The position numbers were made by a program, and so were the translations under genes. A stretch of DNA of 31,809 nucleotides from a virus. This document shows positions 1 to 31,809 of this stretch, in pieces; the first letter of the stretch is position 1; each line of letters opens with the position of its first letter. The notes beneath the pieces are model-generated. The model was not told where the DNA came from. It made no database searches and worked only from the letters and a program-made list of their open reading frames with translations. The DNA lies in the IMG/VR virus record IMGVR_UViG_3300028676_000020, positions 1-31,809 of that record, one strand, 5' to 3'.

Positions 1-2
1 AC

Positions 3-41
3 ACTGTTGATGCAATTAAATCTTTAAGAGTTACTGAATAA
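3..41 (+). CDS. 3' end of an unknown gene (partial)
   Basis: The first bases read as an open frame ending in TAA at 39-41, coding for TVDAIKSLRVTE. The gene begins outside the window. Twelve residues are too few to name it. It is followed within two bases by the AT-rich linker motif seen at many gene junctions here, which supports it as a true gene end. Confidence 0.5.
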   Translation, partial: TVDAIKSLRVTE

Positions 42-42
42 T

Positions 43-60
43 AACAAAATATATAAAATA
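43..60 (+). repeat. AT-rich junction motif, variant copy
   Basis: AACAAAATATATAAAATA differs by one base from the 18-mer AATAAAATATATAAAATA that occurs exactly at 1602, 18993, 19059 and 22285. It starts two bases after a stop codon. Further related copies are at 7684, 15177, 18489, 19290 and 21816. Function unknown. Confidence 0.6.
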
Positions 61-97
61 GGATTATAAAATGTACGTTTTATTGGGTTTTTGATTT

Positions 98-126
98 GGA
101 CTAGGTTTAATTATCTAGTCCCTTTA
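98..126 (+). terminator. Stem-loop terminator
   Basis: GGACTAG (98-104) pairs perfectly with CTAGTCC (115-121) around a 10-base loop and is followed by a weak T-rich tail. It lies between the partial gene and the next start codon at 162. A near copy of this hairpin follows the next gene. Confidence 0.6.
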
Positions 127-161
127 TTATGAATTTATAGAAAAATTAAGGAGGAAAATAA

Positions 162-491
162 ATGAAATTAGCAAATGGTATACAATTTAATGACGGTACA
201 AACTTAGAAGATTTTAAAGCTAAAGTAGATTCACTTTCTGGTGTGTCTTCTGAAAGTTCAAGTAATACAGATACATCATATGTAGATAATAAAATAAATG
301 AAGTTAAAGTTGATATTGCTGATGTTTTAGAAAAGGTAAATGGTATAGTAATTCCTGATATTAGTGGACTTGCTAAAACTGAGGATATAGATAGTAAGAT
401 TGCTAATGTTGTAGCTAGTTTGAATCAAGTAATAGCTGATTTACAAGCTGGTAAATATGCAAGCGTTACTGGTACAGTTACACCAAGTTAA
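162..491 (+). CDS. Small phage virion protein, possibly head-fibre-like
   Basis: This 109-residue acidic protein has a good ribosome binding site (AAGGAGG, 148-154) eight bases before its ATG. It opens with a short beta-like stretch (ANGIQFNDGTN), followed by a Ser/Asn linker. The rest is heptad-rich helix with regularly spaced Val/Ile/Leu (KINEVKVDIADVLEKV; IANVVASLNQVIADLQ). That composition is common in trimeric phage fibre or head-fibre proteins, but no signature residue confirms it. It stands alone between two very similar hairpin terminators (98-126 and 519-550), so it is probably expressed as a single unit just upstream of the packaging genes. A structural role is inferred from location and helical repeat only. 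Confidence 0.55.
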   Translation: MKLANGIQFNDGTNLEDFKAKVDSLSGVSSESSSNTDTSYVDNKINEVKVDIADVLEKVNGIVIPDISGLAKTEDIDSKIANVVASLNQVIADLQAGKYASVTGTVTPS

Positions 492-518
492 CTTGAATCA
501 AATTTAAATTGGTTATAA

Positions 519-550
519 GACTAGATAGTTTTAATTATCTAGTCTTATTT
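519..550 (+). terminator. Intrinsic terminator
   Basis: GACTAGAT (519-526) pairs with ATCTAGTC (537-544) around a 10-base loop, then TTATTTATT follows. Stem and loop are almost the same as in the hairpin at 98-121, so the 162-491 gene is bracketed by two copies of one terminator. Confidence 0.7.
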
Positions 551-608
551 ATTATGAATTTATTTAAATGGAGTCTATCTAAAATAGGTAGGTTGCTATA
601 AATAAATT

Positions 609-624
609 ATTCACATTTGTGAAT
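609..624 (+). promoter_or_regulatory. Inverted repeat upstream of the 647 gene (candidate operator)
   Basis: ATTCACA (609-615) and TGTGAAT (618-624) form a perfect 7+7 inverted repeat with a 2-base spacer, ending about eight bases before the ribosome binding site (TAGGAGG, 631-637) of the 647 gene. It could be an operator, possibly for the DNA-binding protein it precedes, or a small RNA hairpin. Binding is inferred only. Confidence 0.4.
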
Positions 625-646
625 TTTAATTAGGAGGAATGTAATT

Positions 647-1381
647 ATGATAATAACAAAACAACAATTAATGGACATTTTAGGAGTGAAATCAGATACT
701 CTTAAACAAATCGAAAAGAGAAAGACATTGGAAAAGAGACTTAATGAAAAGGGTTATGTTTTAATTAACAAAACCAAGGACGGAAGAAATAATATTTATG
801 AAATAGAGCAATTAAATAACAGTAAGGAGTTATTAAATAATATAACAAATTATATGTTTGGAACAAATAACGATTTTGCGTTTTCAGATTATTTTATGTA
901 TAGAATAATGAATACTGAGAAACCAATAACAAAAGAAATGTTATCTAAATGGTGTAAAGTAAATAGAAAAACAATAAGTAGGTGGGATAGTAAAATGGAG
1001 TTAAACAATATATTATCAAAAGATGGATATTTTTATATTGCTATGGAATTTGACAAAGATAAAAAACCTACATATAGAATAACTTGCAAGGATGAATATT
1101 CTTCATATATTAAATGTAGTAGATTTGCAAATAAAAAACAAGAAATAGCACAAAAATATAAGAAAGATGAGATTGATTATGACACTATGCAAATGTTAAT
1201 GGATAGTGTAACTACATATGCTCAAACCATAGAGAATAAGTTTGTATATAGGGTTAGTAAATTTCAATTAAAAGAGAATAATAAGCTATGTGTAGATGTA
1301 TGTAATCTAATAAAAGATACTTATAATATTAATGCTATGGATTATTATATTGATTGGTTAGAAAGTGTAAATGAAAATTAA
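647..1381 (+). CDS. Putative DNA-binding regulatory or replication protein
   Basis: This 244-residue basic protein starts at an ATG preceded by TAGGAGGAATGTAATT. The N-terminus (MIITKQQLMDILGVKSDTLKQIEKR) looks like a helix-turn-helix of the kind that lets a protein choose a DNA site. Around residues 97-120 a second such element is likely (MLSKWCKVNRKTISRWDSKM). The C-terminal third is helical, with charged and aromatic residues. No enzyme motif is visible. The inverted repeat at 609-624 just upstream may be its own operator. It resembles phage replisome-organiser or transcriptional-regulator proteins in architecture, but I do not recognise a specific family. No terminator follows; a structured non-coding stretch does. 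Confidence 0.6.
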   Translation: MIITKQQLMDILGVKSDTLKQIEKRKTLEKRLNEKGYVLINKTKDGRNNIYEIEQLNNSKELLNNITNYMFGTNNDFAFSDYFMYRIMNTEKPITKEMLSKWCKVNRKTISRWDSKMELNNILSKDGYFYIAMEFDKDKKPTYRITCKDEYSSYIKCSRFANKKQEIAQKYKKDEIDYDTMQMLMDSVTTYAQTIENKFVYRVSKFQLKENNKLCVDVCNLIKDTYNINAMDYYIDWLESVNEN

Positions 1382-1391
1382 TAGGTGGTCA

Positions 1392-1580
1392 TAATAGGGC
1401 ATATATATAATATAATGTTGTGGCTAGATGTACCCTATTAGATAAAATATAAATAAGTAATTATTGGATTGCGACGTAAGGAACAAGACAAAAACAACCG
1501 TTAGGGCGTTAGACAATACCACAACATCTTGAATTCAGAACTTATGTGGGAATGAGTCTTGTAGCTAACGCTACGCTTTT
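1392..1580 (+). ncRNA. Candidate structured RNA with interleaved helices
   Basis: This 310-base gap has no convincing reading frame but is less AT-biased than its surroundings and holds several perfect long-range complements: TAATAGGG 1392-1399 with CCCTATTA 1433-1440; ATGTTGTGG 1415-1423 with CCACAACAT 1519-1527; ACAAGAC 1483-1489 with GTCTTGT 1556-1562; and a local hairpin GTAGC-TAAC-GCTAC 1561-1574. The first two pairs interleave, as do the second and third, so the fold would contain pseudoknots. GTGGGAA at 1546 can also pair imperfectly with TTCCAC at 1582, enclosing the local hairpin. I do not recognise a known riboswitch or ribozyme. It could be a small RNA, a long leader for the next gene, or a decayed intron. 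Confidence 0.4.
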
Positions 1581-1601
1581 CTTCCACCTACGGTGTCAGA
1601 G

Positions 1602-1619
1602 AATAAAATATATAAAATA
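1602..1619 (+). repeat. 18-mer AT-rich motif, exact copy 1
   Basis: This is an exact AATAAAATATATAAAATA. It ends four bases before a -35 hexamer, and a variant copy (1663-1680) follows the predicted transcription start. The same arrangement is repeated at 18993-19076. Confidence 0.7.
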
Positions 1620-1623
1620 GTAA

Positions 1624-1653
1624 TTGACTTCTATGAATAATATGTGGTAATAT
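1624..1653 (+). promoter_or_regulatory. Sigma-A promoter inside a motif-flanked cassette
   Basis: TTGACT (1624-1629), an 18-base spacer and TAATAT (1648-1653), with an extended -10 TGG just before the hexamer. Transcription would start near 1660, right at the second AT-rich motif, and read into the 1692 gene and the HNH gene. Confidence 0.7.
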
Positions 1654-1662
1654 TTACTTGTA

Positions 1663-1680
1663 AACAAAATATATAAATAG
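1663..1680 (+). repeat. AT-rich motif, variant copy in the 5' leader
   Basis: AACAAAATATATAAATAG is a near copy of the 18-mer, placed between the promoter at 1624-1653 and the ribosome binding site of the 1692 gene. Confidence 0.6.
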
Positions 1681-1691
1681 GAGTGATTAAA

Positions 1692-1886
1692 ATGGAAGAA
1701 AAAAAGAAATATTTTAAAATAGACCAAAAGACTTTAGCTACTGCAATGAGTTATCTGTGTTATACATATATGAAATTTGATGAAAACGGAAGGACTATAT
1801 ATTCATTTGAAGATAGTAATGAATTTAGAAAAGATTTAAAAATTTTAAATGAATTAAGAAAGAAAAATAATACATATAAGAAATAA
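1692..1886 (+). CDS. Small hypothetical protein
   Basis: The product has 64 residues. I chose ATG 1692 rather than the upstream in-frame GTG at 1683, because the Shine-Dalgarno sequence AGGAG (1679-1683) overlaps the GTG but sits eight bases before the ATG. The protein is highly charged (Lys/Asp/Glu rich) and probably helical, with no recognisable motif. It is the first gene after the cassette promoter and lies 47 bases before the HNH endonuclease, so the two are probably co-transcribed. Confidence 0.5.
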   Translation: MEEKKKYFKIDQKTLATAMSYLCYTYMKFDENGRTIYSFEDSNEFRKDLKILNELRKKNNTYKK

Positions 1887-1933
1887 ATGTGATATTAATT
1901 TAGATTAATTTAATTAGAAAGAAGGAATAAATT

Positions 1934-2908
1934 ATGGGAAAAGGACAACCTTGGTTAATAGAAGATGAAGAATTTTTAAGAGAAAATTATATAGATTTAT
2001 CTAAAGAAGAATTAATAGAAAGATTTAATACAAGAACTTGGAAGGGAATAAAACATAAAGCTAATGACATGGGAATAAAGAAACGAAATAACTATGAAGA
2101 TATTCCATTAGATGAATTATATAAAATAGAAAATGGAATTAAATATAAAAAGTGCAAATGTTGTAGACGTTATTTACCTTTTGAAATGATATATTTCCCA
2201 AAAGACGATACTTGTATTGATGGATTTAGGTATGTTTGTAAAGAATGTAAAGGAGAAAATTTTGGGTTATCTAATGCTATTGATTGGACAGATGAAGATG
2301 TAGAATTATTAAAAGAAGTTTATTCTAGTATGATAAACGAAGAGATTATCAAAGAATATTTTCCCAATAGGAAATTAAAACATTTAACAGATAAAGCTTC
2401 GAAATTAGGATTAAAGAAGGATAAAGAAACTTTCAATAGGAGTAGGGTTATGAGCCATGAGGGTAGAATTAGAGTGTCCAATGCTAGGAAAATAGAAGGT
2501 GCTTTTAAAGGAGTTAATAATCCAATGTTTAATTCACATAGAGTTGGAAAATTAAATCCAAACTGGAAAGGTGGAATAACATCTGAAAAAAGGAAAATAA
2601 TGAATGGTGATGAATATAAACAATGGAGACAAGCAGTATTTGAAAGAGATAATTATACTTGTCAATGTTGTGGAAGACAAACTCATAATAATGAAGCTCA
2701 TCATTTAGATAATTTTGCTGATTATGAAGAACAAAGATTTGATATTAATAACGGAATTACATTATGTAAGCAATGTCATAATCCAAATCAAGAAGGAAGT
2801 TTCCACAATACTTATGGAACTCTTCATAATACGAGAGAACAATATGAGGAATATGAGGAAATGACAATGAATGAATTTAATAAAAAAGATTTAAAAGTCG
2901 CTAATTAA
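1934..2908 (+). CDS. Free-standing HNH homing endonuclease
   Basis: The product has 324 residues and cuts double-stranded DNA at a recognition site. Visible parts: a SANT/Myb-like DNA-binding stretch (about 7-48), a zinc knuckle (C74, C76/C77, then C102/C105), a second SANT-like stretch (about 117-160), a NUMOD3-type segment with NNPMFN and NPNWKGG (about 195-213), and a C-terminal HNH nuclease. In the nuclease, C243/C246 and C278/C281 bind structural zinc, H256-H257 supply the catalytic histidine, N273 and H291 follow. Such genes are mobile and insert beside conserved phage genes; this one sits immediately upstream of the terminase genes and is not inside an intron. Its 3' end forms half of a terminator, so it appears well integrated. 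Alternative: an HNH enzyme assisting packaging, as some lie next to terminases, but the NUMOD3 and SANT modules favour homing. Confidence 0.85.
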   Translation: MGKGQPWLIEDEEFLRENYIDLSKEELIERFNTRTWKGIKHKANDMGIKKRNNYEDIPLDELYKIENGIKYKKCKCCRRYLPFEMIYFPKDDTCIDGFRYVCKECKGENFGLSNAIDWTDEDVELLKEVYSSMINEEIIKEYFPNRKLKHLTDKASKLGLKKDKETFNRSRVMSHEGRIRVSNARKIEGAFKGVNNPMFNSHRVGKLNPNWKGGITSEKRKIMNGDEYKQWRQAVFERDNYTCQCCGRQTHNNEAHHLDNFADYEEQRFDINNGITLCKQCHNPNQEGSFHNTYGTLHNTREQYEEYEEMTMNEFNKKDLKVAN

Positions 2909-2925
2909 TTTTAGTGGCTTTTTAT
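2893..2925 (+). terminator. Terminator overlapping the end of the HNH gene
   Basis: AAAAGTCGCTAA (2893-2904) pairs with TTAGTGGCTTTT (2911-2922), with wobble pairs, and runs into a T tract. The stem includes the last codons and stop of the HNH gene. It would separate HNH transcription from the terminase operon. Confidence 0.65.
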
Positions 2926-2960
2926 TGTGTAAAAATTTAAGAAAAAGGAGGAATGAGAAA

Positions 2961-3851
2961 ATGGCAAATCCAGTAGCAAATAAATTAAAATGTACTTGTT
3001 GTGGTAAAGAGAAGAAAGAAACAGACTTTTATATGAGTAAATCATTTATATATAATGCCACTTCTCATTTACCTATCTGTAAAACATGTTTAGGTAATGT
3101 ATATGATAAATATTATAGTAAATATCAAGATTATAAATTAGCACTATATTATATGTGTAGATCAGTAGGTATATGTTTTAATATGAGTTGTTATAATGGT
3201 GTTTTGCAAGAAATAGAAAATGGAAAGCAGACAACTATATGGCAAATATATATGCAAAAACTAAATAGTCTAGGTGCTAAGAATGGTGCTGGAGATGATT
3301 TTGATTCTAGTGATTCAATTGACATGGACACAGAAATTGAAAATGCTAATATAGAGCGAGGACTTAGTAAAGATACAATAATCAAATGGGGAAATGGTTA
3401 TAATGATGATGATTACATATGGTTGGAAAATACATATAACGATTGGGTTGGTAAATATAAAAGTGACACATTGTCAGAGCAAAAAACATTTAAACTTCTT
3501 GCAATTAAAGAATTTCAGATAATGAAGGCAGTTGAAAAGAATGGTAACACTGATAAATTAGAAGAAACTTATCTCAAGCTTATGTCAGCAGGTAATGTTA
3601 CTCCTAGGGATGCCAATGCTTCTATGGACGATGAAAATACTAAAGGACTAGGAGTTTGGACTAAAGATATTGAGAAATATAGACCAGCAGAATATTTTGC
3701 AGATAAAAAATTATATAAGGATTTTGATAGTTTTGTTGATTATTTGAATAGATTTGTATTTAGACCAATTAAAAATTTCTTAATGAAGACTAAAGAATAT
3801 GACGGTGAATTTTCAATAGAAGATGATTTTAAAGTTGGTGATGATAAATAA
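2961..3851 (+). CDS. terS: Terminase small subunit (probable)
   Basis: The product has 296 residues. ATG 2961 is preferred over the longer in-frame start at 2925 because AAGGAGG (2945-2951) lies directly before it. The role would be to recognise phage DNA and hand it to the large subunit for packaging into the prohead. The N-terminus carries a zinc-ribbon-like CTCC (11-14) paired with CKTC (40-43). The centre and C-terminus are helical and acidic. Assignment as small terminase rests mainly on position: its stop codon overlaps the large terminase ATG by one base (TAATG at 3849-3853), a coupling typical of this gene pair. The zinc element is unusual for a small terminase, so another packaging-associated DNA-binding role is possible. 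Confidence 0.7.
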   Translation: MANPVANKLKCTCCGKEKKETDFYMSKSFIYNATSHLPICKTCLGNVYDKYYSKYQDYKLALYYMCRSVGICFNMSCYNGVLQEIENGKQTTIWQIYMQKLNSLGAKNGAGDDFDSSDSIDMDTEIENANIERGLSKDTIIKWGNGYNDDDYIWLENTYNDWVGKYKSDTLSEQKTFKLLAIKEFQIMKAVEKNGNTDKLEETYLKLMSAGNVTPRDANASMDDENTKGLGVWTKDIEKYRPAEYFADKKLYKDFDSFVDYLNRFVFRPIKNFLMKTKEYDGEFSIEDDFKVGDDK

Positions 3852-4369
3852 TGGCAAATAACTTTAAAACATCTAGACAAAATAATGCTAAAAAAATAAG
3901 TATAAATGAAAAACCAAGACAACAAGGAAAAAAAGAAGAAAAAAGTTTTGATTATACTGAAAGATTGATTGACTGGATTACATTTTATAGAAGGAACATC
4001 CATAGAGCGGTTCAACATTACCTACAACTTGACATGCATTTATACCAATCTATACTGTTGTATTTTATGAATTTGTGTCCATTAGTTGTTATAGTAGCAT
4101 GTAGAGCAACATCAAAATCATTTGTTATAGCAGTTTTTGCATGTATAAAAGCGATACTTTATCCAAATTCATTAATCGTGATAGCCTCAGCGACAAAAAA
4201 GCAAGCTTCTTTAATTGTTACTGAAAAAATAGTTAAAGAATTAATGCCTAACTCTCCTAATCTACGGAGAGAAATAAAAAATATTAAAACTAGTGGAAAT
4301 GAAACCGAGGTCATGTTCGTGAACGGATCTTCAATTGTAGTTGTTCCAGCTACAGATAATGCTAGAGGT
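3851..4369 (+). CDS. terL: Terminase large subunit, exon 1 (ATPase N-part)
   Basis: These are the first 173 residues of the ATP-driven DNA-packaging motor. The Walker A-type ATP-binding loop is seen as CRATSKSF at about residues 84-91, a variant in which the usual Gly before Lys is Ser. The frame then ends ...ATDNARG and runs into an in-frame TAG at 4370-4372. The conserved family pattern continues with a Tyr-Arg and the Walker B strand, which are found 293 bases downstream in the same relative reading frame after removal of the intervening sequence. The break is therefore an intron, not a degraded gene. Spliced protein: 597 residues, normal for the family. Translation is coupled to the upstream gene through the overlapping TAATG. 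Confidence 0.9.
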
Positions 4370-4662
4370 TAGTAATATAGCCGTCTTAATTCAACACCAT
4401 AGAAGAATTAAGATTATTAGGGGGTAAAATCGGTGAAAGCTAAGTTTATATATGCTAATACCGAGGTAAGTTATTATACTTATAATAATACCGTAGAGCG
4501 TAGAAGGTGAATAAATATAATCCTTCCATGAGTATCCTCAATCTTTATGGTTGCAATAAGCAGATTAAAATGTACGCCAATCTGGGTAGTAAAGACCTAC
4601 CGATGAAAATGAGGGAAACCTCCAGAGTCTAAGATAAAAAACTTAGAGTTAATAACAAATTG
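4370..4662 (+). ncRNA. Group I-like self-splicing intron in terL, no internal ORF
   Basis: These 293 bases separate the two terL exons. Boundaries are fixed by protein continuity and group I rules: the upstream exon ends in U (GGT, 4367-4369), the intron ends in G (4662), and the downstream exon starts TAT AGA GCT. Visible helices: P2-like TCTTAATTC 4384-4392 with GAATTAAGA 4405-4413; a P4-P5-like CGGT...ACCG hairpin from about 4430 to 4463; a P6-like GGTA...TACC hairpin after it; CAGATT/AATCTG near 4561-4585; a GGTAG/CTACC hairpin near 4587-4603; GAGG-GAAA-CCTC near 4611-4623, a GNRA tetraloop; and TCTAAG/CTTAGA just before the 3' end. I could not assign P3 and P7 with confidence. It contains no endonuclease gene, though three free-standing nucleases lie elsewhere in the window. 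Confidence 0.82.
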
Positions 4663-5937
4663 TATAGAGCTACAGTTATGATATATGAAGAATTTCGTAT
4701 GATTAAAAAAGATATTATAGACTTTGTATTATCTCCATTCTTAATCATACGTCAAGTACCATATTTAAATAATCCAGAATATGAACATCTAAAAGAAGAA
4801 CCTACTGAAATATATATAAGTTCTGCATATTTTGCACAACATTGGATGTCTAAGATGATAAAATTATCAGTCGTTGACATGTTTAAAAAATCAGAAGCTA
4901 TATTTATGGGATTTGATTATGCTATAACATTAAAACATAATATTCGTACAAGAAAACAATTAATAAAAGAAAAGAAAAAATTAGGAACAGTTGCATTTGC
5001 AATGGAATATGAAAACCAAATGGTCGGTCAAGGAGAAGATGCTTTTTATACTTTTGATTTAATGAATAATGCACAAACTATGAAAAAAGCTTTCTATCCT
5101 AGAACTGCGCAAGATGTATTAGAAAAGAAAAAGAATCCACATGAGATACCTAAGCAAAATGGTGAAAAAAGAATAGTTTCTGTAGATATAGCTATGGTTA
5201 ATAATGATAAAAATGATAATACCGTTATAACTTGCATTAGAGCTTTACCTAGTGGAGATATCTATGAAAGACAAATACCATATATTGAAGCTTTCAAAGG
5301 AGATAATACAACAATACAAGCAACTAGAATTAAAGAAATATTTTATGATTTTGATGCAGATATATTAGTATTAGATACTCAAAATGCAGGTTTATCAATA
5401 GCTGATGAATTAGGTAAGATAACTTATTCTGAGGAAAGAGATAAAGAATATCCTCCATTTAAATGTTTCAATGATGATGAAGTTGCTAAAAGAATAAAAA
5501 ATAAAGATGCATTGCCTGTATTATTTAGTTATAAAGGTCAATCAAAAATAAATGAACAAATGCATTATGCTATGAAAGATGCATTAGATAGGAAAAAGTT
5601 AAAGTTATTAATAAATTCAGTTCAAGCAAAAGATTATTTAGACACCAAACCATTTTATAACAAAAAAGATGTAGGTTTAGATCAACAGGTGTGGTATGAA
5701 CTAGTTTATGTTCAAACAGATTTATTAATAAATGAAATGGTTGGATTGAATCAAACTATTAGTAAAGGAAGTCTAGCATTGGAAGAACCGACTGCATCAG
5801 CAACCAAAGATAGATATATTTCATTAGCAATGGGAAATTATTTAATAAAACAATGGGAATTAGATTTACAAGATAAAGATGATGAGGATGATTGGTCAGA
5901 TGCACCATCATTCGTAACATCATATTCAGTTCAATAA
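4663..5937 (+). CDS. terL: Terminase large subunit, exon 2 (Walker B and nuclease)
   Basis: The remaining 424 residues of the spliced enzyme. The exon opens directly with the ATPase Walker B strand (TVMIYEEF, spliced residues about 177-184), so the intron sits at one of the most conserved points of the gene. The C-terminal half is the RNase H-fold nuclease that cuts concatemeric DNA: the first metal-binding Asp is in VSVDIA (about spliced residue 348), and a second acidic strand is LVLDTQNAG some 75 residues later. Unspliced RNA could at most start at a TTG (4660) with no good ribosome binding site, giving an ATPase-less fragment; I regard that as an artefact of the intron. The portal gene follows after a 50-base gap. 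Confidence 0.9.
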   Translation, partial: YRATVMIYEEFRMIKKDIIDFVLSPFLIIRQVPYLNNPEYEHLKEEPTEIYISSAYFAQHWMSKMIKLSVVDMFKKSEAIFMGFDYAITLKHNIRTRKQLIKEKKKLGTVAFAMEYENQMVGQGEDAFYTFDLMNNAQTMKKAFYPRTAQDVLEKKKNPHEIPKQNGEKRIVSVDIAMVNNDKNDNTVITCIRALPSGDIYERQIPYIEAFKGDNTTIQATRIKEIFYDFDADILVLDTQNAGLSIADELGKITYSEERDKEYPPFKCFNDDEVAKRIKNKDALPVLFSYKGQSKINEQMHYAMKDALDRKKLKLLINSVQAKDYLDTKPFYNKKDVGLDQQVWYELVYVQTDLLINEMVGLNQTISKGSLALEEPTASATKDRYISLAMGNYLIKQWELDLQDKDDEDDWSDAPSFVTSYSVQ

Positions 5938-5987
5938 ATCAACCACAATTCTAAACAAAATATAAAACTAAAGGAGGTGAAAAACTA

Positions 5988-7685
5988 TTGCCTACAAAAA
6001 AAGAAAAAACAACAATATCAGTTGAAGTAGCAAATGATATATTAGATGCTTCTCAGCCAATAACATTGGTTCAAAATGAAAATAAAGAATACACTGTTTT
6101 TGCTTCAACACATATAAAAACAGATAATGAATTAGATTTTGAACAAGCATCTTATAATTTTGGTACTAATCAACATTTAATTAACAAAATAGTTAGATAT
6201 GAAAATCATTCGTATAATACTACACCAGAAAAATTAAATATGTTAGCACAAGGAACACAAAATCATATTCATAAAGTATTAGAAGTGAATAGTTTAATTA
6301 AATATTATGCTAATAAAAATGACTTAGTTGGTATTGTTATTGGTACTATAGAAAATAACGTCAATACAAATTATAAAATATCATTTCCTAAATTACCTGA
6401 CAATGTAAAAAAGAAAAATAAATTAAAAGATAAAGTTGATACAATTTTAAGTAACTTTATTGATAATGTTGATTTAAAACTTCAAATAAGAAAAGAAGGA
6501 ATGCTGACATTTACTGAAGGAACATATTTCACATATCTAAGAAGTAATAGTGATGGTACTTATGGAATATCTACATATCCATTAGGATTAGTTCATTTTA
6601 CTGATTATATTATTGACGGTGAGCCATTGTTATATATGGATATGATTGAATTAAAAAGTAGACTAGCGATAACACAAGCCAAGTATAAAACAATTAAATC
6701 TAGTTTTATTAATTTTTCAGATAATATAGAAGATGAAATACAAAAGAATTACCCACCAGAAATATATGAAGCATATAAAAATAATTATAAATGGGCAATA
6801 TTAGATCCTAAAAGAACTGGTGTACATAGAATTAATGAATTAAATGGTATATATGGAGTATCGCCTATATTCAAAGCTTTAAATGCATTACTTATGCTTG
6901 AGACAATAGATAATATAGATAGAGAAAATATACTTGTAAGTTCAAAGAAGATATTTTATCAAAAAACTAGAAAAGAGTTAATGGGAAATGACGGACAAAA
7001 AACAAAGAACTTTGCAGAATTAAAATTTGCACAAGATGAATTAGTTAAAGCAATGGGGCAAAAGGTTGTTATATATACTTCTCCTGCTTATGTTGAAGAT
7101 TTACAAATAAAAGAACCTAAAGCTGAATTAACTGAACACTCAGTTATTCTAAGATATAAAAATCAAGTATTAAATAGTTTAGGTATTTCATTTTTAAGTA
7201 ATGAATCTAAATCATCTTTTAATAGTGTACAAGTTTCAGTTGATGAGTTGCTAAAGACAGTTAATAAGATAGTTTATCAATTTGAAAATACATTAAATAA
7301 ATATCTAAAAGTAATATGTAAAGAGAATGGTATTGATTCAGCATATATTCCAGTAATTAGTATAGAAAAATCTGAATTGTTATCAGATGATGCCAAATTA
7401 AAGTTTGTAGAATTAATTTATAGTAAGTTAGGTTTCAGTTATAAATCTGTATGTGAGTTATTAGGAATGGATTATAATACTGAAGTTGAAAGAAGAAAAG
7501 AAGAAAATGATAATGATGTAGATAAAATATTTAGCCCACATTTAACATCATTTACTGCAAGCGATAGTGAAACTGGTATCATTGGAACAGAAGGAGATTC
7601 AACCACTAATTCAAATGGTTCTGAAAAGAATAAAAATTTAGACCAAAATACAGAAAATAAAGCAAGAAAAGATGGTCAATTATAA
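5988..7685 (+). CDS. Portal protein
   Basis: The product has 565 residues and starts at TTG 5988; the near-perfect Shine-Dalgarno AAGGAGGTGA (5971-5980) supports this start. The portal forms the dodecameric ring at one head vertex through which DNA enters and to which the tail attaches. The call rests on position (directly after terL and before the protease/scaffold gene), on length, and on a mixed alpha/beta core followed by a long helix-rich region. The last 60 residues are low-complexity and polar (Ser/Asn/Glu/Lys), as in many portal tails. No catalytic motif is seen. The start is preceded by a partial copy of the AT-rich junction motif. Confidence 0.8.
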   Translation: MPTKKEKTTISVEVANDILDASQPITLVQNENKEYTVFASTHIKTDNELDFEQASYNFGTNQHLINKIVRYENHSYNTTPEKLNMLAQGTQNHIHKVLEVNSLIKYYANKNDLVGIVIGTIENNVNTNYKISFPKLPDNVKKKNKLKDKVDTILSNFIDNVDLKLQIRKEGMLTFTEGTYFTYLRSNSDGTYGISTYPLGLVHFTDYIIDGEPLLYMDMIELKSRLAITQAKYKTIKSSFINFSDNIEDEIQKNYPPEIYEAYKNNYKWAILDPKRTGVHRINELNGIYGVSPIFKALNALLMLETIDNIDRENILVSSKKIFYQKTRKELMGNDGQKTKNFAELKFAQDELVKAMGQKVVIYTSPAYVEDLQIKEPKAELTEHSVILRYKNQVLNSLGISFLSNESKSSFNSVQVSVDELLKTVNKIVYQFENTLNKYLKVICKENGIDSAYIPVISIEKSELLSDDAKLKFVELIYSKLGFSYKSVCELLGMDYNTEVERRKEENDNDVDKIFSPHLTSFTASDSETGIIGTEGDSTTNSNGSEKNKNLDQNTENKARKDGQL

Positions 7686-7717
7686 CAAAATATATTTGAA
7701 GGGAGGTGAGGAAGAAA

Positions 7718-9325
7718 ATGAATGATAATAATTTAGTTTTAAATGGGGAATTATTAGAACTCTCCTCAAAAGATAATGGTGATTTAGTTGGAAAATTTTT
7801 AATATGTCCACTTGATGAATCAAATTTAAATGGAGTCGGACTTCGTGAATCTGATTTATCACAAGATGAATTATTAGGATTAGCTACTAGACCAGTGCAA
7901 TGTAAAGTAATTGATAAAAATGGTAAGTTAGATTTTGGTAGTCATGAAGCAAAAGTAACATATGTAAAAGATGAGAATGGTAATTTAGTTAAAAAATATG
8001 TTTTTGATACTCAATCAGTAGGTTATCATACAGAAGTTTCAATAGAAAATATTGAAATTGATGGTGTAACTAAACGATGTATAGTTGCTGTAGCATGTAT
8101 ATGGGCTAGATATGAAAATGTTATTTCAGTTATTAATAGATTAGGAATATCACTACATACAAGTTGGGAAATTGCTTATTCTGAATATTATATGGACGAA
8201 GGTGTTAAATGGATAAAAGGATTAAATTGGCTTTCAAATTGTTTATTGGGAAGTAATATATCTCCAGCATACGGAGTCGCAGGATTACTAGAAGTGGCAG
8301 AAGAAGATCAAGAAATTCAAATCTCAAACGCTTTAGTTGAAGACAATGATGCTATTAAAAAAATAGAACAATTTAATCCTATCAATACAAGTAATCAAAC
8401 TGATAAAAATTCAGTTGATAATAAATTAAATAATGAAGATGCACAAAGCAATGAAGGAGGAAATAAAAAAATGGTAAATACAAAAAAAAGTAAACAAATA
8501 GAAAATTCATCTCTAACTATTGGAGATGTTTATAAAGCTATTTATGATGCATTATGGGATAGTGAATATGACCCAGATACAGTAATAATTCATCCAGTAG
8601 AACAAGAAATTTTAATTCATGAATATGATGATTTGGAAGAAAATTATATTCAAATTCCATATATAATGAATGAGGATGGTACAGTTGTATTAGGTGATGG
8701 AACATGTGTGGCAATGGTATTTATGCCACAAGCAACATATAATATGCAATGTTGTGAATCTACACTAGCCAAAGAAAAAGCAACAAAAGAATTAGATGAA
8801 GCAAACGCTACATGTAAGAAAAAAGATGAGGAAATGTCAGAATTACAAAATAAATTAAAAGAAAAAGAAATAGAACTATCTTCAAAAATTAGTTCTATTG
8901 TTGATTTAGGTAAAAATATTTCTGAAAAAGAAAGTGTAATTGCTGAAAAAGACGAATTACTTCAAGCTAAAGAATTGGAACTTTCTGAACTAAAACCTTT
9001 TAAAGAGGAATTAGATAAAATAAATGCAGAAAAAGAAGCTCTTGAAATTGCTGAAAAGAAAGAAACATTTAAAAATGAATACTTATCAACTAAGTTAATT
9101 TCTGAAAAAGATTTAGAACTTAGTGAAGTCAAAGAAGCTATTGAAACTATGGATAATTCTAAGATGGAAATATTTATTGCTCAAAAAGTGATTGCTAAAG
9201 CAAAAGCTGGAAAATCACAAATTGAAGTTTCAGAATTAAATAAAGAGCCAAAGGTAGAAGTAAATTTAAACTCAACATCTAATAATGATAAAGAATTTAG
9301 TTTTGCTGATGTTAATTGGAAATAA
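7718..9325 (+). CDS. Head maturation protease-scaffold fusion (putative)
   Basis: The product has 535 residues from ATG 7718, the ATG after GGGAGGTGAG (7701-7710); a GTG at 7706 lies inside that Shine-Dalgarno sequence. The N-terminal ~200 residues form a mixed domain with a His in VGYHTEVS and a Ser in SLHTSWEIAYSE. A His followed by an S-W-E-like strand is typical of phage prohead serine proteases; catalysis is inferred, not shown. After a polar linker, residues 252 onward hold an acidic domain and then a long Glu/Lys-rich coiled coil (about 355-500), the hallmark of an internal scaffolding protein removed during maturation. An internal start at 8471 probably makes the scaffold alone. Position between portal and capsid genes fits both functions. 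Confidence 0.7.
   Translation: MNDNNLVLNGELLELSSKDNGDLVGKFLICPLDESNLNGVGLRESDLSQDELLGLATRPVQCKVIDKNGKLDFGSHEAKVTYVKDENGNLVKKYVFDTQSVGYHTEVSIENIEIDGVTKRCIVAVACIWARYENVISVINRLGISLHTSWEIAYSEYYMDEGVKWIKGLNWLSNCLLGSNISPAYGVAGLLEVAEEDQEIQISNALVEDNDAIKKIEQFNPINTSNQTDKNSVDNKLNNEDAQSNEGGNKKMVNTKKSKQIENSSLTIGDVYKAIYDALWDSEYDPDTVIIHPVEQEILIHEYDDLEENYIQIPYIMNEDGTVVLGDGTCVAMVFMPQATYNMQCCESTLAKEKATKELDEANATCKKKDEEMSELQNKLKEKEIELSSKISSIVDLGKNISEKESVIAEKDELLQAKELELSELKPFKEELDKINAEKEALEIAEKKETFKNEYLSTKLISEKDLELSEVKEAIETMDNSKMEIFIAQKVIAKAKAGKSQIEVSELNKEPKVEVNLNSTSNNDKEFSFADVNWK
8471..9325 (+). CDS. Scaffolding protein from an internal start (nested, in frame)
   Basis: Within the protease gene, AAGGAGG (8454-8460) precedes an in-frame ATG at 8471 by ten bases. 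The stretch AAGGAGGAAATAAAAAAATG closely matches the leaders of true genes here (for example AAGGAGGAAATAAATTATG before 9626). Translation from 8471 gives 284 residues: a compact acidic domain (about 1-105) and a long heptad-patterned coiled coil. This mirrors the lambda C/Nu3 arrangement, in which the scaffold is the C-terminal part of the protease gene expressed separately and in excess. Inferred role: core for capsid assembly. Confidence 0.65.
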   Translation: MVNTKKSKQIENSSLTIGDVYKAIYDALWDSEYDPDTVIIHPVEQEILIHEYDDLEENYIQIPYIMNEDGTVVLGDGTCVAMVFMPQATYNMQCCESTLAKEKATKELDEANATCKKKDEEMSELQNKLKEKEIELSSKISSIVDLGKNISEKESVIAEKDELLQAKELELSELKPFKEELDKINAEKEALEIAEKKETFKNEYLSTKLISEKDLELSEVKEAIETMDNSKMEIFIAQKVIAKAKAGKSQIEVSELNKEPKVEVNLNSTSNNDKEFSFADVNWK

Positions 9326-9397
9326 AATAAATCAAATCAAGAAGCTATTGATAAATATACTAATATATGTTAATATTGGTATAGGAGGTGATTGGAG

Positions 9398-9574
9398 TTG
9401 GAACAAAAACAACGTTCTTATTATGTAGCTGATACAATTAAAGAAATGACATTCTTAGTAAAGAAGGATTGTATATTAAAAAAAGTTACGGATGATAGAA
9501 ATAATCCTAGATATAAGGTATTCCTATTTGAAGATTCACCTTATTTACAAGAATGTTTAAAAGATTATAAATAA
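9398..9574 (+). CDS. Small conserved-looking phage protein
   Basis: The product has 58 residues. TTG 9398 is preferred to the in-frame TTG 9392, because AGGAGGTG (9383-9390) is too close to the latter. The sequence alternates short strands and a Cys/Lys-rich turn (FLVKKDCILKKV, then NPRYKVFLFEDSP), suggesting a small beta protein. It could bind nucleic acid or another virion protein; I do not recognise it with confidence. It lies between the scaffold and the inserted endonuclease. Confidence 0.5.
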   Translation: MEQKQRSYYVADTIKEMTFLVKKDCILKKVTDDRNNPRYKVFLFEDSPYLQECLKDYK

Positions 9575-9625
9575 TAAAATAAATAACATTTTATATTCAT
9601 AGAAGATTAAAGGAGGAAATAAATT

Positions 9626-11110
9626 ATGCAAGAAAATAAAAGTAAAACAAGAAAAGTATTCATAGAGGAATTACCAAGGTTTACAGAAGGAAGGTATAAA
9701 AGTAAGATTAACTGGTTGGGATGTATGGGTTGTAAAATCTATTTCATATATGATAATATTGAAGGTTATATTGAAATTATTGGGTATGACATTGAAAATA
9801 GTAAATTAACAATTAAATACTTGGAAAATATTACAAAAATTACTACAACTAATTTTGCTAAATGTCAACTAGGACAAGTATTAGGAAAAATAACTAGAGA
9901 TTTTAAAGTAAAGATTGGTACTAGATTTCAAGATGATAAAAGAGATATTACTATCATTGATAGAAAAGTAGACAAAGATAAATATGAAACTGAATGGAAA
10001 TACTACAAATACAGATGTAATAAGTGTAGCTTTGATTGTAGAGAACATTGGAGCATAAAAGATAAAGAATATAAAGAAGAATTATGGATTGAAGAAAATA
10101 TGTTATTATCAAGAAAGCAAGGTTGTTCATCTTGTTCTGGTCATATAGTAGTAGAAGGAATTAATGATATTCCAACAACTGCACCAGAATTAATTCAATA
10201 TTTCTCAAATGGATATGAAGACTCAAAAAAGTATACTAAATCTAGTAAACAAAAAATTAATCCGGTCTGCCCTAATTGTGGGAAAATCAAGGAAAAATCA
10301 ATGTCGATATGTACAATTTATAAACAAGGTATATCATGCTCTTGTTCTGATGGATTCAAATATCCAAATAAATTTGCATTAAGTGTCCTTGAACAATTAG
10401 GATTAGATTTTGAAACTGAATTTACTCCTGAATGGATTAAACCAAGAAGGTATGATTTTTATGTGTCGTCTATTAATAAAATAATAGAAATGGACGGAGC
10501 ATTAGGACACGGGAATAAGAAGGATTTAGAAGGAAGAAATTCCACAGAAACGAAAGAAATTGATGACTATAAAGACAAACTTGCACAAGAACATGGAATT
10601 GAAGTTATTAGAATTGATTGTGATTATGATAATAATGACAGATTTCAATATATTAAAAATAATATTCTAAAATCTAATTTATCAAAGTTATTTGATTTAT
10701 CTAAAATCAATTGGGAAAAAGCAGAAGAATTTGCTTTATCTAATTTAGTAAAAGTTGCCTGTGATTATAAAAATAATAATTCTGAATTAACTACTTTAGA
10801 CATTGCTAATCTAATGCATTTGCATAGAGCAACAATTATCAGATACCTTAAACAAGGCACAGAAGTATGTTGGTGTAATTATGACGCTAAAAACGAAATT
10901 AGAAAAGCCGTTGGGAATAATGGGAAAATGGGTGGAAATTCAGTTAAAGTATTCAAAGATAATTTTTTATTAGGGGTATTTCAGTCTGTTTCGGAATTAT
11001 CAAAACAGTCAATAAAAATATTTGGAACAACATTAATTAGACAAAATATATCAGAGGTTTGTAAGGGTATAAGAAAAGAATATAAAGGTTTTACTTTCGA
11101 ATATGCATAA
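9626..11110 (+). CDS. Free-standing homing endonuclease (Vsr/EDxHD-like) with NUMOD-type C-terminus
   Basis: The product has 494 residues. Cysteine pairs (CNKCSFDC, CSSC, CPNC, CSCS, about residues 130-250) suggest zinc-binding DNA-contact modules. The nuclease core follows: KPRRYDFYV then IIEMDGALGH (about 270-295), the Asp...Glu-x-Asp-Gly...His arrangement of the very-short-patch-repair/EDxHD fold, and later GIEVIRIDCDYD. The C-terminus contains a helix-turn-helix (TLDIANLMHLHRATIIRYL) and NUMOD1-like repeats (VKVFKDNFLLGVFQSVSELS). Such genes are mobile and cut DNA lacking them. It interrupts the usual scaffold-decoration-capsid order, has its own strong ribosome binding site, and is followed by a strong terminator at 11126-11162. 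Confidence 0.75.
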   Translation: MQENKSKTRKVFIEELPRFTEGRYKSKINWLGCMGCKIYFIYDNIEGYIEIIGYDIENSKLTIKYLENITKITTTNFAKCQLGQVLGKITRDFKVKIGTRFQDDKRDITIIDRKVDKDKYETEWKYYKYRCNKCSFDCREHWSIKDKEYKEELWIEENMLLSRKQGCSSCSGHIVVEGINDIPTTAPELIQYFSNGYEDSKKYTKSSKQKINPVCPNCGKIKEKSMSICTIYKQGISCSCSDGFKYPNKFALSVLEQLGLDFETEFTPEWIKPRRYDFYVSSINKIIEMDGALGHGNKKDLEGRNSTETKEIDDYKDKLAQEHGIEVIRIDCDYDNNDRFQYIKNNILKSNLSKLFDLSKINWEKAEEFALSNLVKVACDYKNNNSELTTLDIANLMHLHRATIIRYLKQGTEVCWCNYDAKNEIRKAVGNNGKMGGNSVKVFKDNFLLGVFQSVSELSKQSIKIFGTTLIRQNISEVCKGIRKEYKGFTFEYA

Positions 11111-11125
11111 AATAATAATAAATAC

Positions 11126-11162
11126 AAAGAGAGATTAGATAAATTCACTAATCTCTCTTTTA
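11126..11162 (+). terminator. Strong intrinsic terminator
   Basis: AGAGAGATTA (11128-11137) pairs perfectly with TAATCTCTCT (11149-11158) and leads into TTTATT. It ends the endonuclease transcript. The capsid genes downstream then need read-through or an unrecognised promoter. Confidence 0.8.
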
Positions 11163-11217
11163 TTATATAAAAAAATAAATTAAAAAAATTAGAATAATGA
11201 AAGCGAGGAAATAAATT

Positions 11218-11679
11218 ATGTTAAGAAATTTACAAACAAATGGAAACGACTATGCAAATGGGCAAAATACAGTATCAGTTGATATGGTAAGGGGGACTTT
11301 TGTAACTACTGATGAATCAACCAAAACACTAGCACTCGCAAACTCGATTGCTGGAGCAAAATTATTAGATAGGGGTACTAAACTAACAAGAGATGTTGCT
11401 CAAGGTTTTGCTATCTCTGTTTACGATACAGATCAAGATACAATATTAGCCGGAGAAAGAGGATACTTAAATACTTTAGAAGGTAGATGGGCTACAACTG
11501 AATACAATTCTACAGTTAATGCATCACTTGCAATAGGTAGCTATTTAAATATATCTGCTGGAAAACTAATCGCTTCACCATCAAATGCAGTTACAATAAT
11601 TAAATTTATTGGACTAGTTCCTGATTGTGGACATACATTAGCTGGGTTTGAAATAGACGCAACAGCTAAATTAGCTTAA
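11218..11679 (+). CDS. Head decoration / capsid-stabilising protein
   Basis: The product has 153 residues and is rich in Thr, Ala, Gly and Val with a beta-strand pattern. A short N-terminal arm (MLRNLQTNGNDYANGQ) precedes a compact body, and Gly/Asp turns recur (YDTDQDTILAGERGYL). It lies directly before the major capsid protein in an operon with only 24 bases between. Decoration proteins of HK97-fold phages bind the outer capsid and hold it after expansion; they usually have this size, position and all-beta character. The ribosome binding site GCGAGG is weaker than that of the capsid gene. Function inferred from context. Confidence 0.7.
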   Translation: MLRNLQTNGNDYANGQNTVSVDMVRGTFVTTDESTKTLALANSIAGAKLLDRGTKLTRDVAQGFAISVYDTDQDTILAGERGYLNTLEGRWATTEYNSTVNASLAIGSYLNISAGKLIASPSNAVTIIKFIGLVPDCGHTLAGFEIDATAKLA

Positions 11680-11703
11680 TAGAGAAAGAGGAGGAAATAA
11701 ATT

Positions 11704-12696
11704 ATGAATATAGAATTATCACAATACATGACAAGCAAGGGTACAATGTACGAATGGGCAGAGAAAGTAGTAAATAAAAAGGAATTAACACCAGAACAAA
11801 TTGCAATTTCAGAAACAGTAAATAAATTTGCAGTAGAAATTGCAAACAGTGGGTTAGGAAATGTAGCTTTATCAGATTATTTACAAAGAGTTGTACAAGA
11901 ACAAATCTACGATGAACCTTCTGAATTATTAGATACTATGTTCAATCAAGGTGCTATTGGAGAATTTGATGATTATAATTCAATTGGAACTTATAAGAAC
12001 TCTTTACTAGCACACGAAGTTTCTGAAAGAGGTGGTAGTGTAGATAAGTCTTATATCGACTTCAATAGATATAAAATGGTACATACAAACCTACAAATTG
12101 AAACAGAATTAAGATATGATGATTTAAGAAGAAATGGTGCATTAACTATTGCACAATTAACTCTTGATGCTATTCAAGCTCTTCAAAACAAAAAATTCCA
12201 ATCAATATTTGCTAATCTTAATTCATTATTAGTATCAGGTGCTAATGTATTTGATGCAACTGGTGGATTAACAGTTCAATTAATGGATGATTTTGCTGGT
12301 TATGTAACTGATCATTCATTTACAGGACAACAATTAATTACTGGATTATCAACAGATTTAAGAGATATTAAGAATATGCCTGGTTATACAGATTTCTTAT
12401 CTTATAACATGAAAGACTCTTTAAATATGGGTACTGGTATACTTAATGTTTACAACAGTGTTCCATTAGCTCAAATATCTGCTGGTAAGTTATTGGTTGA
12501 TGGAAGCACATTAATTCCGGCAAAAACAATTTTTGGATTCTCAGATAAAATTGGAAAATGTGATATGAGAGGACAATTAAGAGTATTACAAGATTTAAAC
12601 AATGCAAAAGAAACTATTGAATTGAAGTTCACTGGATATGAATTTATTTATGCAATAGATCATCTTGAAAAAGTTGCTAAAATAAAAGTAAAATAA
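11704..12696 (+). CDS. Major capsid protein (HK97 fold)
   Basis: The product has 330 residues and builds the icosahedral head. Features consistent with the HK97 fold: a helical N-terminal arm; an extended loop region rich in acidic and aromatic residues around 75-130 (EVSERGG then IDFNRYKMVHTNLQIETEL); a long spine helix (LTIAQLTLDAIQALQNKKFQ, about 145-164); an A-domain with mixed strands; and a final beta segment. Ribosome binding site GAGGAGG (11691-11697) is strong, and codon use favours smooth high expression. It follows the decoration gene and precedes connector genes, the standard order. No frameshift or intron is visible. Confidence 0.88.
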   Translation: MNIELSQYMTSKGTMYEWAEKVVNKKELTPEQIAISETVNKFAVEIANSGLGNVALSDYLQRVVQEQIYDEPSELLDTMFNQGAIGEFDDYNSIGTYKNSLLAHEVSERGGSVDKSYIDFNRYKMVHTNLQIETELRYDDLRRNGALTIAQLTLDAIQALQNKKFQSIFANLNSLLVSGANVFDATGGLTVQLMDDFAGYVTDHSFTGQQLITGLSTDLRDIKNMPGYTDFLSYNMKDSLNMGTGILNVYNSVPLAQISAGKLLVDGSTLIPAKTIFGFSDKIGKCDMRGQLRVLQDLNNAKETIELKFTGYEFIYAIDHLEKVAKIKVK

Positions 12697-12711
12697 TAAA
12701 ATAAATTAAAT

Positions 12712-12735
12712 GGGGAAGGAATTAATTCTTTCCCC
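12712..12735 (+). other. Perfect hairpin downstream of the capsid gene
   Basis: GGGGAAGGAA and TTCTTTCCCC pair around a 4-base loop, giving a 10-bp stem (one GU pair) with no T tract after it. More likely an RNA-stabilising or processing hairpin, protecting capsid mRNA and lowering expression of downstream genes, than a full terminator. Confidence 0.55.
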
Positions 12736-12757
12736 TAAATTATAAGGAGAGAAAACA

Positions 12758-13354
12758 ATGATAAATAAAAAAGAAGAATTTGAAGTATTGAATTATTATG
12801 ATTATCCTAGGTATTTACCTAGTATTGAAGGTTTAGGGTATAAGATTAACGGTCAAGTAGATGGAGATGCTGGTTTTGAATTTATAACATTTAATGATTT
12901 AAGAACAGTAAATCAAAAATCAGAAGCATTTAGAAATGGTACTTTAGAATTTACTGAAGATTACAAAGATGAACTATACAAGGAATTAAGAATAGATATA
13001 AATAATAACAATTATTTCACTAGAAGAATGATTGAAGATATTATATTAGATCCAAATGATGAAAAAATTACAAAAATAGTAAATATAACAAGTAAAGATA
13101 CAATGGATAATTTTAGAAGAATATTAGTCAAACTTACTAATGATAATGAATATGACATTAGTAATAGAGTTAGAGAATATATAGATGCTAGAGAGTATGA
13201 ACTACATAATAAAATTACAAAAAGTGCTTTACCAATACCAAAAAGCAAAGTTTACAAACCAGTAGTTGAAGAAACAATTGAAACAGCAGTAGTTCCAGAA
13301 AAAGAAGAAGTTAAAGAAACTAAAGCGAAAGCTAAAAAGGCTATAGCTGAGTAA
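12758..13354 (+). CDS. Hypothetical head-region protein
   Basis: The product has 198 residues. The N-terminal half is mixed (YYDYPRYLPSIEGLGYKING), the middle helical and charged, and the last 45 residues are a low-complexity Glu/Lys/Ala/Val tail (VVPEKEEVKETKAKAKKAIAE). It lies in the virion operon between capsid and connector genes, so a head or neck role is likely. I do not recognise the family. A terminator follows at 13353-13381. Confidence 0.55.
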   Translation: MINKKEEFEVLNYYDYPRYLPSIEGLGYKINGQVDGDAGFEFITFNDLRTVNQKSEAFRNGTLEFTEDYKDELYKELRIDINNNNYFTRRMIEDIILDPNDEKITKIVNITSKDTMDNFRRILVKLTNDNEYDISNRVREYIDAREYELHNKITKSALPIPKSKVYKPVVEETIETAVVPEKEEVKETKAKAKKAIAE

Positions 13355-13381
13355 AGATAGGGAAATAATCTCTATCTTTTT
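13353..13381 (+). terminator. Intrinsic terminator
   Basis: AAAGATAG (13353-13360) pairs with CTATCTTT (13372-13379) and continues as a T tract. The stem overlaps the stop codon of the preceding gene. Confidence 0.65.
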
Positions 13382-13404
13382 TATATTTGAAAGGAGAAGA
13401 GAAT

Positions 13405-13875
13405 ATGGTTAATACACCCTATCAAGATTTAATAACAAAATTTATAAAGAAAATAAAACAAGATGTTAAGTTCTTTACCTATAATGGTTTGTCTGATGAA
13501 GAAATTGAAGCCATAGTAACAGAACGTTCATTAGAATTATTAGATACTGCTTGTGATGAAATTGAACCTCAATTAGACCAATTAACATTATCAGATAGAG
13601 ATGACTCCCTAGAATGTTTTGATGATGAACTCACAAGAATAGAAATAGATACTATTTCTGACATGATGAAAATAATTTATATGAGAGAGCCTATATTAAA
13701 ATTAAATAAATTACAAACATATATAGGAACAGATATTAAGACATGGAGTCCTCCAGACGAAAGACGAACTTATTTAGGATTATTAAACGATATAGAGAAT
13801 AAAATGCAAATAAAAATTGACAAATGTAATTCTATAGATAGAACTACAGGAAAGCAAAGGTCATTATATGACTAG
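13405..13875 (+). CDS. Head-tail connector / adaptor protein (putative)
   Basis: The product has 156 residues. ATG 13405 is chosen because AAAGGAGAAGAG lies just before it; a longer frame from TTG 13387 would place the Shine-Dalgarno inside the gene. The protein is predicted all-helical and acidic (LSDEEIEAIVTERSLELLDTACDEIEPQLDQL), typical of small adaptor proteins that bind below the portal (HK97 gp6 / SPP1 gp15 class). Its stop overlaps the next gene's start by eight bases, implying translational coupling. Assignment is by position and helical character. Confidence 0.55.
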   Translation: MVNTPYQDLITKFIKKIKQDVKFFTYNGLSDEEIEAIVTERSLELLDTACDEIEPQLDQLTLSDRDDSLECFDDELTRIEIDTISDMMKIIYMREPILKLNKLQTYIGTDIKTWSPPDERRTYLGLLNDIENKMQIKIDKCNSIDRTTGKQRSLYD

Positions 13876-15175
13876 TAATTTAAGTAATGTAATAAATTAT
13901 TGTAGAGTAATTAATGGTTCTAAAGGTTTTAATGATACAAAAACACAATTAATAAATGAAATTTCACAAGATTATAATACTGCAAGACAAGATACAATAT
14001 ATAGATTTGATGTATTAATTAATTCTATTGATGCAAAAGATGTATATATAAATGATTCTACAACTTCAATAAAAGGAGTCATAGATATATCAAGAAAACA
14101 AACCGCTGACACTGATATGGAAGAAAAGATACAGGTATATCCTAACCAAATTAAACAAGGGGATATTATTAAATTTAAAGTAAATGATACAGACACATTA
14201 AGAACATATTTGATTAAGAGCAAAATAGATAAGAAACATGGATATGACGAAGGTATATTTGAAGAATGTAATCATGTTTTAAAATGGATGTATCAAGGTA
14301 AATTATATGAATATCCTTGTATTTTAATTAATAATACAAAATACACAGGTGGGACGAAAACTCAAAACATAGGTATTACAGAATCCAGTGCGATGATGGG
14401 GATTTTAATAACAAAAAATATAGATACAAAAACCATTGCAAATAATCAAAGAATCTTATTAATGGACAATGCTTGGAGAGTTACTTTGAATGATAATGCA
14501 ACAATGGAAGGATTATTATCAATTTCCCTTGGTAAAGATAGCATTAGTGAAAATGATAATACAGAACTAGAAATAGCGGACTACTATGAACATAATTATG
14601 CAATTACTTTAAGTTCTAATATCCAAACATTAGTTGAAACTGAAACGTATAAAATAACACCAATGATTACTGATAAAGGAATTCAAGTATCGAATGCAAA
14701 TATTGTATATACTTCAAGTGATGAAACTATAGCTATAATAGATAGTACAGGATTAGTTACATCACTTGGAGTAGGAAATTGTATAATCACTGTTTCAATA
14801 GGCTCAGTAACTACTACATTAAATTTAACTGTCAATGCTAAAACTGTAACACCAGTTATAAGCTATTCATGTGATTGGTCAACAAGTAAAACATCTACAG
14901 GTGCTTTATTGAAAACATACGTATCAAGTACTGCCACTTTAAATGAAACAATAGATGGTGTAAGTAATAGTAGTTTAATAGTTAATTATAGTCTTGATTC
15001 AATTGGAAGTTCACTCTTATCAGTAGGATCAATTACAATTATTAGAAAGTCTAATACATCGTTCTTAGTTAAAAATGTTAGTGTTAATAGTAGTAAATCA
15101 TTTACTGTAACATTTGTTAATAGTACAGATAGTTCAACAATATCTACTCAAGTAGTTCAGTTAACAGGTATGTAA
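13868..15175 (+). CDS. Neck/head-completion protein with Big_2-type Ig-like domain
   Basis: The product has 435 residues. The N-terminal ~230 residues form a mixed domain with strands and turns (ILINNTKYTGG, NNQRILLMDNAWRVTLNDNATM), suited to a connector or stopper protein. From about residue 255 there is a bacterial Ig-like group 2 domain: IVYTSSDETIAIIDSTGLVTSLGVG then TITVSIGSVTTTLNLTV-like strands. Such domains bind weakly to sugars or cell surfaces and often extend phage virion proteins. The remaining ~110 residues are Ser/Thr/Val-rich and beta-like, possibly a second decorated domain. It is translationally coupled to the upstream adaptor gene. The host for an Ig domain in the neck region is unusual and may make surface whiskers. 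Confidence 0.6.
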   Translation: MTSNLSNVINYCRVINGSKGFNDTKTQLINEISQDYNTARQDTIYRFDVLINSIDAKDVYINDSTTSIKGVIDISRKQTADTDMEEKIQVYPNQIKQGDIIKFKVNDTDTLRTYLIKSKIDKKHGYDEGIFEECNHVLKWMYQGKLYEYPCILINNTKYTGGTKTQNIGITESSAMMGILITKNIDTKTIANNQRILLMDNAWRVTLNDNATMEGLLSISLGKDSISENDNTELEIADYYEHNYAITLSSNIQTLVETETYKITPMITDKGIQVSNANIVYTSSDETIAIIDSTGLVTSLGVGNCIITVSIGSVTTTLNLTVNAKTVTPVISYSCDWSTSKTSTGALLKTYVSSTATLNETIDGVSNSSLIVNYSLDSIGSSLLSVGSITIIRKSNTSFLVKNVSVNSSKSFTVTFVNSTDSSTISTQVVQLTGM

Positions 15176-15176
15176 A

Positions 15177-15192
15177 AACAAAATATATAAGA
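15177..15192 (+). repeat. AT-rich junction motif, variant copy
   Basis: AACAAAATATATAAGA begins two bases after the preceding stop codon and stands directly before the long stem at 15194-15268. Confidence 0.5.
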
Positions 15193-15193
15193 C

Positions 15194-15268
15194 AACCATT
15201 TAAAAGAATGATTTTATGTTGAAATATGAAGTCTGTAAGCTAGTGATAGAGTCATTCTTGAAATGGTT
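15194..15268 (+). promoter_or_regulatory. Long base-paired leader upstream of the 15304 gene
   Basis: AACCATTT (15194-15201) pairs with AAATGGTT (15261-15268), and inside it AAGAATGA (15204-15211) pairs with TCATTCTT (15252-15259), separated by a tiny internal loop (AA against G). This 16-bp stem closes a 40-base loop region. No T tract follows, so it is a structured leader or processing site rather than a classic terminator. Confidence 0.5.
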
Positions 15269-15303
15269 TAAATATTAAAAATATTAGATGGAGGTGGTGG
15301 TAA

Positions 15304-15879
15304 ATGAGTGAATCATTAGATAGTTTTAAAGTATTCAAAGATTATATAAAAAAATGTGTATTAGAAGATAATTTGCTTCAAAAATTAATTTACTACCCAT
15401 ATAGTAATTGCTTAGAAAAAGATGACCTAGAAAACCCTTTCGATCTGTTCGATGAAAAAACTGTTTTTGACTCAAATGGAAATGGAGTTCATGGAATTTT
15501 ATTATTTAAAAGACAATCTGATATAATTATGAATGCTGAGATGCCTTTAATACTTATTTCGTTTGAACAAACTAAAAAAAGTAAAGAACTATCTAATATA
15601 TATATTATGATAAAAATAATTTGCAAAGGAACTAGTATACAAGAATTATCTAATGGTGATTCTAGAATATACAGTATAAAAAGTAAATTAAGTGATTGTT
15701 TAGAAGGTGCTAACATTAATGGCTTAGGTGAAATAACTGAAAATTCATGTAAAGAAATGTCAATTAATTCTGAAAATGATGCTATATTGTTAATGTTTAA
15801 AGGATTTATGTTTACAAAAAATCTATCTTCAAATAAAAATTTCAAAAAAAGAATATTAGGTGAAAATTATGATAATTAA
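15304..15879 (+). CDS. Tail-completion or neck protein (putative)
   Basis: The product has 191 residues, with ribosome binding site GGAGGTGGTGG (15291-15301). It mixes helices and strands (PLILISFEQTKKS, YIMIKIICKGTSIQEL) and could be a tail terminator, which caps the tail tube and joins it to the neck. It lies before the tail tube gene, as tail terminators do, though one other gene intervenes. Its end overlaps the next gene by about ten bases. Function is an inference from order and size. Confidence 0.45.
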   Translation: MSESLDSFKVFKDYIKKCVLEDNLLQKLIYYPYSNCLEKDDLENPFDLFDEKTVFDSNGNGVHGILLFKRQSDIIMNAEMPLILISFEQTKKSKELSNIYIMIKIICKGTSIQELSNGDSRIYSIKSKLSDCLEGANINGLGEITENSCKEMSINSENDAILLMFKGFMFTKNLSSNKNFKKRILGENYDN

Positions 15880-16708
15880 TGATTTAGAATATAGATTAGC
15901 TAGAGCATTAAAAATTCCTTATATGAATATAAAAGTTAAACAACCTCGTTTACGGGATATAGATGATGATAATGTAGGATTATTAAGATATTCAAGTTAT
16001 CAATCTCTATTTACCCTTAAAAAAGAACATTTAAATATGAATGAAGAATTAATTGAAATAACTAAAAATGATAGCTTTTTTGTCACTTTATTTATAATAG
16101 ATGACTATTATAAAAAACAAGGTAGAAAAGACTATATTCCATTTTCAGATATGTTAATAATGTCATTAATATTTTTTCTAGATATAAAAGAAACAGATGA
16201 AATAAATAAAAATATTAATGAAAAATATATCAGTATATCTAATGAACAAGAGCAACTTATTTTTATACTAAGTAATGAAAACTTTGAAGAATTCAGCGAA
16301 TTAATTAGAACTATTTGTTGTTGTGGTATGGCTAAACTTGAAACCGATGAACCAAAATTTAAAATGAAACACCATAGTGATCCCAATATACGAAAAATGT
16401 TAGAAGAGCAGGTAAAAAGATATGCAGAAGAAGAAAGAAAAAAAGAAAAAGAAAATGAAATGACTATAACAGATGTTATTGGAATAATAAGTATAGGGAC
16501 AAATTACAAATTAAATAAAGATATGGATGATTTAACTATATGGCAATTAAATTACATTTATAATGGTATGTGTATCAAAGAAGGTAATGAATTCACTAAA
16601 ATGCAATTTTGTAGTTATAAATTTACATTTGAGAACGTACCAAATTTTAATTGGTTGAAAGATACCAAAATTAAATTACCAAAGAATAATAAATTGATAA
16701 TAAATTAA
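15869..16708 (+). CDS. Hypothetical tail-region protein
   Basis: The product has 279 residues. ATG 15869 is preferred over GTG 15860 because AGGTG (15858-15862) is placed correctly for it. Largely helical, with a charged linker (RYAEEERKKEKENEMT) at about 190-205 and a Cys-rich spot (RTICCCGMAK). The C-terminal part (MTITDVIGIISIGTNYKL... MDDLTIWQLNYIYNGM) resembles the helical segment of phage tail-assembly chaperone-type proteins, but the similarity is weak. It overlaps the gene before it, so the two are coupled. A strong terminator at 16720-16750 separates it from the tail tube gene. Confidence 0.5.
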   Translation: MIINDLEYRLARALKIPYMNIKVKQPRLRDIDDDNVGLLRYSSYQSLFTLKKEHLNMNEELIEITKNDSFFVTLFIIDDYYKKQGRKDYIPFSDMLIMSLIFFLDIKETDEINKNINEKYISISNEQEQLIFILSNENFEEFSELIRTICCCGMAKLETDEPKFKMKHHSDPNIRKMLEEQVKRYAEEERKKEKENEMTITDVIGIISIGTNYKLNKDMDDLTIWQLNYIYNGMCIKEGNEFTKMQFCSYKFTFENVPNFNWLKDTKIKLPKNNKLIIN

Positions 16709-16719
16709 AATGAATAACT

Positions 16720-16750
16720 AAGTTCTTATTAATAATAAGGACTTTTTTTA
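16720..16750 (+). terminator. Intrinsic terminator before the tail tube gene
   Basis: AAGTTCTTATT (16720-16730) pairs with AATAAGGACTT (16734-16744), with one GU pair, and is followed by a T tract. Confidence 0.75.
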
Positions 16751-16793
16751 TTATATAAAAATAAACTAACAAAATTTAAAGGAGGAATTATAC

Positions 16794-17894
16794 ATGGCAA
16801 TAGCAAATATTAATGAGATGTTTGGTATATTAAACGCATCAGATATTAGAATTTTTAACAAATCGACTGGTGCATTACTTTTAAAATTTCCACAAGGAAA
16901 CTCAGTAGTTTTAGACATTAAAGCTGATACAAAAACAGCAACAGCACAAGGAATAGATGTAATAACATGGGGGCTTCCAAAATCAGGAACATTAAAATTT
17001 ACAGCAGAAACAATATCATTCCCACAATTAGCAGAAACTTTAGGAAGTAACGGTATGAAACTTAATTCAAGTGCCCAAGCATTTGATACAACTGAAACTT
17101 TTACAGTTACTACTGATGGAACAATTACTATTAATTTAAAGAAAGCACCATTTGCTTCTAGTGTTACTAATTTTCATAGTTTGGCAAGAGAAGGCAGTTT
17201 GAATAAAACATTGACTGCAATAGTAGATGCCTCAGATGCTAAGAAGTTTACAATAACAGATTCTAGTTTAGCAGTGGGAGACATAGTAGAAGTTAATTAT
17301 ATGGCTACAATACCAACAAATGGTGTTTATACATTTAAAGTTGCTGGAAGTGGTTCAACAACACCTTCAAGAAGATTAGTTGCAAGAGTATTAGTTACAA
17401 ATTATTATGATAATTCTATGGATTTAATGACTCTTGATATTCCTAATGTAAAATTTGAAAACTCGTTAAGTTTAACTTTTGATGCAAGTAATCCATCAAA
17501 ATTTGAAGTAACTATAAAGATAATGGGGGATGCTAGATTAAAAGATGACGATGGAAATCCACTTTTCTTATCTTTATCTGCACTTAATGGTTCAGCTTCT
17601 GCAATTTCAGATTTAGCAGGAACATCGTCTGTTGCTGGAAAAGTAGCATTAACATTTACTGCACCAACAGGAGCAACAACAGTTGATTTACAATATAAAC
17701 TTTCAAGTGGTTCAACTTGGGCTTCAGTAGCTACTAGTGGTACAAGTGGAATTTATATTAGTGGTGCATTAACTAGTGCATCAACAGCAACAACTGTTAA
17801 TGGATTAACAACAACATCAGCTTATGACTTTAGATTAGTTGTAACTGACGGAGATTATGAAGGAACATCTAACGTTATTAGTGTGACACCCTAA
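16794..17894 (+). CDS. Major tail tube protein with C-terminal FN3-like domain
   Basis: The product has 366 residues and polymerises as hexameric rings around the tape measure to form the tail tube. The first ~250 residues are strand-rich, with Gly/Asp turns. From about residue 272, sequence with LTFTAPTGATTVDLQYK, a Ser/Gly-rich middle and the closing strand TSAYDFRLVVTDGDY reads as a fibronectin type III or Ig-like domain, often displayed on tail surfaces. Strong ribosome binding site AAAGGAGG (16778-16785). The gene ends ...GTG ACA CCC TAA, the +1 slippery configuration known from SPP1 and PSA tail tube genes, with an open +1 frame following (separate entry). The next genes are preceded by a strong terminator at 17993-18030. 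Confidence 0.8.
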   Translation: MAIANINEMFGILNASDIRIFNKSTGALLLKFPQGNSVVLDIKADTKTATAQGIDVITWGLPKSGTLKFTAETISFPQLAETLGSNGMKLNSSAQAFDTTETFTVTTDGTITINLKKAPFASSVTNFHSLAREGSLNKTLTAIVDASDAKKFTITDSSLAVGDIVEVNYMATIPTNGVYTFKVAGSGSTTPSRRLVARVLVTNYYDNSMDLMTLDIPNVKFENSLSLTFDASNPSKFEVTIKIMGDARLKDDDGNPLFLSLSALNGSASAISDLAGTSSVAGKVALTFTAPTGATTVDLQYKLSSGSTWASVATSGTSGIYISGALTSASTATTVNGLTTTSAYDFRLVVTDGDYEGTSNVISVTP

Positions 17895-17958
17895 TAATCC
17901 TATTTCATCAGGAATAGTGGGGCAAGGAACTGTAGGAAATGCAGTAGTACAACCTTAA
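17889..17958 (+). other. Candidate programmed +1 frameshift site and tail-tube extension
   Basis: The last sense codon is CCC (17889-17891) followed by TAA. If the prolyl-tRNA slips forward one base (CCC to CCT), reading continues AAT AAT CCT ATT TCA... to a TAA at 17956-17958 and adds 21 residues (NNPISSGIVGQGTVGNAVVQP). CCC.UAA +1 slippage is the established mechanism for the long form of the SPP1 tail tube protein, and CCC.UGA for Listeria phage PSA. Here the added tail is short, rich in Gly and Val. Confidence 0.6.
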
Positions 17959-17992
17959 CCTATGATAAATTATAAAATTGTATATTAATCAT

Positions 17993-18030
17993 AAAGACAT
18001 TAGATAAATTAGATATCTAGTGTCTTTTTA
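17993..18030 (+). terminator. Strong intrinsic terminator after the tail tube gene
   Basis: AAAGACATTAGATA (17993-18006) pairs with TATCTAGTGTCTTT (18014-18027), a 14-bp stem with one GU pair and a 7-base loop, then T's. It would limit transcription from the tail tube gene into the following genes. Confidence 0.82.
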
Positions 18031-18076
18031 TTAGTATATAAGTATAAAAATCAAATATGAGAAGGAAGTGAATTAT

Positions 18077-18493
18077 ATGAACAATCCAATGATATCAGAA
18101 GAAACTTTAAATATAATTAATCCAAAAACACACAAATCAGTTAAAGAAATGTTAATAGAATTAGATATTTTTAATGATGGAGAAGAAATTACATTTGCTG
18201 AAGTAATGATCAGGATAGAACCTAGCTATCAGTTATTATTAAAACAATCAAAAGGTATTTATAGATGGTTTAGATTTAATTCACTTATTCGAGGGAATGC
18301 AGATAAAGAAATATTATTTCAGAAATCAGATGGAAGTACTGAAACTAGATACGCAATTATTAAAGAAGATAAAGATAATTATTATATAGCTATCAATTCC
18401 AATAATATTACTTGTGATAAGAGTGTTGGAATTGCAAAAGATATGTACAGTAAATTTGCTAGAATTACTGAGGAAAAGTTCGGAAATAAATAA
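18077..18493 (+). CDS. Hypothetical protein, tail-region
   Basis: The product has 138 residues. ATG 18077 is chosen over GTG 18068, which lies inside the Shine-Dalgarno GGAAGTG. Small mixed protein with an acidic N-terminal part and a C-terminal strand-helix unit (YYIAINSNNITCDKSVG). It follows the tail tube gene, where tail-assembly chaperones are often found, but no frameshift site or chaperone motif is seen. Not recognised. Confidence 0.5.
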   Translation: MNNPMISEETLNIINPKTHKSVKEMLIELDIFNDGEEITFAEVMIRIEPSYQLLLKQSKGIYRWFRFNSLIRGNADKEILFQKSDGSTETRYAIIKEDKDNYYIAINSNNITCDKSVGIAKDMYSKFARITEEKFGNK

Positions 18494-18506
18494 AATATAT
18501 TAAATT
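18489..18506 (+). repeat. AT-rich junction motif, weak copy
   Basis: AATAAAATATATTAAATT overlaps the stop codon of the 18077 gene. It matches 15 of 18 bases of the consensus motif. Confidence 0.4.
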
Positions 18507-18529
18507 ATAAAAAAGGAAGTGAAATAAAC

Positions 18530-18958
18530 ATGGCAGATTTTAATTCAATAGAAGAAATGTATGCTGATTTAATTAAAAATTTAGGAATCGCACTTAAAGA
18601 AGCATTAGAAGAATCAAAACAAATTGCATATGATTATATAATCACAAATTGGTATTCTAAATATCAACCTGAAGAATATGAAAGATTGAATCTTATGATT
18701 GATTCATTACAATCTAAATATGAGATACAAGGCAATTCTTTAGTTGCAACACTTTATATTAAGAACGATGAACTTCACCCGGTCTCAAACTCATGGAATA
18801 AAAATGAGGTTACATATGAGTATTTATATGAATGGTTCTCAGAAAATTATAATGAAACACCAATATTAGAACATACACAAGATACATTAGATGATATGAA
18901 ATTATTGGTTAATATAATAAGAGATACATTAAAATCAAAAGGATATGATTTTTCGTAA
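18530..18958 (+). CDS. Hypothetical protein, possibly HK97 gp10-like
   Basis: The product has 142 residues, with ribosome binding site AAAAGGAAGTG before ATG 18530. The N-terminal half is a long helix (MYADLIKNLGIALKEALEESKQIAYDYI), followed by an aromatic WYSKYQPEEYERL stretch and a helical end. The pattern of an alpha-helical start with Tyr/Pro-rich turn resembles phage neck proteins of the gp10 class, which act at head-tail joining; that class is usually encoded before the tail tube gene, so the position here is unusual. It is the last gene before the control block. Function uncertain. Confidence 0.45.
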   Translation: MADFNSIEEMYADLIKNLGIALKEALEESKQIAYDYIITNWYSKYQPEEYERLNLMIDSLQSKYEIQGNSLVATLYIKNDELHPVSNSWNKNEVTYEYLYEWFSENYNETPILEHTQDTLDDMKLLVNIIRDTLKSKGYDFS

Positions 18959-18992
18959 TATAAAGAATAAAAGTAGTATTTTAATTAGAAAT

Positions 18993-19010
18993 AATAAAAT
19001 ATATAAAATA
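18993..19010 (+). repeat. 18-mer AT-rich motif, exact copy 2
   Basis: Exact AATAAAATATATAAAATA, ending four bases before the -35 hexamer of the promoter at 19015-19043. Forms the upstream edge of the second promoter cassette. Confidence 0.75.
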
Positions 19011-19014
19011 AGTA

Positions 19015-19043
19015 TTGACTTTGATTATGATTGGAATTATAAT
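19015..19043 (+). promoter_or_regulatory. Strong sigma-A promoter in the second motif-flanked cassette
   Basis: TTGACT (19015-19020), 17-base spacer and perfect TATAAT (19038-19043). Start expected near 19050, so the exact motif copy at 19059-19076 would lie at the 5' end of the transcript. It should drive the structured leader and the Rha-type gene at 19323. Confidence 0.8.
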
Positions 19044-19058
19044 GAAATTAATCCAGTT

Positions 19059-19076
19059 AATAAAATATATAAAATA
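19059..19076 (+). repeat. 18-mer AT-rich motif, exact copy 3
   Basis: Exact AATAAAATATATAAAATA, 66 bases downstream of copy 2. The two copies bracket a complete promoter. Confidence 0.75.
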
Positions 19077-19129
19077 ACAAAGTGAATACTTATTTTAAGT
19101 CCCTTAGAAGAACTTAGAATAATTTAGAA

Positions 19130-19290
19130 AACTAAAATGTACATTGCTACGGTACTTCTCATACCGATTTTATTAATTTGAATGTATAGGTAATTATGGC
19201 TGAATCAGTAGCTAGTTTCAGCCGATTTATCTAAAATTAATAAATAAAGAAGTATGGTAGGAATGTATGAGAGAAAATACATTCAAAAAA
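19130..19290 (+). ncRNA. Structured leader RNA upstream of the Rha-type gene
   Basis: The ~270-base leader before ATG 19323 has several complements: CGGTA/TACCG hairpin (about 19150-19166); GGCTGAA/TTCAGCC hairpin (about 19198-19224); ATTAATTT (about 19172-19179) with AAATTAAT (about 19233-19240). One element can form two ways: ATACATTCAAA (19277-19287) pairs over 11 bases with TTTGAATGTAT (19177-19187), or ATACATTC pairs with the nearby GAATGTAT (19261-19268). The mutually exclusive helices, ending about 15 bases before the ribosome binding site, suggest a switch or attenuator; ligand or trigger unknown. A 12-codon frame (MAESVASFSRFI) inside it has only a weak ribosome binding site. Confidence 0.45.
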
Positions 19291-19322
19291 ATAAAATATA
19301 AAATGAGAAGGAGAATAAAAAC

Positions 19323-20276
19323 ATGAAAACAAAATTTATTGATGAACTACAATTAAAGGAAATGGTGACTACTCAATTATTAAGTTGGGAACTAACATTG
19401 AAACAGAAAGGATTAACTCAAGGAACTATTGATAGAAAAATTAAAAACATTGGATTATTTTATCATTATATGACAACTGAACGGCTCAATAGCAAAGATA
19501 AAAAATTAAAAGTAGATAGAATGAATAGTCTTTGCTTTGAACTAGTAAGGGATGGTTTCTTTAGTGAAGATAATATTGACAATGAAGGGACATATGGATA
19601 TAGACAAAATATATATTCAAATATAAGAGCGGGAATTAACTATGTATATGAAGATTATTTTCAAGATAGAGAGAAAATTATTAAAGAATTAACTTTAGAA
19701 CAGAAGGAAATACTAAATGATATTTCTAAGAACAAGTGGTTTAAAGTTAATGGAATACATAAAAGTGAAGAAGATATAAATGATAATATTCAAGTGCAAT
19801 TAATTAAACAACTTGGTATAAAAGTATATTTCGATGAGAACAACAAACCTTATGTTTTAAGTCACGAATTAGCAGATGTAATTGGGAAAGAACCTAAGAT
19901 AATCATGAGAGATATTAGAAAAATAGTTGAAGAAATAGGAGAGTACAATTTTGTACCGTCATCTATAAGTACCAGTTTTACTATGGTTGATGATACTTAC
20001 ATAAATTCTCAAAACAAAGAACAACCAACTTACAGATTATATAAAGATTTAATGTTGAAATATGTTTTAGGAATGAATGGCAAGAAATTTGGAGAATTTC
20101 AATTAAAATATATAGATGCATTTAACTACATAGAAGAAGAATATAAGAAAATATTAATAGAAAATGCACAATTAAAAGAATCATTTTTAAATATGTATAA
20201 TGAAGTTAGGAAAAGAAATCGTGACCTTCTAGTTATTGAACACAATAAGAAGTGTATTAGTAAAAAAGTTAGTTAA
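19323..20276 (+). CDS. Rha-family phage regulatory protein with integrase-like N-terminal domain
   Basis: The product has 317 residues. The C-terminal ~130 residues match the Rha/antirepressor type: ELADVIGKEPKIIMRDIRKI (a DNA-binding helical start), then QPTYRLYKDLMLKYVLGMNGKK and KYIDAFNYIEEE, the characteristic closing helices. Rha proteins modulate lysogeny or host interference in temperate phages. The N-terminal ~110 residues (TTQLLSWELTLKQKGLTQGTIDRKIKNIGLFYHYM) look like the SAM-like core-binding domain of tyrosine recombinases, yet no catalytic Arg-His-Arg-Tyr domain follows. So this is a DNA-binding fusion, not an integrase. Driven by the cassette promoter and long structured leader; followed 37 bases later by the DUF3102 gene. 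Confidence 0.7.
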   Translation: MKTKFIDELQLKEMVTTQLLSWELTLKQKGLTQGTIDRKIKNIGLFYHYMTTERLNSKDKKLKVDRMNSLCFELVRDGFFSEDNIDNEGTYGYRQNIYSNIRAGINYVYEDYFQDREKIIKELTLEQKEILNDISKNKWFKVNGIHKSEEDINDNIQVQLIKQLGIKVYFDENNKPYVLSHELADVIGKEPKIIMRDIRKIVEEIGEYNFVPSSISTSFTMVDDTYINSQNKEQPTYRLYKDLMLKYVLGMNGKKFGEFQLKYIDAFNYIEEEYKKILIENAQLKESFLNMYNEVRKRNRDLLVIEHNKKCISKKVS

Positions 20277-20313
20277 AACTTCTTAATAATAAATTAAGAA
20301 AGGAAATATAATT

Positions 20314-21813
20314 ATGAAGAAAGAACTAGAAGAAACAAAAAAGATAGAATTAGAAAATTGTGTAGTAGAAATAAATAAAGCAAAAGATAATATTGAACAA
20401 AGTATTATAAAAATTGGGCAATGGCTAACTATGGCAAAAGGCTTAATAAAACATGGAAAATGGGAAAATTGGTTAGAGTTAAATGTTGGTTATACTAAAA
20501 TGACTGCAAGTAGATATATGAAAGCATATAATTTAATTAACACAGTCCCAAAAGAAATTGAATACAAAGTTGAAAAATTGGGTGGTACTAAAATAATAGA
20601 ATTATCTATACTTAACACAGAACAGGTAGAAGATATTGTAGTTAATAATGATGTTGAAAATATGAGTGTAAGAGAATTAAAAGAACTTGTAAAGGGATTC
20701 AAAAAGTCAAATAAAGAATCTAAAAGTAACATCGATGTTACTTTTGAAAATGATACAAAAGAAATAATTGAAACACCAAAAGAATTAATACAACTAGAAG
20801 AAAGTATTGATACTGAAAAGATATTATTAGATACACTTACATTAAATACTGAATTAAGAAATAGAATAGATTCAGATGAAACAATCATGGTAACTTTAGT
20901 TGCTAGATTTGAAGCCAAGGAAATAACATTTAGAGAGATTAACGCAGTAATAATAAAAGAAAAATATGATTTGCCAATATTTTTTAATCATAAGTTATTT
21001 GAAGAGTATATAGATGATAAATGTAATCATGATTTATATTCAGATTATCAAAAATATGATTGTAATACAGATAAAAAAGAGGATAGAACATATTATAGTA
21101 TATTTGGTAGAGATTTAGAATGGCAAGAAGCTATAAAATGTTGGGACGAAGAAGATGATAGTGCAATTGATTGGAGTAAAAATAATAATGTAGATAATAA
21201 TACATATCAACTATCAGAAGCTTATTTAGACACAACAAAATATTTATGTATATATAAAGATTATAAACTTAAAGGAACATTTATAAATGGTAAAATAGAT
21301 GATGTAGAAAGACTATGCATCTATGATAATAATTTAGATTATGATATTTTGGAAAAACTATATATAAAACTAGAACTTCAAATGACTTCATATGAAAAGA
21401 GACAAGAAAAAAGGGATGAAGCTGATAGAATAGCTAGAGAACTTAGACAAAATAAGCAAAATAGATACGAAGAAGCATACAACCTTTGGAAAACTTCATA
21501 TCAACCATACTCTATGGGTAAGTATAAATTTGAAGATATATGGGATAAGTATGGAGAAATTAATAATTATAAATTATGGCGAGAGATGTGTGACTTTGTA
21601 GATTCTCAAAAAAAGGCACAACAAGATAAATGGAAAAACTATGATTTCGGGGGAGTGTTTGGTAATAATTCTGTTGCTATAAAAGAAGAAGATAAATCTA
21701 TGTATAAACAGTTCTATAGAAAACTTGCAATGGAGTTTCACCCTGACAAAAATGGAGGAGATACTAAGGCAATGCAATTGGTAAATGAGTTAAAAAATAC
21801 TTGGGGCATATAA
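20314..21813 (+). CDS. DUF3102 protein with C-terminal J-domain
   Basis: The product has 499 residues. Residues about 10-75 (IEQSIIKIGQWLTMAKGLIKH, then KWENWLELNVGYTKMTASRYM) match the DUF3102 type, a ParB-related helix-turn-helix region found in phage and plasmid proteins. A long acidic, helical middle contains a Lys/Arg-rich coiled coil (about 360-395). The last 40 residues carry FYRKLAMEFHPDKNGGDTKA, with the His-Pro-Asp triad with which J-proteins stimulate Hsp70/DnaK ATPase; helix I of a full J-domain is not obvious. Reading: a DNA-binding protein that could recruit the host DnaK to replication or repressor complexes, comparable in principle to the lambda P-DnaJ-DnaK link. That role is inference. 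Confidence 0.75.
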   Translation: MKKELEETKKIELENCVVEINKAKDNIEQSIIKIGQWLTMAKGLIKHGKWENWLELNVGYTKMTASRYMKAYNLINTVPKEIEYKVEKLGGTKIIELSILNTEQVEDIVVNNDVENMSVRELKELVKGFKKSNKESKSNIDVTFENDTKEIIETPKELIQLEESIDTEKILLDTLTLNTELRNRIDSDETIMVTLVARFEAKEITFREINAVIIKEKYDLPIFFNHKLFEEYIDDKCNHDLYSDYQKYDCNTDKKEDRTYYSIFGRDLEWQEAIKCWDEEDDSAIDWSKNNNVDNNTYQLSEAYLDTTKYLCIYKDYKLKGTFINGKIDDVERLCIYDNNLDYDILEKLYIKLELQMTSYEKRQEKRDEADRIARELRQNKQNRYEEAYNLWKTSYQPYSMGKYKFEDIWDKYGEINNYKLWREMCDFVDSQKKAQQDKWKNYDFGGVFGNNSVAIKEEDKSMYKQFYRKLAMEFHPDKNGGDTKAMQLVNELKNTWGI

Positions 21814-21815
21814 TA

Positions 21816-21833
21816 AATAAAATATATAAGATA
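21816..21833 (+). repeat. AT-rich junction motif, one-mismatch copy
   Basis: AATAAAATATATAAGATA begins two bases after the stop codon of the DUF3102 gene (17 of 18 matches to the 18-mer). From here to 22941 there is no gene longer than about 50 codons. Confidence 0.6.
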
Positions 21834-21903
21834 ACAATCTAAGACAATATAAGATGGATTAAAATAAATGTATAAGACATGGTAAAACAGGTTAAAATAA
21901 TTA

Positions 21904-21932
21904 TTGTAATAATACTGACAGTAATATATAAT
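21904..21932 (+). promoter_or_regulatory. Promoter for candidate antitoxin RNA 1
   Basis: TTGTAA (21904-21909), 17-base spacer, TATAAT (21927-21932). Predicted start near 21939 gives a short RNA that ends at the terminator 22046-22075 and contains no good start codon. Confidence 0.65.
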
Positions 21933-21937
21933 ATAAA

Positions 21938-21968
21938 TAAGAAAAGCCTAGTGTTGAAGCACTAAGCT
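21938..21968 (-). terminator. Minus-strand terminator of toxin-like gene 1
   Basis: Read on the minus strand, AGCTTAGTG pairs with CACTAGGCT around CTTCAA (9-bp stem with one GU pair) and is followed by TTTTCTT. This lies about 85 bases after the stop codon of the 22053-22202 gene. Confidence 0.65.
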
Positions 21969-22075
21969 AGTCCTAAATAATAATCACGTTTTTACTTTTT
22001 TCAAAGGACTATTGAATTGATATGTAAGTTAATACTAAATCACTGAAAGGCACTACTTAGTGGGGGTGCTTTTTT
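21939..22075 (+). ncRNA. Candidate antisense antitoxin RNA 1
   Basis: About 137 bases between a consensus promoter and an intrinsic terminator. It is fully complementary to the 3' end of the minus-strand gene at 22053-22202, covering its last codons and its 3' untranslated region. The hairpin at its own 5' end (AGCCTAGTG 21945-21953 with CACTAAGCT 21960-21968) is, on the other strand, the toxin's terminator. That two-way sharing of hairpins is the layout of TxpA/RatA and BsrG/SR4 type I modules. Expected action: base-pairing with toxin mRNA, causing decay. Confidence 0.5.
22046..22075 (+). terminator. Plus-strand terminator of candidate antitoxin RNA 1
   Basis: AAAGGCAC (22046-22053) pairs with GTGCTTTT (22066-22073), with one GU pair, and runs into the T tract. 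It lies inside the C-terminal codons of the minus-strand peptide gene. Confidence 0.7.
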
Positions 22076-22202
22076 CAGTTGTCTCAAAACTAAAATTTTT
22101 ATAATGAATTTTAACTAGATTTTTTGAATTCAGTGCCTTATATAAAATGAGTATAATACCTAGCAATTCAATTATATTAATAATAAAATTAAACATATCC
22201 AA
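22053..22202 (-). CDS. Toxin-like membrane peptide 1 (candidate type I toxin)
   Basis: This 49-residue peptide is encoded on the minus strand. Shine-Dalgarno AAAGGAGG (plus-strand complement of 22211-22216 plus flanks) is optimally spaced (8 bases) from TTG 22202; an ATG two codons later (22196) is 14 bases away. Residues 4-21 are a transmembrane helix (FNFIINIIELLGIILILY), followed by a basic then polar tail (KALNSKNLVKIHYK... TEKSTPTK). Size, single membrane helix and charged C-terminal tail match type I toxins of Firmicutes prophages and plasmids, which depolarise membranes. An antisense RNA with its own promoter covers its 3' end, and its transcript would end at 21938-21968. Its own promoter is uncertain; an extended -10 (TGGTACAAT on the minus strand, about 22366-22374) is a candidate. 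Alternative: a small holin-like or regulatory peptide. Confidence 0.55.
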   Translation of the reverse strand: MDMFNFIINIIELLGIILILYKALNSKNLVKIHYKNFSFETTEKSTPTK

Positions 22203-22279
22203 TAGCAACACCTCCTTTAGATTATATTTTCAATAATCCTTTGAAGGCGGAAAACGTATAACCACCGACCCACCATATC

Positions 22280-22371
22280 GGTACAATAAAATATATAAAA
22301 TAAGCACCACAAGAGAAGATTATAATGAATAATCTTTGTTTTTCATCTCTCTAGTGCAAATATATTGTACC
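22280..22371. repeat. Long imperfect palindrome enclosing an exact 18-mer motif
   Basis: Outer arms GGTACAATA (22280-22288) and TATTGTACC (22363-22371) are perfect. Inside are GCAC/GTGC, AGAGA/TCTCT and AAGATTAT/ATAATCTT arms around AATGA. The motif AATAAAATATATAAAATA occupies 22285-22302. It could be the folded 5' leader of toxin-like gene 1 (minus strand), or a small inverted-repeat element. Confidence 0.6.
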
Positions 22372-22470
22372 ATAAAATTGTAAAAATTGGAATAGGTTAT
22401 AAAAATATATGATTTGAATTATGAGAATGGATTGAATTATGACATATACATATTTTAAATAAAAAAAGTA

Positions 22471-22499
22471 TTGACATTTTGTCACGTGACCAATATAAT
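22471..22499 (+). promoter_or_regulatory. Perfect consensus promoter with palindromic operator in spacer
   Basis: TTGACA (22471-22476), 17-base spacer, TATAAT (22494-22499): a full sigma-A consensus, the strongest in the window. The spacer contains the perfect 10-base palindrome GTCACGTGAC (22481-22490), well placed for a repressor. Start expected near 22506, leading to candidate antitoxin RNA 2. Confidence 0.82.
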
Positions 22500-22505
22500 A
22501 AGAAT

Positions 22506-22586
22506 TGTAGAAAAGCTATAAAGAATTTAAAAATAAAGTTTCATATGTACAAAGGTATCAGAATGTCGGCTGATGCCTTATTTTTA
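22506..22586 (+). ncRNA. Candidate antitoxin RNA 2
   Basis: A short transcript from the consensus promoter would end at a stem AAGGTATCAG (22552-22561) / CTGATGCCTT (22570-22579), loop AATGTCGG, tail ATTTTTAT. It has no reading frame. It opposes the minus-strand peptide gene at 22688-22768 and would pair with its 3' untranslated RNA. A second hairpin with the same loop (22635-22652, loop AATGTCGG, then TTTTT) could be an alternative end if the first terminator leaks. Confidence 0.5.
22552..22585 (+). terminator. Terminator hairpin with AATGTCGG loop
   Basis: 10-bp stem with one GU pair, eight-base loop, T-rich tail on the plus strand. The loop sequence recurs in a second hairpin at 22639-22646. 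Confidence 0.7.
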
Positions 22587-22687
22587 TATCCAAAAATGAA
22601 TAAGGACTTTCTAATTATTTTACTTTACCATCTTACGCAATGTCGGTAGCGTTTTTAAAGTTTCATAACTATACTTGTCCCTATTAG

Positions 22688-22768
22688 TTACTTACAGAAA
22701 TGTTGGAAAACTATTGTCGCAAGTTTAATAACTGCTAAAATAATTTTCTTATTGTCGTTGTGTTTCAT
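22688..22768 (-). CDS. Toxin-like peptide 2 (candidate type I toxin)
   Basis: This 26-residue minus-strand peptide starts MKHNDNKKIILAVIKLATIV and ends FQHFCK. An unusually strong Shine-Dalgarno (GGGGAGGAGGTGA on the minus strand, complement of about 22778-22790) precedes its ATG by nine bases, and a minus-strand promoter lies 56 bases further upstream (22824-22852). The short basic N-terminus plus amphipathic hydrophobic helix recalls small membrane toxins such as TisB-type peptides. It faces the consensus-promoter small RNA at 22506. The first codons include ACGACAAT, related to the complement of the antitoxin loop. I cannot name a family. Confidence 0.5.
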   Translation of the reverse strand: MKHNDNKKIILAVIKLATIVFQHFCK

Positions 22769-22823
22769 ATGTACTATTCACCTCCTCCCCCATAGAGAAG
22801 ATTTATTTTAAGATGGCATTATA

Positions 22824-22852
22824 ATTATATCATTAGTTGTTAATAATTACAA
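22824..22852 (-). promoter_or_regulatory. Minus-strand promoter for toxin-like gene 2
   Basis: On the minus strand TTGTAA (22852-22847), 17-base spacer, TATAAT (22829-22824), with an extended -10 TGA. Start near 22817 gives a leader of about 49 bases to the ATG at 22768. Confidence 0.65.
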
Positions 22853-22880
22853 TTTAATACAAAATATAAAAATGAAAATA

Positions 22881-22909
22881 TTGTAACATACTCTTATAAA
22901 TGGTATAAT
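22881..22909 (+). promoter_or_regulatory. Promoter of the secreted-protein gene
   Basis: TTGTAA (22881-22886), 17-base spacer, TATAAT (22904-22909) with extended -10 TGG. It is divergent from the minus-strand promoter at 22824-22852, 28 bases away. Confidence 0.75.
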
Positions 22910-22941
22910 TAGAAAAATACTATTTATAGGGGATGAATATA

Positions 22942-23577
22942 ATGAAAAGTAATTTAGTGAAAAGAATGATTTCTTTAGTTATAATGACAACTACAGTATT
23001 AGGTGTGAGTTCTATAGGAGTTTCAGCAGAGTGGAAGCAAATTGATGGGAAATGGTATTATTTTGGACAAGACGGGTATATGGCTCATGATACTATAGTT
23101 GATAGTTTTAAAATTGATAATAATGGAGTTTGGATTCAGAATACTACTAATAACAATGTAAATTCCAATACAGTTAATGCTACATCTAATGTTGAAAATA
23201 AAGTAGACAATAGTATAACAAATGCTAATACTACTACTTTAAATAATACAGGAAGTATAAATAATGGTATTATCAATAATGGAACAGTTAATAACGATAC
23301 AACTGTAGTGAATACAACAAATGTTATTGTTAAGAAAGTAAAATCAGCAGATGATACAATGAATGATTATTATAAAACTTTAATAAGTCAATATAAAGAT
23401 AAATTAGCAGATGCGAAATTACAATTAGAAAAAGCTAAGAATCAAAAGAGTGTTAAGACTTATGTAAATGGTCAATTTGTATATACGGCAGATCAAACTG
23501 CAATAGATAGTGCAGAAAAGAACGTAGAATTTTATCAAAATTTAATTGATAAATATAATGCTTTAATTATTAAATAA
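22942..23577 (+). CDS. Secreted cell-wall-binding-repeat protein (possible lysogenic conversion gene)
   Basis: The product has 211 residues. ATG 22942 is chosen because AGGGG (22928-22932) abuts the other ATG at 22933. Residues 1-29 form a signal peptide (basic start, hydrophobic core LVIMTTTVLGVSSIG, cleavage near VSA). Next is one choline/glucan-type wall-binding repeat, WKQIDGKWYYFGQDGYM with a trailing NNGVW. A ~60-residue Asn/Thr-rich linker follows, then a coiled-coil helix (YYKTLISQYKDKLADAKLQL). It would be exported and attached to the wall of the host. It has its own host-type promoter and terminator, independent of the virion genes, as expected for a gene expressed from the prophage. 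What it does to the host is unknown; surface modification or exclusion of other phages are options. Confidence 0.75.
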   Translation: MKSNLVKRMISLVIMTTTVLGVSSIGVSAEWKQIDGKWYYFGQDGYMAHDTIVDSFKIDNNGVWIQNTTNNNVNSNTVNATSNVENKVDNSITNANTTTLNNTGSINNGIINNGTVNNDTTVVNTTNVIVKKVKSADDTMNDYYKTLISQYKDKLADAKLQLEKAKNQKSVKTYVNGQFVYTADQTAIDSAEKNVEFYQNLIDKYNALIIK

Positions 23578-23592
23578 ATATGGATAATATGT

Positions 23593-23622
23593 AAGACTAG
23601 CGATTTTTTTGCTAGTCTTTTT
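23593..23622. terminator. Bidirectional terminator between convergent genes
   Basis: AAGACTAGC (23593-23601) pairs with GCTAGTCTT (23611-23619), with T's on both outer sides and an AT loop. It ends the secreted-protein gene and also the minus-strand repressor gene, whose stop codon lies inside the stem. Confidence 0.8.
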
Positions 23623-24328
23623 GTTTATCTTCATGAATTAAAAATTCTACTTTTTCTTTTAGATTATTCAATTCATTATCTGACAATTTTTCCAATCCAC
23701 CGTTATTATATATATGTTTGATATTATCTAAAGTTTTTATAAAATCTTTGTTATCTGAATAATGGTTAAGAAAACGATAAAAGTAAGTGTAAAATTTATT
23801 AACCTTTAAATTGGTTGTAAAATAATCATGTCCTTTAGATTTTTGAAATGTTTCTTTTACTGAGGAATCAAAATTTATATTTAAGAAAAGACCGTCTATT
23901 AATATATCTATAAATTTTGAAATTAATTTATCTAATTTTAATTCAGAATCAGATCTAATATGATAGTCTAAAAACAATCGGTCAAGTTCTTCTTTATTTT
24001 CATTGTAGTATTTTTCATTTTCTATACGTTCGTTTTCGATCTCTTCATAGTGATTTTCCATATTTTCTATGTCTTTAGTATACTCAATATAACCTTCATT
24101 AGAAGTATCGTGTACTAAAGAATCAGTATAAGGATAATTTATTACAAATATATCACTTGGAGTAACTTTTAAAGCAATGCAGAGTTTTTCCAATATATCA
24201 TACTTAATAGAAGTCGTTTCACCTTTAATAAGTTTGCCTAAATTATTTTGAGCAACACCTATTTCTTTAGATAATGAATATACCGTTATGTTTTGGTTGT
24301 CTAATATTTCTTGTAGTCTAATTTTCAA
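23612..24328 (-). CDS. XRE-family repressor (probable lysogeny repressor)
   Basis: The product has 238 residues and starts at TTG 24328, eight bases after AGGAGG (24337-24342 complement). Residues 5-60 form the helix-turn-helix of the XRE/Cro type (YSLSKEIGVAQNNLGKLIKGETTSIKYDILEKLCIAL). An acidic linker and a helical C-terminal domain follow, without a self-cleaving LexA-like protease motif. Its own promoter (24355-24383) and the divergent promoter (24405-24433) share similar near-palindromes at 24366-24378 and 24408-24420, so it likely represses both. This is the expected genetic switch for lysogeny, here lodged within the tail gene cluster. Confidence 0.8.
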   Translation of the reverse strand: MKIRLQEILDNQNITVYSLSKEIGVAQNNLGKLIKGETTSIKYDILEKLCIALKVTPSDIFVINYPYTDSLVHDTSNEGYIEYTKDIENMENHYEEIENERIENEKYYNENKEELDRLFLDYHIRSDSELKLDKLISKFIDILIDGLFLNINFDSSVKETFQKSKGHDYFTTNLKVNKFYTYFYRFLNHYSDNKDFIKTLDNIKHIYNNGGLEKLSDNELNNLKEKVEFLIHEDKQKD

Positions 24329-24354
24329 AGCAATTACCTCCTTTGACTAATTAT

Positions 24355-24383
24355 ATTATACCTCAACATATAGTATGTAGCAA
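24355..24383 (-). promoter_or_regulatory. Repressor promoter (minus strand)
   Basis: On the minus strand TTGCTA (24383-24378), 17-base spacer, TATAAT (24360-24355). The near-palindrome at 24366-24378 fills the spacer. Confidence 0.7.
24366..24378. promoter_or_regulatory. Operator-like site 1
   Basis: ACATATAGTATGT: arms ACATA and TATGT around TAG. Located in the spacer of the repressor promoter. Confidence 0.55.
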
Positions 24384-24404
24384 TAAATATTTTAAAATTA
24401 AATG

Positions 24405-24433
24405 TTGACATACAGTATTCAAAGATGTAATAT
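24405..24433 (+). promoter_or_regulatory. Divergent promoter towards the 24579 gene
   Basis: TTGACA (24405-24410), 17-base spacer, TAATAT (24428-24433). The second operator-like site overlaps its -35 and spacer. Confidence 0.7.
24408..24420. promoter_or_regulatory. Operator-like site 2
   Basis: ACATACAGTATTC matches site 1 in 10 of 13 positions. The two lie 42 bases apart, four helical turns, so a repressor could contact both from one face. Confidence 0.5.
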
Positions 24434-24578
24434 GAATACATAAGGTAAGTGAGGAAAAACAATCTAACTTATCCAAGGATATAAAAATAAGGCAATAACA
24501 AAAGTAGTTATCACCTAATCCCTCAACAAGATTAATGATAACACATGTTTAAGCCTAATTCAAGGGAGATGTGTTAAT

Positions 24579-25226
24579 ATGGAATGTATTAAAAATGAAT
24601 ACCCAAGAGAAGATTACTATTTAAAAATGCAAATGGATTGTAGAAAAGTTTTGGTTGGTTATGGCAGATATCTTGAAAAGAATGAAATTAAAGGACAAGG
24701 GGATATTGAAGATTATGAGGACTTTTTAAATAATGCAGAACTAATAGAAAATGAAAATAAGATTTATGACTTTATAAATAAGTTGAAGACAGAAGAATAT
24801 AAGGTAATCTTATATAATGGACAAACTCCTATATTAAAAGATGACATAGGATTTATGGATTTTGTATTAGATGATTTAAATGAAGATTCTACAGTAGAAT
24901 TAGGTAATGACATAATTGTCATACATATGGATAAAGAGACAATTGAATTAAAAGGGTATAAAGAAATGAGTGATAATGAAATAATTGCTCGTAAATATTT
25001 AGATGAATGTCAAAATGATTTAGTCATAAAAGACAATGAAGAACAATCAGAATTTAGAGAAGATAACTTTATTGATATAGAAAAAGAAAATTATTATGAT
25101 AAGTGTAAAGATATTATAGATATTGATATATTTATCGGTGATGAAAGTGATCCAATATGGAGAATGAATTGGGACGCTATTTGGGTTACTTATGAAGACA
25201 GGAAAGAATTATGGCAAAGACCTTAA
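24579..25226 (+). CDS. Hypothetical early protein opposite the repressor
   Basis: The product has 215 residues and is strongly acidic (many Asp/Glu). It starts at ATG 24579 after AGGGAG (24563-24568). Its first ~70 residues are helical, followed by a beta-rich stretch (NDIIVIHMDKETIELKGY) and an acidic tail with Trp residues (DPIWRMNWDAIWVTYEDRKELW). It is the first gene of the rightward transcript from the divergent promoter, the place of a Cro, antirepressor or DNA-mimic protein, but no helix-turn-helix is visible. The leader folds into GTTATCA/TGATAAC and ACACAT/ATGTGT arms, the second enclosing the ribosome binding site region. Function unknown. Confidence 0.55.
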   Translation: MECIKNEYPREDYYLKMQMDCRKVLVGYGRYLEKNEIKGQGDIEDYEDFLNNAELIENENKIYDFINKLKTEEYKVILYNGQTPILKDDIGFMDFVLDDLNEDSTVELGNDIIVIHMDKETIELKGYKEMSDNEIIARKYLDECQNDLVIKDNEEQSEFREDNFIDIEKENYYDKCKDIIDIDIFIGDESDPIWRMNWDAIWVTYEDRKELWQRP

Positions 25227-25256
25227 AAGTTGATTATAATTTACTCGTAAGAGTGT

Positions 25257-25396
25257 TATAATATAGATATGGAACAAAGTTAGTTAATGAGGTTCGAAAC
25301 TTATTAATTTAACTAAAGGAGATTTTATTGACCGTCTCCGAGTTCCTATTTTTGTTAATTGGTTGATAAATAAATTTAAGTGAGGTCAATGTATAA
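25257..25396 (+). promoter_or_regulatory. Extended -10 promoter and structured leader of the zinc-ribbon nuclease gene
   Basis: TGT-TATAAT (25254-25262) forms an extended -10 with a weak -35. In the leader, TTAGTTAA (25280-25287) pairs with TTAACTAA (25309-25316), with an inner AGGTT-CGA-AACTT hairpin. GGAGA/TCTCC then pair around 25318-25340. A 12-codon frame with an AAAGGAG site (TTG 25328 to 25366, MTVSEFLFLLIG) might be a leader peptide; evidence is thin. Confidence 0.45.
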
Positions 25397-26920
25397 ATGA
25401 GTAAAGATGGAAAGTTTCAAAATTTAATAGGTGAAAAATTTAATAAATTAACAGTTATAGAATTAGATGAAGGTAGAACAAGTAAAAATAAAAGTGGTAT
25501 GAAGTATTGGTGGTGTAGATGTGATTGTGGGAAATTAACAAATAAATCTATATCTACTAGTGATTTAAAATCTGATAATACTAAATCATGTGGTTTATGT
25601 ATAACTTTTGAAGATTGGTGTATTGAAAATAATAGACAAGATATATTAGATAGATGGGATTATGATTTAAATAGTTGTAAACCTAGTGAAACTAGTTATA
25701 AAAGTAGTAAAAAATATTATTTTAAATGCTTAGAAAATAAAAAACATAAAGATGAATCAAGAAGAGTTGATGTAATAACAGTCAACAAAGATTATCAAAT
25801 TATATGTACTGAATGTAATAGTTTTGCACAATGGGGAATTGATAATTTAGGTGAAAATTTCTTGGATAAGTATTGGGATTATAAAAAGAATAAGGTTGTT
25901 AATCCTTGGAAGATTAGTTGTAAAAATAATAAACATATATGGATTAAATGTATAGATGTTTATTATCATGAATCATATGAATGCAGACCAGTTACTTTTG
26001 TTAATGGTAATCGATGTCCTTATTGTAGTCATAAAACAGGATTAACGCATCCTAAAGATTCTTTTGCGCAATGGTGCATAGATAATATTGATAAAGATTT
26101 TATGACTAAATATTGGAGTGATGCAAATATAATTAATCCATTTGAATTAAATAAGGGTAGCAATGTTAAAATATTTATAAAATGTCGAGAAAAAGATTAT
26201 CATGATGATTATGAAACTAGTTGTGATAATTTTAGTAAAGGGAAAAGATGTCCTTGTTGTATTAATTATCATGGGAGAGTACATCCTAAAGATTCGTTAG
26301 GTCAATATATAACAGATAATTATGGACAAAAGTTTTTAGATAAAATATGGTCTGATAAAAATGACAAATATCCTTTTGAATACACTCCTAATAGTGGGAA
26401 TGTCATCTGGTGGAAATGTTCAGAGAATAAACATGATAATTATCAAAGAGAAATAAATGGGGCTAATAGTATTGAATTTAGGTGTCCTAAGTGTGTGCAA
26501 GAAAGAAATGAATCATTCCTTCAGGAAAAAGTAAGATTATATTTAAATACATTAAATTATACCATATTACATGAAAATAAATGTACTAACGTTCCTATTA
26601 ATCCTAAAACAAATTATCAACTACCATTTGATAATGAGATTAAAGAATTAAAATTAATTATAGAAGTAAATGGGCAACAACATTACAAAATTAATGGGTA
26701 TAACCATCAAGTTTCAACAAAAAATAATACAACTCCAGAACAAGAACTTCACTATCAACAGTTGAAAGATAGGTATAAAAGAATAAAGGCAATTCAACAA
26801 AGTTATTTTTATTTAGAAATACCATACTGGACAAATAATGAGAATGAAGAGTGGAAGCAATTAATTAATGACAAATTAAAAGAAATTCAAGAAAATGCAA
26901 AATTAAATCAAGCTATATAA
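25397..26920 (+). CDS. Zinc-ribbon-repeat nuclease (Vsr/EDxHD-like homing endonuclease)
   Basis: The product has 507 residues. After an N-terminal Cys-rich unit (WWCRCDCG ... SCGLC) there are four tandem ~65-70 residue repeats, each with a SFAQWCIDN-like start (TFEDWCIENN, SFAQWGIDNL, SFAQWCIDNI, SLGQYITDNY), a D/KYW-type core and closing Cys-x-x-Cys pairs, of the putative zinc-ribbon DUF4379 type. The C-terminal ~135 residues hold a nuclease core: KLIIEVNGQQHY (Glu then Asn-Gly...His) and RYKRIKAIQQSYFYLEIPYW. This layout suits a sequence-specific DNA cutter with a modular zinc recognition arm. It sits between control genes and tail genes and is not within an intron. Whether it acts in homing or in interference with other phages cannot be told from sequence. 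Confidence 0.75.
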   Translation: MSKDGKFQNLIGEKFNKLTVIELDEGRTSKNKSGMKYWWCRCDCGKLTNKSISTSDLKSDNTKSCGLCITFEDWCIENNRQDILDRWDYDLNSCKPSETSYKSSKKYYFKCLENKKHKDESRRVDVITVNKDYQIICTECNSFAQWGIDNLGENFLDKYWDYKKNKVVNPWKISCKNNKHIWIKCIDVYYHESYECRPVTFVNGNRCPYCSHKTGLTHPKDSFAQWCIDNIDKDFMTKYWSDANIINPFELNKGSNVKIFIKCREKDYHDDYETSCDNFSKGKRCPCCINYHGRVHPKDSLGQYITDNYGQKFLDKIWSDKNDKYPFEYTPNSGNVIWWKCSENKHDNYQREINGANSIEFRCPKCVQERNESFLQEKVRLYLNTLNYTILHENKCTNVPINPKTNYQLPFDNEIKELKLIIEVNGQQHYKINGYNHQVSTKNNTTPEQELHYQQLKDRYKRIKAIQQSYFYLEIPYWTNNENEEWKQLINDKLKEIQENAKLNQAI

Positions 26921-26925
26921 AATAG

Positions 26926-26955
26926 TTGGAATAATTATCTATTATTTGTTATAAT
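26926..26955 (+). promoter_or_regulatory. Promoter of the small membrane-protein gene
   Basis: TTGGAA (26926-26931), 18-base spacer, TATAAT (26950-26955) with TGT just before. It lies directly after the nuclease gene. Confidence 0.6.
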
Positions 26956-26977
26956 CATTCTATAAGGGGTGGTTATA

Positions 26978-27187
26978 ATGAAAGAAAAAGACGTAATGTT
27001 TTTTAAAATAATATCTGGTGTAATTTGTAGTATTTTAGTTATAGGTTCGATAATGTATTTGACTAGAAATTATAAAACACATGACCAAATAGTTCAAGAA
27101 AAAGCTGATGAATTAAGAAAAGAAATGGATAGTGTGAATAAAGCTATTGAAAATGGTGATACAAAACAATTTAATAAGAAAAATTAG
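26978..27187 (+). CDS. Small single-pass membrane protein
   Basis: The product has 69 residues. ATG 26978 follows AAGGGGTGG; the in-frame GTG 26969 lies within that site. Residues 7-29 form one membrane helix (VMFFKIISGVICSILVIGSIMYL). A basic stretch and an amphipathic helix (QEKADELRKEMDSVNKAIENG) point into the cytoplasm or out, orientation uncertain. With its own promoter and terminator it looks independently expressed, perhaps from the prophage. Candidate functions are superinfection exclusion or membrane protection; neither is shown. Confidence 0.6.
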   Translation: MKEKDVMFFKIISGVICSILVIGSIMYLTRNYKTHDQIVQEKADELRKEMDSVNKAIENGDTKQFNKKN

Positions 27188-27188
27188 T

Positions 27189-27217
27189 AAGAGATTATAT
27201 AAATGATCTCTTTTTTG
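27189..27217 (+). terminator. Intrinsic terminator
   Basis: AAGAGATTA (27189-27197) pairs with TGATCTCTT (27204-27212), one GU pair, followed by T's. Ends the control block before the tail genes resume. Confidence 0.78.
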
Positions 27218-27246
27218 TTATCTTAAAATTAAAGGAGAGAATAAGA

Positions 27247-27840
27247 ATGGCTAAATTAAAAGATGGTAGTATAAAAAAGAAAATTAGAGTTACATATGGA
27301 GAATATCAAATTATTAACCCAGAGTTTAAAAAAGAAATTTATATTGAATTAGCATTAATGATTAGAAATAATTCTATTGAAGTAAAAATTGACAATAATT
27401 TAGAACAGTCATTATCCGATATTAAAGTTAATAATACAGTGAAAATAATGAGGTACATGTTAACGAATTTAACAAATATAGAAGAAGATTGGAATAGTAT
27501 TGACGATATTCAATTAGATGAAATGTTAAATTATTCAGATGGAGAATTTAAACAAATAATACAAACATTAATTGACATTATGTTAGAAGTTGCACATGAT
27601 AATAAATTAGAAGATACAAGAAAGTTATCTATATTAAATGATAAATTAATTGAATTTAAAGAAAGTATGACTTCTAGAATAAAAATGCAAAAAACCTTAT
27701 CAAGTTTAAATTTAGATGTAGATAAATTAATGAAAATACAAAATGGTGATGAAGTTGTAATGAAAGAGTTTCAAGATAATATAGTTAAAGAATTAGAAAA
27801 ACAAAGCAAACCTAAAAGAAAATATACAAAGAAAAAGTAA
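27247..27840 (+). CDS. Tail assembly chaperone (putative)
   Basis: The product has 197 residues, helical and acidic in the middle with a strongly basic tail (KQSKPKRKYTKKK). Position directly before the tape measure gene and size agree with a tail assembly chaperone that coats the tape measure during tail growth. Many phages make a second, longer chaperone by -1 frameshifting, but the end of this gene has no proper slippery heptamer and the next frame falls into the terminator. Ribosome binding site AAAGGAGAG precedes ATG 27247. Unusually, ~9 kb of unrelated genes separate it from the tail tube gene. Confidence 0.6.
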   Translation: MAKLKDGSIKKKIRVTYGEYQIINPEFKKEIYIELALMIRNNSIEVKIDNNLEQSLSDIKVNNTVKIMRYMLTNLTNIEEDWNSIDDIQLDEMLNYSDGEFKQIIQTLIDIMLEVAHDNKLEDTRKLSILNDKLIEFKESMTSRIKMQKTLSSLNLDVDKLMKIQNGDEVVMKEFQDNIVKELEKQSKPKRKYTKKK

Positions 27841-27871
27841 GAGGGCGTTATTTATTAACACTCTCTTTTTT
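27841..27871 (+). terminator. Terminator or attenuator between chaperone and tape measure genes
   Basis: GAGGGCGTTA (27841-27850) pairs with TAACACTCTC (27856-27865), with one mismatch and one GU pair, then T's. Placed inside an operon, it probably reduces rather than stops transcription of the tape measure gene. Confidence 0.65.
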
Positions 27872-27902
27872 GTTTTAAAATAGAAAGGAGAGAATAATAA
27901 TA

Positions 27903-30900
27903 ATGGCAAATGAATATAAAAACTCAATAATGCTCGGTTTAAAATTAGAAAGTAAAGATAGTATAGACGGAAAACTTCAAACACTTATAAAAACATTAAA
28001 TAATACAAAAATAGATTTGGATATAAATATCGCTAATTCAGATGTGGTTAAACAATTAGAGAATTTAACTAATTTAGCCAATACTTTTAAAAGTAGTTTA
28101 GGTGGAAATATTTCATTAGGAAATGTTAATGAAATTATAAATCAAGCTATGTCGTCAATGGAAAAACTAAATGGTGAAATGTTAAAAACAAATGTAAAAA
28201 ATTTTGGAGATATAGTTACTGTTACTCAAAATGTTGCAACAAATTTAAATGAAGTTACAAAACAAACACAACAGTTTCAAAAAATGGGAGATGACTTAAA
28301 ACCATTTGGGCAAGTGGTAACAACAGTAACAGAAAATGTTACAAAATTAAATTCTACATTAAATAATATTCAAAATGCACAAAAATCGTTAGATTCATTA
28401 AAATTAAATGGATTAATAAATACTGAATCAATAGATAAATTAAAAACAGATTTAAATTCTTTATATGAAGGAATAAATAATAGAAAGGAAACAGGAATTA
28501 CATTTAGTGATAATGATATTAAACCATATTTAGAACAAGTAAAACAATTAGAAACTGAGGAAAAGAATTTACAAAAACAGGAACAAGAAAGAATACAACA
28601 ACTTCAACAAGAAATAGATTTGAATAATAAATTAGTTGAATCGGAAAATAAAAGACAATTAAAAGATGATAGTACAAATATAAGTAAATTACAACAAGAA
28701 CAAGAAATTTTAAAACAACAGACAGAAGCTTACAAACAACTTGACGTTTTAAAATCAAATGGAATTATAAATGAATCAGATATTTCAAAACTTGAAAAAA
28801 TGGTACAAGAAGCAAATTCCTTAAAAGATATGAAGAGTGCTCTTAATTCCATTATGAATACTTCTATGATGAATGAATCTTCTATAGTTACATTATCAAA
28901 ACAATTAGAAGATGCACAAATACGATTGGATAAAATGAAACAAACATTTGGGAATAAATTACCACAGGGATTTGTAGAAGCCACAGAATTAGAAATTAAT
29001 AAACTAAAAGAAGACTTAACAAAAGTAGATGGTATGAATTTTAATGGAATTAAGAATGGTTTAAATCAAGTTAATACAGATATGAAAATAACTACTAATG
29101 AGACTCAACAATTAGTTAATTCATTAAAAGAAACTAATGGTGGTGGATTTTTTACAGGAATTTCTTCATTTTTAGCTTCGGCTGGGATATTTTATGGAAT
29201 AGCACAAGCAGTTCAAGAAGTAAGGACACAATTTACAAATTGTTTTGAACAAGCAGAAAAATTAAATACTGCCTTTACAGATATAAGTATCACAATGGAA
29301 ATATCAAAAGAACAGTTTTCGGATATGTCAGATAAAATAACTCAAATGGGTATTGAGTATGGGAAATCGGGAAATGAAATAATGACGATTGCTAAGACAT
29401 ATGCAAATGCTCAAAGTTCAGTTGAGGAAGTTATGTCTAAAGTAAAACCTGACCTTTGGTTAGCAAATGTATCTCGAATAGATTCGGCTGATATTACTAA
29501 GACTTTAGCAAGTGTAACTAATCAATTTGGATTAATGACAAAAGAAGGAATGAATGCAGAACAAGCAACAACTAAGATCGGTACATCCTTAGTGGCAATA
29601 TCTAAGAATATGCAATTTGATTTCGTTGATGGAATAAAAAAAATGACAGATGCTGTAAAACGAGGAGGAAGCGTTGCGTCTAATGCAAAAATGTCTATGG
29701 ATGAATATATGTCTATGGCTGGAGCTTTCATACAACAAACTGGGTTAGAAGGTTCAGAATTTGCTAATTCTTTAAAAATGATATCTGCTAGAATATTAAA
29801 ACAAAAGGAACTTGGTGCAGAACTTGGAATTTCAGAAAAAGAAATGGCAGACGCTGAAAAAACACTCGATAGATTTAATATTACTACTAGAGATTCATCA
29901 ACTGGAGGATTAAGAAATTTAACAGATATACTAAAAGATACATCTGTTGCATTTTCAAAAATGAGTGATTCTGATAGACAATACGTTGCAAATAAATTAG
30001 CAGGTGTGAACCAATCTTCAAAATTCATTGCAATTATGAATAGTATGAATCAACAACAATTATTATACAATGCTACACAAACAGATACTAATGCCCTTAT
30101 GGATGCACAAAATAAATATTCAGAATCACTTGAAGGTCGACTTGGTTCATTAAAGGCAACTTATGAAGGTCTTATGAATAAGATGATGAATTCTGATACT
30201 GCTAAATTTTTAGTAACAGAGGTAACTCAATTATTAAATGTATTAGGTCAAGTAGATGGAAAGACAATAGCATTTATTAGCACAATTGGACTTGCAACTG
30301 TAGCTATATCTAAATTAGCTACAATGAATAAATTATTAATGGATACTGCTTCAGCTAACGTTTTAGCAAATGGATTTTCTAAGTTTGTTGGTATTTTAAC
30401 TGGAATGACTCCGCTTTTGGGAACTACAAAGGTAGCTACGCAAGAACTTGTAGTAGTACAAGCAGAAGCAACATTAGCTACCGAAGCTTTAGCACAAGCA
30501 GAATCACGTGCTTTAATTGCCACAGAAGCATTATCTACTGCACAAGCAACTCATGCAAGTGGTTCTGTAGCCGTTGGAGTAGCTGAGGCAGAAGTTATGC
30601 TTGCAACAGATGCACTTACAGTAGCACAAGGAAAAGCGGTAATTGCAACGGAGGCACTTGCAGTAGCAGAAGCGGAAGTAGTAGCAGAGACGGCAGGTTT
30701 GACTGGGATAGCTGGTGCATGGACTTTAATTACTGGTGGAATTGAAAAGGCGGTAGTAGCATCAGTAGAATTTTTAGCTACACCTTTAGGACTTGCAATT
30801 ACTGCACTTGCGATAATAGTTGGAGTTGCTGGAAAGGCTTTCTATGATTATAAACAACATCAAGCAGAAGTTGAAACTCAATCTAAATCATTGAAAAGTG

Positions 30901-31809
30901 CAATTGAAGGTGTAAATGAAGCTATTAAAAATGGTGATACAAAAACTGCTTCATCAAAATTAGATGAACTTACTAAATCAGAAAAAAAATATCAAGATGC
31001 GTTAGAAAAGAAAAAGAAAATTGAAGCTGAAATTAAAGATGTTCAAGATAATATGGATTCATATAATTCTGACAGTTCCGTAATTCAATTATCAAAATTA
31101 AATAGTGAACTTGATGATGTAAATAAAGAATTAGGAACACAGGAAGAAGCTTTTAAAAAATCAGGAGTTAGTGCTAATGATTATGCTAATGCACAACAAT
31201 TAGTAAAAGATGCTAAAATAGCAGATACAATTAAAGAAGAAACTAAAGCACAAGTAGAACATAGAAGTAATACTGAAGCTAATACAGAAGAGTATAAAAA
31301 ATATATTACTACTGTTCAAGGTTTGTATTCTGAATATCAAAATTTATCATCACAAGAAAATTTATCAACACAACAAAAAACTCAATTAGCTGGAGTAGTT
31401 GAACAATTACAAGGTAAGATTGGTAATTTAGATTCTCAAATGGATGCTAATGGAAAAACTTATATTACTAATACAGGATTAATTACTGATACAATTAGTT
31501 ATTTAAATTCAGAAGGACAAACAGTTGAAACATTGACTCAAGTAAAATTGGCTGACCAAAAGATTAATGCTACTTGGCAATATGAAAATACTTCAATTAC
31601 ATATAATGAAACGGTAAAACGTATTAATGATTATCAAGCAGAAGTAAAAAATATACAAGCCTTGATGGCGGCAAGACAAGCAAGTCAAACTAGTGAGACA
31701 GGAATGAGTTCAGATGGTACATCTTTTGAATTAACACCAAATGAAAAAAAAAGACGTTTAAGTGCAGACCAAAGTCAAATTGATTCTGTAAATGATAAAA
31801 TAAAGGAAC
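27903..31809 (+). CDS. Tail tape measure protein, TP901 type (5' part, truncated by window end)
   Basis: The frame is open from ATG 27903 to the last base (1302 codons and one extra base). The ribosome binding site is AAAGGAGAG, about 13 bases upstream. The N-terminal ~430 residues are coiled coil. Residues about 430-760 match the TP901 tape measure core (AEKLNTAFTDISITM, DITKTLASVTNQFGL, GLEGSEFANSLKMISARIL, SLKATYEGLMNKMM). An Ala-rich repeat region (about 843-935, with motifs such as ATEAL and AEAE) follows, then hydrophobic segments (SVEFLATPLGLAITALAIIV, about 950-980) that can insert in the host membrane during DNA delivery. Then coiled coil resumes. It sets tail length; the C-terminus lies beyond the window. 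Confidence 0.9.
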   Translation, partial: MANEYKNSIMLGLKLESKDSIDGKLQTLIKTLNNTKIDLDINIANSDVVKQLENLTNLANTFKSSLGGNISLGNVNEIINQAMSSMEKLNGEMLKTNVKNFGDIVTVTQNVATNLNEVTKQTQQFQKMGDDLKPFGQVVTTVTENVTKLNSTLNNIQNAQKSLDSLKLNGLINTESIDKLKTDLNSLYEGINNRKETGITFSDNDIKPYLEQVKQLETEEKNLQKQEQERIQQLQQEIDLNNKLVESENKRQLKDDSTNISKLQQEQEILKQQTEAYKQLDVLKSNGIINESDISKLEKMVQEANSLKDMKSALNSIMNTSMMNESSIVTLSKQLEDAQIRLDKMKQTFGNKLPQGFVEATELEINKLKEDLTKVDGMNFNGIKNGLNQVNTDMKITTNETQQLVNSLKETNGGGFFTGISSFLASAGIFYGIAQAVQEVRTQFTNCFEQAEKLNTAFTDISITMEISKEQFSDMSDKITQMGIEYGKSGNEIMTIAKTYANAQSSVEEVMSKVKPDLWLANVSRIDSADITKTLASVTNQFGLMTKEGMNAEQATTKIGTSLVAISKNMQFDFVDGIKKMTDAVKRGGSVASNAKMSMDEYMSMAGAFIQQTGLEGSEFANSLKMISARILKQKELGAELGISEKEMADAEKTLDRFNITTRDSSTGGLRNLTDILKDTSVAFSKMSDSDRQYVANKLAGVNQSSKFIAIMNSMNQQQLLYNATQTDTNALMDAQNKYSESLEGRLGSLKATYEGLMNKMMNSDTAKFLVTEVTQLLNVLGQVDGKTIAFISTIGLATVAISKLATMNKLLMDTASANVLANGFSKFVGILTGMTPLLGTTKVATQELVVVQAEATLATEALAQAESRALIATEALSTAQATHASGSVAVGVAEAEVMLATDALTVAQGKAVIATEALAVAEAEVVAETAGLTGIAGAWTLITGGIEKAVVASVEFLATPLGLAITALAIIVGVAGKAFYDYKQHQAEVETQSKSLKSAIEGVNEAIKNGDTKTASSKLDELTKSEKKYQDALEKKKKIEAEIKDVQDNMDSYNSDSSVIQLSKLNSELDDVNKELGTQEEAFKKSGVSANDYANAQQLVKDAKIADTIKEETKAQVEHRSNTEANTEEYKKYITTVQGLYSEYQNLSSQENLSTQQKTQLAGVVEQLQGKIGNLDSQMDANGKTYITNTGLITDTISYLNSEGQTVETLTQVKLADQKINATWQYENTSITYNETVKRINDYQAEVKNIQALMAARQASQTSETGMSSDGTSFELTPNEKKRRLSADQSQIDSVNDKIKE

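What the first reader, a model, noticed from the sequence alone, without database searches (positions are those of the whole stretch)
17886..17958. SPP1-like +1 frameshift at CCC.TAA in the tail tube gene
Seen: the gene ends GTG ACA CCC TAA and the +1 frame stays open for 21 codons with a Gly/Val-rich sequence, then stops. Known: SPP1 makes a long tail tube protein by +1 slippage at CCC.UAA, and Listeria phage PSA uses CCC.UGA in structural genes. Here the FN3-like domain is before the slip site and the extension is short, a different division from SPP1.
Basis: partly seen in the sequence, partly recalled or inferred. Interest (0 to 1): 0.75.

Follow-up and report, generated by a model that had tools for sequence, protein, structure and literature searches.

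The report
Tail tube gene with +1 frameshift
A phage gene for the tube of the viral tail ends at a slippery CCC-stop where some ribosomes should skip one base and add a short, conserved 18-21 amino acid tail, a trick already known from a few other phages but not previously described, as far as I could find, in this tail family.

Summary
Gene 16794-17894 ends GTG ACA CCC TAA TAA, and the +1 frame stays open for 21 codons (NNPISSGIVGQGTVGNAVVQP) before TAA at 17956-17958. The gene is an SPbeta-type tail tube gene carrying a constitutive C-terminal FN3 domain. CCC is 4 of 152 Pro codons in the window. The extension has a coding signature only in the +1 frame.

The decisive evidence is comparative. 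A relative with about 47% tube identity, seen as identical sequence in five IMG/VR contigs, ends CCC TAG TAA. Its +1 frame encodes SNPTNIVGQSILGEMIVG, alignable to the window's peptide in that frame only. Three other lineages end GCA or CTA TAA TAA and lack both slip site and extension. Two relatives (L050/L054) share 93% of the tube part but only 58% of the FN3 part, so FN3, slip site and extension behave as an exchangeable cassette.

Best explanation: a used +1 'shifty stop' that puts a short C-terminal tag on a minority of tail tube subunits. The closest known case is Listeria phage PSA (CCC.TGA, 24 aa), then SPP1 (CCC.UAA, 87 aa FN3) and lactococcal 936 TpeX (CCC.UAG). It is a new member of a known kind. 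Frameshifting itself, its efficiency and the tag's function are not shown.

The parts
16794..17894 (+). Tail tube protein gene, short (frame-0) product, 366 aa
   Evidence: ORF; phrog_2729 E=1.4e-26; phrog_2729 also holds SPbeta YomU, which matches the solved SPR tail tube protein 8k98, E=1.7e-54
16794..17558 (+). SPbeta-type tube domain (about residues 1-255)
   Evidence: phrog_2729 match to residues 8-252; homologues in C. difficile phages cover 10-246
17589..17891 (+). Constitutive FN3-like domain (about residues 266-366), before the slip site
   Evidence: Pfam fn3 sub-threshold on the fragment, E=0.0022; model residues 265-366 match FN3 domains, VIA Z up to 10.9, rmsd 2.4 over 91
17889..17894 (+). 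Shift site CCC.TAA (+1 slip of peptidyl-tRNA-Pro from CCC to CCT, inferred)
   Evidence: sequence; CCC.TAG in relative L054 at 5105-5110
17892..17897 (+). Tandem frame-0 stops TAA TAA
   Evidence: sequence; tandem stops also in L034, L035, L050 (TAA TAA) and L054 (TAG TAA)
17893..17958 (+). +1-frame extension, 21 codons NNPISSGIVGQGTVGNAVVQP plus TAA
   Evidence: coding scores; homologous +1 peptide in L054
17900..17917 (+). Possible stimulatory 7-bp hairpin, 8 nt 3' of CCC
   Evidence: a 7-bp hairpin lies 7 nt 3' of CCC in L054 with different sequence, none in lineages without the site; suggestive only (window alone 0.095 of shuffles)
17993..18027 (+). Terminator-like hairpin with T run behind the extension
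   Evidence: 14-bp stem, region -22.5 kcal/mol; 17961-18067 aligns with the intergenic DNA behind the tube genes of L034 and L035

Best explanation
The tail tube gene carries a used +1 'shifty stop'. Most ribosomes terminate at CCC.TAA and make the 366-aa tube protein (tube domain plus FN3). A minority, paused with tRNA-Pro on the rare CCC codon in the P site and a stop codon in the A site, slip one base forward from CCC to CCU and read 21 more codons, giving a 387-aa form. Both forms then co-assemble in the tail tube, so some FN3 domains on the tube surface bear an 18-21 residue Gly/Val-rich C-terminal tag. Shown: site, open coding-like frame, homologous site and peptide in a divergent relative, absence of both together in other lineages, tail tube and FN3 identity. 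Inferred: that slippage occurs, its mechanism (taken from SPP1, PSA and 936), the ratio, incorporation into virions, and a role at the tail surface such as weak host-surface contact.
For: Exact CCC.TAA with a rare Pro codon. +1 frame open for 21 codons with coding signature in that frame only. Independent lineage L051-L054/L056, tube 47-48% identical, ends CCC TAG TAA; its +1 peptide SNPTNIVGQSILGEMIVG scores 31 against the window's peptide (BLOSUM62), versus 2 and -2 in the other frames; 29 of 20,000 shuffles and 0 of 1,151 real protein windows reach it. Its own +1 frame is coding-like too: +4.8 bits versus -11.5 and -9.7, GC by codon position 9/7/1 of 18. CCC and extension co-occur: present together in 2 lineages, absent together in L034, L050, L035 and the distant L029. 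A hairpin sits 7-8 nt past CCC in both carriers and is absent in L034, L050 and L035. Same site type in tail tube genes of SPP1 (PMC6316719), PSA/A118/A500 (PMC5009743) and 936 phages (PMC4759559).
Against: No expression or proteomic data. Only two carrier lineages known, and the window lineage rests on one contig at this spot: the 99.99% identical contig L010 stops at window base 13095. Three related lineages do without it, so it is not essential. The stop is tandem (TAA TAA), no Shine-Dalgarno-like element was seen just upstream, and downstream structure for the whole extension is not beyond shuffles (z -1.1). The peptide similarity is short.
Confidence: 0.85

Rival explanations
1. Recent indel or assembly error: the gene was in frame (CCT AAT AAT CCT...) with a 387-aa product, and one extra C made CCC TAA TAA.
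For: One contig only at this spot; an extra C in a CC run would give exactly this; the extension is coding-like.
Against: A relative at 47% tube identity has the same CCC-stop in the same phase with a homologous +1 peptide, identical in five contigs; the same single-base event would have to occur twice at the same codon. The 366-aa end also lines up within two residues with the ends of relatives that have no extension.
Confidence: 0.05
2. The extension is a relic or low-level by-product: CCC.TAR leaks a little +1 product without a selected role.
For: Absent in three related lineages; SPP1 virions with only the short form are viable (PMC8718954).
Against: The frame, a rare codon (2.6% of Pro codons in the window) and peptide motif NP..IVGQ...G are kept across 47% divergence; no stops in either lineage.
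Confidence: 0.08
3. The stretch is not part of the tube protein: an independently started small ORF or a structured 3' RNA element.
For: A GTG occurs inside the window stretch; some hairpins are predicted.
Against: No start codon is conserved at a shared position (window ATA GTG GGG versus L054 ATA GTA GGT); fold z only -1.1; the peptide, not the other frames, is conserved.
Confidence: 0.02

Closest known systems
Listeria phage PSA Tsh-L (also A118, A500): +1 shift at CCC.UGA in the major tail protein gene
   Same: Rare CCC just before the stop, preceded by ACA in both; short +1 extension (24 aa in PSA, 21 here) with no recognised domain; terminator hairpin right behind; site lost (CCA TAA) in the more distant homologues examined
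   Different: Different tail tube protein family; no FN3 before the site in PSA; UGA instead of UAA/UAG; extension unrelated and acidic
Bacillus phage SPP1 gp17.1*: +1 shift at CCC.UAA in the tail tube gene
   Same: Same hexamer CCC.UAA, same kind of gene, +1 direction (PMC6316719)
   Different: SPP1 adds 87 aa that are the FN3 domain; here the FN3 is in the constitutive part and only 21 aa are added. Different tube protein family
Lactococcal 936 phages MTP-TpeX: +1 shift at CCC.UAG
   Same: Shifty stop at the end of the tail tube gene, CCC kept with another stop codon as in L054 (PMC4759559, PMC6105707)
   Different: TpeX is a large carbohydrate-binding extension (about 22.6 kDa) that forms visible spirals; here the tag is 18-21 aa
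SPbeta/SPR tail tube protein (YomU family, phrog_2729)
   Same: Homologous tube domain
   Different: YomU (265 aa) and the C. difficile phage homologue (272 aa) have no FN3; YomU ends GAA TAA, the C. difficile gene AAA TAG, no CCC-stop

Membership tests
+1 'shifty stop' extension of siphophage tail tube proteins (SPP1, PSA, 936) | Gene encodes the tail tube protein | tested here: met
   phrog_2729 shared with YomU, which matches the solved SPR tail tube protein
+1 'shifty stop' extension of siphophage tail tube proteins (SPP1, PSA, 936) | Rare CCC codon directly before the in-frame stop | tested here: met
   CCC.TAA at 17889-17894; CCC 4 of 152 Pro codons
+1 'shifty stop' extension of siphophage tail tube proteins (SPP1, PSA, 936) | +1 frame open behind the site and coding in nature | tested here: met
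   21 codons; +9.9 bits versus -13 in other frames
+1 'shifty stop' extension of siphophage tail tube proteins (SPP1, PSA, 936) | Site and frame kept together in a diverged relative | tested here: met
   L054: CCC.TAG plus homologous 18-aa +1 peptide; absent together in L034, L050, L035
+1 'shifty stop' extension of siphophage tail tube proteins (SPP1, PSA, 936) | Two tube protein forms in virions | not testable with these tools
   needs virion proteomics or Western blot
SPP1 gp17.1* type | Extension is an FN3 domain | tested here: not met
   Extension is 21 aa; the FN3 lies before the site
936 TpeX type | Extension is a large carbohydrate-binding domain | tested here: not met
   Extension is 21 aa; no match in phages by tblastn at E<=10
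SPP1/PSA tail tube protein families by sequence | Homologous tube domain | tested here: inconclusive
   P0001 hits only phrog_2729; the SPP1 record was not in the collection; no direct profile comparison with PSA made

The most novel reading that the evidence does not exclude
FN3 domain, shifty stop and short tag form a self-contained decoration cassette that phages swap at the tube/FN3 boundary, carrying its own recoding signal, so that tube proteins gain or lose an optional C-terminal tag in one recombination step; the tag itself would be a new short surface-acting peptide family (NP..IVGQ...G).
Probability: 0.35. Interest if true: 0.5.

Novelty: new member of a known kind. Interest (0 to 1): 0.42.

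Why it matters
It adds a further phage lineage, in the large SPbeta-like siphophage tail family, to the small set of tail tube genes with +1 recoding, and shows with sequence alone that frame and peptide are conserved. The payload is unusually small and sits on top of an FN3 domain that every subunit already carries, so the recoding cannot serve to dilute FN3 as in SPP1; it must act through a 20-residue tag or be near neutral. The L050/L054 pair suggests that a recoding signal can travel with its module. Annotation pipelines will miss such short extensions.

Tried and rejected
Partial duplication of the gene end as the source of the extension: suggested by eye and a MAFFT alignment, rejected because extension versus tube DNA does not beat shuffles (140/300). 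Structured RNA as the reason for the GC-rich stretch: whole-stretch fold z -1.1 and no Rfam match at gathering threshold. Near-identical copies of the window phage at the site: exact upstream 24-mer and degenerate peptide pattern GQGTVGNA gave none in viral contigs; the 99.99% contig ends before the gene. Extension alone against phages: none. Two genome-contig scans gave no relatives. Phage-borne tRNAs that might read CCC: none in the window, in four loci or in five relative records; the host and its tRNA-Pro set were not identified. First AlphaFold model (with extension) was poor, pLDDT 48, extension about 33; the second, without extension, reached 69, and fold searches listed mainly FN3 matches for residues 265-366, leaving the tube part untested by structure. 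A tree of six tube proteins does not resolve whether the two carriers are sisters.

Full report
Observation. The sequence is as described. The ORF 16794-17894 (366 aa) ends GTG ACA CCC TAA, followed directly by a second TAA. Skipping one base after CCC gives 21 sense codons, NNPISSGIVGQGTVGNAVVQP, and a stop at 17956-17958. The window is an AT-rich (27% GC) 31.8 kb virus record.

Is it more than chance? CCC makes up 4 of 152 proline codons. At that rate about 0.013 of 25 genes would end in CCC, and an intergenic model leaves the +1 frame open for 21 codons in 11% of cases. The extension is 40% GC against 17% in the intergenic DNA behind it, with GC by codon position 13, 10 and 2 of 21. Scored with the codon usage of the window's structural genes against intergenic triplets, the +1 frame gives +9.9 bits and the other two frames about -13. 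None of 431 intergenic and 1 of 885 off-frame open windows reach that. Leaving the tube gene out of the training set still gives +8.4. All other post-stop runs of 10 to 99 codons in the window score between -18 and -2 on this measure.

What gene is it? P0001 matches phrog_2729 over residues 8-252 (E 1.4e-26). SPbeta YomU matches the same family (1.8e-70) and is homologous to the solved SPR phage tail tube protein (8k98 and others, 1.7e-54; PMC11087589 describes the SPR tube and DSR2). Residues 266-366 are an FN3-like domain: Pfam fn3 below its cut-off, but the predicted model matches FN3 domains at Z up to 10.9 over about 90 residues.

Relatives. Terminase and capsid searches, then profile searches with the tube protein, gave five lineages with the FN3-bearing tube gene, the window included. 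L034 (54% identical) ends GCA TAA TAA, L050 (48%) GCA TAA TAA, L035 (46-50%) CTA TAA TAA; each has only 3-6 open +1 codons. A distant homologue, L029, ends GAA TAA TAA. The remaining lineage, L051-L054 and L056 (47-48%), identical in five IMG/VR contigs, ends GTA ACT ATA CCC TAG TAA. Its +1 frame reads SNPTNIVGQSILGEMIVG and then stops.

The two +1 peptides align: window NNPISSGIVGQGTVGNAVVQP, L054 SNP--TNIVGQSILGEMIVG-. The BLOSUM62 score is 31 in the +1 frame and 2 and -2 in the other frames of the same DNA. 29 of 20,000 shuffles and none of 1,151 windows from real proteins of that phage reach it. The L054 extension is coding-like in its +1 frame only. Slip codon and extension are thus present together in two lineages and absent together in the others. 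That makes a recent indel or assembly error an unlikely source, since it would have to repeat at the same codon.

History. DNA behind the extension (17961-18067) aligns with the intergenic DNA behind the relatives' tube genes, starting near their stops (0 of 300 shuffles for L035, 5 of 300 for L034). The extension is therefore an extra stretch of about 66 bases at the gene end. It does not resemble the tube gene itself. L050 and L054 share about 90% of DNA through the tube part and drop to about 60% at the start of FN3 (protein 93% versus 58%), which points to exchange of FN3, slip site and extension as a block. The tree does not tell loss from transfer.

Signals around the site. Both carriers can form a 7-bp hairpin 7-8 nt after CCC with different stem sequences; L034, L050 and L035 form none there. 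Shuffles reach the energy in 9.5% (window) and 0.45% (L054) of cases, so this is suggestive and was noticed after the fact. No tRNA genes were found in the window or in relative records.

Mechanism. By analogy with SPP1, where ribosomes pause at rare CCC and shift to CCU within CCCUAA to give a 3:1 ratio of short to long tube protein (PMC6316719), the likely event is a +1 slip of the Pro-tRNA during slow termination. Frequency, incorporation into tails and function of the tag are inferences. Because all subunits already carry FN3, the shift adds only the tag, probably displayed at the far end of FN3 on the outside of the tube.

Comparison with known cases. The SPP1 extension is 87 aa and is itself FN3 (PMC6316719). 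The 936 TpeX extension uses CCC.UAG and is a large carbohydrate-binding domain (PMC4759559, PMC6105707). Listeria phages PSA, A118 and A500 use CCC_UGA in tsh (PMC5009743). In the PSA record the long form ends 73 bases after the short one, 24 extra aa, at ACA CCC TGA. Its relative LP-030-2 keeps CCC TGA with a 33-aa extension, while the Geobacillus and Psychrobacillus homologues end ACA CCA TAA. Patchy presence is therefore normal for this kind of site. The case here works like these and meets their sequence-level criteria; it is not an SPP1-type FN3 addition nor a TpeX-type domain addition.

Verdict. A real, very probably used +1 shifty stop: new member of a known kind, with a small tag on an FN3-bearing SPbeta-type tube and hints of cassette exchange. 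Two literature searches found no earlier report for this tail family, but the library is open-access only.

Noticed in passing
window 4373-4659 (between ORFs 3851-4372 and 4660-5937): The terminase large subunit gene is interrupted by about 280 nt with a weak group I intron match (RF00028, 29.3 bits, E 1.2e-5, below gathering); relatives L012/L013 have one uninterrupted 599-codon frame.
   Followed up: partly
L050 4739-4799 and L054 same region: Sharp drop from about 90% to 60% DNA identity at the tube/FN3 boundary between two otherwise close tube genes: decoration domain swapped.
   Followed up: partly
window 18068-18493: 141-aa ORF between the tube gene and the next tail gene, absent at that place in L023, L035 and L054, with no match in PHROGs, phages or viral contigs.
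   Followed up: partly
window 17973-18044; L023 1840-1906: The terminator region behind the tube gene is 83% identical to a stretch behind a different gene of a relative: mobile or repeated terminator element.
   Followed up: no
window 1934-2908, 9626-11110, 25397-26920: Three endonuclease-like genes (HNH or homing type by eye), with related copies at other places in L023.
   Followed up: no
L045 1166-1279 (Listeria phage LP-030-2): The probable +1 extension of its tail protein (CCC TGA, 33 aa) overlaps what is annotated as a separate hypothetical protein.
   Followed up: no
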